Part shown: positions 1 to 64,000 of the stretch, one piece after another
How the letters are laid out: each line of letters starts with the position of its first letter
Position numbering within the stretch: position 1 is the first letter of the stretch
DNA from: Marinobacter sp. MDS2
Lineage (GTDB): Bacteria; Pseudomonadota; Gammaproteobacteria; Pseudomonadales; Oleiphilaceae
Reading direction: 5' to 3'
DNA: 64,000 nt
Assembly (NCBI RefSeq): GCF_030718085.1
Contig: NZ_JAVAJF010000001.1
Coordinates: 248,001-312,000, forward strand
Program-made: the position numbers and the translations under genes
The notes under the pieces: generated by a model
What the model was told of the DNA's origin: nothing
Databases searched by the model: none
Seen by the model: only the letters and a program-made list of their open reading frames with translations

Positions 1-922
1 GAACCTTCCGGGCGCTCACCTGGGCCGCTCCGAAATTAAACATTTGCACCCTCATCGCAATACGTTGCTCCAGCGACGGATTACTTAAATCGGATGCCAC
101 CACCCGACAAGCAGATACGGAGCCATTGGGCTCGATCGTCAGTTCCAGAGTGACTTTACCCTCGAGCGTCGGATCTTTCCTGAGCTCCCGTTTGTAAAGC
201 GAATACAGAACGCTCTTTTGCGCATCAAATACCTGACGAATGTTACTCATGGCCCGTTGCTTAGCCTGTTTGCGCGCCGGTTTTTCCGCGGTTGCCGCAA
301 CCACCTCTTCCGGCGCCTTAATATCGGCGACCTGGTGGCCTGCAACCGCCACCTCCCGAGCCGGCCCTTCACGGGTTTCTATTCCGCCGCTACCGGCCAG
401 TACGTCAGCGCTCGAGGGCACCTCTGACAAACCGGTAGCTTCGGCGCCCGACACATTCGCGGTCAGCTTGCGGCTGTGTTTCGGCTCGGTTTTAGTCAAA
501 GCCTGCAGCCGGTTTTTCATGGCAAACAGGCCGGATTTTGATGCGGTCTCTCGAGCCTGCTCCTTGGTTTGAACAGGTTGCCCGGCTACCTTTGGCGGCA
601 GTTTAGGTTGCCGAGTTTCAGAGACCGACTTCGGCTTGACCACATCGTTCGCTATTTCTGGCGTAGGCTCAGGTTCTTTTACCGGCTCAGGCTGTTTTGG
701 TTGTACCGGCGGTGAAGAAGCAACCAGTTTGGCAAGCCGCGGCGGTATCCGCTCGGCTTCAGCGCGATTCATTTCCGGAACATCCAGATGCGGAATCAGT
801 GCAGCCGGCACCAGAAACAAACCCAACACGATGACCAAGATAACCCTGAAGCGAATGCTTTCTGCGCCATCACGAGTCCATGGCAGACGGCTATCAACGT
901 TTCTTGCGACACGATCAGCCAT
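1..922 (-). CDS. TonB-like protein with AgmX/PglI-type C-terminus (3' end beyond window)
   Basis: The frame is open from an ATG at 922 to the left edge, so the last residues are missing. The product starts with a short basic cytoplasmic stretch, has one membrane helix at about residues 25-43, then a long Pro/Glu/Lys-rich periplasmic linker. It ends in a compact domain (from about residue 250) containing KDPTLEGKVTLELTI, NGSVSACRVVASDL and RVQMFNFG, the pattern of AgmX/PglI C-terminal domains, which are TonB-like. The start overlaps the preceding ExbD gene by 8 bases, so the two are translationally coupled. Inference: it transmits proton-driven movement from the ExbB/ExbD complex across the periplasm, as GltG/GltJ (AgmX) do in Myxococcus. 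A plain TonB paralogue is the main alternative. Confidence 0.85.
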   Translation of the reverse strand, partial: MADRVARNVDSRLPWTRDGAESIRFRVILVIVLGLFLVPAALIPHLDVPEMNRAEAERIPPRLAKLVASSPPVQPKQPEPVKEPEPTPEIANDVVKPKSVSETRQPKLPPKVAGQPVQTKEQARETASKSGLFAMKNRLQALTKTEPKHSRKLTANVSGAEATGLSEVPSSADVLAGSGGIETREGPAREVAVAGHQVADIKAPEEVVAATAEKPARKQAKQRAMSNIRQVFDAQKSVLYSLYKRELRKDPTLEGKVTLELTIEPNGSVSACRVVASDLSNPSLEQRIAMRVQMFNFGAAQVSARKV

Positions 923-1403
923 TGCTCACCTCCGCCTCTGCGGCGAGCCGAACCTGGCGAAACTGCTCATCCACGCAGGTTTGCATAATCCGGCGCAACA
1001 ATCGGTAATCGGTATCTTTGGCCGCCATGATGGTGATTTCGAGACCTTGTTCAGGCACGTCATCCCAACGGCTGCGGCGGTAAGCCAACTCTTCGGACAA
1101 ACCGGCTATTCGTGTATCAGTGGATTCAATGCCATCGAGCGTCGCCACCTCGCGGCCCTGCACGAGTATCGATTGGCCGCTGATCTGAACTGTCAGGTTT
1201 TCGACCGCTTCCTGTTTCGCCGTGGACGTAGGCAAAGCAACATCGGCATTGTTCTGCATCACTTTGACATCGGAAGAATTCACCATCAGGAAGAACACCA
1301 GAATGGTAAATATATCCATCAAAGACACCAGGTTCAGGCCACCTGCCTTGTGCATCCGGCTGTAGTGCCGTTTCCGCATCCGGGCTCTGCGTGAAGTCTT
1401 CAT
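915..1403 (-). CDS. ExbD/TolR-type biopolymer transport protein, second copy
   Basis: 162 residues. A basic N-terminus is followed by one membrane helix (about 22-43) containing LVSLMDIFTILVFF. Asp30 sits where ExbD, TolR and MotB carry the proton-binding aspartate. The rest is a periplasmic domain ending DTDYRLLRRIMQTCVDEQFRQV, typical of the family. It overlaps the upstream ExbD copy by 4 bases and the downstream TonB-like gene by 8. Because the proton-binding residue is intact, this is probably the proton-conducting partner of the ExbB-like protein encoded at 1973-2620. The substrate or load is unknown, and nothing ties it to iron uptake. Confidence 0.9.
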   Translation of the reverse strand: MKTSRRARMRKRHYSRMHKAGGLNLVSLMDIFTILVFFLMVNSSDVKVMQNNADVALPTSTAKQEAVENLTVQISGQSILVQGREVATLDGIESTDTRIAGLSEELAYRRSRWDDVPEQGLEITIMAAKDTDYRLLRRIMQTCVDEQFRQVRLAAEAEVSNG

Positions 1404-1930
1404 ACGCCCTCTCCCTCTGCGGCTTCAGGGCTTTGCGCCAACACGCGACTTTCAGCGGCATCCATCAATGCAACATCCGGGAATAACTCAGCCTCCACAA
1501 CACTGGTTGCCACAACTGCGGGGTACGAACGCACGGTATCCATCACCGACACCAACGTTTGATAATCAACGTTAGGCCCCACTTCCAGAATCACATCGGT
1601 TTTATCTGGAACGTGCCGTTTGATTTGCTGCAGAACTGTCCGCAGGCCCTCGTAATCCTGCGCCTCTCCCTTGGCGGGCAATACCGCGATAAGGCCGCGC
1701 TCGCTGTCGGCGATCTCAAGGCCGTTGGGGATGACTGTCACCACCAACCGCAAGTCTTCCGCTGCGGGAGCTTCTCCGGCATCCATGCCGGGAAAATTGA
1801 GCTCAATCATGCGAACCTGGCTGAACACCATACCCAAAAGCAACACGGGCACCAGCACGATCATCAAGTTCATAAAGGCCGTGATGTCCAGCTCCGCTTC
1901 GGCACTTAGCCGGCGGTGTCGACGTCTCAT
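1400..1930 (-). CDS. ExbD/TolR-type protein with Asn at the proton-binding position
   Basis: 176 residues with one N-terminal membrane helix (about 15-37) and a periplasmic domain. The helix reads LDITAFMNLMIVLVPVLL. Aligned with ExbD (xVTPFIDVMLVLL), the conserved aspartate is Asn21, although Asp15 lies at the start of the helix. The periplasmic part contains DVILEVGPNVDYQTLVSVMDTVR, a clear ExbD signature. The gene lies 42 bases after the ExbB-like gene and overlaps the second ExbD copy by 4 bases. Known: a pair of ExbD/TolR-type proteins with one ExbB/TolQ-type protein is the layout of AglR-AglQ-AglS in Myxococcus. Inference: this copy may be structural rather than proton-conducting. Confidence 0.9.
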   Translation of the reverse strand: MRRRHRRLSAEAELDITAFMNLMIVLVPVLLLGMVFSQVRMIELNFPGMDAGEAPAAEDLRLVVTVIPNGLEIADSERGLIAVLPAKGEAQDYEGLRTVLQQIKRHVPDKTDVILEVGPNVDYQTLVSVMDTVRSYPAVVATSVVEAELFPDVALMDAAESRVLAQSPEAAEGEGV

Positions 1931-1972
1931 ATCACCCTACTCCTGTTCAAACGGGTTTGAGAATGTGAAGCG

Positions 1973-2620
1973 TCACGCCGCAGCGTTGCGAGCTTCTGGC
2001 TCAGACACAATGTTCAGGAGTTTGACGCCTGCCATTTCGAAACTATCGACGATTTCATTGGTACGGGTTTGAAGCAACGCGTGGAACAGCAACAGCGGTA
2101 TGGCAGAAATCAAGCCAAACGCGGTGGTGTTCATCGCAACGGAAATACTTTCGGAAAGGAGGCTCGCTTTTTGAGCCGGATCGGCTGCGGCGACCGCGGT
2201 AAACGCTGCGATCAGCCCGATGATGGTGCCAAGAAGACCGAGCAAGGTGGCCACGTTCGCCAGAGTCGCCAGGTACTGGGTTCGTTTTTCCAGCCTCGGA
2301 AGCACCTCCATCAATCCTTCTTCCATCGCGTATTCAATGTCTTCACGACGGCTGTTATTCAGCAGGCGGGCAATGCCCGCACCCAGAACAGACGCAATCG
2401 CGCTGTCTGAACTGCTTGCAGCCTTCATCGCCCGGGAATAATCCCGTTTTTGCAACGCCGGCAATATGCCACGTTCAAAGGCCAAGCGGTTTCGGCGGCG
2501 AACCGAACCAAGGTAGACAAATCGTTCCAGGGTGATCGCCAATCCAATCGCCAATACGACCGCAATCGGGTACATGAAAGGACCGCCGTCCTGGAAGAAT
2601 CGGATGAGGGTGTCAAGCAT
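1973..2620 (-). CDS. MotA/TolQ/ExbB family proton channel protein
   Basis: 215 residues. Membrane helices lie near 15-35, 113-140 and 155-185. A cytoplasmic stretch between the first two is rich in Arg and Glu. The second helix contains LATLANVATLLGLLGTIIGL and the third MNTTAFGLISAIPLLLF, both classic for the MotA/TolQ/ExbB family. It lies 28 bases after the small secreted-protein gene and 42 before the first ExbD gene. It is expected to form an inner-membrane pentamer around the two ExbD-like proteins and use the proton gradient. Which machine it powers is not given by this protein alone; the TPR and AgmX-like neighbours point to an Agl-Glt-like machine rather than TonB-ExbBD iron uptake or Tol-Pal. 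Confidence 0.92.
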   Translation of the reverse strand: MLDTLIRFFQDGGPFMYPIAVVLAIGLAITLERFVYLGSVRRRNRLAFERGILPALQKRDYSRAMKAASSSDSAIASVLGAGIARLLNNSRREDIEYAMEEGLMEVLPRLEKRTQYLATLANVATLLGLLGTIIGLIAAFTAVAAADPAQKASLLSESISVAMNTTAFGLISAIPLLLFHALLQTRTNEIVDSFEMAGVKLLNIVSEPEARNAAA

Positions 2621-2648
2621 GATGTTGTTCTCCGTTGTTACTGCTGAG

Positions 2649-2999
2649 TCACGGTTTATCCTGTGCTGGGAGGCCGTTCATTGGCTCCAGCACCAGCGGG
2701 TTCAGGGTTTCCCGAAACAGTCGGTGATTTTCAACGGCTGTTGCGGTAACCGGTTGGGTTAATTCGGGTAACTGTTCGTTCAGTTCAGCCCTTGGTCTTC
2801 TGGGCAGGCTGGGGCTTTGCCAGGGCAAAATGTAAAGTATGCGCGGATCATCCTCGCCGGCGCTTGCGGATATACCCGCCACTTCCAATACCGGCTTCTG
2901 GCTTGGCTTTACAGGCTCTTCTGAATGGGCGCTCACGGGCGAAACAACAACCAAAAGAAGGGTGAGCAGGCAGCCCGTCAGTGCAACAAGATGTCTCAT
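2649..2999 (-). CDS. small secreted protein of unknown function
   Basis: 116 residues, beginning with a clear signal peptide (hydrophobic core LTGCLLTLLLVVVSPVSA, cleavage likely after residue 24). The mature part is short, rich in Pro and Glu, and has no domain I recognise. The start overlaps the stop of the TPR lipoprotein gene by 4 bases, so it is a member of the operon and probably a periplasmic accessory protein. The signal peptide core contains a Cys (residue 10), but it is not in a lipobox context. Function unknown. Confidence 0.75.
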   Translation of the reverse strand: MRHLVALTGCLLTLLLVVVSPVSAHSEEPVKPSQKPVLEVAGISASAGEDDPRILYILPWQSPSLPRRPRAELNEQLPELTQPVTATAVENHRLFRETLNPLVLEPMNGLPAQDKP

Positions 3000-3496
3000 T
3001 GAAGCCTCCGTTCAAGGTCGGTAATCCAGCCAGTGACGGTTTTATCTTCCGCGCCCGATAACTGCTGATAACGTTTATAGTGAACCAACGCTTTCTCAAG
3101 CTGCAGGAGGTATAACTCGGAAATCACCGCCAGGTTGTAGTACAGTTCTGCGGTTTCTGGTGAGGCTTCTACCCCCTGTTCCAAAAGCTTCGCTGCGGCG
3201 GAAAAGCGGTTTTGATCTTTGAGCACAAGGGCCAGGTTGTTAACCGTTATCGCGTCTGCGGGGTTGAGCTCTACTGCGCTCTGCCAGGACTGGATAGCGG
3301 TATCAATGTCGCCCCGTTCGTAGGCCCGCTTGCCCTCCAGCGCCAGCGCACTTGCCTGCTCGGGTGAATACAGGGACTTGGGCTTAGCCGTATCCGCGCC
3401 GGGTTCGGTTTTTGTAACTGCACACCCGGACACGACAGTTGCCGCCAACAGCAGCAGGCCAAGTGCTGTTTGGCGCGTGTAGTCAAACACCGTCAT
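2996..3496 (-). CDS. TPR lipoprotein (GltE-like)
   Basis: 166 residues. The lipoprotein signal ends in VVSGC (Cys25), so the mature protein is probably anchored in the outer membrane. Residues 45-150 hold about three TPR repeats (ALEGKRAYERGDIDTAIQSW, LNPADAITVNNLALVLKDQ, ASPETAELYYNLAVISEL). It overlaps the large TPR gene upstream by 14 bases and the small secreted-protein gene downstream by 4. Known: GltE of the Myxococcus machine is a TPR lipoprotein next to the large TPR protein GltD. The equivalence here is inferred from domain type and operon position. A PilF-like pilotin is less likely because no pilus genes are near. Confidence 0.82.
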   Translation of the reverse strand: MTVFDYTRQTALGLLLLAATVVSGCAVTKTEPGADTAKPKSLYSPEQASALALEGKRAYERGDIDTAIQSWQSAVELNPADAITVNNLALVLKDQNRFSAAAKLLEQGVEASPETAELYYNLAVISELYLLQLEKALVHYKRYQQLSGAEDKTVTGWITDLERRLQ

Positions 3497-6314
3497 TCTC
3501 CTTTTTCGTCCAGGTCATCCAACGCAGGTTCCGGCTGTAACGCCCCGGGTGCATGGCAGCCAGCACGTCCAGGCTTTGGCGGATCCATTCGTCGTAACCG
3601 CGTGAGCGAATCATTTGATGGTTTCGGGTGTGCAGCTCCATCGCCTTTTCTTCAAGCGGATACGCTTCCTCTTCCAGGAGCATCTGGTACTGCAAACTTT
3701 CAAGTTCGTTGAGTTCGGCCGGCACCTCAGAGGTCATTAAATCCGCGGCCAACACACGATAAAGCTCTGCTTGCCTGAACAGCACCTCTGTAACCACGGC
3801 GTCACCGGCAAATGCCTCAGCTTCTAGCAGGTAGGTCTGTGCTCTCTCCAACGCAGCTTGTTTGCTAACCAACGTTTTTTCCAAAGGGTGCTGTAAAGCA
3901 ATAGCCACAAACTCATCCGCAGCACGAGCCCCAAGCTTTAACGCGGCATCAGCCGCCCACGCCAGGGTTTCATCCGAATGCCATTGGCTGCGCGATTCAG
4001 CGGTAACCAATGTGTTTAGAACCTCGTAATCGGTTGCGCCAGACTGGATCAGGCGCTGTCGCATCGTTTGTTGCTGCACATGCTCATGAGCTGTCGCGGG
4101 CGCTGGTGCAATGGAAAGCCACTCCCGATAAAGTGTATTACGGGCTTCGATGTGGTTGGTTTCGTGGTAGATTTCGGCTGCCCGCAAGCGCTGAGGCCAG
4201 GGATCGGACATTCCAGACGCCCTGCCAAGAAGCTCGTTCGCCGCCTTTAAGGGTTGGCCGGATTGACGATAGGCGTACACCAGTTTTTCACTGACCTGAT
4301 GCGCTAACCGATGGTTTGCATAATCAGATCTGAATCGATTCAGTTGATTAATAGCCGCGATCCATTCCGAAGCCTTTAACAAGGTGTTCGCAGCATCAAA
4401 ACGGGCGTTAACGGCGAGTTCCGAATCAGGTGCCACATTCACCACCCGCTGGAAATGCGCAACGGCCAATGCAGAGTTACCCGCAGATGCTGCTTGCTCG
4501 CCCTGCTTGTATATCGACACGGCCAACTGCGCTCGGATGTCGCTTCGCTGGTGCTCCGTAACGGCCAACTGGCTCGAACTTTCAGCAAGCGAAAGTGCCT
4601 GGCGCCACGCTCGTTCAGCCAAGCCAAACTCACCTTTATGCTGCTGCACGCGGGCGATTACGAGCCATGCGGCATATTGTTGCTCGGTGTTTGGCGCCTC
4701 CCCCTCCAATGTCTTCTTTGCATAACTCAATGCTGTTTCATAATCACCACGAGCATACCAACGGTTCGCCAAGTCTGCGCGCAACGCCGCCACACGTTCA
4801 TCCGCTCCGAAGGTTTGAGAATACCTCTGCTCTTCCAAACTTAACGCCTGCAAAGCTTCATGATGCTCAGTGGAGTGGCGCCCCTCTTCTAGCGTTACAA
4901 AGGCTTTTCTAAGCATGGTCATGGCTGCCCAACCCGCTTCGTCAGACCGTTCGTAGCCAGCACCGTATGCGGCCTTCCGGAAATTCGACAAGGCTTGCAA
5001 ATCCTGCCCTGCCAGCAGCCTGGCATCACCAGCCAGATGCATTAGCTCACCTTTTTCGCCGGAACGGGGGGCCAACATTTCATAGTATTCCGCTGCTTTG
5101 GCCCAGGAACGCTTAGCGTCTTCCCCCTTCCCGACGGATTGATCGGCTGAACCTGAGGCGTAATAAAAATCCCCCAACGATCGGCCATAAGTCAGCCAAC
5201 GTTGCTGATGGTGAGCAGGCAGCTCCTGAAAATAATCTTCTGGAAGATACTGAGCAACGAACTCCGCTTTAGCTTCCCGGACTTGGGCAGGTGCTCCGGC
5301 CATTGCCCGAAAATCGACATTCTGCGCCAGGAAATCAGGGCCGGCACCATGCCCCGGAAACGCGCCCACAAAGCCGTTATTTACCGCTACGGCACGGCCA
5401 TAACGGCCTTCAACAGCGTGTAGATCTGCTAATCGATCGTACAGAAGGTAGAACCAAGGTGATGGGGACCGCCCGGCCAGCCAGCGTTCCAGAGTTTGGT
5501 TATCATCCAACCGGGAAGCCATCAGCGCCAGCACGCGGAAGCTGTCTTCCACCATATCCAGATTGGAATTAGCAGGCTTTCGAATCTGTTCAGCACCGGG
5601 CAGCTGTCGGTCCAGCAGTTCCATAAAGGTAACCGCCGCCCGCTCCCAGCCTGACATTCCCTGTTTAAACTGACTCCACCCCTTCATGTAACGAGCTTTT
5701 GTGGCAAGTATGGAATCAGGCTCTGCCGAGATCAGCGCTTGATACCCCTTTTCAGCTTCCTGATACCGACCGGCGGAGAACTCAGCTTCAGCAATGCGGA
5801 AACGCGCCTCCGGGACCAACTCTGATGACGGGTACAGCCCAACCAGTTGCCGCAACCGCTGGATAGATTCCGGGTGCTGCCCCGTCAATGCATGAGCTTT
5901 CGCCATTTGATACAACAACTCGTCCAATCGGCCAGAGAAGGAGCCCCGCGACAGAATGCTTTCGTAACTGCCCAACACGTCTTCGTAGATCTCTGTTTCT
6001 TTCTGCTCCGGGAAGCCAATATCCTGACCCGAACGGTCGCGAATATTATTCAGACGATTCAGCGCGTCGATTCGCACCTCTGGCTCGTCCGAGTCTTCAA
6101 ACAGTTTCTGGTATCGACGCGCCACTTCAGCAGGAGAAATTGCTGGCAACGGGCGGGTTTCGAATTTCAAAAAAACGGGCCGCATGTCGCGCAGGGTTTC
6201 GCCATCCTTACCCAGTTCAACCCGAAAAGATTCTTGCGCCGACACATTGCTTTGCCCTAGCGCTACCATGACCAACAACAGCAGTAGTCGCCTGTAACCG
6301 AAGTGCATCGTCAT
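3483..6314 (-). CDS. large periplasmic TPR protein (GltD/AgmU-like)
   Basis: 943 residues with an N-terminal signal peptide (RRLLLLLVMVALGQSNVSA, cleavage near residue 26). Nearly all of the rest is helical repeat: TPR units are visible at about 130-215 (YQMAKAHALTGQHPESIQRL, ARFRIAEAEFSAGRYQEAEK), 505-600 and 625-705. This is the layout of a long periplasmic scaffold. The ATG overlaps the stop of the upstream gene by 4 bases. I used the first ATG; a second lies two codons downstream. Inference: structural counterpart of GltD/AgmU. Repeat proteins are easily over-assigned, so the context carries most of the weight. Confidence 0.8.
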   Translation of the reverse strand: MTMHFGYRRLLLLLVMVALGQSNVSAQESFRVELGKDGETLRDMRPVFLKFETRPLPAISPAEVARRYQKLFEDSDEPEVRIDALNRLNNIRDRSGQDIGFPEQKETEIYEDVLGSYESILSRGSFSGRLDELLYQMAKAHALTGQHPESIQRLRQLVGLYPSSELVPEARFRIAEAEFSAGRYQEAEKGYQALISAEPDSILATKARYMKGWSQFKQGMSGWERAAVTFMELLDRQLPGAEQIRKPANSNLDMVEDSFRVLALMASRLDDNQTLERWLAGRSPSPWFYLLYDRLADLHAVEGRYGRAVAVNNGFVGAFPGHGAGPDFLAQNVDFRAMAGAPAQVREAKAEFVAQYLPEDYFQELPAHHQQRWLTYGRSLGDFYYASGSADQSVGKGEDAKRSWAKAAEYYEMLAPRSGEKGELMHLAGDARLLAGQDLQALSNFRKAAYGAGYERSDEAGWAAMTMLRKAFVTLEEGRHSTEHHEALQALSLEEQRYSQTFGADERVAALRADLANRWYARGDYETALSYAKKTLEGEAPNTEQQYAAWLVIARVQQHKGEFGLAERAWRQALSLAESSSQLAVTEHQRSDIRAQLAVSIYKQGEQAASAGNSALAVAHFQRVVNVAPDSELAVNARFDAANTLLKASEWIAAINQLNRFRSDYANHRLAHQVSEKLVYAYRQSGQPLKAANELLGRASGMSDPWPQRLRAAEIYHETNHIEARNTLYREWLSIAPAPATAHEHVQQQTMRQRLIQSGATDYEVLNTLVTAESRSQWHSDETLAWAADAALKLGARAADEFVAIALQHPLEKTLVSKQAALERAQTYLLEAEAFAGDAVVTEVLFRQAELYRVLAADLMTSEVPAELNELESLQYQMLLEEEAYPLEEKAMELHTRNHQMIRSRGYDEWIRQSLDVLAAMHPGRYSRNLRWMTWTKKENDGV

Positions 6315-8020
6315 TGGGCCTCCTCCCCTAGCGTTTCTAGAGCCAGGTATTCATAGAGGTGCGCAATTTGCTGCTCGGTTTTATCCAGAGCATGCCCCAT
6401 CAACCGGTATTGTTGATCAACAAAGTCCAGTGCCAGCATATCCAACGCTCGTGCGGCGCGGGCTCGCCCCGCATTGACTTGGGTTTGTAATCCATCGATT
6501 TGCTGTTTTAACCGCTGCGAATCAGAAAGCAGTTTCTTTATCGACGTGGCAGAAGCGCCGGCATCCACCAATTGGGTTAACGCGACGATGAACACAGACA
6601 GATCATGAGCATTGCGGTTCAACTGGGCCGTCATCTCGTCATAACGTGCCACGTTCCTGACCGCATTCTGCGCATTTGCCTGCTCAAGGAAGGTCAGCAA
6701 ATACGCCATCCGCGGCTGAGTTAACGTCCGGCTATCAGCCAGAAACCATTGCGGCCCGGTATTTCGGGCATCTTCAACCAGCGCCTTGTAGGCGCCGTGT
6801 TGCCCAATCTGTTCAGCCAGCGCACTCAATGTGACTCGTTCGCCCTGATAAGCTGCGTTGGCCGCAAGCCAGGATTCACCGGCCTGCCCGGGATACCCCG
6901 CCATATCGAAGCCCCGCCCCATTCCTATCCAGGCATCTGTCACTCCGGGAAAGGCCATCGGGAATTTCTTCGCGCGGTGCCAGCTCTGCATAGCGCCACG
7001 GTGATTCCCTTTGTTCGCCAGTGCCAGACCGTGGAGATACAGCGCCTGAGGCGCGTAGTAACTATCCAGCCGCACTTTTTCGAGTAGATTAATGGCTTTG
7101 TCGTAGTCGTCGCTCTTGAGGGCAAGGTATCCTGCGCGAAGATGCAACTGATTAAGGAGGTTGGTACCGCGGGTGTCGTTGTTATCTTTGGCAGCCATCG
7201 CCATTGCGACTCGCAACGATACAAGCGCCCTGGTGAAGTTCAAGTCGTCTCGGGCAAAGTCATTAGCAAGATTGAGATACCCCAATGCTGCCCAATAGCC
7301 CTCGTCCATTTTTGCGAGATAGCGTCCGGCTGCATCAGTCCGGCCTTTGATCCGTTCCTGCTCAGCCAATTCAAACATGTTCCGTTCACGGCGTTCACGA
7401 TGAACGCGTTCGGCGTTGCCTTGCGGCCCGGAATTGTCGGATACGCCGGATGCATTCGATGAAACAGGATCTGCTTCTCGTTCTGAGAAAAGCGCGCCAG
7501 GCTCGAACTCGGGTGCCTTGGCACTCAGTGCTATGTGTAATTTTTTAATCACCGAGCGCTTAACAAATGAATGCAGAAATTCACGGCGCACGAATCGATT
7601 ATTATCGGCACGAGCATTCACCACGGTTTTGAGTTGATGAGGCCCGCTGGACAGGTTTCCTTGGTATAGCGGCAGTGTTTGCCCCTTGGCCAAGCCATTG
7701 CGATCAGACTCGGTGTAGCGGTGTGATGTGACAAGGTGGTCGTCGAGATAGAGCTCCAGAGAATCAACAACCAGAGTTCTTGGCGTTACCACGACAACAC
7801 TCAACTCCACACGGGTATCCGTATGCGGCAGCAACTCGTCCTCAACGGCACGCACGCTATGGGTATGACTGGCGACCATCTCTGTGAGCTGCGTCATCCG
7901 AGTATCGGGAGATACTGCGTGCACACTGTTTACCATGCATACCGCTAGCAATCCGGATATCCAACGCCCCAACATCCTTGGAGCAATCCGGCACTTTTGT
8001 GATTTTTGTTTGCCGAACAT
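6311..8020 (-). CDS. secreted TPR protein, first gene of the Glt-like operon (GltC-like?)
   Basis: I chose the ATG at 8020, 23 codons into the longest frame (which opens at 8089). It is preceded by AGGA at the right distance and it places a signal peptide (cleavage after VNSVHA, near residue 36) at the N-terminus. The product is then 569 residues. After a beta-rich N-terminal part (to about 180), residues 215-430 look like TPR-type repeats (EGYWAALGYLNLANDFARDD, LKSDDYDKAINLLEKVRL, LHGLALANKGNHRGAMQSW). The end is coiled-coil-like (LKQQIDGLQTQVNAGRAR). No gene precedes it closely on this strand, so the operon promoter probably lies in 8021-8240. Calling it GltC-like is tentative. Confidence 0.75.
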   Translation of the reverse strand: MFGKQKSQKCRIAPRMLGRWISGLLAVCMVNSVHAVSPDTRMTQLTEMVASHTHSVRAVEDELLPHTDTRVELSVVVVTPRTLVVDSLELYLDDHLVTSHRYTESDRNGLAKGQTLPLYQGNLSSGPHQLKTVVNARADNNRFVRREFLHSFVKRSVIKKLHIALSAKAPEFEPGALFSEREADPVSSNASGVSDNSGPQGNAERVHRERRERNMFELAEQERIKGRTDAAGRYLAKMDEGYWAALGYLNLANDFARDDLNFTRALVSLRVAMAMAAKDNNDTRGTNLLNQLHLRAGYLALKSDDYDKAINLLEKVRLDSYYAPQALYLHGLALANKGNHRGAMQSWHRAKKFPMAFPGVTDAWIGMGRGFDMAGYPGQAGESWLAANAAYQGERVTLSALAEQIGQHGAYKALVEDARNTGPQWFLADSRTLTQPRMAYLLTFLEQANAQNAVRNVARYDEMTAQLNRNAHDLSVFIVALTQLVDAGASATSIKKLLSDSQRLKQQIDGLQTQVNAGRARAARALDMLALDFVDQQYRLMGHALDKTEQQIAHLYEYLALETLGEEAQ

Positions 8021-8121
8021 AGTTGTCCTGTGGTGTCTGGCCGAAACGATTGCGGCCACCGTGTAACAATTCGAAATAAAGAGTAACACCCGCTAACAGC
8101 CAAGAACGGTATCCATTTCAC

Positions 8122-8135
8122 CAAATGAACATTTG
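8122..8135. repeat. inverted repeat upstream of the Glt-like operon
   Basis: CAAATG-AA-CATTTG, a perfect 6+2+6 palindrome about 100 bases upstream of the operon's first start codon. It is operator-like. No known regulator consensus was recognised. Confidence 0.5.
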
Positions 8136-8147
8136 ATGTGGAGGGGA

Positions 8148-8173
8148 TGTCAAAAGTGTCGATTTATTTGACA
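8148..8173. repeat. inverted repeat TGTCAAA-N12-TTTGACA
   Basis: Seven-base perfect arms separated by 12 bases. On the minus strand the arm nearer the operon reads TTGACA within TTTGACA, so it could double as a -35 hexamer; the best -10 18 bases further is only TTCATT. Operator or promoter role is possible but unproven. Confidence 0.45.
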
Positions 8174-8238
8174 GATGAGACAAGGAAAGGATTTTCAGAA
8201 GAGGGTAAAGGGCAAAACACAACAAGCAGGCCATTGAT

Positions 8239-8362
8239 TATAATGGATAATAGTTAAGGCTGGCCTAATCCCTGCTTGGATTAACCGTGCGGGCGCGCCA
8301 AGAGGCTGCACCCGCTTGATATGCCGAGCTTTGCCGATGCCGTTACACGCATCGGCTTTTTT
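8239..8362 (+). ncRNA. candidate small RNA ending in an intrinsic terminator
   Basis: Both flanking genes run on the minus strand, yet this stretch has a plus-strand transcription unit. There is a TATAAT at 8239-8244 (no convincing -35). Then come small hairpins: TAATCC/GGATTA at 8266-8283 and GCGGG/CCCGC at 8289-8315. A perfect 8-bp stem with six Ts follows at 8333-8362. No credible open frame with a ribosome binding site lies in it. The TATAAT sits in ATTATAAT, which reads equally on the other strand, so the start is uncertain. The RNA would be about 110 nt. No known family recognised. Confidence 0.45.
8333..8362 (+). terminator. intrinsic terminator, plus strand
   Basis: GCCGATGC (8333-8340), 8-base loop, GCATCGGC (8349-8356), then TTTTTT (8357-8362). 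On the minus strand the stem is not followed by Ts, so it does not serve the flanking minus-strand genes. Confidence 0.8.
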
Positions 8363-8378
8363 CTTGTCCAACCAACAA

Positions 8379-9557
8379 TTATTTGGTCAGCTGTTTCATG
8401 GCCGATTCAAGACCTTCAATGGTTAGCGGGAACATGTGATCGTTTACCAACTGCCGGGTAATGCCCAACGATCCACCGGTGCCCCAATAACTCTCCGGTA
8501 ACGGATTCAGCCACACCACTTTGTGGAAATGGTCGGTCACACGCTGCATCCACGTTGCGCCGGCTTCTTCGTTCCAGTGCTCGATAGAACCGCCGGGGTG
8601 CGTGACTTCATAGGGCGCCATGGTGGCATCGCCTACGAAAATCACTTTATAGTCCGGCGTGTATTTGTGGAGAATATCCCAGGTGCTGGTGGTTTCGTTC
8701 ATGCGACGAATATTGTTCTTCCACACACTTTCGTAAATAAAGTTGTGAAAGTAAAAATACTCCATGTGTTTGAACTCAAGTCTGGCCGCCGAGAACAATT
8801 CTTCACACACCCGGATGTGCGGGTCCATAGAACCGCCTACATCAAAGAAGATCAGCACCTTCACGGCGTTATGCCGCTCCGGCACCATTTTAAGATCCAG
8901 GTAGCCGGCGTTTCGGGCTGTTGAGCGAATAGTGTCATCAAGATCCAGCTGATCGGCCGCGCCCTGGCGAGCAAACTTGCGCAACCTGCGCAGGGCCACC
9001 TTGATATTGCGAAGCCCCAGGGTGATGCTGTCGTCCAGATCCTTGTAGTCCCGTTTCTCCCAGACTTTCACTGCCCTGCCGTGCCGGCCATTTTTCTGAC
9101 CAATACGAAAGCCCTCGGGGTTATAGCCATTGGCGCCAAAAGGCGATGTGCCCCCGGTACCAACCCACTTGTTGCCACCCGCATGGCGTTCTTTCTGCTC
9201 TTCCATGCGTTTCTTGAAGGTTTCGATCAGCTCTTCGAGGCCACCAAGGGACTCGATCTTGGCCTTTTCTTCTTCGCTCAGGTGCTTTTCGAACTCGGCC
9301 CGCAACCACTCGTCCGGAATCAGCGCCTCCAACAAATCGTCGAGGTTTTCGATACCGTCAAAATAGGCTTTGAAGGCCCGATCAAACTTGTCGAAATGCC
9401 GCTCATCCTTAACCAGACAGACACGGGCGAGATAGTAGAACTCTTCCATATCGGCAAACGCCAGACGCTGCTGGATTGCTTCCAGCAAGTCCAGAAATTC
9501 CCGCAGACTGGCCGGTACTTTGGCTCGGCGGATTTCGAGAAAAAAATCAATCAACAT
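8379..9557 (-). CDS. VWA domain protein of the CoxE-like family
   Basis: 392 residues, cytoplasmic, no signal peptide. The N-terminal half is helical and acidic. The C-terminal half is a von Willebrand A fold with LIFFDVGGSMDPH near residue 240: the metal site is DxGxS instead of the usual DxSxS. A Gly- and Trp-containing linker (about 125-170) precedes it. It follows the MoxR ATPase gene after 22 bases. Known: CoxE/MoxR pairs act as chaperone-like modules that insert metals or remodel proteins. The target here is not evident. Expected to be cotranscribed with 9580-10422. Confidence 0.88.
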   Translation of the reverse strand: MLIDFFLEIRRAKVPASLREFLDLLEAIQQRLAFADMEEFYYLARVCLVKDERHFDKFDRAFKAYFDGIENLDDLLEALIPDEWLRAEFEKHLSEEEKAKIESLGGLEELIETFKKRMEEQKERHAGGNKWVGTGGTSPFGANGYNPEGFRIGQKNGRHGRAVKVWEKRDYKDLDDSITLGLRNIKVALRRLRKFARQGAADQLDLDDTIRSTARNAGYLDLKMVPERHNAVKVLIFFDVGGSMDPHIRVCEELFSAARLEFKHMEYFYFHNFIYESVWKNNIRRMNETTSTWDILHKYTPDYKVIFVGDATMAPYEVTHPGGSIEHWNEEAGATWMQRVTDHFHKVVWLNPLPESYWGTGGSLGITRQLVNDHMFPLTIEGLESAMKQLTK

Positions 9558-9579
9558 AAAACGATGCTCTTGCCAGCAA

Positions 9580-10422
9580 TCAGTTGCGGCGACGCGCCAT
9601 AAACGCCAGCCTCTGCAGCAGGTGTACGTCTTGCTCGTTCTTCACCAGCGCACCGTATAGCGGTGGCAACGCAGAACTGTTGTCTTTTTCCAGCAGTGCT
9701 TTGGCGGACAGCTCATCGGCCATCAGCAGCTTCAGCCAGTCGATCAGTTCAGACGTGGACGGCTTTTTCTTCAGACCCGGCACTTTCCGAACGTCGAAAA
9801 AGACTTCCAACGCATCGCGCACGACTTGCTGCTGCAGCCCAGGAAAATGCACATCCACGATGTCCTTCATGGTGTCATGATCCGGGAAACTGATGTAGTG
9901 GAAGAAACAACGGCGCAAGAACGCATCAGGCAGCTCTTTTTCGTTGTTACTGGTGATTACGATGATCGGGCGCTTCTTGGCCTTAACGAATTCCTGGGTT
10001 TCGTATACAAAGAACTCCATGCGGTCGAGTTCTAGCAACAGGTCGTTCGGGAACTCAATGTCGGCCTTGTCGATTTCATCGATCAGCAGAATCACTTGCT
10101 CGTCAGACTCGAAGGCTTCCCACAACTTACCTTTAACGATGTAGTTGCGAATGTCTTTTACCTTCTCGTCGCCGAGCTGGGAATCACGCAGACGAGATAC
10201 TGCATCGTACTCGTACAGACCCTGCTGGGCTTTGGTGGTCGATTTGATGTGCCAGGGAATGAGCTTCATTCCCAGAGAGGCCGCCATTTCTTCCGCCAAC
10301 AAGGTTTTGCCGGTGCCGGGCTCGCCTTTGATCAGCAACGGGCGCTGGAGCGAAATGGCTGCGTTAACGGCCATTTGCAGGTCATCGGTGGCTACGTATT
10401 TTTCGGTACCGGTAAACTTCAT
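9580..10422 (-). CDS. MoxR family AAA+ ATPase
   Basis: 280 residues. Walker A GEPGTGKT at 33-40, Walker B VILLIDEID near 112-120, sensor IVITSNNEKELPDAFLRRC near 153-171, and an arginine-finger region after it. This is the MoxR (AAA_5-like) layout at normal length. Known: MoxR ATPases work with VWA-domain partners, and two such genes flank this one (8379-9557 and 10453-12321). The start ATG is preceded by a weak Shine-Dalgarno. Role inferred: ATP-driven remodelling or activation of an unknown client together with the CoxE-like partner. Confidence 0.93.
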   Translation of the reverse strand: MKFTGTEKYVATDDLQMAVNAAISLQRPLLIKGEPGTGKTLLAEEMAASLGMKLIPWHIKSTTKAQQGLYEYDAVSRLRDSQLGDEKVKDIRNYIVKGKLWEAFESDEQVILLIDEIDKADIEFPNDLLLELDRMEFFVYETQEFVKAKKRPIIVITSNNEKELPDAFLRRCFFHYISFPDHDTMKDIVDVHFPGLQQQVVRDALEVFFDVRKVPGLKKKPSTSELIDWLKLLMADELSAKALLEKDNSSALPPLYGALVKNEQDVHLLQRLAFMARRRN

Positions 10423-10452
10423 GTGTCTAATTCCTGTTAGTTACTTTAAAAC

Positions 10453-12321
<1,869 letters not shown>

Positions 12322-12359
12322 GGTCGCCCACCAGTTATTATTCGGATAGTTGCTTGGGA

Positions 12360-12704
12360 TTATTTACGTACGAGACGGTATCGGACAAGATCGAGAATCC
12401 ACACCAACAACATCACTGCTGCCGCCAAACCGAAATTAAACAGCGCAACACCCGCGGCATCGATGTCGCCAAGAACCAGTTCGTAGCCTGCGTACAACCA
12501 TGCGGGAATCCACCAACCTGCAAGATCAGGCGATTCAACCGGCGTGAGCACTAACACGGTCAGGGCCGCCAGCAAAAGCGTGCGAAAACCATAAAATGGC
12601 AAAAACCGAAACAAAACCTTCATCATGTAGAACAACACGATGAACGCAACGGCGTACGCGCCCCAGAAGATGGCGTAAGCCAAAGAAGCATCTGCATCAA
12701 TCAT
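12360..12704 (-). CDS. small inner-membrane protein of unknown function
   Basis: I start at the ATG at 12704, which overlaps the stop of ycgN (TAATG); the frame stays open 11 codons further upstream inside ycgN. 114 residues with about three membrane helices (near 7-30, 34-52 and 78-105). A charged end (DLVRYRLVRK) is probably cytoplasmic. No recognised domain. It lies between ycgN and the VWA gene, 38 bases before the latter. Confidence 0.7.
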   Translation of the reverse strand: MIDADASLAYAIFWGAYAVAFIVLFYMMKVLFRFLPFYGFRTLLLAALTVLVLTPVESPDLAGWWIPAWLYAGYELVLGDIDAAGVALFNFGLAAAVMLLVWILDLVRYRLVRK

Positions 12705-13150
12705 TAGATAACCCAGTGAATAATATGTTCTTCCCATTCCTCTTCGGGCACATCGCCTTCCGAGGTTACTCTACCCTGAATGGATAATCCTGCTTTGCGC
12801 ACCGAATCGGGATCGCCTGACCGTAGCGGGTGCCAATCCGCAAGGGGCCGCCCTTCGGCGAGGGTCCGATAAGCGCAGGTATGAGGCAGCCAGGCATAAT
12901 CAGCGATGGTATCCGGCGTCAGCACGGTGCACTCGGGAACCACATCCGACCTTTGAGAATAGACCGTGCACTGGCCGTTTTCGATGTTCATACACCGACA
13001 CACCAGATCCGTGTGATACACATCCCCGGTGTCTTCATCTTCAAGCTTCTGGAGGCAGCACTGGCCACAGCCATCGCACAAAGATTCCCACTCAGCCGGA
13101 GTCATTTCATCCAGGCGCTTTCGCTGCCAGAACGGAATCTGCGCGCTCAT
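12704..13150 (-). CDS. ycgN: YcgN family cysteine cluster protein
   Basis: 148 residues, the usual length of the YcgN/UPF0260 family. A cysteine cluster (CDGCGQCC near residues 25-32, then VCRCMN, QCTVY, PECTVL) is characteristic and suggests metal binding. The C-terminal part has YAWLPHTCAYR and PLADWHPL, also family signatures. Biochemical function is not established. It overlaps ycgL by 4 bases at its start and the membrane-protein gene by 1 base at its stop; the ycgL-ycgN pair downstream of rnd is a common gammaproteobacterial arrangement. Confidence 0.93.
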   Translation of the reverse strand: MSAQIPFWQRKRLDEMTPAEWESLCDGCGQCCLQKLEDEDTGDVYHTDLVCRCMNIENGQCTVYSQRSDVVPECTVLTPDTIADYAWLPHTCAYRTLAEGRPLADWHPLRSGDPDSVRKAGLSIQGRVTSEGDVPEEEWEEHIIHWVI

Positions 13151-13440
13151 TTTTTATGCTGCTCTACCTTGCGCTTGAAATCGACAATGTAGGTATCCTG
13201 CTCTTCCGGCATCTGCAGGAAAAACCCCTTCTCGTGCAAAGCCTCCAGCACCTCTTTGCCCGTTGTTCTGGCCAACTGTTTTTCCGGTGTCAGAAGCAAA
13301 TCCATAGCATGAGCGGGTTGGCCGAAAATCGAACGGAGCGCTTCCGGAAGCTCCTGCCAATCCTGACCTCTGCGGACGTAAATGTAAGTGTCCGTTTTTT
13401 TGGTGCTGCGATACACCGATACAAATTCACGGCTGGTCAT
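13147..13440 (-). CDS. ycgL: YcgL domain protein
   Basis: 97 residues matching the YcgL domain: VYRSTKKTDTYIYVRRGQDW near the start, then LPEALRSIFGQP and LEALHEKGFFLQMP. The family is small, soluble and of unknown function. The ATG overlaps the end of rnd by 4 bases and its stop overlaps ycgN by 4, so rnd-ycgL-ycgN is one transcription unit. Confidence 0.93.
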   Translation of the reverse strand: MTSREFVSVYRSTKKTDTYIYVRRGQDWQELPEALRSIFGQPAHAMDLLLTPEKQLARTTGKEVLEALHEKGFFLQMPEEQDTYIVDFKRKVEQHKK

Positions 13441-14588
13441 TGTTTCACAAGCTCCTCAATTTCGCTGACGACAGGGCCTAACAGTGTCGCTCTCCAGCCC
13501 TCAAAAAAATCTTGGCCGTGCAAGGTCTGGTCTTGAATTACTTTTTCAGTTCTCTTTCGGGGAGCAAGAATTTCTATTGGAATATCATGCTCTTCTGCAA
13601 CTTTCTTGAAGCACTTTTTTACTTGCTTATAAAGTGCTTGCTGATCTCGTGTGAGCGGCCGTTGAATGCTCGCGAAGCCCGAGAGGTCGGCGTCTTTGCC
13701 TGCACGCACAAGCGCCAGCAGGTGCTCGCCGTAACGCTTGACGATTCCGCCGGGCAGCCCCTGGATATCGTTCAGCTCACCCAGCGATTGGGGGCACCGC
13801 TCGGCGATCGCAATCAACAAAGCATCACTCAAAACCCGATTCCTCGGGCGATCTACCTTGTGGCACTCTTGTTCACGCCACGCGGCCAAACGTTGAAGCA
13901 CGGACTGTTGGGCGAGTGTTAACGTCCAACCCCCGCGAAGTTTCAGATAATGCCGGTCAACGTCCTCCGGCGCAGCGGCTTCGTCTGCAAACCGGCGCGA
14001 CTCTTCGGCCAAGGCATGTTCGAGGTTGCGTTCCCGCAGCTTGGAAGTCACCCAATTGGCGAGAGGTTCCAGATATCGAATATCGTCTACGGCGTAGCGC
14101 TCTTGCTCTGACGACAAAGGCCGTGACAGCCAGTCCGATCGAGTGACTGACTTATCCAGCGTTTCACCGAACAAAGACTCGACCAACCGGGCATAGCCGA
14201 CAGAGAAGCCCGCCCCGGCTAACGCAGCGCCAATTTGCAGATCCTGAAGGCCTGCGGGTGCAACTTGGAGCCAGTGCCGGAACAGCTCGAGATCTTCACT
14301 CATCGCATAAAGCAATTTCGGGCGCTCGCTATCAGCCAGCATCTGGCGGAAAACCGCTGACGCCTCAGCTACATGCGGTTCAACCAGCCAGAAATCACCT
14401 GCCCCACCGAGCTGAACCAAGCCCGGTATCGGGTGGAACGTTGAAACCCGCTCAAATTCGGTATCGAGCGCGACCGGGCAGCCGGCGGGAAGACTGGTCA
14501 GCCACTGGTCAAGCTGCTCCGGGGTTTCCAGCCAGCGAATGGTTTCCGGCGCTGGCGGAACCGGTATGGCCGTATGGCTTTGACTCAT
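13437..14588 (-). CDS. rnd: ribonuclease D
   Basis: 383 residues, normal for RNase D. The N-terminal DEDD exonuclease domain shows motif I as ALDTEFERVSTFHPIPGLVQL (first Asp and Glu), motif II around LLYAMSEDLELF and motif III as YAVDDIRYL. Two HRDC regions follow (about 215-300 and 300-375). It trims the 3' ends of tRNA precursors and other structured RNAs. First gene of the rnd-ycgL-ycgN unit, 14 bases after recR. Confidence 0.95.
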   Translation of the reverse strand: MSQSHTAIPVPPAPETIRWLETPEQLDQWLTSLPAGCPVALDTEFERVSTFHPIPGLVQLGGAGDFWLVEPHVAEASAVFRQMLADSERPKLLYAMSEDLELFRHWLQVAPAGLQDLQIGAALAGAGFSVGYARLVESLFGETLDKSVTRSDWLSRPLSSEQERYAVDDIRYLEPLANWVTSKLRERNLEHALAEESRRFADEAAAPEDVDRHYLKLRGGWTLTLAQQSVLQRLAAWREQECHKVDRPRNRVLSDALLIAIAERCPQSLGELNDIQGLPGGIVKRYGEHLLALVRAGKDADLSGFASIQRPLTRDQQALYKQVKKCFKKVAEEHDIPIEILAPRKRTEKVIQDQTLHGQDFFEGWRATLLGPVVSEIEELVKQ

Positions 14589-14602
14589 AAATTAACCTGA
14601 AA

Positions 14603-15205
14603 TTATTCAGAAAGGGGTTTACGGCCCCGGAAGGCGTGCGTGAGGGTAAAGCCATCGACATAACCCAATTCTCCGCCCACCGGAATGCCGTGCGCGAGAC
14701 GGGTGATCAATATGTCCTGGCCATCCAGCCGATCAGCAATGTAATGAGCGGTTGCTTCGCCTTCGACGGTTGGATTGGTCGCCAAAATCAGCTCCGTCAC
14801 ACCCTCTTCGCGAATCCGCCGCAACAGGCGCTCGATACCGATTTCCTCGGGGCCAACGCCATCAATGGGCGATAGATGGCCCATGAGCACAAAATAGCTG
14901 CCGCGATAGTCACCCGCCTGTTCGATCGCCAGCAAGTCGGATGGGCTTTCGACCACGCACAGCGTTCCTGTACGGCGCTCGGGTTTGGCGCAAAGCTGGC
15001 AGATCTCGGTATCCGAAAAATTTTGGCAACTATCGCAACGACGAACGTTATCCATTGCCTGATTCAAAGCACCGGCTAAACGGACGCCACCTGAACGGCC
15101 ACGCTCGAGCAAATGAAAAGCCATACGCTGCGCGGTCTTCTGGCCCACTCCGGGTAAACACCGAAGGGACTCGACCAATTCATCAACCATCGGGCTGAAT
15201 GCCAT
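14603..15205 (-). CDS. recR: recombination protein RecR
   Basis: 200 residues, full length. A helix-hairpin-helix region ([20 protein letters not shown]) is followed by the C4 zinc finger ([16 protein letters not shown] at about 57-72), a TOPRIM domain ([16 protein letters not shown]) and the C-terminal [18 protein letters not shown] segment. It loads RecA at gaps together with RecO (and RecF). The order dnaX-ybaB-recR is one of the best conserved in bacteria. Confidence 0.97.
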
Positions 15206-15240
15206 GCATACTCCTCAAACAACAACTGAGCCGCGATTGT

Positions 15241-15564
15241 TTAGAACGGCATCTTGAACCCAGGTGGCATACCCATACCCGACATCAGACCGGACATTTT
15301 ATCTTTCTGGTTTGCTTCAACCCGGCGCACTGCGTCGTTGACCGCCGCTGCCAAGAGATCTTCCAGAATTTCCTTGTCTTCAGACAACAACGAAGGGTCG
15401 ATATCAACTTTACGCACATCGTGACGTCCATTCATGGTCACTTTGACCATACCGGCACCAGACTCGCCCGTTACTTCTGCTTTTGCGGCTTCTTCCTGGG
15501 CCTTCTGCATCTGCTCTTGCATCTGCTGGGCTTTTTTCATCAGATCGCCCATATTGTTCATCAT
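15241..15564 (-). CDS. ybaB: YbaB/EbfC family nucleoid-associated protein
   Basis: 107 residues. A Gln/Met-rich N-terminal helix ([19 protein letters not shown]) is followed by the conserved [16 protein letters not shown] core and a C-terminal [14 protein letters not shown] tail. It is a dimeric DNA-binding protein found with dnaX and recR in most bacteria; here it lies 4 bases after dnaX and 35 before recR. Confidence 0.96.
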
Positions 15565-15568
15565 GCGA

Positions 15569-17458
15569 TTATCTCCTACCTGTCTCTATGGGGCGGATAC
15601 TCTCTTCGACAACCCGCCCTTCAAACCGTTCAACAATGTTCTGTACCAGTGGGTCTTTACGAATCGACTCCACGGCCGCTTTCAAACGCGCCACCCGCTG
15701 GCGTTCTTCAAAGGCAGCAGGGGTATGAAGCCCCGGCTCACCCTCTTTCACCTTTAACTGTGTGGCGTCGCCAAAGCGCGATCTCAAGGCCGCAAGAATT
15801 TTTTCTTCGTGCCGCTCGTTCAAAAGCCGGGCGTGCCCTTCTTCCAGCGTTAATACAACCGTCTCACCCTCCCGCTTCATGGCACTGTAGCTAGCGAGAT
15901 TCCCGGGCATACCGGTGATTTCCAATGACCGATAGTCACGTTCCCAAACAAAGCCGTCTTCACTGACCGGCGCGGCCAATTCAACTTCCGTTGACACATT
16001 GGCCGGCTCTGGCTCAGGCGGCTGCACAGGTTCAAGCTGGGCCACTTCGGGCATGGGCTTTGACTCGCCGGCCGCTGCAACGGGCGCTTCGCCAACCGCA
16101 ACAGGTATCGGGTCCTGAGGTGCTGATACGAGCGCCGGCTCATTCGGATCAGGATCCCACGGCGGCGCATCATCGATCACCGGAGGCGGCGCCTGTTCGG
16201 TAATCGGCTCAGGAAGAGGAGCCGTCTCCGGCTTCTCCGCCGGAACCGGCTGTGTTTCGGATTGCTCGGATTGCACGGGTTCGGCTTGTGCTCGGGCAGG
16301 CTCCGGTTCGGGCTCGGCTCGCCCTGCACTTTCGTTACCGCTCGACGACACTGCCGGCGGTGCTTTACGATCTGCACCCGGGCGGAAGGCCAGCATGCGC
16401 AAGAGGGTCATTTCAAACCCCATCCGGGCATCCGGCGTAATGGCAAGATCTTTCCGCCCCATCAACGCTGTCTGGTAAAACAGCTGGGCATCTTCGGCAC
16501 TGAGTTTGCGCGCCAACGCCTGGGCCTGAGCCGCATCACCCATCGCGTTATCGGCACTGCCCGGCACTACCTGTTCCATGGTGACCCGGTGGAACAAGGA
16601 CAACAGGTCCGCCAGAATAACATCGTAATCCGGGGCAAAGTCCGAGATCCGGTTGATCTCCGCCAGCAACCCGGGGCCATCCCGCTCAACCAACGCATCA
16701 ACAATCCGTTCAATATCCTGCTGATCAATGGTACCCAGCATCGTGCTGACATCGCTGGCGGCCAGCTTCTGGTTACCAAACGCAATGGCCTGATCGGTCA
16801 GGCTCAACGCGTCTCGCATACTGCCATCCGCGGCACGCGCCAATAACCACAATGCCGGATCTTCGAAGGGAATTTGCTCTTCCGCCAACACCTTCTGCAA
16901 ATGCCCCACAATGTGCTCGGGTGTCATGCGCTTAAGATTGAACTGCAAGCAACGAGACAGCACGGTGACGGGCAGCTTCTGGGGATCGGTCGTCGCCAAC
17001 AGGAACTTCACGTGCTCTGGGGGCTCTTCCAATGTTTTCAGGAAGGCGTTGAACGACTGGTTCGTGAGCATGTGCACCTCGTCGATGAGATACACCTTGT
17101 AACGCCCGCGCGTTGGTGAATACTGAACGTTATCTGTCAGTTCGCGCATGTCGTCCACCCCGGTACGGGACGCTGCGTCGATCTCGATCAGATCAACAAA
17201 CCGCCCATCCAGGATCTCTTTACAACTGCCACACTCGCCGCACGGGTTGGCCGTAATGCCCGTCTCGCAATTCAGGCAACGAGCCAGCAAACGGCCAATG
17301 GTGGTTTTACCAACACCTCGGGTGCCGGTAAACAGATAGGCATGATGGAGCCGCTGGTGCTCCAACGCGTGTACAAGTGCCTGAAGCACATGCTCTTGCC
17401 CCACCATATCCTCGAAGGTACGGGGGCGCCATTTTCGGGCTAAAACCTGGTAGCTCAT
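15569..17458 (-). CDS. dnaX: DNA polymerase III subunits tau/gamma
   Basis: 629 residues. Walker A GTRGVGKT at about 45-52, a zinc module ([17 protein letters not shown] near 64-82), Walker [10 protein letters not shown] near 124, and sensor [19 protein letters not shown] long Pro/Glu/Ala-rich linker (about 370-500) precedes the tau-specific C-terminus. It is the clamp-loader ATPase that bridges polymerase cores and helicase. I saw no clear A-rich slippery site with a following hairpin near the linker that would make a short gamma form. Followed immediately by ybaB and recR. Confidence 0.97.
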
Positions 17459-17529
17459 GATCCGCCAACTGCTCTGAAATCAGGGCTTAACAATACCATG
17501 GACCCGGTGCCAGAAGAAGGACGATTGGG

Positions 17530-18567
17530 CTAGCCAGCGGTTTCGGCCATCTTGTCCAGAGCACGAACACGGCGCAACTCATGCCCTTTAAACATCGATT
17601 CTCTTAATGTCCGAAGTGCGTCACTTCGGTCCCCTGGTGCTAAGCCTTCACTCTGCATCACTGCCTGCTTACGCCGCTGGTAGTCCGAAAGCCGCCTTTG
17701 CCATTGCTGGCGCTCTCTATCCACCTCTTCCAGCCTGGCCGTTGCTTCAGCCCCGTACTGCTGTAACCGCAAGGCTCGCACCTCGGCTTCACTCGCACCC
17801 GATTGGCGCATTCCCTGCACCCGCTGAACCGTTTCCACCACGGCTTTCGAGGTTTCTTTCGACTTTCGAACGTGCTCAGGGAGATTTTGGTCGATCTGAG
17901 CCAGTGCGCGGCGCTTTTCGGCCTCACTTAAACTGTCATCTGACATCACACTTTGGCGGTCCAGCGCCAAGCGCAAGCGGCGCTCTTCGGCGCCGTAAAA
18001 GCCTTCCGCCACATCGGGCCCCAAATACGTTCTGCGCATGCGATACACCGTATCAAACGCGGCAAAAATATCCGCAGAATCAGTGGCTGCCTGAAGCTCC
18101 ATCTGCCCGGAAGCGTCACGATAGGCAAGATATTGGTCGAGAATATCGAGCACCTCTGCCTGCACCGCGCCCGGCACTCCGTTTGCGGCCATCACGGCGC
18201 GCATACGAAGCTTCATGGCGGGCTCATACTCGCGCCCCGGCGCCAAGCCAATAAAAAAATCCAGAAAACGACGGAGTTGCCGATCAAGCACCAGATTGCC
18301 GTTCATATCGACACGAACCGCACCATCGATCTGAATGTCAGCGACACGCTCATCTCTTGGTAAGGCGGGAAGCTCTTGTGCTTGGTCGGGAGAATTTTGA
18401 ACCGATGCGGCGCTTTCGGGATGATTAGCAATGAACGCGTTCTGATTAACAGAAACCGTACGCACCGCTTTTCCTAACTCCCCATCGGCAAGCCAAAAAA
18501 ACAATCCGGCACACGAAACGGTGAACAGCAATACACCAAAACAAACAGCGATGTAACGCTTACTCAT
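17530..18567 (-). CDS. lipase-specific foldase (lipase chaperone)
   Basis: 345 residues. An N-terminal membrane anchor (about 5-28, AVCFGVLLFTVSCAGLFFWL) precedes a variable Ala/Pro segment and a long helical domain. The foldase signature is present as LRRFLDFFIGLAPGRE near residue 105, close to the family RxxFDYxLSxxGE. The protein sits in the inner membrane with the helices in the periplasm and folds the lipase encoded just upstream (18617-19561) before type II secretion. The two genes are 49 bases apart with a strong hairpin between them (18582-18600). Names in use are lif, lipB and limA. Confidence 0.93.
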   Translation of the reverse strand: MSKRYIAVCFGVLLFTVSCAGLFFWLADGELGKAVRTVSVNQNAFIANHPESAASVQNSPDQAQELPALPRDERVADIQIDGAVRVDMNGNLVLDRQLRRFLDFFIGLAPGREYEPAMKLRMRAVMAANGVPGAVQAEVLDILDQYLAYRDASGQMELQAATDSADIFAAFDTVYRMRRTYLGPDVAEGFYGAEERRLRLALDRQSVMSDDSLSEAEKRRALAQIDQNLPEHVRKSKETSKAVVETVQRVQGMRQSGASEAEVRALRLQQYGAEATARLEEVDRERQQWQRRLSDYQRRKQAVMQSEGLAPGDRSDALRTLRESMFKGHELRRVRALDKMAETAG

Positions 18568-18581
18568 GAACCACCTCTAGG

Positions 18582-18600
18582 GCGGGCCAGAGTGGCCCGC
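18582..18600 (-). promoter_or_regulatory. hairpin between lipase and foldase genes
   Basis: GCGGGCCA-GAG-TGGCCCGC, an 8-bp perfect stem with a 3-base loop, ending 14 bases before the foldase ATG. No T-run follows, so it is not a standard terminator. It could lower foldase expression relative to lipase or stabilise the lipase mRNA 3' end. Confidence 0.5.
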
Positions 18601-18616
18601 ACATAATAACCCCCAA

Positions 18617-19561
18617 TCAGAGCCCCAAATTCTTGAGGCGATTGGCCTGCTGTCGATACAACTGCACCGGATCTGCGGCATTGCGCCCAACCAACCCGAA
18701 CAACTGGTTCACTTGATCAAGATGGTTATGGGCGTAATCAACCCCGAGCACCCTGCCCACTTTCATGCTGCAGGCAGGCACCAGGCCATCGGTTGGCTCG
18801 TCAAACGCCGGCTTCAGCGTCAAAAGCAGTGCGTCGCTGGCATCCAAAACGTTGGTCCAGACTTTGTTGCCACCCCAAGAGTAGTAGCGCACCCCATCAA
18901 CAACTTCTGCACCGTCGTTACCGCAGTAGGTTGACGGCAGGCCGGCCGGGAATTGGGCGTTAAAAGCGAGCGAGCCATCGGTACTGAGGGATGCAATCGC
19001 CGCCCCGGTATCCTGCGGCAGCCCACCACCACCTGAGAAGGTATCGATCAACCCGAAGAAAAAGTTTCCGAGGCCGTCCAGCGCGCCATTATTGGCCAAA
19101 TCTGCCACCGGTGTGCCCCAATTAACACCGCCAACACTGGACACAGAGGCGACAAGGTCTGGCCGAACACCGGCAACGTAGCGGATTGTCGGACCACCGT
19201 GACTGTGGCCAATCAGATGCACCTTCTCTGCCCCCGTCACCGCCATATACTCTTCAATCTGCGCCAGCAACTGCTCGCCGCGCACTTCCGACGAATTCGC
19301 GGCAGACACCTGAGGCACAAAGACTTCAGCGCCACTTTCCGTCAGCGCTTCTGGAATACCGTTAAAGTATTCAACAAAACCAAGCAACTTATTGAAGCCA
19401 GACAACCCGTGTACCAAGACGATCGGATGCTCTGTTTGGGTGTAGGTATCAGCACTTTTGCCGAACAACCAATCAAACCATCCTGCAGAAGCAGATTGAG
19501 AAGACAAACCAATAGCGAGGGCACCGGCCAGAACGGCCAGCTTTCGATTTGAACGTTTCAT
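18617..19561 (-). CDS. lipA: secreted triacylglycerol lipase, family I
   Basis: 314 residues with a signal peptide cleaved after SQSASA (residue 26). The catalytic serine is Ser120 in GHSHGG; the oxyanion segment is VLVHGLSGF near 48-56; Asp258 (PTDGLV) and His280 (NHLDQVN) are the likely other triad members. Cys213 and Cys264 can form the disulfide typical of Pseudomonas-type lipases. Length and dependence on the adjacent foldase place it in subfamily I.1/I.2. It is secreted through the Sec pathway and then type II secretion. The gene starts with its own ribosome site and is transcribed ahead of the foldase. Confidence 0.95.
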   Translation of the reverse strand: MKRSNRKLAVLAGALAIGLSSQSASAGWFDWLFGKSADTYTQTEHPIVLVHGLSGFNKLLGFVEYFNGIPEALTESGAEVFVPQVSAANSSEVRGEQLLAQIEEYMAVTGAEKVHLIGHSHGGPTIRYVAGVRPDLVASVSSVGGVNWGTPVADLANNGALDGLGNFFFGLIDTFSGGGGLPQDTGAAIASLSTDGSLAFNAQFPAGLPSTYCGNDGAEVVDGVRYYSWGGNKVWTNVLDASDALLLTLKPAFDEPTDGLVPACSMKVGRVLGVDYAHNHLDQVNQLFGLVGRNAADPVQLYRQQANRLKNLGL

Positions 19562-19727
19562 TTCATCACCTGTTTTATTGTTTTAGTTCAGAATGCAACA
19601 TATCGAGCAACGCCAACATAACGTACAAACGCGCTTCAATTAGCGAACATCGTCACAACAACGAACAGGCAAGGAGGTCTTAAGAGGCCAAAAGCTTGAT
19701 GACAGCAGGAACAACAGGAAGGAAGTT

Positions 19728-19840
19728 GGGGGTGACCCCACCAGCAATTCTCCGGCACACAATTCCACCGCTTCGGCTGCTCCCTTCCGGGCCTGACCGG
19801 GTTCACGGTTTCATGTTGCGGAGGCACCAATGGGGCCACC
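19728..19840 (-). ncRNA. ffs: signal recognition particle RNA (4.5S RNA)
   Basis: Read on the minus strand, the centre contains GGTCAGGCCCGGAAGGGAGC followed by AGCCG, which is the conserved domain IV (GGTCAGG, GGAA tetraloop, AGCAGCC) of bacterial small SRP RNA. The ends pair as GGTGGCCCCA with TGGGGTCACC, giving about 113 nt, like E. coli 4.5S RNA. Ends are estimated from the terminal helix. The RNA binds Ffh and targets membrane proteins. It lies close to dnaX, as in Pseudomonas relatives. Confidence 0.95.
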
Positions 19841-19879
19841 ATAACGGCGTTTCAGAATATTTCCCTGAAAGCGGCGCGA

Positions 19880-19908
19880 ATAGTATCAGAGAGTTACAGG
19901 GACTACAA
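19880..19908 (-). promoter_or_regulatory. sigma-70 type promoter of the SRP RNA gene
   Basis: On the minus strand, TTGTAG (19903-19908), a 17-base spacer and TACTAT (19880-19885), followed by a GC-rich discriminator. It would give a leader of about 35 nt before the mature RNA, consistent with the processed 5' leader of 4.5S RNA in E. coli. Confidence 0.6.
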
Positions 19909-19912
19909 CGCC

Positions 19913-20674
19913 CTAAAGCGGCAAAGGCACTTCGTCTTGTCGAAACCAGCAAGCAATGCTGTAACGAGTGCGCCTTGTCGGTAATACTTCGTGGGGCACA
20001 GTTTCACTCAGGAAGAACGCTCCGCGCCCGGTTTCAGGCCTTAACAAGCCTATCGCCTTTTCCTGATCAACCGCATCGAATACACGCAACTCCCCGCCGT
20101 CTTCAATTCCCCAGTCATCATTCAGATAAAGCACCAGGCTGATCATCCGCGAGGCCCTGCCCAGAAAGCTGTCTACGTGACGCTTGTAGAAATCGCCGGC
20201 CTGATAGGTGGAGTAATGCGCCTCATACCGTTTCAAACCTAAAAACAAACGGCAATTCAATCCTTCACGCACTTGATCGAAAAAGCGAAACAGCGCCGCC
20301 TGTGGCGCACTGGCACCATCCATCCAGACAATTTTATCGCGCCGCACACTACGATCTTTCAGTAAATCAGCGCCACGGCCTATACCGGCGCGGGTCATGG
20401 CTTCCGTTTTATCGAGTATCTCAACCTCGCGTTTTAAATCCCGCAGCAAACCTGCAGGCAACCGAGGAGTCAGGTCGCACTCAAGCCACCCTGCACCTGC
20501 CAGACCATCGGCTAACTCGTCGAGCCAGGCATCCTCCACCAGATTATGCGCGGACGAAGCGTCTCCAACGCATTTTGGCTCATCTCCGGCCAAGCGATCC
20601 ATCACCTCACCACCCCGTTCAAGGCGAGGTTCAAGCAGCGGCACCACGACCCCCTTTGTCACTTCTGAATCCAT
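19913..20674 (-). CDS. 2OG-Fe(II) oxygenase (prolyl hydroxylase-like)
   Basis: 253 residues. The C-terminal half is a double-stranded beta-helix oxygenase: iron ligands HVD in FYKRHVDSFLG (near 170) and the distal His in ETVPHEVLP (near 232), with Arg in RTRYSIACWF for 2-oxoglutarate. It resembles SM-20/prolyl-4-hydroxylase proteins common in Marinobacter and Pseudomonas. Substrate unknown. The preceding 107 bases separate it from the divergent mutarotase gene. The stop lies 5 bases upstream of the -35 of the SRP RNA promoter. Confidence 0.9.
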   Translation of the reverse strand: MDSEVTKGVVVPLLEPRLERGGEVMDRLAGDEPKCVGDASSAHNLVEDAWLDELADGLAGAGWLECDLTPRLPAGLLRDLKREVEILDKTEAMTRAGIGRGADLLKDRSVRRDKIVWMDGASAPQAALFRFFDQVREGLNCRLFLGLKRYEAHYSTYQAGDFYKRHVDSFLGRASRMISLVLYLNDDWGIEDGGELRVFDAVDQEKAIGLLRPETGRGAFFLSETVPHEVLPTRRTRYSIACWFRQDEVPLPL

Positions 20675-20781
20675 TAACAGCGCTCCAGTAATTTGGGATA
20701 TTGTATGACTAAAGTCGCCGAATTGGCGCTTTTATTTTAACCTGATAGTACGCAAATGCACTTAAAGAAGCGGCGCCATAC

Positions 20782-21702
20782 ATGTCAGAACGCAGTGACA
20801 AACCTTCTACCACCTTGGCTCCCGGCCAATGGTCCTTCACTCGCTGGAAAACCATCGGCCAACTGGAAGCTCTGGAAGTTCAGCATCCTTTGTTTGAAGC
20901 GGCGATCACGCTCCAGGGCGCGCACCTGGTGCACTTCTCACACACCAACGAAACAAACTGGCTATGGTTAAGCGAGCTAGCCCGCTTCCAGCCGGGGCAC
21001 GCCATTAGAGGTGGCATTCCCATATGCTGGCCCTGGTTTGGCGACCCGGCCCGAAACCCACCGGCGATTCGAGCCAACATCAAATCGCCGGCTGCTCACG
21101 GCTTTGCACGTACAGCGCTGTGGCAACTGGAAGATGTCAGTGAGAGCGCTCACGACGTAGAAATCAGCCTCTCTTTAAACGCTGGCGACGAATTCTCCGG
21201 CATATGGGAAGGACACGCTCTGGCGCTGATTACTTTCAACTTTTCGCTTCGCGGGTGCCAAATCGCGCTCACGACAACCAATCTTGCCCCAACCCCAATG
21301 GCGTTAAGCCAGGCCCTGCATACCTATTTGCCCACCTCGGACATTACCAACACACGGCTTCTGGGCCTAGGCCAGAGCCAGTACATCGACACGTTAGACG
21401 ACTGGAACTACGCCGCTCAGGACGGTCCCGTGTATTTCGAGGGAGAAACCGACCGCATCTATGAATCCGGCGACGTGCTGGTTGCAACCACACCTGAGCG
21501 TAGAACCAAGCTGATTGGCTTCGGAACCGACTCGACTGTTGTCTGGAATCCGGGCCCTGAAAAATCCCAACGGCTTTCGGACTTTCCTGACACTGGCTGG
21601 CGAAACATGCTGTGTGTCGAAACGGCCAATGCGGCAGGCGACTACCGAGTATTAAATACCGGCCAGAGCCACACACTGGGCGTATTGATTGAGCGGGGAT
21701 AA
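20782..21702 (+). CDS. D-hexose-6-phosphate mutarotase (YeaD family)
   Basis: 306 residues of the aldose-1-epimerase fold. Family features are GGIPICWPWFG (near 75), HGFART (near 105, catalytic His), LHTYLPTSDI (near 180) and a Glu in VETANA near the C-terminus as catalytic base. It interconverts alpha and beta anomers of hexose 6-phosphates. It faces away from the oxygenase gene, with a short divergent promoter region. Metabolic link to the EPS locus is possible but not shown. Confidence 0.92.
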   Translation: MSERSDKPSTTLAPGQWSFTRWKTIGQLEALEVQHPLFEAAITLQGAHLVHFSHTNETNWLWLSELARFQPGHAIRGGIPICWPWFGDPARNPPAIRANIKSPAAHGFARTALWQLEDVSESAHDVEISLSLNAGDEFSGIWEGHALALITFNFSLRGCQIALTTTNLAPTPMALSQALHTYLPTSDITNTRLLGLGQSQYIDTLDDWNYAAQDGPVYFEGETDRIYESGDVLVATTPERRTKLIGFGTDSTVVWNPGPEKSQRLSDFPDTGWRNMLCVETANAAGDYRVLNTGQSHTLGVLIERG

Positions 21703-21755
21703 TTCATAACCTTTAACCCGCCAGCATGCACCGGGATTCAACACAGGGAGCAGGT

Positions 21756-22571
21756 ATGGGCCTGGCGTCTTTTATCAAATCGAAATTGAGTTCTAATGAA
21801 GTAAGCCGCCAAATTGACCGCATAAAAAAGCCGATTGGAACCTTGGGGTATGACCCATGGGGCTATAACAACGATGCCGTCAAATTCGGGATGAATCTTA
21901 CCCGTCATCTTTATGAAAAGTATTTTCGTGTTGAAACCAGCGGCATCGAAAATATACCGGCCGAAGGCCCGGTTCTGATAATAGGTAACCACTCAGGCCA
22001 GCTGCCCCTTGATGGCATTCTCGTTGGCCATGCTCTGGCAAATCGTGAGGTGAATCCGCGCTTGCCACGAGCGATGATTGAGCGGTTCTTCCCGACCGTA
22101 CCATGGCTTGGCAACATGTTGAATGAAGTAGGAGCCGTTCTCGGCGACCCAATCAATTGCGCCAAGATGCTTGAAAACGATGAAGCGATTATCGTGTTCC
22201 CGGAAGGCGTTCGCGGGTCCGGGAAACTCTACAAGGATCGCTACCAACTTCAGCGTTTCGGCAACGGTTTCATGCATCTGGCGATGAAGTACAACGCGCC
22301 CATCGTGCCGGTCGGCGTGGTTGGTTGCGAAGAGACAATCCCTGCCATTGCCAACATCAAACCGCTAGCGAACGCACTGGGCGTCCCTTACGCGCCGGTA
22401 GCCCTGCCCTTCATTTTCCCCGCCAAAGTGCATCTTAATTTCGGAAAGCCCATGTATTTCGACAGCAACGAAATTCCGGAAGAACAAGTCACCGAGCGCG
22501 TCGAAGCGGTTAAATCCGAGATTAACCGACTCATCAATAAAGGTCTGACCGAGAGAAAAAGGCTGTTCTGA
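21756..22571 (+). CDS. 1-acyl-glycerol-3-phosphate acyltransferase family protein
   Basis: I start at the ATG at 21756 because AGGGAG lies just before it; the frame opens ten codons earlier at 21726. 271 residues. The acyltransferase motif is GNHSGQLPLDG (His followed by Asp after six residues, longer than the usual HX4D), and FPEGVRGSGK is the PEG motif. It presumably transfers an acyl chain to a lysophospholipid or related acceptor at the inner membrane. Its stop overlaps the next gene's start (TGATG). Confidence 0.88.
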   Translation: MGLASFIKSKLSSNEVSRQIDRIKKPIGTLGYDPWGYNNDAVKFGMNLTRHLYEKYFRVETSGIENIPAEGPVLIIGNHSGQLPLDGILVGHALANREVNPRLPRAMIERFFPTVPWLGNMLNEVGAVLGDPINCAKMLENDEAIIVFPEGVRGSGKLYKDRYQLQRFGNGFMHLAMKYNAPIVPVGVVGCEETIPAIANIKPLANALGVPYAPVALPFIFPAKVHLNFGKPMYFDSNEIPEEQVTERVEAVKSEINRLINKGLTERKRLF

Positions 22572-23509
22572 TGTCAAAAAAAAACAGACCACAAATTCTT
22601 GTTACAGGCGCAGCTGGCGCACTGGCTCAGCAAGTCATCAAACGATTGAGCACCACCTGCGACCTGGTCGCAGTGGATTTCCGCGAAAAAGTCGATCTGG
22701 ATGACTCAATCCCCAGTTACTGCATCGACTTCAACAAGCGCGTTTTCGAAGATTTGTTCCGCAAATACCAGTTTGACGGCGTTATTCATTTGGGCCGAGT
22801 GCAATCGAGCGAACTCACCCGAATGCGCCGCTACAATGCCAACGTGCTGGGCACCCAGAAACTGTTGGATCTGTCCCATAAATACGGCGTTAAGCGGGTT
22901 ATTGTTCTGTCTACGTATCACGTCTACGGCGCGGTTGCCTACAACCCCGCACTGATTGATGAATGCGCGCCTCTCAAGAGTGCCGGCCTGAGTGCCGATC
23001 TGGTGGATTCGGTTGAACTGGAGAATCTGGCCAACCTGTATTTGTGGCGCTACCCGGATCTGAATGTCACCATTTTGCGAGCCTGCAACATCGTCGGGCC
23101 CGGCGTGCGCAACACCATGAGCCGCCTTCTCAGCAGCAAAGCAGCGCCCGTTCTGGCCGGTTTTTCACCGATGATGCAGTTCATTCATATTGACGATATG
23201 GCCGACGCCATCACATTGACCTGGAAGAAAACCACCAAAGGCGTGTTCAACGTAGCGCCCCATGACTGGGTTGCCTACCAACAGGCCCTGAAACTATGTG
23301 GCTGCACCCGCATTCCCATTGTCTCAGTGCCGCCGGTGTTACCAAAAACCATTGCCCGGGTTCTGAAGCTTCGCAGCTTTCCGCACTACCTTCTGGCGTT
23401 CTTTAAATACCCTGTCGTCATTGACGGCAGAACGTTCGCCAAGGAATTCAACTTCACCCCGAAACGCTCGTTGACGGAAATATTCCATTATTATAGGGAT
23501 CACAAGTAA
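22571..23509 (+). CDS. NAD-dependent epimerase/dehydratase family protein
   Basis: 312 residues with an N-terminal Rossmann fold (LVTGAAGALAQQVIKRL; the third Gly of GxxGxxG is Ala) and extended-SDR features (VIVLSTYHVYGA, ILRACNIVGPG). The usual YxxxK lysine is not evident after the Tyr, so catalysis may be altered. Translationally coupled to the acyltransferase gene. A perfect 8-bp inverted repeat (23497-23520, GGATCACA/TGTGATCC) straddles the stop codon. Substrate unknown; the pair may modify lipids. Confidence 0.88.
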   Translation: MSKKNRPQILVTGAAGALAQQVIKRLSTTCDLVAVDFREKVDLDDSIPSYCIDFNKRVFEDLFRKYQFDGVIHLGRVQSSELTRMRRYNANVLGTQKLLDLSHKYGVKRVIVLSTYHVYGAVAYNPALIDECAPLKSAGLSADLVDSVELENLANLYLWRYPDLNVTILRACNIVGPGVRNTMSRLLSSKAAPVLAGFSPMMQFIHIDDMADAITLTWKKTTKGVFNVAPHDWVAYQQALKLCGCTRIPIVSVPPVLPKTIARVLKLRSFPHYLLAFFKYPVVIDGRTFAKEFNFTPKRSLTEIFHYYRDHK

Positions 23510-23615
23510 CAGTGTGATCCGTGCAGCTAAATTGGCAATTAAAAGGGGCGTAAACGGAGGTTCGCAGCTATTCTGTAGAGGTTAGTGACAGATCAGCGGT
23601 TTAAGGAAAGACCGA

Positions 23616-25751
23616 ATGTTCAGCGACCTCAGCGTAATCAGCTACGGTGCATCGGCCATTGTGTTTGCCGTGTTGTCGACTCTGGTGGCAACGCGCTACC
23701 TCCGGCGAGAGCTTGATCGCGCGCTGTTTCTTTCGGCCTTCGTTACCACCCTTTGGGCCTCGGCTTTGGTGTCTCAAAGCCTTTGGGGAGAACCCGGATT
23801 CTTCATCCGATACCTTCTCGAATTACTGCGGGACACCGCCTGGCTGCTGCTGCTTTTCGCGCTACTTCGCGACTCCTTTCGCCAAGCCAAATTCACCGGC
23901 CAACTTCGTAAAACACTGGGGATTGCCACCACCGTATTAATCGTCACCTTACTCTCACTCGGTACGCTGGAGTTCGCGTTTGATGCCGATCTGGTGAGCG
24001 GAAAAACCAAGCTGATCGGGCAGCTTGCCCTGTCTTTGCTTGGCTTATCACTGATCGAACAAATCTGGCGCAACAGCCCCACCTTAGGCAGATCCAGCGT
24101 AAAGTATCTCTGTATCGGTACAGCCACTATTTTCGCGTACGACTTCATCATGTACGCAGATGCTTTACTTTTCGGGCAGGTCGCCGAGTCGTTTTGGGAT
24201 GCCCGCGGCTTTATCAATGCCGCGTTGGTTCCTCTGTTTGCAGTCAACATCATCAATTCCCGCAAGCAACCGGTGGACTTCCAGCTTTCGCGCGCAGCGG
24301 TGTTTCATGCCGGCGCCCTGATTATGGGCGGCGGCTATCTGTTACTGCTCGCCATTGGCGGTTATTACGTTCGCAGTCTCGGCGGTGAATGGGGCGATGC
24401 GCTCCAAGTATTGTTTATTACGATTGCCCTCGCTTTCCTCGTTACGCTCGTGATGTCCCGACGAATTCGCGCTCGAATTATGGTGTTCATCAGCCAGAAC
24501 TTTTTCGATTACAAATACGACTATCGGGAAGAGTGGTTGAGGATGACCAAAGAGCTCGCCAACCTGAGCGACGAGCCCCCTCTTCCGGAACGCGCGATAC
24601 GAATCCTCGCGGATCTCGTTGAAAGTAACGCAGGGGTTATCTGGCTCAAATCGGATCAAAACAACTATGAGCTCAAAAGCAGCGTAAACGTCGCTACCCC
24701 CAAACACACAACGATCGATGGCGATTCTGACCTCGTCAATCTTTTCAAAACCAAAGAATGGATAATCGATCTCGCCGAGTATCGCGCCGATCCGCTGGCG
24801 TATGACTTGATAGAGCTACCGGAGCCCATCACCAAGGTACCCGATGCATGGCTGATTGTGCCTTTGTATCTCGGCAATGAACTGTATGGCATCGCAATGA
24901 TTGGCAGGCCCTATGCAAAAGTCGTTTTAAACTGGGAGAATTTCGATCTCATCAAAGTCGTGGCGCGCCAAACCTGTAACCTGCTGGCACAAGCCGATGC
25001 CCAGAATCGATTGTCCCGGGCCATGCAGTTTGAAGCGGTCAGCAAAGCCTCCGCGTTTATGGTGCACGATCTTAAGACCCTCATCGCCCAGCTTTCTTTG
25101 CTGGTTAAAAACGCCCCTAAGCATCGCGCCAATCCGGCTTTTATTGACGACATGATCTCAACAACCGACCACGCTGTTCGGAAGATGTCGAACCTGGTCG
25201 ATCACGTCAGAAAGCCAGCTATGCCCAACAACGCTGCTCGTAGCAAGATTAATCTCACCGAGCTGGTTCGAACCCTTGCTGAAGACAACAGTCAGCGCCT
25301 GCCCGCCCCCCAATTGATAGGCGACCCGCCAGCTATTTACATATGCGCGGAACCCGAACAACTCAAAAGCGTGCTCGGACACTTGATCAGAAATGCTCAA
25401 GATGCCACGCCACCTGACGGCGAGATTACCCTGAATCTGAAAACAGCCAAGGGCAGCGTGGTGTTGTTCATACAAGATACCGGAACGGGCATGACCAGTG
25501 AATTTATTCGCAGCCAACTGTTCAAACCGTTCGAAAGCACCAAAGGCTTAACAGGCATGGGCATTGGTGCTTACCAGGCTAGAGAGTACGTTCTCGAACT
25601 CGGCGGCAATATCGATGTTACCAGCGAACCGGGCGTTGGTTCGTGTTTCTCAGTGCGCATTCCGATGACCCGTGCGGTTATCGAAAAGCCCGTTAATCCA
25701 GATGCGTTGCCAAAACTCGAGACCTGGGCACCGCACAAAAGTGTCAATTAA
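23616..25751 (+). CDS. prsK: PEP-CTERM system histidine kinase PrsK
   Basis: 711 residues. The N-terminal 280 residues hold about eight membrane helices; a GAF-like region follows (about 320-470), then the phospho-acceptor helix MVHDLKTLIAQLSLL (His near 482). The ATPase domain has N box HLIRNAQDATP, G1 DTGTGM, G2 MGIGAY. This layout is that of PrsK, the sensor kinase of exosortase A loci. It is followed by prsR after about 120 bases. SD AAGGAAAG supports the start. The signal sensed is unknown. Confidence 0.93.
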   Translation: MFSDLSVISYGASAIVFAVLSTLVATRYLRRELDRALFLSAFVTTLWASALVSQSLWGEPGFFIRYLLELLRDTAWLLLLFALLRDSFRQAKFTGQLRKTLGIATTVLIVTLLSLGTLEFAFDADLVSGKTKLIGQLALSLLGLSLIEQIWRNSPTLGRSSVKYLCIGTATIFAYDFIMYADALLFGQVAESFWDARGFINAALVPLFAVNIINSRKQPVDFQLSRAAVFHAGALIMGGGYLLLLAIGGYYVRSLGGEWGDALQVLFITIALAFLVTLVMSRRIRARIMVFISQNFFDYKYDYREEWLRMTKELANLSDEPPLPERAIRILADLVESNAGVIWLKSDQNNYELKSSVNVATPKHTTIDGDSDLVNLFKTKEWIIDLAEYRADPLAYDLIELPEPITKVPDAWLIVPLYLGNELYGIAMIGRPYAKVVLNWENFDLIKVVARQTCNLLAQADAQNRLSRAMQFEAVSKASAFMVHDLKTLIAQLSLLVKNAPKHRANPAFIDDMISTTDHAVRKMSNLVDHVRKPAMPNNAARSKINLTELVRTLAEDNSQRLPAPQLIGDPPAIYICAEPEQLKSVLGHLIRNAQDATPPDGEITLNLKTAKGSVVLFIQDTGTGMTSEFIRSQLFKPFESTKGLTGMGIGAYQAREYVLELGGNIDVTSEPGVGSCFSVRIPMTRAVIEKPVNPDALPKLETWAPHKSVN

Positions 25752-25807
25752 TCGGCGCCCGTTCGATTTTTGCCATTCCGACATTGCAAAGTGTCAATCT
25801 TGAGTTA

Positions 25808-25826
25808 AGACTCCTATATATGGAGT
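25808..25826. repeat. inverted repeat between prsK and prsR
   Basis: GACTCC-TATATAT-GGAGTC, about 46 bases upstream of prsR. It could be an operator or mRNA hairpin; no T-run follows. Confidence 0.4.
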
Positions 25827-25872
25827 CGGCGGAGCCAAGTCGCGGCACCCGAACGGAACACAAAACAAAGGA

Positions 25873-27258
25873 ATGATGGCTGTTGTGAAGCAACTATTGA
25901 TTGTAGAAGATGACCCAGGTCTTCAAAGCCAGATGCGTTGGTGTTTTAACGAAGACGTTGAAGTGTCGGTGGCGTCTGACAGAGAGTCCGCACTGGCAGC
26001 ATTGCGTCGCCTGGAACCCCAGGTGGTTACTTTGGATTTGGGCCTGCCGCCTGATCCCGGTGGTGCTGCGGAAGGCTTCGCACTGCTCGAAGACATTCTG
26101 CGACTGGCCCCGCAAACCAAAATCGTTGTGGTTACTGGTCGGGAAGATAAAGAAAACGCAGTCAAAGCTGTAGGCATGGGCGCCTGTGACTTCTACCAAA
26201 AACCTCTGGATGCCGACATCCTTACCTTTGTGGTCAACCGCGCGTTTCGCTTGGCCGAGCTTGAACTGGAAAACCGAGAATTAGCCAGCCAAAACAACGG
26301 CACCCATATCAAAGGCATCGTTGCCTCAAGCCCGGAAATGCTTGCGATTTGCCGAAACGTCGAAAAGGTTGCTCCAACCGATGTAACCACCCTGATTACC
26401 GGCGAAACCGGTACCGGCAAGGAGCTTCTTGCACAAGCGCTGCACGATCACAGTCAACGCGCAGAGAAGCCCTTCGCGGCCATAAACTGCGCCGCCATTC
26501 CCGAAAACCTGCTGGAAAGCGAACTCTTCGGCTTTGAAAAAGGCTCCTTCACCGGTGCCACGCAAAGCAAAAAAGGCAAGATCGAAAGCGCCAACGGCGG
26601 AACCCTGTTCCTCGACGAAATCGGCGATATGCCCATGCCCTTGCAGGCGAAACTACTGCGTTTCCTGCAAGAACGAGTCGTGGACCGGGTGGGGTCCGTG
26701 AAACCGATCCCTGTGGATGTTCGAGTGGTGTGCGCAACTCATCGGAATGTGCAGGATTTGATCGCCGAGGGCACATTCCGGGAAGACCTTTATTATCGTA
26801 TCAGCGAAATCACACTGGATGTCCCGGCCCTGCGCAACCGGGAAGGCGATGCAATCGTTATCGCACAATCGCTGTTGATGAGCCTGGGCAAACAAATGGA
26901 TCGCCCCAACCTCTCCTTCTCCGAGGATGCCGCCCAAGCGATCAGCGCCTACTCTTGGCCAGGCAACGTTCGCGAAATGATCAATAAGGTCAAGCGGGCC
27001 ATCATCATGGCGGACGACAAGCGCATAACGGCTGAAGATCTGTTGCTGCCCTTCGAGCAGGCCTGCGATTCGGATTACCAGTTGAATCTGAGGCAGGTCC
27101 GCGAGCACGCAGAACGAAAAGCCATTCTGCAAGCACTCACACGCTGCGGCCACAACATGGCTCAAGCCTCACGCCTGCTCGGTATCACACGGCCGACTCT
27201 TTATAACTTAACGGATAAGTACCGGATAGAAACGTCAACCGCGACCAACGGTACCTGA
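25873..27258 (+). CDS. prsR: PEP-CTERM box response regulator PrsR (sigma-54 activator)
   Basis: 461 residues. Receiver domain at about 8-125 (LIVEDDPGLQ, VTLDLGLPP with the phospho-accepting Asp, KPLDAD). Sigma-54 AAA+ domain at about 150-385 with Walker A GETGTGKE, the sigma-54 contact loop written GSFTGA (usual GAFTGA), and Walker B GGTLFLDEIGD. Fis-type helix-turn-helix at the end (NMAQASRLLGITRPTLYNL). Known: PrsK-PrsR with RpoN drives PEP-CTERM genes in Zoogloea-type bacteria. A matching sigma-54 promoter lies at 32167-32184. Two ATGs in tandem leave the exact start open by one codon. Confidence 0.94.
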   Translation: MMAVVKQLLIVEDDPGLQSQMRWCFNEDVEVSVASDRESALAALRRLEPQVVTLDLGLPPDPGGAAEGFALLEDILRLAPQTKIVVVTGREDKENAVKAVGMGACDFYQKPLDADILTFVVNRAFRLAELELENRELASQNNGTHIKGIVASSPEMLAICRNVEKVAPTDVTTLITGETGTGKELLAQALHDHSQRAEKPFAAINCAAIPENLLESELFGFEKGSFTGATQSKKGKIESANGGTLFLDEIGDMPMPLQAKLLRFLQERVVDRVGSVKPIPVDVRVVCATHRNVQDLIAEGTFREDLYYRISEITLDVPALRNREGDAIVIAQSLLMSLGKQMDRPNLSFSEDAAQAISAYSWPGNVREMINKVKRAIIMADDKRITAEDLLLPFEQACDSDYQLNLRQVREHAERKAILQALTRCGHNMAQASRLLGITRPTLYNLTDKYRIETSTATNGT

Positions 27259-27306
27259 GATCTTCGAACGGAATAAGAAAGACCCGACAGAAAAAAGGAA
27301 CAGGGC

Positions 27307-30012
27307 ATGAAAATGAACAACATTGTGCGTGCATCGTTACTCTCAGTTGCCATCGCCTCGATGGGCATCGCGGGTTGCAGTAACGAACCTGACATGTCAC
27401 AGGACGACATTCAGTACATCAGCCATATTGACCAAGCGCGCTTCTTCCAAAGGCAGGGCGAGCTAAAAGCAAGCACCATAGAGGCTCGGAGCGCCATACA
27501 ACTCCAGCCTGAACGACCTGCCCCCTACTTCGTTATTATCGACAATTTGTTAACGGCCGGCGATGCGGCAAACGCCGAACGCCAAGTCGATAAGCTGGTG
27601 GCTGAAATCGGAGCAAATCAGTTAACTCAGGCCGACAAAAACAAAGCGATACTGATTCGCGCCGAAGCACGGGCGCTCAGTGGTAAAACCGAAGGTGCTC
27701 TCGAATCCCTTAAAAAACTTGAATCTCCTTCCCCGGATCAGTCGCGGCAAGCCGACAATCTGAGAGGCAAGGCTTGGCTAATAAGCGGCGACCTGGATAA
27801 AGCCGAGCAAGCATACCAACAAGCCATCAGCAACCACACCAACAATGCTCTGGGTCACATCGGGTTATCCCGGGTAGACGCTGCCCGCGACGACTTTAAA
27901 GCCGCGAAAACGCATCTGGGCCACGCTGAAGGCATAGACGCTGAACATGAGGAACTTTGGCTCTGGAAAGCGCAGCTGCATCATATGCAGGGTAACTGGG
28001 CCGAGGCAGAACAAGCGTACATTCGAGCCCTCGAAACAATTGGTCAATACGACGTAATGACCTTCCAAAAGTACCAGACTATTTCGGCTCTGGTTACTGT
28101 ATTGCGTCAACAGGGTAAATCCGCGGAAGCCTTCGTCTACGAAGAAATTCTGGCCAAATCGGCACCGGGCACGATCAAAAGCAACCTGGAAGCCGCGACC
28201 GCCGCCTATACGAGCGGGGACCTAGACACCGCCGGCAGATACTTGCAAGAAGTGCTGAATCAAGCGCCGGGGCATCAGCAAAGCACTCTTATGCTGGGCG
28301 TTGTGCGGTTCCGGCAGGGCCGCGCGGAAGAAGCGGAAAAGTTACTCGAGCCGCTGGCGGATATGGAGGATGCCGATGGCGTCCGCAAACTATTGGCCGC
28401 TACTCGAATTTCAATGCGTGACCCGCAGGGCGCGCAATCGATCCTCGACAACATCGATAACAAAGAATCCGACCCCCAGACGCTTGCCTTGGTCGGTATA
28501 GCGGCGCTTGCATCGGGCGATGAGCAAACGGGCCGCCCTCTGCTCGAAAAGTCTCTTGAGCTGGACCCAGACAACCACAACCTCAGGATTCGCTACGCCG
28601 CCTACCTGACCCAAATAAACGAGTATCAACCGGCGCTCGAACAAATCCGCAAAGTGCCGAAAGCTGCTGACGAAGCCTTACAGGCTCAGCTTCTTACCGC
28701 CCGCATTCAGACACTATCCGGCGACGCTGATAGCGCTCAGAAAACACTGGACAACTGGCTTTCCGATAATCCGGACAGCATCCGGGTGCTTCTGGCCAGA
28801 GGCCACCTCGCGAATAGCCTGGACCAACCCGCAGAGGCTGAAAAATACTACAAGACCGCGCAGGCCAAAGCCCCTGACAACCCCGCCCCGTTGGTAGCCA
28901 TGGGTAATCTTGCCCGTAAATCAGACAACACCGAAGAGGCAATAAAGTACTATAAACAAGCAATCGAACTTGACCCCAACCACGCCGGAGCCATTCAGGG
29001 GGCTGCAGTTACTATGGGCCGGGACAAGCTAACAGCGTTCATGCAGAAGATTAACGACCAAAATCCGCAAGCCGCTGGCCCTCGTTTAGTAATGCTTGAA
29101 TCTGCGTTAATTAATAACGAAGCGTCACAAGTCGATGAGCTTACTGCCCAACTCATGGAGCGCGATCAGGAAGACCTGCCCGGCCCCCATGAGCCGATGG
29201 TTGCGACCGTCTACGAGGGCATAGCCACCCAAATGGCTCAGCGGGGAAATTTTGAACGGGCGCTGAGCATACTAAACAGAGGCCGAATTCTGTTCCCGGA
29301 ATCTGAAAGCATATCTCTGAAACTGGCTACCATTGAGTTCCAACAGGGGAACACTTCTGAAGCGCGAGATGTTTTGCAAGATGTAAAACAACACCATCCA
29401 GACTCTCCCGCCCCCTATCAGGTTGAAGCTAATTTCTACGAGAACGCCGGTGAGCACCAGCAAGCCGCTGAACTCTACGAATTGGCAATTGAGAAACGCC
29501 GCACCCCGGAATTAGAGGTAGCCCACGCGCGCGCCCTCGCCCGCTCGGGACAAAGCCAAAAGGCGCTGGACGGACTGGAAGCCGCAGCTGAGCAATTCCC
29601 TAATAATCAGCCGATCCTGTTAAGTTTGGCGATGACTCATCAGCAATTGAATCAGCCTGATGAAGCGATTGCGCGCTACCAGGCGCTGATGGACATCAAC
29701 CCTGATAACCCCTTGGTCCTGAATAATTTAGCGTGGCTATATTATGAAAAGGGCGATGAGAAAGCGGCAAAGCTTGCAAGAAAGGCATTCGAGCTTGCAC
29801 CGAATAACGCCGCTATTGCAGACACTTACGGGTGGATATTGTTCGAGACAGGAAAGCAAACCGAAAGCGTGTCTGTTCTCGAAAAAGCTCATGCGCTGGA
29901 ACCAGAATCGCAGGAAATCGCAATGCATCTGGTGGAAGCGTATCGCTCTGTCGGCAAAACCGACCGAGCCAAAGAAATCATGGTCAAATTTGAAGAGACC
30001 AGCAAAGGATAA
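27307..30012 (+). CDS. prsT: XrtA/PEP-CTERM system TPR lipoprotein PrsT
   Basis: 901 residues. A lipoprotein signal ends MGIAGC (Cys24 in the first residues), followed by some twenty TPR repeats from about residue 40 to the end (for example TEEAIKYYKQAIELDPNHAG and NPLVLNNLAWLYYEKGDEKA). Length and layout are those of PrsT, the TPR protein always found with prsK/prsR in exosortase A loci. Probably outer-membrane anchored; proposed to act in polymer secretion or PEP-CTERM protein handling. It follows prsR after 48 bases and may be cotranscribed. Confidence 0.93.
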   Translation: MKMNNIVRASLLSVAIASMGIAGCSNEPDMSQDDIQYISHIDQARFFQRQGELKASTIEARSAIQLQPERPAPYFVIIDNLLTAGDAANAERQVDKLVAEIGANQLTQADKNKAILIRAEARALSGKTEGALESLKKLESPSPDQSRQADNLRGKAWLISGDLDKAEQAYQQAISNHTNNALGHIGLSRVDAARDDFKAAKTHLGHAEGIDAEHEELWLWKAQLHHMQGNWAEAEQAYIRALETIGQYDVMTFQKYQTISALVTVLRQQGKSAEAFVYEEILAKSAPGTIKSNLEAATAAYTSGDLDTAGRYLQEVLNQAPGHQQSTLMLGVVRFRQGRAEEAEKLLEPLADMEDADGVRKLLAATRISMRDPQGAQSILDNIDNKESDPQTLALVGIAALASGDEQTGRPLLEKSLELDPDNHNLRIRYAAYLTQINEYQPALEQIRKVPKAADEALQAQLLTARIQTLSGDADSAQKTLDNWLSDNPDSIRVLLARGHLANSLDQPAEAEKYYKTAQAKAPDNPAPLVAMGNLARKSDNTEEAIKYYKQAIELDPNHAGAIQGAAVTMGRDKLTAFMQKINDQNPQAAGPRLVMLESALINNEASQVDELTAQLMERDQEDLPGPHEPMVATVYEGIATQMAQRGNFERALSILNRGRILFPESESISLKLATIEFQQGNTSEARDVLQDVKQHHPDSPAPYQVEANFYENAGEHQQAAELYELAIEKRRTPELEVAHARALARSGQSQKALDGLEAAAEQFPNNQPILLSLAMTHQQLNQPDEAIARYQALMDINPDNPLVLNNLAWLYYEKGDEKAAKLARKAFELAPNNAAIADTYGWILFETGKQTESVSVLEKAHALEPESQEIAMHLVEAYRSVGKTDRAKEIMVKFEETSKG

Positions 30013-30123
30013 GTCGTATAACCCCACCGGCGTCATAACCAAACGTTCCTATGCGCCGGTGGCGGCCCCCTTCTTTCGCAACAATACTTTACTTAATGTT
30101 TCAGAACATAATAAGGGTGAGGT

Positions 30124-32088
30124 ATGGCTACTATAAAAGCATTGGGGATAGGCACCATGGTGGTCGTCGTCAGCGGATGTCAGAGCTGGCAATTCAGGGA
30201 CATTGAAAAGCTCCCTCCTACAGCTTCAGTCCCTGAAGTGAGCACCAAGGGTCAGGTGGACGTTTGGTACTACGATTCAATTTCTGGAAATAACGTTCAG
30301 AACCTTTTAGATTCAAACAAGTATCCTGACGCTCCAGATGAGGTATCGGCCTTTACCGAACTGCGCCAACCGGCCAGCCGGGGAAACAACTACGGCACAC
30401 TCATTCAAGGATTTCTCGCTCCGCCGACTACCGGTGAATATACCTTCTATATAAGTGGTGACGACGAAACCCAATTATGGCTCTCAGAAACGGAGAGTCC
30501 TGAGGCCGCCGTCCAAATCGCTATGACAATGGCAACGCCCCTCGACAATTTTTCAAGATACAGCTCGCAAACCTCTGGCGTGCATTATCTTGAGGCTGGC
30601 AAGAAATACTATTTCCAGCTGCGCCACAAAGAAGGCGGCTGGGACGACCACTTTACCGTAGCCTGGTCTGGCCCCGGCATCTCGCAACAAGTGATTCGTG
30701 GCGAGCATCTATACAGTTGGGCTAAAACCGCACCGGATGCGAAGCCAGATTTGGGGGGGGACGAAGCCTACAAGCTCGGATATAAAATCGGTTACTTCGA
30801 TGCCGAACAAGGTTTGAGCTTCAATGATACTTACCCGCCACTCGACGAAGATGGTGACAACCTATACGACAATTGGGAAACATTGCACGGGCTAGACCCC
30901 GGCAACCCGAACGATGCGAACTCAGATTCTGACAACGACCTGATGACCGCGCTGGATGAATACTGGGCTGGGACAGACCCTAACGCAGAAGATACCGATG
31001 GCGATGGCATCCCCGATGGTTATGAATACGCCTACGGAATGGACCCTAGCAACCCCGCTGACGCCAATTTTGACATTGATGGAGACGGCTATAGCGCTCT
31101 CGATGAGTACCTGGCCAATACAAATCCCGACGATGCAACCGATGCACCGCTTGCCGAACCGGTGTACGAGCCAGGCTTTGTTGGTCAGTACTTTACAGGG
31201 ACCAACTTCGACCGGTTTGTTTACAGCCAAAAAGACGCCGAGATTAATTTTGACTGGGGAAGAGGTGGGCCTTCTGCAGACATGCCAAAGGATAAGTTCA
31301 GCGTACGTTGGCAAGCGTGGTTTACCCCGCCCCATAGCTCAGGCACAAAAGAGTATACCTTCAGCACGACCACCGACGATGGCGTCAGATTATATGTTGA
31401 CGGCTCACTGGTCATCGACCAATGGAAAAACCAGTCCGCCACCGAATACACCGCCACATCCAGCCTGGGCGCAGGCAGCCCCATCGCAATCAATATGGAG
31501 TATTTTGAATCTGGCTGGGGTGCCACAGCAAAACTGACCATCACAGAAACCGATACCGGCAAAGTGCTCTCTTCGCAAAATGTTATTCAACAACTGGCCT
31601 TGAACAGCGAGATTGCCGGAAGCAGTCTGGAAGATGGTGTCGATGACCTTTACAAGCTGCGCTACGGCTTACCTGTACTGCAGCCAGTCGCCACGAAGGT
31701 CTTTAATAACAGCGGTGTCACTGTTCTGGATGCATACCAATCCGGCCTACACCCCTACACTCTTGAAACAGTATCGGCACCCGATGCACCCAATACCACA
31801 GCACCGGCTCCAAGCGATCCAACGCTCGGCAGCGTAACACTCTCATGGACACCGCCGGGCACACGCGTAGACGGTAGCAGCATTTCCCTCAGCGAGATCA
31901 AAAACTACAAGATCTCATACGGCCAGAACGTAGAAACATTAAACCAAACGCTGGAGGTAGCAGCAGGGACGACAACAACCCAGATTACTGGCCTAACCGC
32001 CGGGGTTTGGTTCTTCACGATCCAGGTGATTGACAATAACGGGCTGAGTAGCGAGCCCTCTGAACCCGTTCAATATTCTGTTAAGTAA
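30124..32088 (+). CDS. surface lipoprotein with PA14, thrombospondin-3 and FN3 domains
   Basis: 654 residues. Lipoprotein signal ending VVVSGC (Cys19). First PA14-type sugar-binding domain at about 45-190 (GEYTFYISGDDETQLWL), then calcium-binding thrombospondin type 3/EF-like repeats at about 235-335 (DEDGDNLYDNWE, DTDGDGIPDGYE, DIDGDGYSALDE). A second PA14 domain follows at about 345-490 (YTFSTTTDDGVRLYVDGSLVID), and a fibronectin type III domain at about 555-650. The start is supported by GGGTGAGGT just upstream. Lying between prsT and a PEP-CTERM gene, it is probably a matrix-binding surface protein. It has no PEP-CTERM tail. Confidence 0.85.
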   Translation: MATIKALGIGTMVVVVSGCQSWQFRDIEKLPPTASVPEVSTKGQVDVWYYDSISGNNVQNLLDSNKYPDAPDEVSAFTELRQPASRGNNYGTLIQGFLAPPTTGEYTFYISGDDETQLWLSETESPEAAVQIAMTMATPLDNFSRYSSQTSGVHYLEAGKKYYFQLRHKEGGWDDHFTVAWSGPGISQQVIRGEHLYSWAKTAPDAKPDLGGDEAYKLGYKIGYFDAEQGLSFNDTYPPLDEDGDNLYDNWETLHGLDPGNPNDANSDSDNDLMTALDEYWAGTDPNAEDTDGDGIPDGYEYAYGMDPSNPADANFDIDGDGYSALDEYLANTNPDDATDAPLAEPVYEPGFVGQYFTGTNFDRFVYSQKDAEINFDWGRGGPSADMPKDKFSVRWQAWFTPPHSSGTKEYTFSTTTDDGVRLYVDGSLVIDQWKNQSATEYTATSSLGAGSPIAINMEYFESGWGATAKLTITETDTGKVLSSQNVIQQLALNSEIAGSSLEDGVDDLYKLRYGLPVLQPVATKVFNNSGVTVLDAYQSGLHPYTLETVSAPDAPNTTAPAPSDPTLGSVTLSWTPPGTRVDGSSISLSEIKNYKISYGQNVETLNQTLEVAAGTTTTQITGLTAGVWFFTIQVIDNNGLSSEPSEPVQYSVK

Positions 32089-32166
32089 GAATACAGGTCG
32101 TCGAGATACTTTACATTGCACTCAAGTAGTCCGAATTTAACGACCAAATTTCAACAAGTTACATGT

Positions 32167-32184
32167 TGGCACAGTGCATGCTTA
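32167..32184 (+). promoter_or_regulatory. sigma-54 promoter of the PEP-CTERM gene
   Basis: TTGGCACAGTGCATGCTTA-type element: GG at 32168-32169 and GC at 32180-32181 with the required 10-base spacing, and TTGGCAC matching the -24 consensus exactly. Expected start near 32193, 40 bases before the gene's ATG. The sigma-54 activator PrsR is encoded 5 kb upstream. Confidence 0.8.
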
Positions 32185-32233
32185 ATGAGTTATTGAAGTA
32201 TTTATAAGATCGCTCACTGGAGGAGTGGACAAC

Positions 32234-32899
32234 ATGAAAAAGCTTACTCAAGGTTTAGCACTGGCGGCGGCGATGGGCGTTACAGGTTTTGCCCAGGCTG
32301 CTTATATTGGCGCATTTGCGAACGGAAACGCACCAGGGGCCCCCGCAGAGCAGACTGTGCCTGGTGATAATGACTACGCGACCAGAGCAAAAGGCATTTG
32401 GACTGCTGATGCACCGCTCTACAGCGTTGGCGACAGTGTTCTTTTTGGGCACAACCTGAAATCTACCACTGCCGATCCATTCAAGTTGACGTTTACCTAT
32501 TTGGGTAAAGAAGCTAGCGATAACAACAAATTTTATTGGGGGAACACGCTAGCTTTTGACACAAATAGTACACCCGATGACCAGTACAGTGCTGTATTCA
32601 CTGGTGGCATGAATCAGTTTTTGGGATTCAAGTTTGAAAATGGGGGAGGCACCATCGTTAATAATGATGCTCTTAATGGAAGCCAGGTCGATCCCACAAG
32701 CGTGAACTTCAACTTGTTCTACATCGCCGAAGACGAGTTCCTGATCAGTTTTGACGATGGATACCAAGGTGATGACAACCACGACGATATGGTTATTCAC
32801 GTGAAAGCCTCCAAGGTACCTGAGCCAGGTACTCTTGCCCTCCTCGGTCTTGGCTTAGCCGGTATTGCTGTGCGCATGAGAGGCCGGAAAAAAGCCTAA
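32234..32899 (+). CDS. PEP-CTERM sorted secreted protein
   Basis: I start at the ATG at 32234, behind GGAGGAG at 32219-32225; a GTG three codons earlier overlaps that site. 221 residues: signal peptide cleaved near AQA (residue 22), a beta-rich body without known domain but rich in Asn, Asp and Gly, and a C-terminal sorting signal with VPEP at 195-198, a hydrophobic helix and RGRKK at the end. It is a substrate of exosortase A (33989-35551). Transcription from the sigma-54 promoter at 32167 and an intrinsic terminator at 32923 make it a single-gene unit. Confidence 0.93.
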   Translation: MKKLTQGLALAAAMGVTGFAQAAYIGAFANGNAPGAPAEQTVPGDNDYATRAKGIWTADAPLYSVGDSVLFGHNLKSTTADPFKLTFTYLGKEASDNNKFYWGNTLAFDTNSTPDDQYSAVFTGGMNQFLGFKFENGGGTIVNNDALNGSQVDPTSVNFNLFYIAEDEFLISFDDGYQGDDNHDDMVIHVKASKVPEPGTLALLGLGLAGIAVRMRGRKKA

Positions 32900-32922
32900 C
32901 ATAGATGGCATTGTGCTATGTT

Positions 32923-32950
32923 AAAGGCCCTGCAAGTACAGGGCCTTTTT
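32923..32950 (+). terminator. intrinsic terminator after the PEP-CTERM gene
   Basis: AAAGGCCCTG (32923-32932), 6-base loop, CAGGGCCTTT (32939-32948), running into five Ts (32946-32950). Confidence 0.9.
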
Positions 32951-32967
32951 CATTTTGGTTGCGGAAC

Positions 32968-34020
32968 ATGTTCATACGAGTGGTATACGCAGGCAGTGGT
33001 CGCGGTCTACAGAAAGATGCCGAAATACTGTTGGAATCATTTACAAAGCTTGGGCATAGGTGCGAACTTCGTTGCGTACCACCTACCCCGCCATGGCGCA
33101 ACAATCTTTCCCGGTTGAGAAACCTCGCTATTGAAAAGTATTTCCCTAAAGCTTTCAGTGCTCGTTATTACGCATTCAATAGATGGCTAAAGATGTGCTT
33201 AAGCAAATCTGCGCCAGACATTAACCTCGTAATACATCTTGAGAACGTACGGCCATCAGAGCTACACGTTAATGCAGCGCACTGGCTCATTCCGAATCAG
33301 GAATGGTTTATCGAATCCCGATTGCCTTATCTACGGTTTGTTGATCAGATTCTTTGTAAAACCCACCAGGCCGTTGAGATTTTTTCCCGCAAACACTCGA
33401 ACATTCGATACCTTGGGTTCACCGGTTCCATTTGCCCAATTAATCCAGAGACTCTCGATAAAGACTATGGGCTCGCTTTGCATGTTGCCGGCAATAGCCA
33501 ATTTAAAGGCACGAAATCTCTGGTTAATTGTTGGAAAGAACACCCTGAATGGCCGAGGCTGGAAGTGGTATCACAACACCTAAACAGCAGCCCACCTCAT
33601 AGCAAAAATATAAAACACCATAAGTCGCTTTCTGAGGAAGAGCTATCGGCGTTGTGGGAAAAGGCGGGAGTTGCCGTTATACCGTCAGAAGTAGAGGGTT
33701 ACGGGCAGGTTCTAGCGGAAGCCATGGCCCACGGTTGCGTCACCATTACGACCGATGCCCCGCCAATGAACGAGGTTATCAACCGAAATCGCGGTTTCTT
33801 GATTGCACCCGTAAAGAATGAACCATTCCGGCTTGGCACTCGTTTTTTCGTTTCTCAGTCAGGCATTGAGAAGACCATGACAGACGTCTTGGATACAAAC
33901 GAGCACACGCTAAAAGAGCTGTCCACAGCGTCGATCGCTTGGTATCGCCTAAACCATACTGAGTTTATTCAGCGATTGCAGACCTATCTCAATCAGATAA
34001 CCCGGCAACCTCCTGGTTAA
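32968..34020 (+). CDS. glycosyltransferase, group 1 (GT4-like)
   Basis: 350 residues from the ATG at 32968. The frame is open from 32905, but that would start inside the terminator of the preceding gene. The C-terminal half carries the GT4 signature (IPSEVEGYGQVLAEAMAHGCVTITT split around E-G-Y-G-Q), while the N-terminal half is less typical. It runs convergently into the exosortase gene, overlapping it by 32 bases. Probably adds a sugar during EPS assembly. Confidence 0.85.
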   Translation: MFIRVVYAGSGRGLQKDAEILLESFTKLGHRCELRCVPPTPPWRNNLSRLRNLAIEKYFPKAFSARYYAFNRWLKMCLSKSAPDINLVIHLENVRPSELHVNAAHWLIPNQEWFIESRLPYLRFVDQILCKTHQAVEIFSRKHSNIRYLGFTGSICPINPETLDKDYGLALHVAGNSQFKGTKSLVNCWKEHPEWPRLEVVSQHLNSSPPHSKNIKHHKSLSEEELSALWEKAGVAVIPSEVEGYGQVLAEAMAHGCVTITTDAPPMNEVINRNRGFLIAPVKNEPFRLGTRFFVSQSGIEKTMTDVLDTNEHTLKELSTASIAWYRLNHTEFIQRLQTYLNQITRQPPG

Positions 34021-35551
34021 TTGTAGAGACAGATTGCGGGAACGTTGTCTCCACAAAGTTCACCAAACTCTCCCGAGGGGCACACTCACCACAACGAACA
34101 GCCGCTATTAGGAGACTGGCATCGCTTCGGTCACTGAAGAAGCCAAGTACCTGCGCCAGTTTCGCGCGCCACTGATCTGTCTCCCAGCGTCCTTCCACGA
34201 GATAGCTATAGGCAACATGGATATTTTCACCGGTTAACCGATTTTCGAGGGTGATGCCTTGGATCGGTATACTCAGATCTGTTTCAACCCTGTAGAACTG
34301 CTGCGGCGCCCACACTGAACTGTCATATAGCTTATTGCTATACTGGATCAATTCAGCACGATGGCGTTGAAACTCATAGGTAAAAATACCCAAGTAGAAC
34401 TGTTCATCGATACTACCGTCGGACGAAATCCTCTGCCGATCGAATAAGGTTTGCGTGTAAGTCCGGTCCGAATTCTGAATTTGGGGGCGCCAGCCCGCAA
34501 GTTGGGCGCCAAACACCGGAGCATAACGCTGTTGAATATCAATACTGTAGTTTTCTGGATGGTCCGATACAGGCGATCGCTTTTCTGGTAAGGCGGAATA
34601 GGTGACGACGACACAAACTAAGATTGCTCCAAGCGAGATGCCAACCGCCTTTCTCGAGGAGACGGAACCGGTTTCGGCGCTCGCATTGCTCGAACACTCG
34701 CCGTCTTTCACCTCAAGCCGCCGAGCAATGAAATAGAGAGGCACTAAAGTGGCTGCAAATACCCACCAGCCAAAATTATCATGATCTTCTATTAAGCTGG
34801 ACTGCATGTTGGTTTCGTAACCCATATAGATAATGACAAACACCCGAATCCAATTTGCAACCAGAGCAAACGCAACCCCGCAACAGAAGAGCAAAACTCG
34901 AGAACGCAACCGTGAGAGATACATCTCTCCGTATATCAAAACCAACGCCTGCCCAACCAATAAGTACCGCAACCCTGAACAGCCGTGAGCAACCTCAAAG
35001 GTCCCAACACCAATCAAGTAAACAAATACACCTTCGACCTCAAAATCAATATCCAGCAACCCCAGCAAGAACCTGTTTACTGCCACGGTAATCAATTGCA
35101 GATTCCACGATAAGAAATCCCACACAGGTACCGTAAGAAAAAGCAGTCCTACCGGGATAATCAGCCATCGCACTTGCCGCCACCCCATCAACACCGCCAG
35201 GGCACTGAGTAGCATTGGCACTAAAGTGAGCTGTTGCAATGCCTGTAAACGAATGAGCCCACCAAGCCAATAGCCCAACAAACTCAAACACAAAGGCACA
35301 AGCCAAAACGGATAAAAACCAGAAGCAACAGGGTGCCGTTTAACAGACTGCGCAATCAGAAATACGGAAACCGCCAATAAAAGAAACCCATGAGAATAGG
35401 ACTCGTCCAGCTTAAACCAACGCGAAACCACGCCCTCAATAGTAGGCCATGCTAATAATCCAAGCCCGCACAACACTAGTAGATAAGGCAAAAACTGCGC
35501 GGCGACACCTCGCCCTGGAATCCATTCCCTGATCATAAATACCCTATTCAC
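33989..35551 (-). CDS. xrtA: exosortase A fused to EpsI domain
   Basis: 520 residues, GTG start overlapping the upstream stop by 4 bases (GTGA). The N-terminal 290 residues form about eight membrane helices with the exosortase triad: Cys191 in AHGCSGLRY, Arg236 in ANWIRVF and His257 in DHDNFGWW. The C-terminal 200 residues are an EpsI-type periplasmic domain, the fusion typical of exosortase A. It cleaves the PEP-CTERM tail (substrate at 32234-32899) and is thought to attach the protein to a surface carrier. Last gene of the second EPS block. Confidence 0.95.
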   Translation of the reverse strand: MNRVFMIREWIPGRGVAAQFLPYLLVLCGLGLLAWPTIEGVVSRWFKLDESYSHGFLLLAVSVFLIAQSVKRHPVASGFYPFWLVPLCLSLLGYWLGGLIRLQALQQLTLVPMLLSALAVLMGWRQVRWLIIPVGLLFLTVPVWDFLSWNLQLITVAVNRFLLGLLDIDFEVEGVFVYLIGVGTFEVAHGCSGLRYLLVGQALVLIYGEMYLSRLRSRVLLFCCGVAFALVANWIRVFVIIYMGYETNMQSSLIEDHDNFGWWVFAATLVPLYFIARRLEVKDGECSSNASAETGSVSSRKAVGISLGAILVCVVVTYSALPEKRSPVSDHPENYSIDIQQRYAPVFGAQLAGWRPQIQNSDRTYTQTLFDRQRISSDGSIDEQFYLGIFTYEFQRHRAELIQYSNKLYDSSVWAPQQFYRVETDLSIPIQGITLENRLTGENIHVAYSYLVEGRWETDQWRAKLAQVLGFFSDRSDASLLIAAVRCGECAPRESLVNFVETTFPQSVSTINQEVAGLSD

Positions 35552-36666
35552 AGCCTGAAAAAGCGGTTAACAGATGACACCAAACCCTGCGGCAAATATC
35601 CCCTTGCACCATATGCCGCCTTCAATACGGGCGAACGCACATATTCGACGGTAGGGAACCGAACGGTTTGGCCTTTAAAACGACTCTTATAAAACGTATT
35701 TTTCCCGGAGCCCGCCAACAAATCATAACTATCGATTTCAACGTTTCTGAAGGCGTCTTCGATAGAATACCCCAGATGTAAAGTACCCAACGAAATCTTG
35801 GGATGGAATTGTTCGCGAAACCCTGCCTGTAGATTGTAGATGCGATTTCTGGCACGGATGTCATAGAGCACCGATACGACTTTCTCGCCGGCCTTCAATA
35901 CCGACAACTGTGCTTTTTGGGGGGCACGTAACCGACTTAATAGCAACTGATGAAATCGCACCGCAGCTCCGTCAAAGCAGGGTTTCCCCCATCGTGTCAC
36001 ATGAAAATCATTCAAGATTTCCAAAAAATTCTCGTGGTCGCTCCAGGCCAGACGATGACCTCCTAACGCACCTTCGAACAATGAACGACGGTTATAGACT
36101 TTCAAGCGAGTATTTTTACCAAGACTTGCAAGCCACTCGTCATGCGAGCCCGCGGTGTCAATCGCGATTCCCTCAGCCTCACTACGAACATGGCAGGAAA
36201 CGCTCATGTGATGTTCAAGCGCTTGCCCCCAGCCTGCGACTTCGCTCTCCCTCGCGTCCGCAAGGATAAGCTCATCCCAGGCCTCACCTTTTAAATAAAC
36301 AGACAACGCCTCAAGTGCCTGCTCTTTGTATTGCCTGTCGCAGATGCAACTAACGTATTCTGTACGAACGGTCGGGCCAAGTTTCCATGCATTGCCAATC
36401 ACATGAAGACGTCTCAAATGCCATCCGATAGGCGTTCTGTACCGACTAGTATACAAAGGCGCCAAAGCGACAAGTCGATCATCTCGATCGTAAACTGCCA
36501 GCAGCAACAATTGAAGTTTTAGCTTATTACCCCAAATCTCCCACCAGGAGACCTGCCAAGGCCAGCTCATGAACAGAGGGTCCGCATCAGACCGAGAGAG
36601 CAGTTCCGCCCAGTTCTTTTCGAAACCGAAAAACTGGGGTTCACTGAGGGCCCGAACGGTTAACAT
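35548..36666 (-). CDS. GNAT acetyltransferase of the CelD/BcsL type
   Basis: 372 residues, soluble. N-terminal LFMSWPWQVSWWEIWG and the C-terminal GNAT-like core (VVSVLYDIRARNRIYNLQAGF, HPKISLGTLHLGYSIEDAF) match CelD/BcsL-type acetyltransferases. It probably acylates a sugar of the polymer. It overlaps XrtA by 4 bases and the upstream GT2 gene's stop by 1. It may take the place of the FemAB-like protein of other XrtA loci. Confidence 0.85.
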   Translation of the reverse strand: MLTVRALSEPQFFGFEKNWAELLSRSDADPLFMSWPWQVSWWEIWGNKLKLQLLLLAVYDRDDRLVALAPLYTSRYRTPIGWHLRRLHVIGNAWKLGPTVRTEYVSCICDRQYKEQALEALSVYLKGEAWDELILADARESEVAGWGQALEHHMSVSCHVRSEAEGIAIDTAGSHDEWLASLGKNTRLKVYNRRSLFEGALGGHRLAWSDHENFLEILNDFHVTRWGKPCFDGAAVRFHQLLLSRLRAPQKAQLSVLKAGEKVVSVLYDIRARNRIYNLQAGFREQFHPKISLGTLHLGYSIEDAFRNVEIDSYDLLAGSGKNTFYKSRFKGQTVRFPTVEYVRSPVLKAAYGARGYLPQGLVSSVNRFFRL

Positions 36667-37565
36667 TATCTCACTCCACCGCGAAGCACGTTAATCGCCA
36701 ACTTCGCAGCCAGTCGCCATGGGCCCGACCAAGCCGGATATTGAACCAACGAACGGCCCAGATCACGCGCCGCACTCCTTGACCGGCCTACGGAGAGTTC
36801 GTACCGCCCTTTCCTATGGTAAAAACGGCTCAATCCCTGCCGTATCTCGAGTGAATCGAGTGCATCAGGATAAGCCTTTAAAAATTCCAGTATTAGCTCT
36901 TCATTAGCGTTAAAACGACTATCTTTATCACTGGAGATTTGATCTTCCATAACCCGGTAGTAACCCAGAACTTCTGGCAAATACAAAAACTGATAGCGAG
37001 TCGAAAAACGCAGCCACAAGCCATAATCCTCGGCTAGCCGATCATTGCTATCAAAGGCGCCCATTTCGTCAAAACAGCGCCTACGGGTCATGGTCGTGTT
37101 CATACTGACAAAGTTGTCGCAAATCAACATTGGGGTTATCCGGCCAGAATAGCGTGTCATACGATTTACGCCTAACTCACGGCCCTCAGCATCGATGACA
37201 ACATAATCGCCGTATACAACATCTGCTTGAGGGCGCTCATCAAACGCCTGCAGAGAAGTAGCCAGCTTTGTTTCAACCCAGGCATTATCCGAATCCAGAA
37301 AACAAATGAAGTCACCGACTGACTCGGCAACGCCTCGGTTCCGAGCAACACTCTGCCCCCTATTCGGTTGCTGAAAATAGCGGACCCGAGGGTCATCTAA
37401 ATACCGCTGCATCAATTCTGGCGTATGGTCCGTTGAACCATCGTCAATGACGATTAGCTCAAAATCACCAAATGTCTGTGCGAGCGCGCTCTCAATCGCT
37501 ACAGGCAGATAGTCTGCTCGATTAAACGTTGGCGTGATCACTGATACCCGAGGCTTGTTTGCCAT
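36666..37565 (-). CDS. glycosyltransferase family 2
   Basis: 299 residues: GT-A fold with VSVITPTFNRADYLPVAIES at the start, VIDDGSTDHT, FICFLDSDNAW (DxD) and EDYGLWLRF. It is a full-length homologue of the next gene upstream (37601-38482), sharing blocks such as YRVMEDQISSDK and MNTTMxRRxCFDEMG. Inferred product of tandem duplication. Cytoplasmic; adds one sugar to the lipid-linked EPS repeat. Confidence 0.93.
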   Translation of the reverse strand: MANKPRVSVITPTFNRADYLPVAIESALAQTFGDFELIVIDDGSTDHTPELMQRYLDDPRVRYFQQPNRGQSVARNRGVAESVGDFICFLDSDNAWVETKLATSLQAFDERPQADVVYGDYVVIDAEGRELGVNRMTRYSGRITPMLICDNFVSMNTTMTRRRCFDEMGAFDSNDRLAEDYGLWLRFSTRYQFLYLPEVLGYYRVMEDQISSDKDSRFNANEELILEFLKAYPDALDSLEIRQGLSRFYHRKGRYELSVGRSRSAARDLGRSLVQYPAWSGPWRLAAKLAINVLRGGVR

Positions 37566-37600
37566 AACTGCTACGCTTCCCTGTCGTGCTTACCCTGCTT

Positions 37601-38482
37601 TCACTTAAGCAATACGGCGAAAAAAGACCGCCATACCGTATACTCCAAAGGCGCGTACCGAATCGCCTTTCCTATTTCCTTTATTCCCTCAGCCTTTCTT
37701 CCTGCGCTTCCTAGGTAGCGCCCCTTGCGAAGATGAAAATGTGCAAAGCCGCGGTCGAATTCTTTAATGGATAAAGCGTCCGGGTAGTCCCGTCTAAAAT
37801 CGCGAATAATCTCTTCGTTAACTCTAAAGCGACGAGTTTTATCGGAAGAAATCTGATCCTCCATAACCCGATACCAAGCCCAATATTCGGGCTCATATCT
37901 AAAAATATACTTGGCGGACAAGCGAAGCCATAAATCATAATCATCAGCAACCCGACGCTTACCGCTCATTCCTCCCATTTCATCAAAACACTTCCGGCGG
38001 GCCATGGTTGTGTTCATCGCCACGCAATTATCCTTAATCATCTGATGAGCAATGCGGCCAGAATAACGCGATATATTTTTACGGCTGATCTCACGCCCGT
38101 TTTCATCGATAATGACATTATCGCCATACAACACGTCTGTTTCGGGATGTGCTTCAAACAACCGAACTTGCTGTTCAAGCTTCTGCTTTGGCCAGTAATT
38201 ATCGGAGTCCAGGAAGCAAATAAACTCCCCTTTCGCCTCAGCCAAGGCCAGGTTTCGCGCTACACTTTGCCCCTGATTCTCCTGCCGAAACAGCTTGATC
38301 CGGCTATCGTTCAAGTAGGGTCCGAGCACTTCCGATGTATTGTCTTCAGAGCCATCGTCAACGATCAATAACTCGAAATCAGGGTAGCTCTGAACCAATA
38401 CACTTTCGACGGCCTCGCCTATAAAATCCGCTCGGTTGTACGTTGGCGTGATGATGCTCACTAAGGGCCGATGAAGCGACAT
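37601..38482 (-). CDS. glycosyltransferase family 2 (paralogue of its neighbour)
   Basis: 293 residues, GT-A fold: VSIITPTYNRADFIGEAVES, IVDDGSEDNT, FICFLDSDNYW, DDYDLWLRL, YRVMEDQISSDKT. Closely related along its whole length to 36666-37565. The start overlaps the stop of the GNAT gene by 1 base. No membrane segments. Sugar donor and acceptor unknown. Confidence 0.93.
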   Translation of the reverse strand: MSLHRPLVSIITPTYNRADFIGEAVESVLVQSYPDFELLIVDDGSEDNTSEVLGPYLNDSRIKLFRQENQGQSVARNLALAEAKGEFICFLDSDNYWPKQKLEQQVRLFEAHPETDVLYGDNVIIDENGREISRKNISRYSGRIAHQMIKDNCVAMNTTMARRKCFDEMGGMSGKRRVADDYDLWLRLSAKYIFRYEPEYWAWYRVMEDQISSDKTRRFRVNEEIIRDFRRDYPDALSIKEFDRGFAHFHLRKGRYLGSAGRKAEGIKEIGKAIRYAPLEYTVWRSFFAVLLK

Positions 38483-39534
38483 TACACGTTTTCCCTGTGG
38501 TTGATATTCTCATTCCAAGATTCTCTTGCGGCTTGTAACAATTCACCGTCGGAATCCCCACCCATAATGAACCAGCCTTCCGTGTTACGTTCGCACTCTG
38601 CGGGGCTAAAGTCCCTTGGCGATGTCCATATATAAAAGCGTGGCTGCTCACGCCCCTGGTAAAAACCCAGGGACTTCATAATCTTTTTGAACTGCGAGTC
38701 CGAAGTCATCGCCGAGACGGCTTTCGCATCGGGCCAAGTATCTAGCACCCCTTTGATCAACGCTCGTTTAACGCCGAAATCTCGGGCGGGCCCCATGTAA
38801 TCAACAAGGCGCACTTGCCCCCCGGACGCCCGAACGATACCAATTGCTTTTAATTTGTTAGCGCTGTCCCTTAGCTCTAGGAAACTGTACGTAGCCAAAG
38901 GGTGCGTCTCATAACGCCAGTGCAGGTAGGACCAGTTTCGGACAACCACTTTGTTATAACCGGTTTTCACATCGTCCCACAGGGCGTCAACGGCAGGCTG
39001 TTCCGGAAGTGTCTCACGCACTGAAACGGAGTGCTCATCGCCACCAAAGGTCCAGTTAACAACCGACGTCATACGCTGGAAAACCGAAAGTGCGTGGTCA
39101 CGCATGGAGGATGGGCATCGGATCTTTTTGAGGAAGTGAACATCATTGTTGGGTTGCCAACCCATGCGTTTCAAAACAATGGCGGCAACTGGGCTAATAC
39201 CAAAAGAAATAAGTATCGGAGATTGTTGAGCAAGTTCTTCTTTGATTAATCGCCCTACTCCCTTACCCCGAAGTTCACTAGAAACTTTAAAGTCGCAACT
39301 CCACAGACCTTCGCGATGCTTACCGTGCCATAAAATAGCCACAGGAACCACGCCATTAAAACCTGCTACACGATCACTTTCTACCGCAACAACAGGCTGG
39401 AAACCGCGTTTAACCGCACCGGGATTCAATAGGAACTGATATTCCCACATAGCTTTTTTGAAAGGCACATCTGAAAACAGTGCCAGCACTTGATCGCGAT
39501 GTAATTGGTCATTATAAAGAACAACTTTAGCCAA
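38482..39534 (-). CDS. GNAT family N-acetyltransferase
   Basis: I propose the TTG at 39534, with GGAG seven bases before it, rather than the TTG at 39555; no ATG is available near. 350 residues. GNAT elements: FNGVVPVAILWHGKHREGLWSCDFKVSSELRGKGVGRLIKEE in pieces, with RGKGVGRLIKEE as the acetyl-CoA loop. C-terminal second GNAT-like half (AIGIVRASGGQVRLVDYMG). Expected to acetylate an amino sugar. It overlaps the end of the amidotransferase gene by 8 bases. Confidence 0.85.
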   Translation of the reverse strand: MAKVVLYNDQLHRDQVLALFSDVPFKKAMWEYQFLLNPGAVKRGFQPVVAVESDRVAGFNGVVPVAILWHGKHREGLWSCDFKVSSELRGKGVGRLIKEELAQQSPILISFGISPVAAIVLKRMGWQPNNDVHFLKKIRCPSSMRDHALSVFQRMTSVVNWTFGGDEHSVSVRETLPEQPAVDALWDDVKTGYNKVVVRNWSYLHWRYETHPLATYSFLELRDSANKLKAIGIVRASGGQVRLVDYMGPARDFGVKRALIKGVLDTWPDAKAVSAMTSDSQFKKIMKSLGFYQGREQPRFYIWTSPRDFSPAECERNTEGWFIMGGDSDGELLQAARESWNENINHRENV

Positions 39535-41455
39535 AAGACCGCTCCAGCCAAGCAAGAAACATCAGGATTCCCCACAGTTCGGAGGAGTAGTCCTCCCGCC
39601 CGCGCAAGTGCTCGTGCCAAAAAGCTAAAACAACTTCTTCATCCAAGAAGTCTTGCTTGCGGAATACGGAAGGCGCGAGTAAAGACTCTGCCCAGTCGCG
39701 CAGAGGCCCTCGTAACCACTGGCCAATTGGCACCGCAAAACCTTGTTTGGGGCGGTCAACCAGAGCTTGTGGTACATGTCGGAAAAGAACACTGCGCAAC
39801 ACCTGCTTTCCAACACCACCTTTAACGTTATAGCTCAAGGGTAGTGATAGCGCGAAAGCAACAACCTTAGGGTCTAGCATGGGGATGCGTGTTTCCAAAC
39901 TGCAAGCCATGGCAGATCGGTCTACTTTCACCAGAATATCATCGGGTAAGTACCAGTTCAGATCTCGCCACATCAGAGTCTTCATGCTGTTATCCGGCAC
40001 GTCTTGTGGCAGCGTACTGTTTAATCCGTAGACGCCCTCGAGAAATCGCTGTGTGATACATTCTGGCCCATTCCAAAATGAGACCGACTGGCGATAAAAC
40101 TCTGAGATATTACCGGCTTTTGCCATGGCTCGTTCAGCTTGCAAGCGATGGGCAACCGCCAAATGTGAACGCCCTCTCTGCGAGGGTACAGCTGCGCGTA
40201 TGGCCCTGCTTGCAAAAGCCTCGGGTAGGAAGGATGCAGCTTTGCGCCCTAGAGACTTCGCACCGAACCGATTCTGCCAACGATTAAATACGGATTGATA
40301 GCGGGTATAACCGCAAAACAGCTCGTCGCCACCGTCTCCGGAAAGCGCAACCGTGACGTGCTTACGGGTCATTTGACTGACCAAGAACGTTGGCAACTGA
40401 GAGGAGTCTGCAAAGGGTTCGTCGTAAAGCTCGGGCAATTGAGGAACCAAGTGCAGAGCATCCGCTGGTTTTACGTAAAGCTCGGTATGTTGGGTGCCGA
40501 GATGCCGCGCCACTTCGGCCGCATGAATCGCCTCGTTAAAACCGGGTTCATCAAACCCAATACTGAAGGTCCGGACTGGGGTGGAGGCCCGAGATTGCAT
40601 CAACGCGACGACAGTTGAAGAATCAATTCCACCAGAAAGGAATGCGCCTAAAGGCACATCAGACACCATCTGGTCTTCGATCACATCACCCAACAGACTT
40701 TCGAGTTGCTGACTGCATTCTTCAAACGTGCCCTCAGCCCGCTTGCCAAAGCACGTTTCGAGTTGCCAGTAACGTTTCGGTGCTGGAACCTGACCAGAAG
40801 CGAGACTCGTTAAATCAAAAGAAATCAGCGAAGCCGGTGGTAACTTAAAAATCCCGGGGTGAATACTCCATGGAGCTGGAATAACGTTGTGTCGCAGCAA
40901 CAGCGACAAGGCTTTTGGCTCGATGCCCCCTTCCCAGTCCGGATGTACTCGCAGCGCCTTTAACTCGGACCCGAACAGTAGCGTTTTCCCCTGCCAACCG
41001 TAGTACAGAGGCTTCTCCCCCATACGGTCCCGCGCTAGGACGAGCCTTCGTTTATGGGTATCTACCAAGGCAAAGGCAAACATCCCGGAAAAACGCTCAA
41101 GACTTGCTTCCAACCCCCACGCTTCAATGGAAGCAAGCATGACTTCAGTATCTGAATGGCCTCTGAAAACGCAGCCACCCTTCTCTAAATCCTTTCGAAT
41201 CTGCCGGAAGTTATAAATCTCCCCGTTAAACGCGATAACGTAACGGCCAGAGGCCGATGCCATAGGCTGTGCCCCTGCGGGAGACCGATCCTGAATAGCC
41301 AAGCGCCGGTGAACTAAACCCACACCCAGCCCTCCGCCCACCCACACGCCGTCAGCATCTGGCCCACGATGGGCTATCGCCCGCCCCATCCTGCGCAACG
41401 TATTCCCTGTTAGCCCAGAGCCCTGAGGGCTTACAAACCCGGCAAAACCACACAT
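39527..41455 (-). CDS. XrtA-associated amidotransferase (asparagine synthase-like)
   Basis: 642 residues. Cys2 after Met starts a class II glutaminase domain (MCGFAGFVSPQG, AIAHRGPDADGVW), and the synthetase domain carries the PP-loop SGGIDSSTVVALM near 265 and LSGDGGDELFCGY. It is the asparagine-synthase-like amidotransferase that marks exosortase A loci. It likely forms an amide on a uronic acid or other carboxyl group in the polymer. Lies 3 bases after the flippase gene. Confidence 0.93.
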   Translation of the reverse strand: MCGFAGFVSPQGSGLTGNTLRRMGRAIAHRGPDADGVWVGGGLGVGLVHRRLAIQDRSPAGAQPMASASGRYVIAFNGEIYNFRQIRKDLEKGGCVFRGHSDTEVMLASIEAWGLEASLERFSGMFAFALVDTHKRRLVLARDRMGEKPLYYGWQGKTLLFGSELKALRVHPDWEGGIEPKALSLLLRHNVIPAPWSIHPGIFKLPPASLISFDLTSLASGQVPAPKRYWQLETCFGKRAEGTFEECSQQLESLLGDVIEDQMVSDVPLGAFLSGGIDSSTVVALMQSRASTPVRTFSIGFDEPGFNEAIHAAEVARHLGTQHTELYVKPADALHLVPQLPELYDEPFADSSQLPTFLVSQMTRKHVTVALSGDGGDELFCGYTRYQSVFNRWQNRFGAKSLGRKAASFLPEAFASRAIRAAVPSQRGRSHLAVAHRLQAERAMAKAGNISEFYRQSVSFWNGPECITQRFLEGVYGLNSTLPQDVPDNSMKTLMWRDLNWYLPDDILVKVDRSAMACSLETRIPMLDPKVVAFALSLPLSYNVKGGVGKQVLRSVLFRHVPQALVDRPKQGFAVPIGQWLRGPLRDWAESLLAPSVFRKQDFLDEEVVLAFWHEHLRGREDYSSELWGILMFLAWLERSFG

Positions 41456-41458
41456 TTG

Positions 41459-42973
41459 CTACGTCCTTTTATGCATGCGAGCAATTTTGGCCCCCAGAAA
41501 TCCTCGTTCTTCCTTGTTCAGCACCAGCAACCAGAAGCTGACCAGCCAACTAAGGCTACTGAGCGCTGCCCCTGCAAGAATATCGGTATAAGAATCATAA
41601 ATCAGGTACTCACCGACAATCAGCAATACCATAGCCATAACGCCAGCTGGCACAAACCCCGGCAGTACCGCCGAACGCAAATAATAGAGCACTGAAATAT
41701 CTACGTGTCGGCAGGTATACCGAAGATATAGAGGAACGAATATCAAACCAGGAACGACGGAAGCAAAAGCTACGCCCTCAAGGCCAAACGGGTGAACAAG
41801 AACAAGGCTCAGGCCAATATTCAGTGCGGCGGCCAAAGGAGTGAGGCGTGCAAAAATCCCGTGTTTGTCAATCGCCGTCAGATAACGGCTGGCGAACGGA
41901 TTGATAAAAGGCAGCACCGTAAAGAACACCAGAAACACGATAAGCCATTCCGCCTTCTCACCAAACTCTGGCCCCAGCCATACTGAGATAAAAGGCACTC
42001 CCAACAACAGAGCCCCCGTACCCATGGCCAAAAGAATGCTGACAACGTAACGGGACGAAATCAGAAAAACCCGCCGGATGGTGTCGTTCTCAGCCCTCGC
42101 ACTCAAGCCGCTGAACAGCGGCATAAAGGCATGAGTTAGTGTCCACCCGAGGTTTCGGATGTGCTGAGTCAAGTTCGCGGGAATACTGTAGAACGGAACC
42201 ATAGCAGGCCCCATAATCAAACCAATCACCAAAACGTCCGTAGCATTTTCAACACGTGTGGCAATACCTTGAACGAATGATTTAAAACCGAAAACAATCA
42301 GCTCTTTCAAACGCGCCCAGGAGTAGGATCGCCAACGGGCCCTGATCGCACCAAAGGCAGGGCGGGACAGCAACCACATGAAGAGGATGTACTTTATGGA
42401 AATACCAATGGCGTTGATGCCAGCCAAGAGCACCAGACCGTTTTCAGGAGTAATCAACAGGTAAAGGAGCGTAGAGCCCACGATCGAATTGATAATCGTG
42501 ATGTTGTTTTTCAGGTAGTACTTCTGGAAACCTTCCAGGTAGCTCTCTGCAACATATCCTGGAAACGAGATTAACAGGTGGGCGCCGATGATGATCAGAA
42601 ACAGCGTGTATTTCTGATATGGCTCACCCTCCGGGGCGATCGCACCGGAAAACCAGATTCCCCAGCATAAGAAAAAGGCGAAGAGGAGCAGCCCGACCAT
42701 CATCATGAACGCAAAGGCGGACATGTACACAGACTCAAGTGCCTGTGAATCCTGCTCGGCGTGGTGTTTCGCGGCATACCGACTGATGGCAGGCCGCAGG
42801 CCAAGGTCCAATATCCCCATGTAGCCAATTACAGCGCCAATCATCTCCCACAGACCGTAGTCGTACTTCCCAAGGTTGTGAACGAAAACGGGGGTCATAA
42901 TGAAGGTGATGACCAGTTTAACGAGCATCACCAGGACATTTGAGCCGGTGTTGACGAATAGGGTATGAATCAT
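41459..42973 (-). CDS. wzx: Wzx-like polysaccharide flippase
   Basis: 504 residues with about 12-14 predicted membrane helices; N-terminus LVITFIMTPVFVHNLGKYDYGLWE is typical of the polysaccharide_synt family. It would flip lipid-linked repeat units to the periplasm for the Wzy-like polymerase (44125-45492). Immediately downstream of a GT1 gene (no gap). Confidence 0.9.
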   Translation of the reverse strand: MIHTLFVNTGSNVLVMLVKLVITFIMTPVFVHNLGKYDYGLWEMIGAVIGYMGILDLGLRPAISRYAAKHHAEQDSQALESVYMSAFAFMMMVGLLLFAFFLCWGIWFSGAIAPEGEPYQKYTLFLIIIGAHLLISFPGYVAESYLEGFQKYYLKNNITIINSIVGSTLLYLLITPENGLVLLAGINAIGISIKYILFMWLLSRPAFGAIRARWRSYSWARLKELIVFGFKSFVQGIATRVENATDVLVIGLIMGPAMVPFYSIPANLTQHIRNLGWTLTHAFMPLFSGLSARAENDTIRRVFLISSRYVVSILLAMGTGALLLGVPFISVWLGPEFGEKAEWLIVFLVFFTVLPFINPFASRYLTAIDKHGIFARLTPLAAALNIGLSLVLVHPFGLEGVAFASVVPGLIFVPLYLRYTCRHVDISVLYYLRSAVLPGFVPAGVMAMVLLIVGEYLIYDSYTDILAGAALSSLSWLVSFWLLVLNKEERGFLGAKIARMHKRT

Positions 42974-44101
42974 TCAGTGGCCACCCGACAGTCTGCAATA
43001 GAGAGTTCGGAGTGAATCTGCTGGCCGTGTAATTGCAAAACGATCAACTGCCTCAGGCTGGTAGCGAATGAACGCCTCTTTCGTCGGTTTGTGTATTTCC
43101 TCTGTGATCAGCTCAGCGAGTCCCCCGACATCCCCGGGAGAAAAGATACGAGCAGGTGATCCCGCAACGACCTCTCGAAGCCCGATACAGTCTGTCGAAA
43201 TAAGAGGAACACCCGCCGCCAGGACTTCCATACCCAGAAGACCACATGCCTCCCAACGGGATGGCATGACAACCATATCCATAGCCTTGATCATAGCCGG
43301 CATGTCATCTGTCCCTGGCATTTGGATAAAACGATCACCAAGCCCTATACTCTCCAGATAGGCATAATCTTCCCTAATAAACCCGCCCCATCCGAAAGTT
43401 ACTACTACCGGAAGCTGGAGATTCTCCTCGTTACGCTCCTTCATTAGAGCAATTGCATCAACAAGCGTACGAAACCCTTTCTGGCCCATAAATCGGCCAA
43501 AGAAACCGATCAGAGGAACAGACGCTGGAATCGAAAGCTCCGTTCTTAAATTCCACGCGATACCATTCTGAAAGTAATGAGTATCAACTCCATGAAGGAT
43601 AGGATAGAAAGCTGACTGAGAAACACCTGGAAAAAACTCTTGAAAATTGCGGGTAGCATCCTCGGTCACGGTGTGTATCGCATCTATCCTACCGAAGACG
43701 AAGCCCATGATACGTTTTTTTATCCGGGATTTTGCATTCTCGAACTGGGAAGGCAAAAACACATCGTGGGCTGTCATTAAATGCTTGGGACCAATGACGA
43801 ACGTCGAGGCTATCTCGGTGAGTAAACCGGCACCAAATCCGTGCGAATGTATTAAATCATAATTGTCAGATTTCAGTTCATTTCTTACAGATCTTATAAA
43901 CTCAAACGGTGCACAGCCGGTGTGAATCACAGAAATCTTTCCGGATGCTACAGTCGTGTCAAGAAAACGCTGAAGTGAACCATCGGGATCCGGAGCGATA
44001 AGCACGAAGCTATCTTCCTTGAACGCAGGCTGCTGGTAAATGTACCTAAAAAAGGTTTTTATGCCGCCACTTGGCTGCATTGCAGTCATTAATACTTTCA
44101 T
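42974..44101 (-). CDS. glycosyltransferase, GT4 type
   Basis: 375 residues: N-terminal GG(I)KTFFRYIY glycine motif, donor-binding half with IGFFGRFMGQKGFRTLVDAI and VMPSRWEACGLLGMEVLAAGVPLIST (EX7E pattern). Cytoplasmic. Sits between the polymerase and flippase genes. Sugar specificity cannot be read from the sequence. Confidence 0.92.
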   Translation of the reverse strand: MKVLMTAMQPSGGIKTFFRYIYQQPAFKEDSFVLIAPDPDGSLQRFLDTTVASGKISVIHTGCAPFEFIRSVRNELKSDNYDLIHSHGFGAGLLTEIASTFVIGPKHLMTAHDVFLPSQFENAKSRIKKRIMGFVFGRIDAIHTVTEDATRNFQEFFPGVSQSAFYPILHGVDTHYFQNGIAWNLRTELSIPASVPLIGFFGRFMGQKGFRTLVDAIALMKERNEENLQLPVVVTFGWGGFIREDYAYLESIGLGDRFIQMPGTDDMPAMIKAMDMVVMPSRWEACGLLGMEVLAAGVPLISTDCIGLREVVAGSPARIFSPGDVGGLAELITEEIHKPTKEAFIRYQPEAVDRFAITRPADSLRTLYCRLSGGH

Positions 44102-44124
44102 CTATCAATCCAGATCTAACAATA

Positions 44125-45492
44125 CTACTTGCCAACTTGTCGAGAAAATCTTTGCGCCAGTGGATACTTTGGCTCAACAGACGCCACAGGTCCCTCATTA
44201 ACGATCTTTTTGCTTATAATATTATGGAAAGCCAAAGCGAGCCCTCCGAACAAATACCAGTAATACTGAGACAAACCCCAATAATTTAGGCTATAAACTA
44301 CATACATCCAAAAAACAGCAATCATAGACTTATTTAACATTCGATAAAACTGAAACTCATCACTACTTATCGATTCAATATTTAACCTATTAAAAGACAA
44401 CTTCTTGTAAACTCTTGTAAGAAATAGCAAGAATATGACAGTACCTACTATACCAAGCTCAATTAATAATTCGGCATATAGATTATGAGATGCTTGCCGA
44501 CGACCCAGAATGTGCGTCTTCGCCTCTGGCGTCGTTCCCAGACCATGCCCTACAATCGGGCGCTCCAGTCCCAGCGAGAACTCACGAATAATCCCGTCCA
44601 ATCGGCCATCAACAGTTGCAGCATTAGATGTCTCAGACTTTCCAATTAGAGAGAGATACCGATCCTTTTGATCGCTACTCATACTGCTCCACCCGAGAAT
44701 TGAAACAACAACCGCGACCAAAATCAGCCTAAACTTCTGATTTGATTCTTTAAAAATAAAGAAAGCAATGACCAAAAGTGCAAGAAAAGCCCCTCTGGAC
44801 TGCGTTAAAATAAGCGCATAAAGGATCGGTGGCATTATCACCAGGTAAATCAATTTATACTTGAAGCCATTAGACCACAACAAATAGTGAAGAAAAGGAA
44901 TCAAAGTAACAATAACAAAACCGAGTTCGTTTGGATTAATAACATCTGAAGGCGCACCGGCGAGTCTCTGCGAAAACTCGCCATGTCCGAGATGCGTTCT
45001 ACTTCCCCAGTATCCTTCCGTAATATTTAGAAATAGCGGCTCAAAAACTCGAATAACTTGACAGCCCAAAAAAACCACAAGAAACAACTTAAGCCTACGC
45101 TCGCTGTCAATTAGTAAAGCGGCGAAGAAAAAAAAGACGACAGCTTTCACGAATTCAGAAAGATTGTTTCTGATAACGCTTCCGGGCCACTCCACCAAAG
45201 GCAATGAAATAAATATATAAAAAATTAACACCAAAACCGATGATGATATCGGGTCTTTGCTCCACCCAGAAACCTTTTCCCGCTGAAGAAAAATCGACAA
45301 AGAGATAATTAAAACAAGAAGTAAAGTAGGCCGAATTACGCCATAGCCGGGTATGCGAGCAGAAAGATGTAAAAAAAAGTCAATCAAAAAATATAAAAAT
45401 ATAACAAAAGTAATAGTATTTATTGACCGAGATCTGCCTGCAATTTTATGGTTACTAACTCCTAAAGCTGAAGCGCCGGTTCCACTAATCAT
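44125..45492 (-). CDS. Wzy-like O-antigen ligase/polymerase family protein
   Basis: 455 residues, about 11-12 membrane helices with a large periplasmic loop near 250-340 containing IVGHGLGTTPEAKTH and HNLYAELLIELGIVG, the Wzy_C signature. It polymerises repeats in the periplasm. The gene is markedly AT-rich compared with its neighbours, as usual for strain-specific polymerase genes. Confidence 0.9.
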   Translation of the reverse strand: MISGTGASALGVSNHKIAGRSRSINTITFVIFLYFLIDFFLHLSARIPGYGVIRPTLLLVLIISLSIFLQREKVSGWSKDPISSSVLVLIFYIFISLPLVEWPGSVIRNNLSEFVKAVVFFFFAALLIDSERRLKLFLVVFLGCQVIRVFEPLFLNITEGYWGSRTHLGHGEFSQRLAGAPSDVINPNELGFVIVTLIPFLHYLLWSNGFKYKLIYLVIMPPILYALILTQSRGAFLALLVIAFFIFKESNQKFRLILVAVVVSILGWSSMSSDQKDRYLSLIGKSETSNAATVDGRLDGIIREFSLGLERPIVGHGLGTTPEAKTHILGRRQASHNLYAELLIELGIVGTVIFLLFLTRVYKKLSFNRLNIESISSDEFQFYRMLNKSMIAVFWMYVVYSLNYWGLSQYYWYLFGGLALAFHNIISKKIVNEGPVASVEPKYPLAQRFSRQVGK

Positions 45493-46498
45493 AACAGGTC
45501 TCTACCAAGTGATGCCGAAGCCGCATACCTAAAAGCTCAACACCGGATATCGATTTCAAGAATTGAAACCGATCTTGAGAGCCCGTATGTCTTCGCATGG
45601 CATAACGCTGAGCATGGCCTTGGCAATCAGCAAATGCTACCGCTGCACAGGAAAAGCCAGCGTCTTTTATAAAACTAACCTGACCCCCAACGAAATCATC
45701 AACGGTACCATTCGGGTAACAAAAAGATCGGGGCGATTCTCCCAGCTTCTGCCTCAGAATCTCGGCGCAACCAAAGATTTCGCTCTTCGCCTCTTCCATA
45801 GATACCCTTGCCAAAGAAGGATGCGAAACCGTGTGACCGCCAACTTCCAAACCTTCGCTCTGCATTTCCTGTAACTGCTCCCAGGATACGGCACGATACT
45901 CCTCAGGTGGAATTTCAGGGAGATCAATATCCCACGCTGCAGCCATTTCATTCAAACAAAGTATTTTGTCTGCGTTATCGGCCTGAAGCATTAACTGATT
46001 GAGTCTCCAGTACTCGGATTCAAACTTTTCGTTCGGAATGGGCGTTTCAATTCGTGCAATATTGAAGTCGTGCCGACCAACGGAATCTGGTGAATGCTCC
46101 AAAAGAAATCTGAGTTGATCGGGCCACAACCAGATGTCACCCGAAACGAAACCCGTGGTGACATAAAAGGTGGCAGGCACCGAATACTTCTTTAGAATTG
46201 GCCAAGCGATTTCGTAGAAGTCTTCGTAACCATCGTCAATTGTGATAGCAATTCGGTTCCTTGGCCTACGCTGCTTGACGTACAAGTCCTCAGCCAACTC
46301 AGAGACGGTTACCGGGATGTAGTTCTTTGCTATGTGTTGGACTTGCCATTCAAACATTGCCGCGTCCAAATGTCCGGGTTCCACATTCCGCGAGAACCGG
46401 TGATACATCAGTATCCTGGGGTGCTTGGCTGTTATCAGCCTGGAAAGCTGATAACCTCCGAAGCTGCCGGCAAAACGGACAAGAGGAGATATATTCAC
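45485..46498 (-). CDS. polysaccharide deacetylase (NodB type)
   Basis: 337 residues; GTG start supported by GGGAGG eleven bases upstream and overlapping the GT1 stop (GTGA). NodB motifs: AITIDDGYEDF (metal Asp), GGHTVSHPSLARVS (metal His), and SFCYPNG. No signal peptide, so either cytoplasmic or exported another way. The second deacetylase of the locus (the other is 56030-56929). Probably removes N-acetyl groups from an amino sugar. Confidence 0.9.
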   Translation of the reverse strand: MNISPLVRFAGSFGGYQLSRLITAKHPRILMYHRFSRNVEPGHLDAAMFEWQVQHIAKNYIPVTVSELAEDLYVKQRRPRNRIAITIDDGYEDFYEIAWPILKKYSVPATFYVTTGFVSGDIWLWPDQLRFLLEHSPDSVGRHDFNIARIETPIPNEKFESEYWRLNQLMLQADNADKILCLNEMAAAWDIDLPEIPPEEYRAVSWEQLQEMQSEGLEVGGHTVSHPSLARVSMEEAKSEIFGCAEILRQKLGESPRSFCYPNGTVDDFVGGQVSFIKDAGFSCAAVAFADCQGHAQRYAMRRHTGSQDRFQFLKSISGVELLGMRLRHHLVETCYD

Positions 46499-47667
46499 TT
46501 CGCCTCCCGGGATGAAAACGCCCCGTCATAGCACCCGATATACGAGTCATACAAACGAACATGAGCTTCGATCATGGTGTTTAGAGCATGCCTTTTGCAG
46601 GCCAAATGAAAACCGGCCTGCCCCATTTCTGCAGAAATACCCCCTTCGTCAGAGAATAATTTGCCAAGATACGCAACGAGGCTGTCCACGTCTCCAGAAG
46701 GATAGACATACCCAGTTTTGCCATGAACAACCGCCTCGGCATTGCCACCGACATTTGATGCAACAACCGGCAATCGTGCCTGCATGTATTCTACGATGGC
46801 ATTGGAATAGCCTTCGGACTCCGAGCAAGACAAACCAACATCCATCGCAGGCAAAATTTCTTTAACATCGGAGCGAGCTCCAAGAAAGTGGACGCGCTCA
46901 CTCACGCCCATCCGTTGAGCTAGCTCCCTATATGTAGACTGCTCTCCGGCACCGACAAGTACCAAATGAGCATTGGACACAGAATCTGATAGAGCGCTTA
47001 GCGCTATGATCGCATCCCCTATCCTTTTTATTTCGCGCAGGTTGGCAACCAGTATCGCGAAACGTCCTTCGGCAGGGAGCCCTAACTGTTCTCTACGAGG
47101 CTTCTTTTCCGCCTCTGACAAGGGGTAACTTGGGGATTTGCCAGCGGGATAGCCATTGTAGATAACAGAAACTTCGTCTTGGCTAAAATGCTCTTTCTCA
47201 ATAGTAATGCCTTTCACTGCTTCGCTATTGGCGATCACATGGCTCACAAAATGCCGAGTCTTTCGGAGCAGTCTCAGGTATCCCGGTGTGTACCAAAAGC
47301 CCATGTCACGACGTGAGATCAGAGTCGGAATACCCACAAACGCCATAATCGGCGGCAATAGAATTGAAGAATCGTTAAAGAAAACGTGGCATAGGCGATA
47401 GCCTTCCGCCCTTTTTCGTAACGCATATCGGAATAACGAAACCCATGTAACCGGACTCAATACTTTTGACCGGCCGAGAACAGTAAATGAACACGGCAAC
47501 CCACCCTCGCTCACAAACTTCGAGTTCCGCAAAACCAGAACTTCTGGTTCAAAACGGTCTGGTGGCAGGTTCTTTATCAACTGCATAAGCTGCCCTTCGG
47601 TACCGGCATAAGGGCTCTCAAAGCAATCAATCACATAGAGGATCTTCTTTGGAATTCCGTTTTCCAT
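46495..47667 (-). CDS. glycosyltransferase, GT4 type
   Basis: I chose the ATG at 47667 (GGAAG upstream); the frame's TTG is one codon earlier. 390 residues. GT4 elements: YAGTEGQLMQLI near the start, and CSESEGYSNAIVEYMQARLPVVASNVGGNAE near 285-315 (EX7E). Overlaps the deacetylase gene by 4 bases. Cytoplasmic GT of the EPS repeat unit. Confidence 0.92.
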   Translation of the reverse strand: MENGIPKKILYVIDCFESPYAGTEGQLMQLIKNLPPDRFEPEVLVLRNSKFVSEGGLPCSFTVLGRSKVLSPVTWVSLFRYALRKRAEGYRLCHVFFNDSSILLPPIMAFVGIPTLISRRDMGFWYTPGYLRLLRKTRHFVSHVIANSEAVKGITIEKEHFSQDEVSVIYNGYPAGKSPSYPLSEAEKKPRREQLGLPAEGRFAILVANLREIKRIGDAIIALSALSDSVSNAHLVLVGAGEQSTYRELAQRMGVSERVHFLGARSDVKEILPAMDVGLSCSESEGYSNAIVEYMQARLPVVASNVGGNAEAVVHGKTGYVYPSGDVDSLVAYLGKLFSDEGGISAEMGQAGFHLACKRHALNTMIEAHVRLYDSYIGCYDGAFSSREAK

Positions 47668-47685
47668 CAAAACAACTTCCCGGGC

Positions 47686-48567
47686 TTAGGTGATCGCTTC
47701 ACGACCCCGAATTACGTCGAGGGATCTTTTGGGATCCCCAATGCCAGCTCTCAAGAGATGCGCGATAGCAAGAAGAAAACGACCTTGCTTCCAACGCACT
47801 TGCGCCATCCGAAAGTGCAAAAGCGCCAATCGCTTCCTGAGGACAGATCTTCTATACGGATAGCGGGCCTTAGCGCGGTTCAAAATCTCAAACCCCGCTT
47901 TCCAACGTCTCTCCAGACCAGTTTTGCTGATTGATTCTTCATGCTTTCGATAGAAGAAGACGATCCCCTTCAAAAACTTATACGGTGCTATCTCGGCGAT
48001 ACGCAAAACCATATCGTGGTCTTGACCTGCCCTGAATCTCTCCTCAAAAAAACCGGCCTGCTGAAAAACCTTCGACCTCACCATCGCACCACCGGGCAAT
48101 GCCATATAGCAATCCAAAAGAAGGTCATTAGGGTCGCCCGTTTCCTGGTGATCATCGGGTGGCAGCGGAAAAAGATGTTGCCCATTCTCCGACACAGCCA
48201 TTGCCTGACCGTACACCATCCCAAACTCCGGGTGCGCCTCGAGATATGCTACCTGATCACGGATCTTGTCTTTGTGAAGATAGTCGTCACTATCCAGAAT
48301 GACGATGTATTCACCTTTCGCAGCCCTCAATCCGAGATTCAAGGCAGATGATTGCCCTTTATTCTGACGATTGGCATGTGACAGCAATTCAAGCTTTTGT
48401 TCGGCCTCAAATTTTTGCAGAATTTCGAACGTACCATCGCTTGACCCATCATCAACCACGACTAACTGGACATGGGGATAGGACTGACTGAGGACAGACT
48501 CTACTGCTTCGGTGATATACTCAGCACGATTAAAAGCTGGAGTGATTACGGTTACTAAAGGGTTCAA
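47686..48567 (-). CDS. glycosyltransferase family 2
   Basis: 293 residues from a TTG start preceded by AGGTGA; no ATG is available near. GT-A fold: VTVITPAFNRAEYITEAVESV, VVVDDGSSDGTFE, YIVILDSDDYLH. Distantly related to the GT2 pair at 36666-38482. First gene of the second EPS block, after a 394-base spacer. Confidence 0.9.
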   Translation of the reverse strand: MNPLVTVITPAFNRAEYITEAVESVLSQSYPHVQLVVVDDGSSDGTFEILQKFEAEQKLELLSHANRQNKGQSSALNLGLRAAKGEYIVILDSDDYLHKDKIRDQVAYLEAHPEFGMVYGQAMAVSENGQHLFPLPPDDHQETGDPNDLLLDCYMALPGGAMVRSKVFQQAGFFEERFRAGQDHDMVLRIAEIAPYKFLKGIVFFYRKHEESISKTGLERRWKAGFEILNRAKARYPYRRSVLRKRLALLHFRMAQVRWKQGRFLLAIAHLLRAGIGDPKRSLDVIRGREAIT

Positions 48568-48961
48568 AAATTCACCTGCTAACAGTTAAACGACTGCAAA
48601 CCACCTAAAAGCAACATTCCGATCGTAATGATCTTTTGGAATGAATATCGTGTTTATAGGTGCTTTCTCCACTATCTAACTGGCTTATCCGTGGTGAGCA
48701 TGATTTATTGGCTAGCTCTGAAGGCCCAACCGCCGATACCTTTTCGAAACATCAATTTACACAAAATTACAGAGAATAACCACCTGTTAGAGAGGCTCAT
48801 TGATCAACAGAACATCAGCATCTCGCTCATCCAGCCCCACAGCATCGGACAGGGAAAACCGTGAACAGACGCCATGTATTTTTCACAGAATCAGCTAACA
48901 TTATTAAAGAGCCACGTGCCAAATGAACACTGTTAAAACGCTTAAGCCTACGGGTGGCATT
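48568..48961. other. intergenic region between divergent EPS genes
   Basis: 394 AT-rich bases between the starts of the GT2 gene (minus) and the secreted-protein gene (plus), so it must hold promoters for both directions. I found no convincing sigma-70 or sigma-54 pair, no terminator and no RNA. A 78-codon frame at 48628-48864 lacks a ribosome site and is not called. Confidence 0.6.
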
Positions 48962-50341
48962 ATGAAGCACACAAACACCGTCTCAATAGCAATGCCTTTT
49001 GTCCTGGCTGCAACGATTACATACGGAAATGGCGCTGTTGCTGCACCGCAAATCACCCAAGCAGACCTCTCTGACAGTACGATCACCATCTATGGCACCG
49101 GATTTGGCAAAAAGGATCAACCAGCTCCTGTTCTTTGGGCATTTGGTCAGGACATCAGAGAGAACGGCGTTCAGGTTGCCAAAGAGAGAGAGATAGGTTT
49201 AGGTCGGCCCGTGCCCGTTGCAAAGGATCCCAGCTTGAGTATTTGGTCGCGGGGCACGGGTGCAACTTTCAGTGATATCACCAGAACGACAGGCATAACA
49301 CATACCTACCGAGCTACCAACGAAGGGTGGCTTGGCTGGCCACATGCATTTGGTGGAGAGAACACTCCATACTCAGACAAAGCCTACATTTCTTGGAGGA
49401 TTAAACCAGCTGGCGACATTAACAGTTACAGAACTGTTCGCATATCAGATGTTGGTGGCGTTTTTGACTCCGGGAAAGACCGCTATTCGCCGGGGGAACC
49501 GGTTCGGATCCTAACCTCTACCGGAAGTGAAATAAGCGGAAGAATTGTACACTATGACGCCGCCAGCTCCCTGGTCCACCTCGAGGCAGGAACTCTCCAA
49601 TCAACCGATAGTGTTGGGGCCAAAATTGTCGGTCTGAATAGTGGCGCCTACGGTTTACTGAAAGGCGACGAATTCTTCCAGTCATCGATCTCCGGAAAAT
49701 ATTTACGATCCTACGAAACCCTCAACCAGGGTGGCACTAACTCTGTTTTTTCGACTAATAGGTGGATTGCTGTCCAGTTCAATAGCAGTGGTAGCGAGTT
49801 GCGCCGAGGATTCGAAACACAATCTGATAGCGGTTACGGCGTACCCGACATATCGAACACAACCAACTGGAAATTGCTAGAAGCTTTCATAGATCTCTCT
49901 GGAGAGTATGGCTCAGGCTATATTTCCATGGATAGCAAAGATCAAAAATGGTTTAAAAACCTCTACATTGGTGACTCGAAACCGCAAGATGCGGGCCCCA
50001 CCATTTCCAATATAGGTTGGGAACCGGCAGGTGGATCAGAGTCGGTGAACGTCGGCTTAAATTTTGGAGAAATTTATTTCGATACTACTCCACAAAGAGT
50101 TGTTTTGAGTGACCAGGGCCTGTTTTCTGATGTTCGGGGAAACCAAGAGTTTCAATACATAACTGAATGGACTGATCAAAAAATCTTGGTTGATATAAGA
50201 CACGGAGCACTAGCCCCAAATGGTCCCCTCTTCGTCTATGTCTTTGACGAAAGCAACGTTGTTAATAAAACTGGCTTTTGTGTCGCTAACTGCGATGTGG
50301 ATATGAGTCCTCCGAGTAAAATTAATCTCGGTATCAATTGA
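48962..50341 (+). CDS. secreted protein of unknown function inside the EPS locus
   Basis: I use the ATG at 48962 because it gives a normal signal peptide (MPFVLAATITYGNGAVAA, cleaved near residue 29); the frame opens at 48923. 459 residues. N-terminal residues 30-60 look like an IPT/TIG-type Ig strand pair (ITIYGTGFGKKDQPAPVLW). The rest is beta-rich with many Tyr, Trp, Ser and Gly, suggestive of a jelly-roll carbohydrate-binding fold, but no catalytic motif is recognisable. Only plus-strand gene within the EPS run. Candidate matrix or polymer-modifying protein. No PEP-CTERM tail. Confidence 0.78.
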   Translation: MKHTNTVSIAMPFVLAATITYGNGAVAAPQITQADLSDSTITIYGTGFGKKDQPAPVLWAFGQDIRENGVQVAKEREIGLGRPVPVAKDPSLSIWSRGTGATFSDITRTTGITHTYRATNEGWLGWPHAFGGENTPYSDKAYISWRIKPAGDINSYRTVRISDVGGVFDSGKDRYSPGEPVRILTSTGSEISGRIVHYDAASSLVHLEAGTLQSTDSVGAKIVGLNSGAYGLLKGDEFFQSSISGKYLRSYETLNQGGTNSVFSTNRWIAVQFNSSGSELRRGFETQSDSGYGVPDISNTTNWKLLEAFIDLSGEYGSGYISMDSKDQKWFKNLYIGDSKPQDAGPTISNIGWEPAGGSESVNVGLNFGEIYFDTTPQRVVLSDQGLFSDVRGNQEFQYITEWTDQKILVDIRHGALAPNGPLFVYVFDESNVVNKTGFCVANCDVDMSPPSKINLGIN

Positions 50342-50355
50342 TTACTGACCGGATG

Positions 50356-50380
50356 GGCTCGGACGACCTTGCTCCGAGCC
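50356..50380. terminator. hairpin between convergent genes
   Basis: GGCTCGGA-N9-TCCGAGCC, an 8-bp perfect stem between the ends of two convergent genes. No T-run on either strand, so termination is plausible but not certain. Confidence 0.45.
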
Positions 50381-50382
50381 TG

Positions 50383-51369
50383 TCAATACCTACCTCGAAA
50401 AACGCTACTCAAGAACCCTCCCCCTCTGCCCAAGTAATAGACAAATGAAAGAACTAGTGAGAAAAAAAGAGATTGTAAAGGCACACCTTTTAGGCCTTGC
50501 GACCTCACCTGATTTATAAAGAAAGCCAAGGGACATAAAACAATGAATACCGAGCCAATCAGCGCCAACGAAAATCCAGTAAACAAGTATGTAAAAAATG
50601 ATACCGAAGACACCAAAAAAAGAATCACAGTCAGAAACATCTTATCTTTAAAACCGTAATTCGACTTCAAGTAACTTGATGCGTGCCAGAATTCACGCTG
50701 AAAAAAACCTCGCAGAGTAGACGGATAGCCAAGATGCACCACATAGCATTCTTCTGTAAACCAAAGCTCAAAACCCAGATCGGTAATATCCATCGATAAC
50801 CTAGTATCCTCGCCAGCATTAATTAACTCATTAAAGCCACCAAGTTTTTCAAATAACGACCTTCCTACGATAAAACTGCCTCCGGCGAGAGCCTTGACCT
50901 TACGGGTTTCTTTGATCGAGTTAAGCTTCCACCCACGCTCAACCCAGGATGGCCGGTCTCGCAGAAGACATCCGCCACCGACACCGCCAACATTTTCATT
51001 GGCGAGGACCTCTACCGCTTTCGACAACCAATGCTCTCCCGCAACGCAATCGCCGTCGATAAACGCTAAGATTTCGCCTTTAGCCTGCTTAACACCATAG
51101 TTTCTCACGCCGCCAACTTTAACGTTTTCTTTAATGAAAACCTTGTCCGTAAACTCTTTAGCGATACTTACACTATCGTCCGTAGAACCATTATCAACAA
51201 CTATCACTTCATAACGATTCTTTGGATAGTCCTGGCGCAACAAAGCACGAAGACAATCAGAAATATACTTAGACTCATTAAAGACAGGAACAACAACAGA
51301 AACAAAAGGGACATCAACAGAATCTTTCATAATATAAAAACGGTTAGGATTAATGTTTCCAGCTAACAT
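50383..51369 (-). CDS. glycosyltransferase family 2 with C-terminal membrane helices
   Basis: 328 residues. GT-A core: VSVVVPVFNESKYISDCL, VVDNGSTDDSV, ILAFIDGDCVAGEHW, and AGEDTRLSMDITDLGFELWF. Then two to three membrane helices at about 235-290. The ATG at 51369 overlaps the previous stop (TAATG); an ATG 13 codons later is equally possible. AT-rich relative to neighbours. It resembles membrane-linked GT2 proteins that act at the inner face of the membrane. Last gene of the first EPS block. Confidence 0.9.
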   Translation of the reverse strand: MLAGNINPNRFYIMKDSVDVPFVSVVVPVFNESKYISDCLRALLRQDYPKNRYEVIVVDNGSTDDSVSIAKEFTDKVFIKENVKVGGVRNYGVKQAKGEILAFIDGDCVAGEHWLSKAVEVLANENVGGVGGGCLLRDRPSWVERGWKLNSIKETRKVKALAGGSFIVGRSLFEKLGGFNELINAGEDTRLSMDITDLGFELWFTEECYVVHLGYPSTLRGFFQREFWHASSYLKSNYGFKDKMFLTVILFLVSSVSFFTYLFTGFSLALIGSVFIVLCPLAFFINQVRSQGLKGVPLQSLFFSLVLSFVYYLGRGGGFLSSVFRGRY

Positions 51370-52616
51370 TATAGCTTCTGGATAAAATAGGTGTGCTTGC
51401 CTTCACTGAATCTATCGTGGTTAACTAGGACTCGGATTTCTAAATGGTCAGTCAATGAAAGACCAGTTTTTAAGTTAGATTTCAAAAACAACCTCAAGTC
51501 TTCAAGACCCCGCATGGGGGTCTCGGAAACGTAGAGATCAAACTCACTATAGCCAACCTGAACAATCGTAAACTTGAAGCAGTCACCGGTCTGCTCCATG
51601 TAGGTATTGAGTGCTCGCCCAAATACGACAGCGTGGAACTTTTGCTCCGGATTGATATAGGCAAACTGCTGAGCTGTACGTCCTCGCAGCTCTTCGATCG
51701 AGCACCTCGAACCCAACTCACCACAATCACCCTTGGCAAGGCTAACTGAATCTCCCAGCTGATAACGAACGATACTTTGAGATTTGCGAGAGACATCCGT
51801 GATCAACACCGTGTCTTCTTCTTCCTCAACCCAAAGCCAGGGATTTACCAAGTGCAAATGCCCTTTTGAGCATTCAAAGGCGATGACATCAAACTCGGTG
51901 GACCCATATTCCTCAAAAACCGGAGCTCCAAACACCTCTGCGATAAACTTCTTCTGCGCGGGCAGGATCGACTCCGCCGTGCAAATCACGGCTTTTACGC
52001 CCCTTGGGTTAAGTCCCTTCTTTTGCGCAATCTGCGCGGCCTCAAGGATGAGCGACGTATATCCATACAAATACTCAGGGCTCCACTTGACCAGTTTTTC
52101 AACCGTTTCTTCTGCACCGTCTTCCGCCGGGTAGAACACCTTACGGTTCAACAAAAAATCGCGGATCTTTGCCGTTAGGGAATTGGCTGCCCTACCCCAT
52201 ACTCGCGCTTCTCGCTGACCCAGTTTCAGACCGTGCTTGTTATAGCAATACGCCCTGACGGCAAGCATCTGCGCCAGCTCAGTTCTGGACAGAGAAATAT
52301 GTGTTGGCTCTCCGGTAGTGCCCGCAGTGTGCCGGGAAAAACCCGATGCCACAGCGCTGCTGGCAGCGGACATTGCTCTGAGATCAGCCTTGCTCATTGG
52401 CGGTCTATCCGGCAATTCCGACAGAGAATGCACTGCCACACCCTGGGCATCTTTAGGCTGATTCTTGTTGAGTATACAAGACAGCCGCTGCAGTCTTTCG
52501 TTTGGCTCTAATCCCCAAAGGTCCTCTACTTCAGCCTGAAACCTGGCAACAGGAAGCCGCAGAACCAGGTAGGTTAAGCGCGCCAAGACATACCGAAAAA
52601 AGAACAAAGCCTTCAA
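51369..52616 (-). CDS. adenylate-forming enzyme of the PaaK/CapK type
   Basis: 415 residues. ANL-type motifs: HTAGTTGEPTHISLSR (P-loop) near 95-110, EYGSTEFDVIAFEC near 235, ITDVSRKSQSIVRYQLGD near 285. Length and motifs fit phenylacetate-CoA ligase/CapK-like proteins found in capsule loci. It may activate an acyl or amino acid group for transfer to the polymer, for example for the acyltransferase at 53734. TTG start overlapping the previous stop (TTGA). Confidence 0.88.
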   Translation of the reverse strand: MKALFFFRYVLARLTYLVLRLPVARFQAEVEDLWGLEPNERLQRLSCILNKNQPKDAQGVAVHSLSELPDRPPMSKADLRAMSAASSAVASGFSRHTAGTTGEPTHISLSRTELAQMLAVRAYCYNKHGLKLGQREARVWGRAANSLTAKIRDFLLNRKVFYPAEDGAEETVEKLVKWSPEYLYGYTSLILEAAQIAQKKGLNPRGVKAVICTAESILPAQKKFIAEVFGAPVFEEYGSTEFDVIAFECSKGHLHLVNPWLWVEEEEDTVLITDVSRKSQSIVRYQLGDSVSLAKGDCGELGSRCSIEELRGRTAQQFAYINPEQKFHAVVFGRALNTYMEQTGDCFKFTIVQVGYSEFDLYVSETPMRGLEDLRLFLKSNLKTGLSLTDHLEIRVLVNHDRFSEGKHTYFIQKL

Positions 52617-53737
52617 GATGCCACCACCCCGTTATATACGCGCAGATACTGTTCGGCCATTGATCTTGCAGACAACTCTCCGGAGACTTTATGAAAAGCT
52701 TGCTCAGTTTTCCGATGAATGGCCTCTGTCTCGTTGAGCACGAGTTCTATGGCATCAACCAACTCTGAAGCAGGATCCTTTACCAGAACGCCGCTATCCC
52801 CTTCATCCAGAACAAACGGGATCTCGCCAACGTCGGTAGATACAACGGGCAGGCGGACAGCCATCGCTTCGAGCAAGGTGATCGGCAAGCCCTCGGTAGA
52901 CGAGGAAATAACCAAAGCAGACGAGCGCGCCATCAAAGCAGGCACATTGTCGTAATACCCGGGCAAGCAGACATCGCTGCCAAGACCGAGACGTGCAACC
53001 TGGTCTTCCAGATCCTTACGCAGCATTCCATCGCCAACAATCAGCAATCCAGCTTTAGGAGCAGATTGTTTGATCTCACGGAAGCTATCAATAAGATGAC
53101 TGAAGCCCTTTTCCTTGGATAGACGACCAACACCCAGAATCACCGGCTCATGGGTGCTAAAAAACTCTTCCAACGCCTCTGCCAAGGGTTCAGATACCTT
53201 GCGCTGAGTGTCGTCTACCGCCAGTCCGTTTCTTATTGTCGTGAGGCGACGGGGGCGAATCAGGCCCGTTGATAGTTCCTTCTTCATCGCCGCGCCAACC
53301 ATGACCACTCCATCCAACCGACTGACCGCCAGTCGATCAAGCAATTCATATACCCACATCCTGGAAAAGCGAGGCGCGTGAACGTACCCGTGCAAAGTAC
53401 TCACAACGGGAACCTTCCGACTAAACCGACCAAAGAGAGACATCAGAATATTGAATTTGTACCCGTGAGAATGCACCAGTTCGACGCCCCAATGCTCGGC
53501 CCACTCACAGATTTTCCGAGTTTCCGAGTAATTCAAGCCCGGAGTCATTCGCCATACTACAAGCGGCAATCCCAGTTTCTCAGCCTCGATCTCAAGCGGC
53601 TTTTGGTGAATCCCTTGCTCACCGGCACTCAGAATCATGGGCTCCAGCCCCTGTTTGATTTGCTCTGCTACCAGAGTCAACAGCATTCGCTCTGCGCCGT
53701 ACAGGCCGCCACTATCAATCAGGTGCAATACCTTCAA
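52613..53737 (-). CDS. glycosyltransferase, GT4 type
   Basis: 374 residues; TTG start overlapping the acyltransferase stop. N-terminal GGLYGAERMLLTL and donor half ILGVGRLSKEKGFSHLIDSF, SSSTEGLPITLLEAMAVRLPVVSTDVG (EX7E). Cytoplasmic transferase in the EPS pathway. Confidence 0.93.
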   Translation of the reverse strand: MKVLHLIDSGGLYGAERMLLTLVAEQIKQGLEPMILSAGEQGIHQKPLEIEAEKLGLPLVVWRMTPGLNYSETRKICEWAEHWGVELVHSHGYKFNILMSLFGRFSRKVPVVSTLHGYVHAPRFSRMWVYELLDRLAVSRLDGVVMVGAAMKKELSTGLIRPRRLTTIRNGLAVDDTQRKVSEPLAEALEEFFSTHEPVILGVGRLSKEKGFSHLIDSFREIKQSAPKAGLLIVGDGMLRKDLEDQVARLGLGSDVCLPGYYDNVPALMARSSALVISSSTEGLPITLLEAMAVRLPVVSTDVGEIPFVLDEGDSGVLVKDPASELVDAIELVLNETEAIHRKTEQAFHKVSGELSARSMAEQYLRVYNGVVAS

Positions 53738-54876
53738 CTGGAACGCTCCCTGGCCGCGAGGCTCTCCATTCCGGATGGATTACCCGCCTTCGGTGAGCGT
53801 CCAGGCTTTGTTCCCACTACCTCATAGCGGTGCTTTAATCGCAGGAATCGTTTTTCGAGAAAATGGTAAGACGCTGAGGCAAGCACACCACTGAGAATCA
53901 CGCCAGCCAGGAGCTGTAACCACTCGGGGAGAAAATTCAGTTTGTCGCCGGCCTGAAGGCCCCATACATGCCAAAGATAGATCGGGTAGGATATAACTCC
54001 GAGATAGACCGACACAGGGTGGTTCAACCAGCCCCAGAAAGCCCCTGAGCTGAGCCTGATCAATTGCAACAATAGAATCGCGAGCAACAACGCATCAACC
54101 GTAAACGCCGGGCCGTAGGCATAATCGCCGCTGCCGTACTCTTTTGACAGGAACAACAGGCCCAAGGGGATAAAAGGCATCCAGAACCGGCTGCTGATGC
54201 TATTGAACACAGACAGCCAACGCGGTTTTTGCGCCAGAAACGCCAAAAGGCATCCCAGAGCCAGATTATCAAATCGCGTATCAAACGCGTTGTAGGCGTA
54301 GGATGGTCCGTAGTCGAGGTAGGTGTAGGAATAGGAGCGCCAGGCCAATACAACCAAACTGGCAATAATCAGGAAAGCAACCGCGTACTCCCGGCCGCGC
54401 CTCATCAGAAATACGAAAAGCATCGGCCAGATGAGATAGAACTGCTCTTCAATGGCCAGAGACCACACATGCGCAATCGACGACGACGAATGTCCCTCCA
54501 GCGCGTTGTGGTAGTTCATAAAATAGAACAAGCCGGGGACTATGGCTTCTTTGATGTCGTCATTTCCGCGGAACAAATCCCACGAAATCGATACCAGTAA
54601 GAAGGCGTAGTAAGCCGGGAAGATGCGAAGAGACCGGCGCATGTAGAACTTTCTGAATGAAACGGTTCCCGTTTTGGCATGTTCCTTTAGCAAGAGCCAG
54701 GTAATCAAAAACCCACTCAGAACGAAGAAGCCAGCCACGCCATGGCGTGCCGAAAAGAACAGCGTGCCTACCCCTGAGTGAGCCAGCACCACGGCCATCA
54801 CGGCAACCATTCGAAATCCATCAAGCCCGGGGAGTTTTTTCTCCTCCAGCAAGGCTTCCAGGTTGGGCAATGCCAT
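53734..54876 (-). CDS. acyltransferase 3 family (OafA-like) membrane protein
   Basis: 380 residues, about ten membrane helices. Family motifs: DGFRMVAVMAVVLAHS near 20, FFVLSGFLITWLL near 50, FYMRRSLRIFPAYY near 77, IAHVWSLAIEEQFYLIWP near 138. It transfers acetyl or another acyl group to sugars in or across the inner membrane. Overlaps the GT1 gene by 4 bases and the GT2 start by 1. Confidence 0.94.
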   Translation of the reverse strand: MALPNLEALLEEKKLPGLDGFRMVAVMAVVLAHSGVGTLFFSARHGVAGFFVLSGFLITWLLLKEHAKTGTVSFRKFYMRRSLRIFPAYYAFLLVSISWDLFRGNDDIKEAIVPGLFYFMNYHNALEGHSSSSIAHVWSLAIEEQFYLIWPMLFVFLMRRGREYAVAFLIIASLVVLAWRSYSYTYLDYGPSYAYNAFDTRFDNLALGCLLAFLAQKPRWLSVFNSISSRFWMPFIPLGLLFLSKEYGSGDYAYGPAFTVDALLLAILLLQLIRLSSGAFWGWLNHPVSVYLGVISYPIYLWHVWGLQAGDKLNFLPEWLQLLAGVILSGVLASASYHFLEKRFLRLKHRYEVVGTKPGRSPKAGNPSGMESLAARERSS

Positions 54877-56033
54877 TATCCCTTCCTTGGGTTCCAGACA
54901 ACCTTCTTCTCGCCCTTGGCGAAGGCGACAAATGCCTTAAAGGACGCAAGGTTTAACAACACGAAGTAGTAAGGCAGGGCATACACGGTAGAAAGCGATT
55001 GCCCCCGGCTCTCTTTTTGATAGCCCGCCCACGCGAAATAGAGAAACAGGCCGTACCCTATCGCGGCTAACGCATACAACCCTTTCACCGGCGCCAGGTA
55101 AAGGGCAGCAATCGCAAGGGTTATCATGGGTGCAAAGGCCGCGTAGCGCAGCAGCTTGTGGGAGATAAGCTGCCAGGCAAACACTGGATCGTTGGCCGGG
55201 CTCATGAGCTGTTTCATGTCTTTGAGCGCCCACAGTGCACGCAGGCTTACCCGCACCCGCATGCTGAATTCACTGCCCCCATCGCTTAACGCTTCTTCCT
55301 TGAGCAGCGCCCCAGGTTCATAAACAACGCGGTACCCCTGCTCAACCACTTTGAGTGGCTGAACAAAATCCGGCAACTGATCGGCATTCAGCTCGGAATG
55401 CAGTTCTTTACGCATGGCGTCAATGCCACCGTCAACGCCCACCACAGAGCCTACCAGAGTCTCCTGTGCCCTGAGCCAGTTCTCATACTTCATGTAAGCG
55501 CTGCAGCCGTCGCCAATCAGGGCGCCCTCCGGGTTCACGTAGACCATTTTTCCGGTTACGTATCCCACCGCTGGGTCGTTGAAGTTACTCACCAGTGCTT
55601 TAAGGGCTTGTTGATCCCATTCGGAGTTGGCATCCGAAAACGCCAGGATATCCCCCTCCGCATGCTGTTTGAGCATGTTGAGCCCTGCGGTTTTACCCTG
55701 ACGGGGTACCTGACGAAACAGTTTGACCGGGAAAGGCGCATCCGCAGCAACCGCCTGGACAATCTCGTCGGTCCCATCCTCCGACTCATCTGAAACCACC
55801 AGGATTTCCAATTGCTCTTCGGGATAGTCCAACGCTAGCTTGTTCCTAAGCGTCGCCTCAATATCTTTAGCCTCGTTGTAGGCCGCTATCAGTATCGAGA
55901 CTTTTGGTAGACAAGCACCGCTCTTGTCTATTGGCGAAGGGCGAACAGCCGCCAGCAGCTTGATGCAGACGGGATAGCCAAAGTATATGTAGAGCAACAA
56001 CAGGAAAGATAACCAGAAAACCGCAACCATCAT
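54876..56033 (-). CDS. membrane glycosyltransferase family 2
   Basis: 385 residues. N-terminal helix (FWLSFLLLLYIYFGYPV), GT-A domain with VSILIAAYNEAKDIEATLRNKL, VVSDESEDGTDE, ILAFSDANSEWD, and C-terminal helices at about 290-365 containing a QLISHKLLRY segment typical of processive-type GT2 proteins. It may be a polymerising or priming transferase of the EPS. Overlaps the deacetylase gene by 4 bases. Confidence 0.92.
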   Translation of the reverse strand: MMVAVFWLSFLLLLYIYFGYPVCIKLLAAVRPSPIDKSGACLPKVSILIAAYNEAKDIEATLRNKLALDYPEEQLEILVVSDESEDGTDEIVQAVAADAPFPVKLFRQVPRQGKTAGLNMLKQHAEGDILAFSDANSEWDQQALKALVSNFNDPAVGYVTGKMVYVNPEGALIGDGCSAYMKYENWLRAQETLVGSVVGVDGGIDAMRKELHSELNADQLPDFVQPLKVVEQGYRVVYEPGALLKEEALSDGGSEFSMRVRVSLRALWALKDMKQLMSPANDPVFAWQLISHKLLRYAAFAPMITLAIAALYLAPVKGLYALAAIGYGLFLYFAWAGYQKESRGQSLSTVYALPYYFVLLNLASFKAFVAFAKGEKKVVWNPRKG

Positions 56034-56929
56034 GCTATCCCTGCTACAGAGTCTGAACCCAGAGTGTTCAGTGATCGGTCAAGAACTCCCTCATTTTCCA
56101 AAACTTTACTCATGGTGGTAAACCGGAAATCTGACAACAACGTTGCTAATCGCTGCTCACACACATCCAGATTATTGTAATGACGGAATCGCGAGAACCA
56201 TTTAACGTCAAGCCGTGGTTGTTCAGGGTCTACCTCCCAAGGATGGAGATAAAAGACAAAAGGTTTCCCTTGGCGGTTTATTGAGCCCAGCCCCATCCTG
56301 CTAAACCAATACGGGAATAAGCGAAAATATCCGCCACCCGCAATCGGTAAGTTATAACCGGGAAACTTCAGGGTGCTAAGTGGGAATTCCGCTAGCTCAT
56401 AACCTTTATCGGTTGTTAGCCGGTGCGGCCATCGTGGGGTGCCGGGCATGCCGTATCGGTCGTGGTGCACCGGGAAGATTGATGAGTCCCAGGTGAAGCC
56501 TTGCTCGGCTAAAATATCCAGCGCCCATCGCGACTCATTCGTGATGGAGTAACTGGCTGCGCGGTAGCCTGTGACAGGCGCCTGAACAATGTCTTCCAGA
56601 ATCTTTTTCGAACGGATGGTTTCTTCGCGGAATACGTCTGGGGTTTGATTATAAATCAACTGATGGCTGTAGCCGTGGCTCGCCACTTCATGGCCCGCCG
56701 CTGCTATACGCTTGACCATTTCCGGAGAACGCTCGGCCACCCAGCCTAGTGTGAAAAATGTACCCTTTACGCCGGCTTCGTCAAACAAACTGAGGATTCG
56801 GTCTGTATTGGCTTCAACCCGATACTCCATGCTGGCCCAATCGTCGTAATCCACGGCTTCCGCCAGCGCAGCAACCTGAAAGTAATCTTCCACGTCGATG
56901 GTCAATGCATTTTGAATTCGCTGCGTCAT
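56030..56929 (-). CDS. XrtA system polysaccharide deacetylase
   Basis: 299 residues. Starts almost at the NodB domain with NALTIDVEDYFQVAALAEAV, the hallmark of the exosortase A-associated deacetylase with a DUF3473 tail; HEVASHGYSHQLIYN supplies the metal histidines, and PFVFYLHPWEVDPEQPR is in the C-terminal domain. Modifies the EPS. Only 30 bases separate it from the outer-membrane protein gene upstream. Confidence 0.95.
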   Translation of the reverse strand: MTQRIQNALTIDVEDYFQVAALAEAVDYDDWASMEYRVEANTDRILSLFDEAGVKGTFFTLGWVAERSPEMVKRIAAAGHEVASHGYSHQLIYNQTPDVFREETIRSKKILEDIVQAPVTGYRAASYSITNESRWALDILAEQGFTWDSSIFPVHHDRYGMPGTPRWPHRLTTDKGYELAEFPLSTLKFPGYNLPIAGGGYFRLFPYWFSRMGLGSINRQGKPFVFYLHPWEVDPEQPRLDVKWFSRFRHYNNLDVCEQRLATLLSDFRFTTMSKVLENEGVLDRSLNTLGSDSVAGIA

Positions 56930-56959
56930 CGCTCAAGCCTCTCGCACATCCTGTGCGTG

Positions 56960-58249
56960 TTATCGGAATCGGTATTCCAACCCAACCAACACCCAGTTCT
57001 CGTCATATTCACTGGTGGGCGCATCACTGACTTTATTTTGATGACCGACTTTTGCGGTCAAGCTCAAATCTCTGGAGGCCTCATGTTCAGCCCCTACTTC
57101 AACCCGTGTAATTCGTTCATCCAGCTCGTCGCTGGCATAGGTCAGGTAGTCATACCCCAACCCAATATGTCCTGTGGTGCGCTCTGCAATCGGACGGCCG
57201 TATCTGAAGTTAACGCCACCGCCGTCTTCTCGTTCGGGGTCATCGATATAGTCCGACTGGCTGCCATAAAACTCGACATTCAGCGTTGCGCCGTTGGAGA
57301 AACGATTGTCAAAGCCCGTCGAAACGGTCGTCGTTTCGACGGTAATGGAATCTTCTAAACTGAACTGGAAGTTCTCTAAAACAAAATCCACGTTCGAACT
57401 TCTATCCGTCAATTGGTGAGCTGCACGTAGATACCAATCCGAGCTGGGTGTAAGCGCCCGTTGAATCGACAGTTCGCCCACCAGACCATCACTGGATTGC
57501 GTCGAACTACCGGCCTTGGTTTCAATTTCACTCACACCTATTGCGCCCGACACATCCATGGTCGGCCAGTTTCTGCTGAACGTCAGGTTGACTGTTTTGA
57601 CGTCAACTTCAGCGCCGGTATCGTATTCAGTTCGGCTGTAGTTGGCGCTCACGCCACCATTAAAGGTTTTGCTGAAGGCATGATTCCAAGCGGCGGACCC
57701 TAAATAACGTTCCGTATCGCTGGTATCCCCCTCCGAAAACTCCGTGTTCTCGTAGCGTGTAGAAAGTGTCAGCCAATTCGTGTCGTTAATTCGCCAGTTG
57801 TATCTCGGCCCGGTGCTGAAGACATTCTTCCGAGTACGGTTATCAGGGGTATCACTTGAACGGCTGCTTTGGGTTACTTCGCGAAGGGTATTGGCAACGT
57901 CCCAGTACAACTGGTTGGCTAATTCGCAGTCGCCGAGAAAGTCCATCTCTCCATAGGCTTCGTCGTCAAAGGTGCCATCCAACCAATTCGAATAACCCAG
58001 TGTTCCGGAAAACGTTGCGTTGCAGCGCCCTGGGTCACTGGCGTAATCTGCTTTGAGGTAAACACGAGATTCGAGATCACTCTGTTCGTCTCGACTGGCC
58101 TTGCTTGCGTTATCGGTGAACCTTGAATCCAAGCCGCCCGTGAGCTCAACCTGGGCCTGCGCACTTGTACCCAGAGTGCTCGCTATTACGAACATCAGCC
58201 CTATTGGAGCTAAGGCAAAACGGCTTTCCACGCCTTGTTGCTTATCCAT
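56960..58249 (-). CDS. PEP-CTERM system-associated outer-membrane barrel protein
   Basis: 429 residues: signal peptide (near LGTSAQAQ), then alternating amphipathic beta strands to the C-terminus ending in LEYRFR with a terminal Arg rather than Phe. It matches the outer-membrane protein always found between the tyrosine-kinase-like gene and the deacetylase in XrtA loci. Probably part of the EPS exit route or a matrix anchor. Overlaps the kinase-like gene by 8 bases. Confidence 0.92.
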   Translation of the reverse strand: MDKQQGVESRFALAPIGLMFVIASTLGTSAQAQVELTGGLDSRFTDNASKASRDEQSDLESRVYLKADYASDPGRCNATFSGTLGYSNWLDGTFDDEAYGEMDFLGDCELANQLYWDVANTLREVTQSSRSSDTPDNRTRKNVFSTGPRYNWRINDTNWLTLSTRYENTEFSEGDTSDTERYLGSAAWNHAFSKTFNGGVSANYSRTEYDTGAEVDVKTVNLTFSRNWPTMDVSGAIGVSEIETKAGSSTQSSDGLVGELSIQRALTPSSDWYLRAAHQLTDRSSNVDFVLENFQFSLEDSITVETTTVSTGFDNRFSNGATLNVEFYGSQSDYIDDPEREDGGGVNFRYGRPIAERTTGHIGLGYDYLTYASDELDERITRVEVGAEHEASRDLSLTAKVGHQNKVSDAPTSEYDENWVLVGLEYRFR

Positions 58250-59036
58250 TGATCACCGCTCCCACGAATTTATCGGGATTAAATGCCAAAGCGGCATCTT
58301 CAGCAGTACTGCCCGTAATTTTTCCATGAGGAACCACTAACATGGCGTAATCACAGAGTTCCGTGAGAATCCGTGCGTCTGGCGATTCTGATATTGGTGC
58401 CGTATCCAGCACAATAAACCGATCCGGGTAACGCCGGCGAACCGCCTGCAAAAATTGCTTCATGCGAAACGAGGTAAAGAATTCGCCGGGAGTTTCTCGC
58501 CGGCTTCCGGCCGGAATCAAACGTAGGCGAGGGATACCAGTCGGATAGAGAATTCGGGCGATATCGAAGTCAGGGTCATCGAGAAAGTCGGTTAACCCCG
58601 TTTCCGGCATAACGTCCAAGGTGCTGTGCAACGAGGGATCCCGAAGGTTGCAATCGATAATCAAAGCGGTTTTTGACTGGTCGAATGCAAAGGCGGCCGC
58701 CAGGTTCAGGGCCACGAAGGAAGTACCAGCGCCTGGGCTGGCTCCACTAACCACTAACGTAAAGTTGTTGCCGCCTGAAAGCTCCAGTAGTTTGGTCCTT
58801 AGGTTACGGAATCGGTTGACCAAGGCCCGGTCACGAGATTCCGGATAAATTACCCGCCGTTCGTCTAGGTCATCCGGTGTTAACTTTCGGGGTTCCTGCA
58901 TCCGGACGATCTGTTTGCTAATCACATATTTATCGACAGCGCCCGGCCCCAATTCAAGCGAACTGGGTACCAGCAAACGGGAATCTTCTTCGTCGCGCTT
59001 CTGCATCTCGGGCTGCAGGTTCCTTTGTTCAGGCAT
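58242..59036 (-). CDS. CpsD/CapB-like ATPase of the XrtA locus, degenerate Walker A
   Basis: I start at the ATG at 59036 (GGGAG upstream); a TTG one codon earlier also exists. 264 residues. Related to bacterial tyrosine kinases of EPS loci: Walker A region GASPGAGTS at 98-106, Walker A' ALIIDCNLRDP near 125-135, Walker B FIVLDTAP near 207-214. The Walker A lysine is Thr105, and the usual C-terminal tyrosine cluster is missing. It should interact with the chain-length protein encoded just upstream. Kinase activity is doubtful. Confidence 0.9.
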   Translation of the reverse strand: MPEQRNLQPEMQKRDEEDSRLLVPSSLELGPGAVDKYVISKQIVRMQEPRKLTPDDLDERRVIYPESRDRALVNRFRNLRTKLLELSGGNNFTLVVSGASPGAGTSFVALNLAAAFAFDQSKTALIIDCNLRDPSLHSTLDVMPETGLTDFLDDPDFDIARILYPTGIPRLRLIPAGSRRETPGEFFTSFRMKQFLQAVRRRYPDRFIVLDTAPISESPDARILTELCDYAMLVVPHGKITGSTAEDAALAFNPDKFVGAVING

Positions 59037-60553
59037 CAAACCACTCCCAGATAAGCAAGTACGACAACGGCAACATAAATAACAACGGCCACGAGTGCGA
59101 AGACACCCACAAGAAGCGTCACTTTACGATCGAGGCGCTTTTCATAAGGCGTTCGTACTTTAGGAATTTCGATGAGCACAGGAAGCCCAATATCATCTTC
59201 CAACTGCTTGGAAGCTCTTATGCGCGGATCAACCTGGAGAATCCCGGCCAGCGCTCCGAAAGGTGCAGCCATTCCCAAAAACAATCCGGCAATCGCGAAC
59301 ATTGAAAACTTAGGGCCTTTGGGTTCACGAGGGTACTGTGCGGGCTCGTTAATACGGTAATTAAGTCCTTGCCCTTCAATATCCAAATGCATAGAGACAC
59401 GGGCTTTTTCCCGACGCTTCAGTAAGTCGTCGTATATCTCGCGGTTTACTTCCATATCCCGGGTTAGCTCGGAATAACGCGCTTTGTTAGCTTGGATCCG
59501 CTCCATTCTGAGCGTTTGTTCTTCCATCAGTTTTTCGAGGGAGGCAATACGGGTCTTTACCGTAGCCATGTCGGCCCGAGTGGTTGAGAGAGATGCGCTG
59601 AGCTCCTGGTAAAGCGGGTTTACCGCATCTTCACCGGACAAGCTCCTTCGAGTGCTCGGTCGCCGCGCCGCCGCTCTCCGTTGTTTTTTAAGCTCTGCAA
59701 GTTGCTCTTGCAAAATAACGATATCCGGGTAGGTATCATGGTATTGCAGCCTTAACGAGTCCAACCGTTCTTCAAGGATTCGAATTCTTTCGCTGTAGCT
59801 ATCCTGGCTTCGGCCTTGCCTAATAGTTGGCCGAACGCCTTGTAATTGTTCTTCCAGTGAGGCGGTTCGAGTGATGAGCTCTTCTTGCTCAAGCTTGGCC
59901 AATTCCAACTGGTTGCGAAGCTGAGCCATACGAGCATTACCCTGCTCTTCTGTTCCGTCATTGTGTTCCGACAAAAACTGTTTCAGGCGATTCTCCGCAT
60001 CGGCGAGTTGCTGCTCGTACCCCTTAACCTGTTTATCTATAAATTCGTACGCGCCGCGACTTTCAACGCGTTTTCTATTCTTTGTTTCTTCGATAAACAG
60101 CTGGGCTAATCGTTGAGCCGTTCGGAACGACTCCATTTGAGATGTAGATTTAAACCCAATACTAAAGTAGCTATCTCCTCGAGGTCGCACTGCGACACCT
60201 GAGCGCACGTATGCAATCCGTTTTTCGATAGATTCCTGATCAGCTGGTGCTTCACCAAAAATACTCGAGTCTGTAGCGACCTTTTCGATAACGGTACGGC
60301 TAAGGAGAAGTTCCTTAGCGGCCGATATGCGATCACTTATCTCCGTAGTGACAGCTCTCCCCTCCATGAGCGGAGTGATAATATTTTTATCATCGACGAA
60401 AATAACCACATCAGACTGGTACTTGTAGGGCCACAAAAAACCCGCACCAAGAATCGCAAAACTCACGAAAACGAATAGGAAGAACGCAAGCCATTTACGG
60501 TTGCGTACCTCCCGGATAACTTCCTGCGGTATCTGCGAGAGCGGTAATGCCAT
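59036..60553 (-). CDS. XrtA system chain-length determinant (Wzz/GumC-like)
   Basis: 505 residues. Membrane helices near 20-40 and near 480-502 bracket a large periplasmic coiled-coil domain (KQVKGYEQQLADAENRLKQFL and EERLDSLRLQYHDTYPDI). This is the PEP-CTERM locus chain-length family. It sets polymer length together with the CpsD-like ATPase. Its stop overlaps the start of the ATPase gene by 1 base. Confidence 0.94.
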   Translation of the reverse strand: MALPLSQIPQEVIREVRNRKWLAFFLFVFVSFAILGAGFLWPYKYQSDVVIFVDDKNIITPLMEGRAVTTEISDRISAAKELLLSRTVIEKVATDSSIFGEAPADQESIEKRIAYVRSGVAVRPRGDSYFSIGFKSTSQMESFRTAQRLAQLFIEETKNRKRVESRGAYEFIDKQVKGYEQQLADAENRLKQFLSEHNDGTEEQGNARMAQLRNQLELAKLEQEELITRTASLEEQLQGVRPTIRQGRSQDSYSERIRILEERLDSLRLQYHDTYPDIVILQEQLAELKKQRRAAARRPSTRRSLSGEDAVNPLYQELSASLSTTRADMATVKTRIASLEKLMEEQTLRMERIQANKARYSELTRDMEVNREIYDDLLKRREKARVSMHLDIEGQGLNYRINEPAQYPREPKGPKFSMFAIAGLFLGMAAPFGALAGILQVDPRIRASKQLEDDIGLPVLIEIPKVRTPYEKRLDRKVTLLVGVFALVAVVIYVAVVVLAYLGVV

Positions 60554-60590
60554 ATCTAATTAACCTTGTGTGTTCCGAAGGAACCGTCCC

Positions 60591-61235
60591 TCAAAATCGC
60601 CGCTCGGGAATGGTCAGAATGTCGCCTGGGCGCATGGAGTAGTTTGTTGAAACTTCACCCTTGCTCAAGATGTCATCAACATTGACCGGAATGGCAATCA
60701 CCTCACCGTCTAGTTTTCGGTAAAGCATTGCGTCATTCAAAGACGCGAACTCGTTCGCTCCGCCAGCGCTTAGAAAGACATCCAGAACCGTCATGCCACT
60801 GCGATGTGGCACGGATAGGGGCTGACGAACCGCGCCAGTTACCCGAACCCTGTCGGTGAATTCGTGGCTACCCATGGAAGTGACTACCACGCTGACTTGC
60901 GGTTCACGTATGTATTCTGCAAGTGATGCTTTGATATTACTGGCCAACTCCTCCGGTGTGCGCCCGCTGGCCTGCACATCACCAACCAAGGGAACCGAGA
61001 TCTTGCCATCCGGCCGAACGGGAACGGCAATGCTCAGGTCATCGTTTCGCCATACCGACACCTGAACGACATCGGTCGCTCCAAGGATGTACTGATCAAC
61101 GCTGTCTCGGGTTTCGACCGCGAGCGCGCGTTGAATTTTTTCAGGAGATGAGGCGGATGGGCCGGCACAGCCGGAAAACAACGCTACCGCCAACAAAGAG
61201 ACAAAAAGCCCTTGGGTGAGATACTTCCGTGACAT
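60591..61235 (-). CDS. XrtA system polysaccharide export lipoprotein (Wza-like)
   Basis: 214 residues. Lipoprotein signal ending LFSGC (Cys23). Poly_export domain (ILGATDVVQVSVWRND, VPLVGDVQASGRTPEEL) followed by a SLBB-type domain (VRVTGAVRQPLSVPHRSGMTVLDVFLSAGG in segments). Shorter than Wza; lies in the outer membrane or periplasm. 37 bases upstream of the chain-length gene. Confidence 0.94.
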   Translation of the reverse strand: MSRKYLTQGLFVSLLAVALFSGCAGPSASSPEKIQRALAVETRDSVDQYILGATDVVQVSVWRNDDLSIAVPVRPDGKISVPLVGDVQASGRTPEELASNIKASLAEYIREPQVSVVVTSMGSHEFTDRVRVTGAVRQPLSVPHRSGMTVLDVFLSAGGANEFASLNDAMLYRKLDGEVIAIPVNVDDILSKGEVSTNYSMRPGDILTIPERRF

Positions 61236-61299
61236 CTTATTTCCTCGCGTCTGAGGTCCGTGCTTCGCTCCATGTCCCGGGAACAGCTTTATCCCGAAA

Positions 61300-62712
61300 C
61301 TACCTTGATCCTTTCTTGAACAACACTACTTCTACGGTTTGAATAATGACCAGAAGGTCAAGAAGCAGGCTTTGATTCTTGATGTAGTATAGGTCATACC
61401 TGAGCTTTTCTCGGGTATCTTCCTCGTTATCTGCGTAGGCAAAACACAATTGTGCCCACCCGGTCACACCGGGCTTAACGCGGTGTCGCTCCGAATAAAA
61501 GGGAATGCTCTCGGAGAGCTGCTCCACAAACACGGGCCGCTCTGGGCGTGGCCCTACGAAGGCCATGGTGCCGTTGAGAACATTAAAAATCTGGGGAAGC
61601 TCATCAATCCGAACTTTGCGGATAAATTCACCCACCCGCGTGACCCGGCTGTCGTTCTTTTTCGCCCATACCGCGCCATTTTTTTCAGCATCGGTGGTCA
61701 TAGACCGGAACTTATAAACGCGAAACACCCGATTGTTCAGCCCTACTCTCTCCTGGCTATACAGAACGGGCGCTCTCAATCCGTCTTCTATTTTGATGGC
61801 AAGCGCAGTCAGCAACATGATCGGGAAAGTGGTCAGTAACAAAGCACAAGCTGTCAGAATATCCAGCCCGCGCTTCCCGACACCGTAAACAGACGAAACG
61901 GTGAAGCCATCCGAGAAGACGAGCCAGCCCCGTGTAATCATCTCCAGCGCGACTTTGCGGGACTCCCGTTCGTAGAAACTCGCACCATCAATGATCTGAA
62001 CGCCTTCCATTTTGCATTCCAAAAGATCTTCCATTGGCAGTCCGCGCCGACGGTCATCCACTGCGACCACAATCTCTCTCACAGGATGGCGCAGCACATA
62101 GTCGTGGAGCGTAAAGGGGACATTGAGAAGATGCTCCTCGGAGACTTGCACTTGCTCATCCGGCATCGGCACAAAGCCGTCTAGCTTGAAGCCTTTCCGA
62201 TTAAAGGGCGTGGTTAGGTCTTCAAGCATCTGTTTCGCCCTGCGCCCTGCGCCCAGCACCAGAACGCGTCGCTTGAACACATCACTGCCAACTATCGCGA
62301 AGAACAAAACACGAACAATACCGAGCGAAAAAATCGAAAGCACAGTAGCGGAAGTGAGCACACCAAAGTTACCGAGATACCAGAGCCAATCATCTGCGAT
62401 GAAATAGGCGAACCCATGTACCGGAATGGCAAGAATCATGGCCATGATGGTTCGCAGCATCATTCCGGACATGCCCTCCTCAACGCTGGCTTCGTGCACA
62501 CCGAGGGCGATCATGACAATCAGATTGGCTAATGCGAAAACAAGAATGGAAGGAAGAACGAAGAGAAAACTTTCCGCAAAGAAACCCACTTCCCCGAAAA
62601 AGCGGAAAAAGGCAGCCAGTGAAAATGCGAGGCTGATGACCACAAAGTCAATCAAGCCAAGAATAACAAAAGGCAGGTGGATATAGTGTCTGAACAACCT
62701 GACGTGGGCCAC
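61300..62712 (-). CDS. undecaprenyl-phosphate sugar phosphotransferase (EpsB_2 type)
   Basis: 470 residues from a GTG start preceded by AAGGAG. Five membrane helices in the first 150 residues, a Rossmann-like central domain (VLVLGAGRRAKQMLEDL), and a C-terminal bacterial sugar transferase domain: YSQERVGLNNRVFRVYKFRSM and GPRPERPVFVEQL, with GVTGWAQ. It primes the EPS repeat on undecaprenyl phosphate. First gene of the locus; promoter elements lie at 62768-62877. Confidence 0.95.
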   Translation of the reverse strand: MAHVRLFRHYIHLPFVILGLIDFVVISLAFSLAAFFRFFGEVGFFAESFLFVLPSILVFALANLIVMIALGVHEASVEEGMSGMMLRTIMAMILAIPVHGFAYFIADDWLWYLGNFGVLTSATVLSIFSLGIVRVLFFAIVGSDVFKRRVLVLGAGRRAKQMLEDLTTPFNRKGFKLDGFVPMPDEQVQVSEEHLLNVPFTLHDYVLRHPVREIVVAVDDRRRGLPMEDLLECKMEGVQIIDGASFYERESRKVALEMITRGWLVFSDGFTVSSVYGVGKRGLDILTACALLLTTFPIMLLTALAIKIEDGLRAPVLYSQERVGLNNRVFRVYKFRSMTTDAEKNGAVWAKKNDSRVTRVGEFIRKVRIDELPQIFNVLNGTMAFVGPRPERPVFVEQLSESIPFYSERHRVKPGVTGWAQLCFAYADNEEDTREKLRYDLYYIKNQSLLLDLLVIIQTVEVVLFKKGSR

Positions 62713-62767
62713 GTCATCTCCTTGTGCGGTTCATACTACACTGTACTGCTAGCGTCCTTTGCTACAC

Positions 62768-62787
62768 ACCGTAACAAACCGTAACAA
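62768..62787. repeat. two perfect 10-bp direct repeats in the EPS promoter
   Basis: ACCGTAACAA twice in succession (TTGTTACGGT on the minus strand), one helical turn apart, just downstream of the predicted -10 box. Operator-like. No known consensus recognised. Confidence 0.6.
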
Positions 62788-62788
62788 G

Positions 62789-62816
62789 ATTGTACGTCAA
62801 TTAGTTGAAACTTCAA
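62789..62816 (-). promoter_or_regulatory. sigma-70 type promoter of the EPS operon
   Basis: On the minus strand, TTGAAG (62811-62816), 16-base spacer, TACAAT (62789-62794). The -35 lies in the palindrome TTGAA-AC-TTCAA (62805-62816). Confidence 0.55.
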
Positions 62817-62863
62817 TCATCCCATGAGTGAGATTTTAATGTGTTTTACAATCACGTTACAAA

Positions 62864-62877
62864 GCATAGGGGGCACC
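62864..62877 (-). promoter_or_regulatory. possible sigma-54 promoter of the EPS operon
   Basis: On the minus strand TTGGTGCCCCCTATGCTT: GG at 62877-62876 and GC at 62865-62864, 10 bases apart. The -24 half is TGGTGC rather than TGGCAC, so it is weaker than the one at 32167. It would start transcription about 140 bases before the first gene. Confidence 0.35.
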
Positions 62878-62906
62878 AAGCGCCACCTAAGCGCCACCTA
62901 AGCGCC
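62875..62906. repeat. 11-bp tandem repeat across the stop codon of prpD
   Basis: ACCTAAGCGCC at 62885-62895 and 62896-62906 plus an imperfect 10-base copy at 62875-62884. The prpD stop (TAG) lies inside one unit. Confidence 0.85.
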
Positions 62907-64000
62907 AAATAAACCCACAAACTCATGCACCGGCATAACCTCCAATGCCCCTAAATCTTCGCAACTGGTCATAATCGCCTTGCACTTCCGCGGCACGAAA
63001 CGAGTCTTTAAGCTGTTTTCGAATTTTTTCACCAACAACGGCATACCCTCCTCCCGCCTTCTCCGATGCCCAATCGGGTATTCCACCGCGATCTTTTCCG
63101 TACTGCTGCCATCGGTGAAAAACACCTGAATCGCGTTGGCGATAGAACGCTTGTCTGGCTCCAGATATTCCCGCGTGTAACGTTCATCCTCAATCACCTG
63201 CATTTTTTCGCGTAGGCGATCGATTTCGGGGTGGGCTTGGTGAAAGCTGTCTTCGTAGTGCTCGGCGGTAAGGCTGCCAAAAATCAGTGGCACGGCGGTC
63301 ATGTATTGCAAGCAGTGATCCCGGTCGGCCGGGTTGGCCAACTCACCTTGTTTGGAGATGATGCGTATGGCGGATTCGTGGGTGGTCAATTCGATGCGGT
63401 CAATTTCATCGAGCCGGTCTTTCACTTCCGGGTGAAGTTTCACAGCGGCCTCGGCCGCGGTTTGGGCATGGAACTCCGCCGGGAACGAGATTTTGAACAG
63501 CACGTTCTCCATCACATAGGAGCCAAAGGGCTGCGGTAATGAGAGCTTCCGGAGTGCATCAGGCTTTAATGCCTGATCGCGGTTGGTTTTACTGAACAAC
63601 ACATCGTAAAACCCCCACTGATTTGCGGTCAGTGCTCCGGGTACACCCATCTCGCCGCGCATGGCGATATCAGCCAGACGAACACCCCGCGAGCTAGCGT
63701 CGCCCGCTGCCCAGGATTTGCGAGAGCCGGCGTTTGGAGCGTGGCGGTACGTGCGGAGGGATTGCCCGTCTACCCAGGCGTGGGACAAAGCCGAGAGCAT
63801 CTGCTCCCTGTCCGCCCCCATCAATTTGGCGCTTACAGCGGTGGAGGCCACCTTTACCAGCACCACGTGATCCAGCCCGACCCGATTAAATGAGTTTTCC
63901 AACGCGAGAACGCCCTGAATCTCATGGGCCATGATCATGGCTTCCAGCACGGCTTTCATGGCTAGGGGCGCTTGCCCGTTGGCTACGCGTTTTTGGGAAA
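62898..64000 (-). CDS. prpD: 2-methylcitrate dehydratase PrpD (5' end beyond window)
   Basis: The frame is open to the right edge. It includes codons before the internal ATG at 63959 that fit PrpD ([23 protein letters not shown] in part), so about 367 residues of roughly 490 are visible. PrpD features: [59 protein letters not shown]. It dehydrates 2-methylcitrate in the methylcitrate cycle for propionate. The C-terminus is defined by an 11-bp repeat. Unrelated to the EPS locus. Confidence 0.94.

Follow-up and report, generated by a model that had tools for sequence, protein, structure and literature searches.

An Agl-Glt-type operon in Marinobacter sp. MDS2 and the possible sharing of its motor among several transducers

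The operon at the left end of the 64,000-nucleotide stretch of Marinobacter sp. MDS2 analysed here (the window) is of a kind already described, the gammaproteobacterial Agl-Glt core, and is not new as such. New are four features of its relatives: a gene order kept in 38 of 40 loci, a fixed pair of ExbD proteins with Asp and Asn, a clade that has lost its first motor, and second transducer clusters without a motor. We consider a proton-driven trans-envelope force transducer to be the rather probable product of the operon, with a motor that is exchangeable and able to serve more than one transducer.

Organization of the operon

All eight genes lie on the minus strand. From right to left they encode the protein at the GltC position (569 aa, 6311..8020; weak TPR matches), a large TPR protein at the GltD position (943 aa, 3483..6314; YfiO and TPR matches), a TPR protein at the GltE position (166 aa, 2996..3496; TPR_11, 7e-15), a small protein with a start resembling a signal peptide (116 aa, 2649..2999), the ExbB/TolQ-type ring protein AglR (215 aa, 1973..2620; MotA_ExbB, 103 bits), the ExbD-type proteins ExbDa (176 aa, 1400..1930; ExbD, 43 bits) and ExbDb (162 aa, 915..1403; ExbD, 60 bits), and the TonB-like protein at the GltG position (316 aa at full length, 1..922), which carries the AgmX/PglI C-terminal domain (NF033768). 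The inventory of the sequence-only reading, three TPR proteins, a small secreted protein, one ExbB-type and two ExbD-type proteins and an AgmX-like TonB protein, was recovered entirely from the open reading frames and the Pfam and NCBIfam matches. Its description as eight genes in one overlapping operon is nearly right: order and strand hold, and five of the seven junctions overlap (GltC/GltD by 4 bp, GltD/GltE by 14, GltE/small protein by 4, ExbDa/ExbDb by 4 and ExbDb/TonB by 8), but the other two are gaps, of 28 bp between the small protein and AglR and 42 bp between AglR and ExbDa. It had also rightly placed the window edge inside the last gene and proposed a look beyond it. The TonB-like gene extends 29 bases past the edge (15973-16923 in locus L009), and because the next gene has the opposite orientation, the operon ends there.

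Conservation in the Gammaproteobacteria

Of 40 loci from 33 other gammaproteobacterial families, 38 have the order GltD-GltE-AglR-ExbDa-ExbDb-TonB on a single strand, and by this recurrence the grouping exceeds chance. A match to the small protein is found in 30 of the 40 loci, in all 30 between GltE and AglR; the protein, for which Pfam and NCBIfam hold no family, probably corresponds to the "additional gene" in the published description, an identity that we assume. At the GltC position the gene is a single open reading frame in the window, starting from the ATG at 8020, and in many relatives it is two genes, for a protein of about 185 aa and a TPR protein.

The two ExbD proteins differ at the transmembrane Asp. 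ExbDb has it, in the motif SLMDIF and in all 40 class loci; in ExbDa it is replaced by Asn in 39 of these loci (the exception, L236, has Asp), and when the window's ExbDa is aligned with the ExbD of known structure (PDB 7ajq_F) its FMNLM stands opposite FIDVM.

Loss of the first motor and possible sharing of the second

Twelve of 75 Marinobacteraceae loci have lost motor 1 and retained transducer 1. They form one clade (support 1.0), the stop of the small protein overlaps the TonB start in all 11 read, and the second motor, AglR2, is present in all 12 genomes. M. salexigens and Marinobacter sp. 1-4A, both cultured and non-pathogenic, are among the species with a motorless first cluster. Two of these, G006 (a metagenome-assembled genome) and G012 (an Ion Torrent assembly), have kept motor 2, with a dN/dS of 0.02 for AglR2, and lost GltD2. 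Since each is a single event on the tree, neither the 12 motor-1 losses nor the two transducer-2 losses are independent, and Fisher's test of AglR2 against motor-1 loss (5e-5) was dropped as independent support for this reason. The genome-wide search covered 70 of the 75 loci (all but the short-contig loci L049, L051, L062, L066 and L076), and the TIGR04565 search 50 of those 70 genomes. A further candidate loss, in M. similis (L041), has broken AglR and ExbDa frames, but because it sits on a long branch beside L044 the breaks suggest sequencing error; it was rejected and counted as "kept", with the sequence left unmended.

In three motorless pairs GltD, GltE and TonB have dN/dS values of 0.08-0.23, in favour of a shared motor; the small protein, at 0.68 in one pair, counts against it. 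The TonB tail and helix show an excess of clade-specific change in the motorless clade (12 of 39 columns versus 22 of 258). At one site before the helix, in an alignment that omits five sequences with a failed anchor and the window's own truncated TonB, Phe is found in 91% of 55 motor-bearing TonB1 proteins and Leu in 75% of 12 motorless ones and 31 of 31 TonB2 proteins. Convergence on TonB2 was rejected as proof of a motor swap, most changes of the motorless clade being in other directions, and is retained as weak support.

Outside this family, second transducer clusters were free of motor genes in all 15 readable regions (the other five of the 20 second-GltD regions, L252, L259, L260, L264 and L265, are cut by contig ends); 17 of 19 genomes with surplus GltD were covered, that is, all but G136 and G230. 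Across the class, GltD relatives were found with a cluster-2 GltD query in 90 of 370 genomes, comprising all 87 AglR-positive genomes and three with GltD only.

The simplest reading, these data suggest, is one shared, exchangeable motor with several force-transmitting arms. Alternatively, no motor is shared: in the motorless clade transducer 1, like the second clusters that lack a motor, would run motor-free or on an unrelated one, and motor 2 of G006 and G012 would serve something nearby. A C39-peptidase gene follows motor 2 in both genomes, other ExbB-type genes exist (one beside comEC, for example, with 33-35% identity), and the 15 second clusters lack TonB as well as the motor, which counts against sharing in that their coupling to any motor is only proposed. 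Three genomes in which AglR matches outnumber GltD, two GltD candidates being scored in each genome, also count against a shared motor, as does the nature of the G006 and G012 assemblies. Yet motor 2 is intact where its own transducer has been lost, every AglR-positive genome has GltD, and the motorless clade retains an apparently constrained TonB1 (dN/dS 0.12-0.22), a protein whose evident use is motor coupling. We therefore regard the absence of sharing as unlikely.

Proposed mechanism

We infer that motors have been exchanged and that the ExbD axle is mixed. In solved relatives the ring has five subunits. The AglR ring would hold one ExbDa and one ExbDb, with the proton-binding Asp on ExbDb only, and proton flow would rotate or flex this axle. 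The TonB-like protein may dock by its N-terminal helix, span the peptidoglycan and act on a putative TPR scaffold at the outer membrane, made up of the GltC, GltD and GltE proteins and the small protein. The motor would thus be an exchangeable power unit for several transducers, as AglRQS is for Glt and Nfs in Myxococcus. Most likely the machine moves or positions a component of the surface or envelope, in the manner of Nfs, rather than driving gliding. The fuller proposal, which we see as evenly balanced, is that the gammaproteobacterial Agl motor is a shared unit with an obligate half-charged axle (Asp-ExbD plus Asn-ExbD) and interchangeable arms, some of which carry at their end a GltA/GltB-like barrel pair together with an outer-membrane module of redox type, and that one Marinobacter clade swapped motors by reciprocal gene loss.

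Family assignment

That a reduced Glt core exists outside myxobacteria had been put forward as published knowledge, and this is borne out by Luciano et al. (2011, PMC3169522), the available text of which reports an Agl-Glt "core complex" in gammaproteobacteria, two Marinobacter among them, and assigns it no function. Placing the three TPR proteins as GltC, GltD and GltE fits their positions and kind, but the Glt models do not recognize them: the GltE-position protein, with a lipoprotein-like N-terminus (LVSGC, read by eye), scores 17.1 bits on the GltE model against a cut-off of 225, and the GltC-position protein matches none of the NCBIfam Glt models, the GltC model included, at E <= 0.01. 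Its AlphaFold2 model (mean pLDDT 79) has an N-terminal beta-sandwich (about 70-182), TPR helices and long C-terminal helices, and in PDB comparison resembles generic TPR structures. The possibility that these proteins are of generic TPR families only, raised beforehand as an argument against the assignment, is therefore largely what was found.

The other such argument, that the ExbB/ExbD set belongs with Ton or Tol-Pal, did not hold. A TonB-ExbB-ExbD system with an auxiliary role in uptake, or a paralogue of Tol-Pal, with the TPR proteins as accessories, would agree with the shared motor superfamily, with TolQ and ExbB as the closest solved chains, and with a partial TonB_C match (20.4 bits, cut-off 24.6). 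However, AglR stays below the equivalog cut-offs for TolQ (64.5 of 221 bits) and ExbB (39.3 of 206.2), as do the ExbD-type proteins for TolR (32.1 of 127.3) and ExbD (19.5 of 152.95). The neighbouring genes read include no siderophore, receptor, tolB or pal gene, a true TolQ (306 bits) is encoded elsewhere in the genome, and the motor is regularly accompanied by a TPR scaffold and by two ExbD proteins that differ from each other; we consider such a system improbable. The TonB-like tail scores 60.8 bits on NF033768 (cut-off 40) in its in-window part and the protein 41.6 of 650 bits on the full-length GltG equivalog; by position and tail it would correspond to GltG, without the FHA domain. Since the TPR models fail and the grouping with Ton or Tol-Pal is not seen, the Agl-Glt assignment, in which gene content and order fit the published core, is partly supported. 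Its basis is the order of the genes, together with the AgmX/PglI tail and the published phylogeny.

Neighbouring genes and barrels

The MoxR and VWA genes (8379-12321) were rejected as machine parts: of 75 Marinobacteraceae loci, 72 have MoxR and 73 the CoxE-type VWA gene, but flanking genes with no relation to the machine are kept almost as often, and neither gene stands beside the core in the 40 loci of other families. A single 30% MoxR match lies away from the core among those loci. Flavinylation of the DUF3570 barrel was likewise set aside, the [S/T]GA[S/T] motif being absent from the one protein checked (L121). A true gliding machine, although favoured by homology to the Myxococcus gliding core in the published text available and by a barrel pair adjoining GltC in other Marinobacter clusters, is very improbable, as Luciano et al. 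speak against it and the best match of the window genome to OMP_myx_plus, the Group A family covered by the search, is unlinked and, at 52 bits, below the cut-off.

Comparison with known systems

The open-licence literature yielded no functional study of the gammaproteobacterial core, and the 2011 and 2013 papers, in their available parts, assign it no function. The natural motor losses offer a direct test: if the motor is shared, loss of aglR2 should silence both arms where the first is motorless. The fixed Asp/Asn pair bears on a question left open in a review, whether AglQ pairs with AglS or each of them with itself. If some gammaproteobacterial arms do have a barrel pair adjoining GltC, an outer-membrane part regarded as peculiar to myxobacteria and Bdellovibrio would have a wider distribution.

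With TolQR-TolA and ExbBD-TonB, which include the solved relatives, the operon shares the motor superfamily and the coupler architecture; it differs in its two unlike ExbD proteins, AgmX/PglI tail and TPR scaffold. In Myxococcus xanthus, according to the accessible text of PMC3169522 and PMC3858216, AglRQS serves two transducers, the Glt gliding machine and the Nfs spore-coat machine, and both resemble the Marinobacter system in motor, TonB-like coupler and TPR transducer. Unlike the gliding machine, the Marinobacter operon has no adjacent GltA/B/F/H-K, and its TonB-like protein lacks the FHA domain of M. xanthus GltG. The review, as far as its text was available, describes the Asp in both AglQ and AglS, whereas ExbDa has Asn, a comparison made with that description and not with the sequences. 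Closest is the gammaproteobacterial core of PMC3169522, in which a single cluster likewise combines an AglRQS-type motor, the GltC/D/E/G positions and an additional gene. The paper reports one region per core outside the Deltaproteobacteria, duplicated copies aside, whereas among the relatives described here second transducer clusters lack both motor and TonB genes, and a motor has been lost.

Operon and surroundings

Reading of the open frames bore out the eight-gene, minus-strand operon that the sequence-only reading had placed at 1-8020. From 8020 downwards it encodes TPR proteins in the positions of GltC (569 aa), GltD (943 aa) and GltE (166 aa); a small secreted protein (116 aa); the ring protein AglR (215 aa); two ExbD-type proteins, ExbDa (176 aa) and ExbDb (162 aa); and a TonB-like protein (316 aa), whose gene, the last, runs 29 bases past the left window edge. 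Their best named matches are from Marinobacter. Pfam and NCBIfam recognize MotA_ExbB, ExbD (twice), the AgmX/PglI tail and TPR repeats, and no operon protein reaches the NCBIfam equivalog cut-offs for Ton or Tol. A true TolQ (306 bits) is encoded elsewhere in this genome, as are a flagellar motor protein, an ExbB-type protein adjoining comEC, and another ExbB/TolR-type pair. The HMM comparison proposed earlier for the TPR proteins failed to identify them, the GltC and GltE models both falling short of their cut-offs. For the GltC-position protein, AlphaFold2 (23-sequence alignment, mean pLDDT 79) predicts a beta-sandwich at about 70-182, then TPR helices and long C-terminal helices; Foldseek matches this model to ordinary TPR chains.

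The 16 kb left of the window edge, which the same reading had singled out for inspection, include a MaoC-type gene in divergent orientation and one of FadD type; neither siderophore genes nor pal, its proposed signs of an iron-uptake or Tol-Pal system, were read there (all names by eye). Upstream of the operon, a MoxR ATPase and two VWA genes (8379-12321) are conserved in Marinobacteraceae; we rejected them as a machine part, none standing beside the core in the 40 loci of other families. The sole Rfam match above the gathering score in the window is a bacterial small SRP RNA (19736-19832, minus strand).

Distribution and the ExbD pair

Among 370 evenly drawn gammaproteobacterial genomes, AglR was found in 87 (67 of 273 by genus; E <= 1e-40) and GltD in 90 (E <= 1e-20), GltD accompanying AglR in 87 of 87. 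GltD without AglR at E <= 1e-40 occurs in G129 (region cut by a contig end), G136, and G281 (an AglR-like match at a contig end). The order GltD-GltE-AglR-ExbDa-ExbDb-TonB on one strand is kept in 38 of 40 larger loci (33 family codes); the two exceptions, L218 and L245, showed neither GltD nor GltE in the vicinity, and L245 is truncated by the end of its contig. Of the 40 loci, 32 have a GltC N-terminal-type match ahead of GltD, and 30 have one to the small protein between GltE and AglR.

The window's ExbDa carries FMNLM aligned to FIDVM of a solved ExbD. This Asn recurs in ExbDa of 29/29 short and 39/40 larger class loci (sets with genomes in common); ExbDb carries Asp throughout both sets (29/29 and 40/40). 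Within Marinobacteraceae, Asn is present in ExbDa of 59 of 60 window-type operons (cluster 1; the remaining frame is broken) and, in the further copies, of 34/34 (cluster 2) and 15/15 (cluster 3); ExbDb has Asp in 60/60, 34/34 and 15/15. L236, the only class locus of the 40 with Asp in both proteins, is a natural symmetric variant. Judged from titles and abstract openings, none of the papers listed in literature searches describes such an Asp/Asn pair.

Reciprocal losses of motor and transducer

A profile search of genome contigs with the GltC alignment gave 75 loci, 74 from Marinobacter and one from Tamilnaduibacter. Twelve retain GltC, GltD, GltE, the small protein and TonB, and lack AglR, ExbDa and ExbDb; three more, without motor matches only because of contig ends, were excluded from this count. 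The twelve form one clade (support 1.0) in a FastTree phylogeny built from five flanking proteins, with 72 tips and 1745 columns. In all 11 motorless loci read (L081 not among them) the stop of the small gene is overlapped by the TonB start; the excision was thus clean. Genome-wide AglR searches covered 70 of the 75 loci: the best AglR in all 12 motorless genomes (AglR2) is 66-67% identical, versus 80-98% for AglR1 elsewhere. AglR2 also occurs in 22 of 58 genomes counted as retaining motor 1, and a third type (56-61%) in 16 of 70. In cluster 1 of Marinobacter similis A3d10 (L041), the AglR and ExbDa frames are broken and the branch is long, probably through sequencing error.

In three motorless pairs, dN/dS was 0.08-0.12 for GltD, 0.08-0.23 for GltE and 0.12-0.22 for TonB; it was 0.15 for GltC (the single computable pair), and 0.68 and 0.03 for the small protein (two pairs). 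Clade-specific changes in the motorless TonB fall in 12 of 39 columns of tail and helix versus 22 of 258 elsewhere (Fisher 3e-4).

Second-cluster regions have GltC-, GltD-, GltE-, AglR-, ExbD- and TonB-type matches all present in 15 of 17; the other two, those of G006 (a MAG) and G012 (an Ion Torrent assembly), retain AglR2, ExbDa2 and ExbDb2 alone. The frames of these genes are open, and ExbDb2 is short in G012 (155 aa). Between the two genomes AglR2 has a dN/dS of 0.02 and each ExbD one of 0.12. A GltD2 query found its own kind in G001, G007 and G009, other members of the motorless clade, and in G006 and G012 matched cluster-1 GltD alone (about 30% identity). An MGMT-like gene (by eye) adjoins AglR2 in G006 and G012; in G001 it is found about 9 kb upstream of the second cluster. 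A single deletion therefore accounts for the motor-only state. Since G006 and G012 are sisters (support 1.0), the loss of transducer 2 was one event.

Second arms and the barrel module

GltD matches outnumber those of AglR in 19 of 90 genomes, and the reverse holds in three (G190, G231, G383); GltD copy numbers are floors, two candidates having been scored per genome. Twenty second-GltD regions were retrieved, drawn from 17 of those 19 genomes plus G122 and G243, whose single AglR and single GltD lie on separate contigs. None of the 15 readable regions (at least 4.7 kb after GltD; 7 families) has an Agl-type motor or TonB. In L246 and L247 the opposite strand carries an ExbB-type match at 26-27%, that of L246 within genes reading as a Tol operon. 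A barrel (OMPb) match and a DUF3570 match lie upstream in 9 of the 15; OMPb-type matches occur in 8 of 40 class loci.

A pair of outer-membrane proteins flanks clusters 2 and 3 of Marinobacter, the second protein scoring 151 and 163 bits against OMP_myx_plus (TIGR04565; cut-off 60) and the first below cut-off. Fifty of the 70 genomes were searched for OMP_myx_plus: 30 gave a match of 110 bits or more, and 17, which have neither cluster 2 nor cluster 3, gave nothing higher than 68 bits. The remaining three are the motor-only G006 and G012, and G023, which has a fragment at the end of a contig. The window genome reaches 52 bits at best, unlinked to the operon. Such pairs of small barrel proteins, the second being OMP_myx_plus, adjoin GltC of second and third clusters at L121 121-1490 and L137 16896-18397. 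In PMC3169522, Myxococcus gltB and gltA (275 and 256 aa) are tabulated beside gltC; by size, order and family name, we infer that the pair beside GltC of clusters 2 and 3 is a candidate for their counterparts.

A large, lipoprotein-like protein that contains PD40 repeats and two CxxCH motifs (L137 4406-7333) is encoded downstream of TonB in 15/15 cluster-3 loci, upstream of the barrel pair in 8/20 second-GltD loci, and in 0/75 cluster-1 loci; it is possibly the outer-membrane end of the cluster-3 and second-GltD arms. The barrel module also contains a DUF3570 barrel, a DUF4266-like CxC protein and a thioredoxin-like gene (L121 2165-3400; L134 17597-17950). Such genes are associated with flavin-based redox clusters in PMC8238504, and their presence suggests a redox link of some transducer arms.

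Relation to known systems

The evidence speaks for a proton motor whose ExbD axle is mixed and which, via the TonB-like coupler, would act on the TPR scaffold. In Myxococcus, according to a review (PMC9389320), AglQ and AglS both have the conserved aspartate, and their dimer type is unsettled. Luciano et al. (2011, PMC3169522) describe the gammaproteobacterial core as seven 'Group B' genes and one additional gene within a single region, duplicated in two Marinobacter, and leave its function open; Wartel et al. (2013, PMC3858216) report a stand-alone core in many gammaproteobacteria. The finding as the sequence-only reading gave it was therefore already published, and the window operon is a further member of this kind of machine. 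The evidence also favours an Agl-type motor that can be common to, or swapped between, arms; in Wartel et al., a single Agl motor drives both Glt and Nfs.
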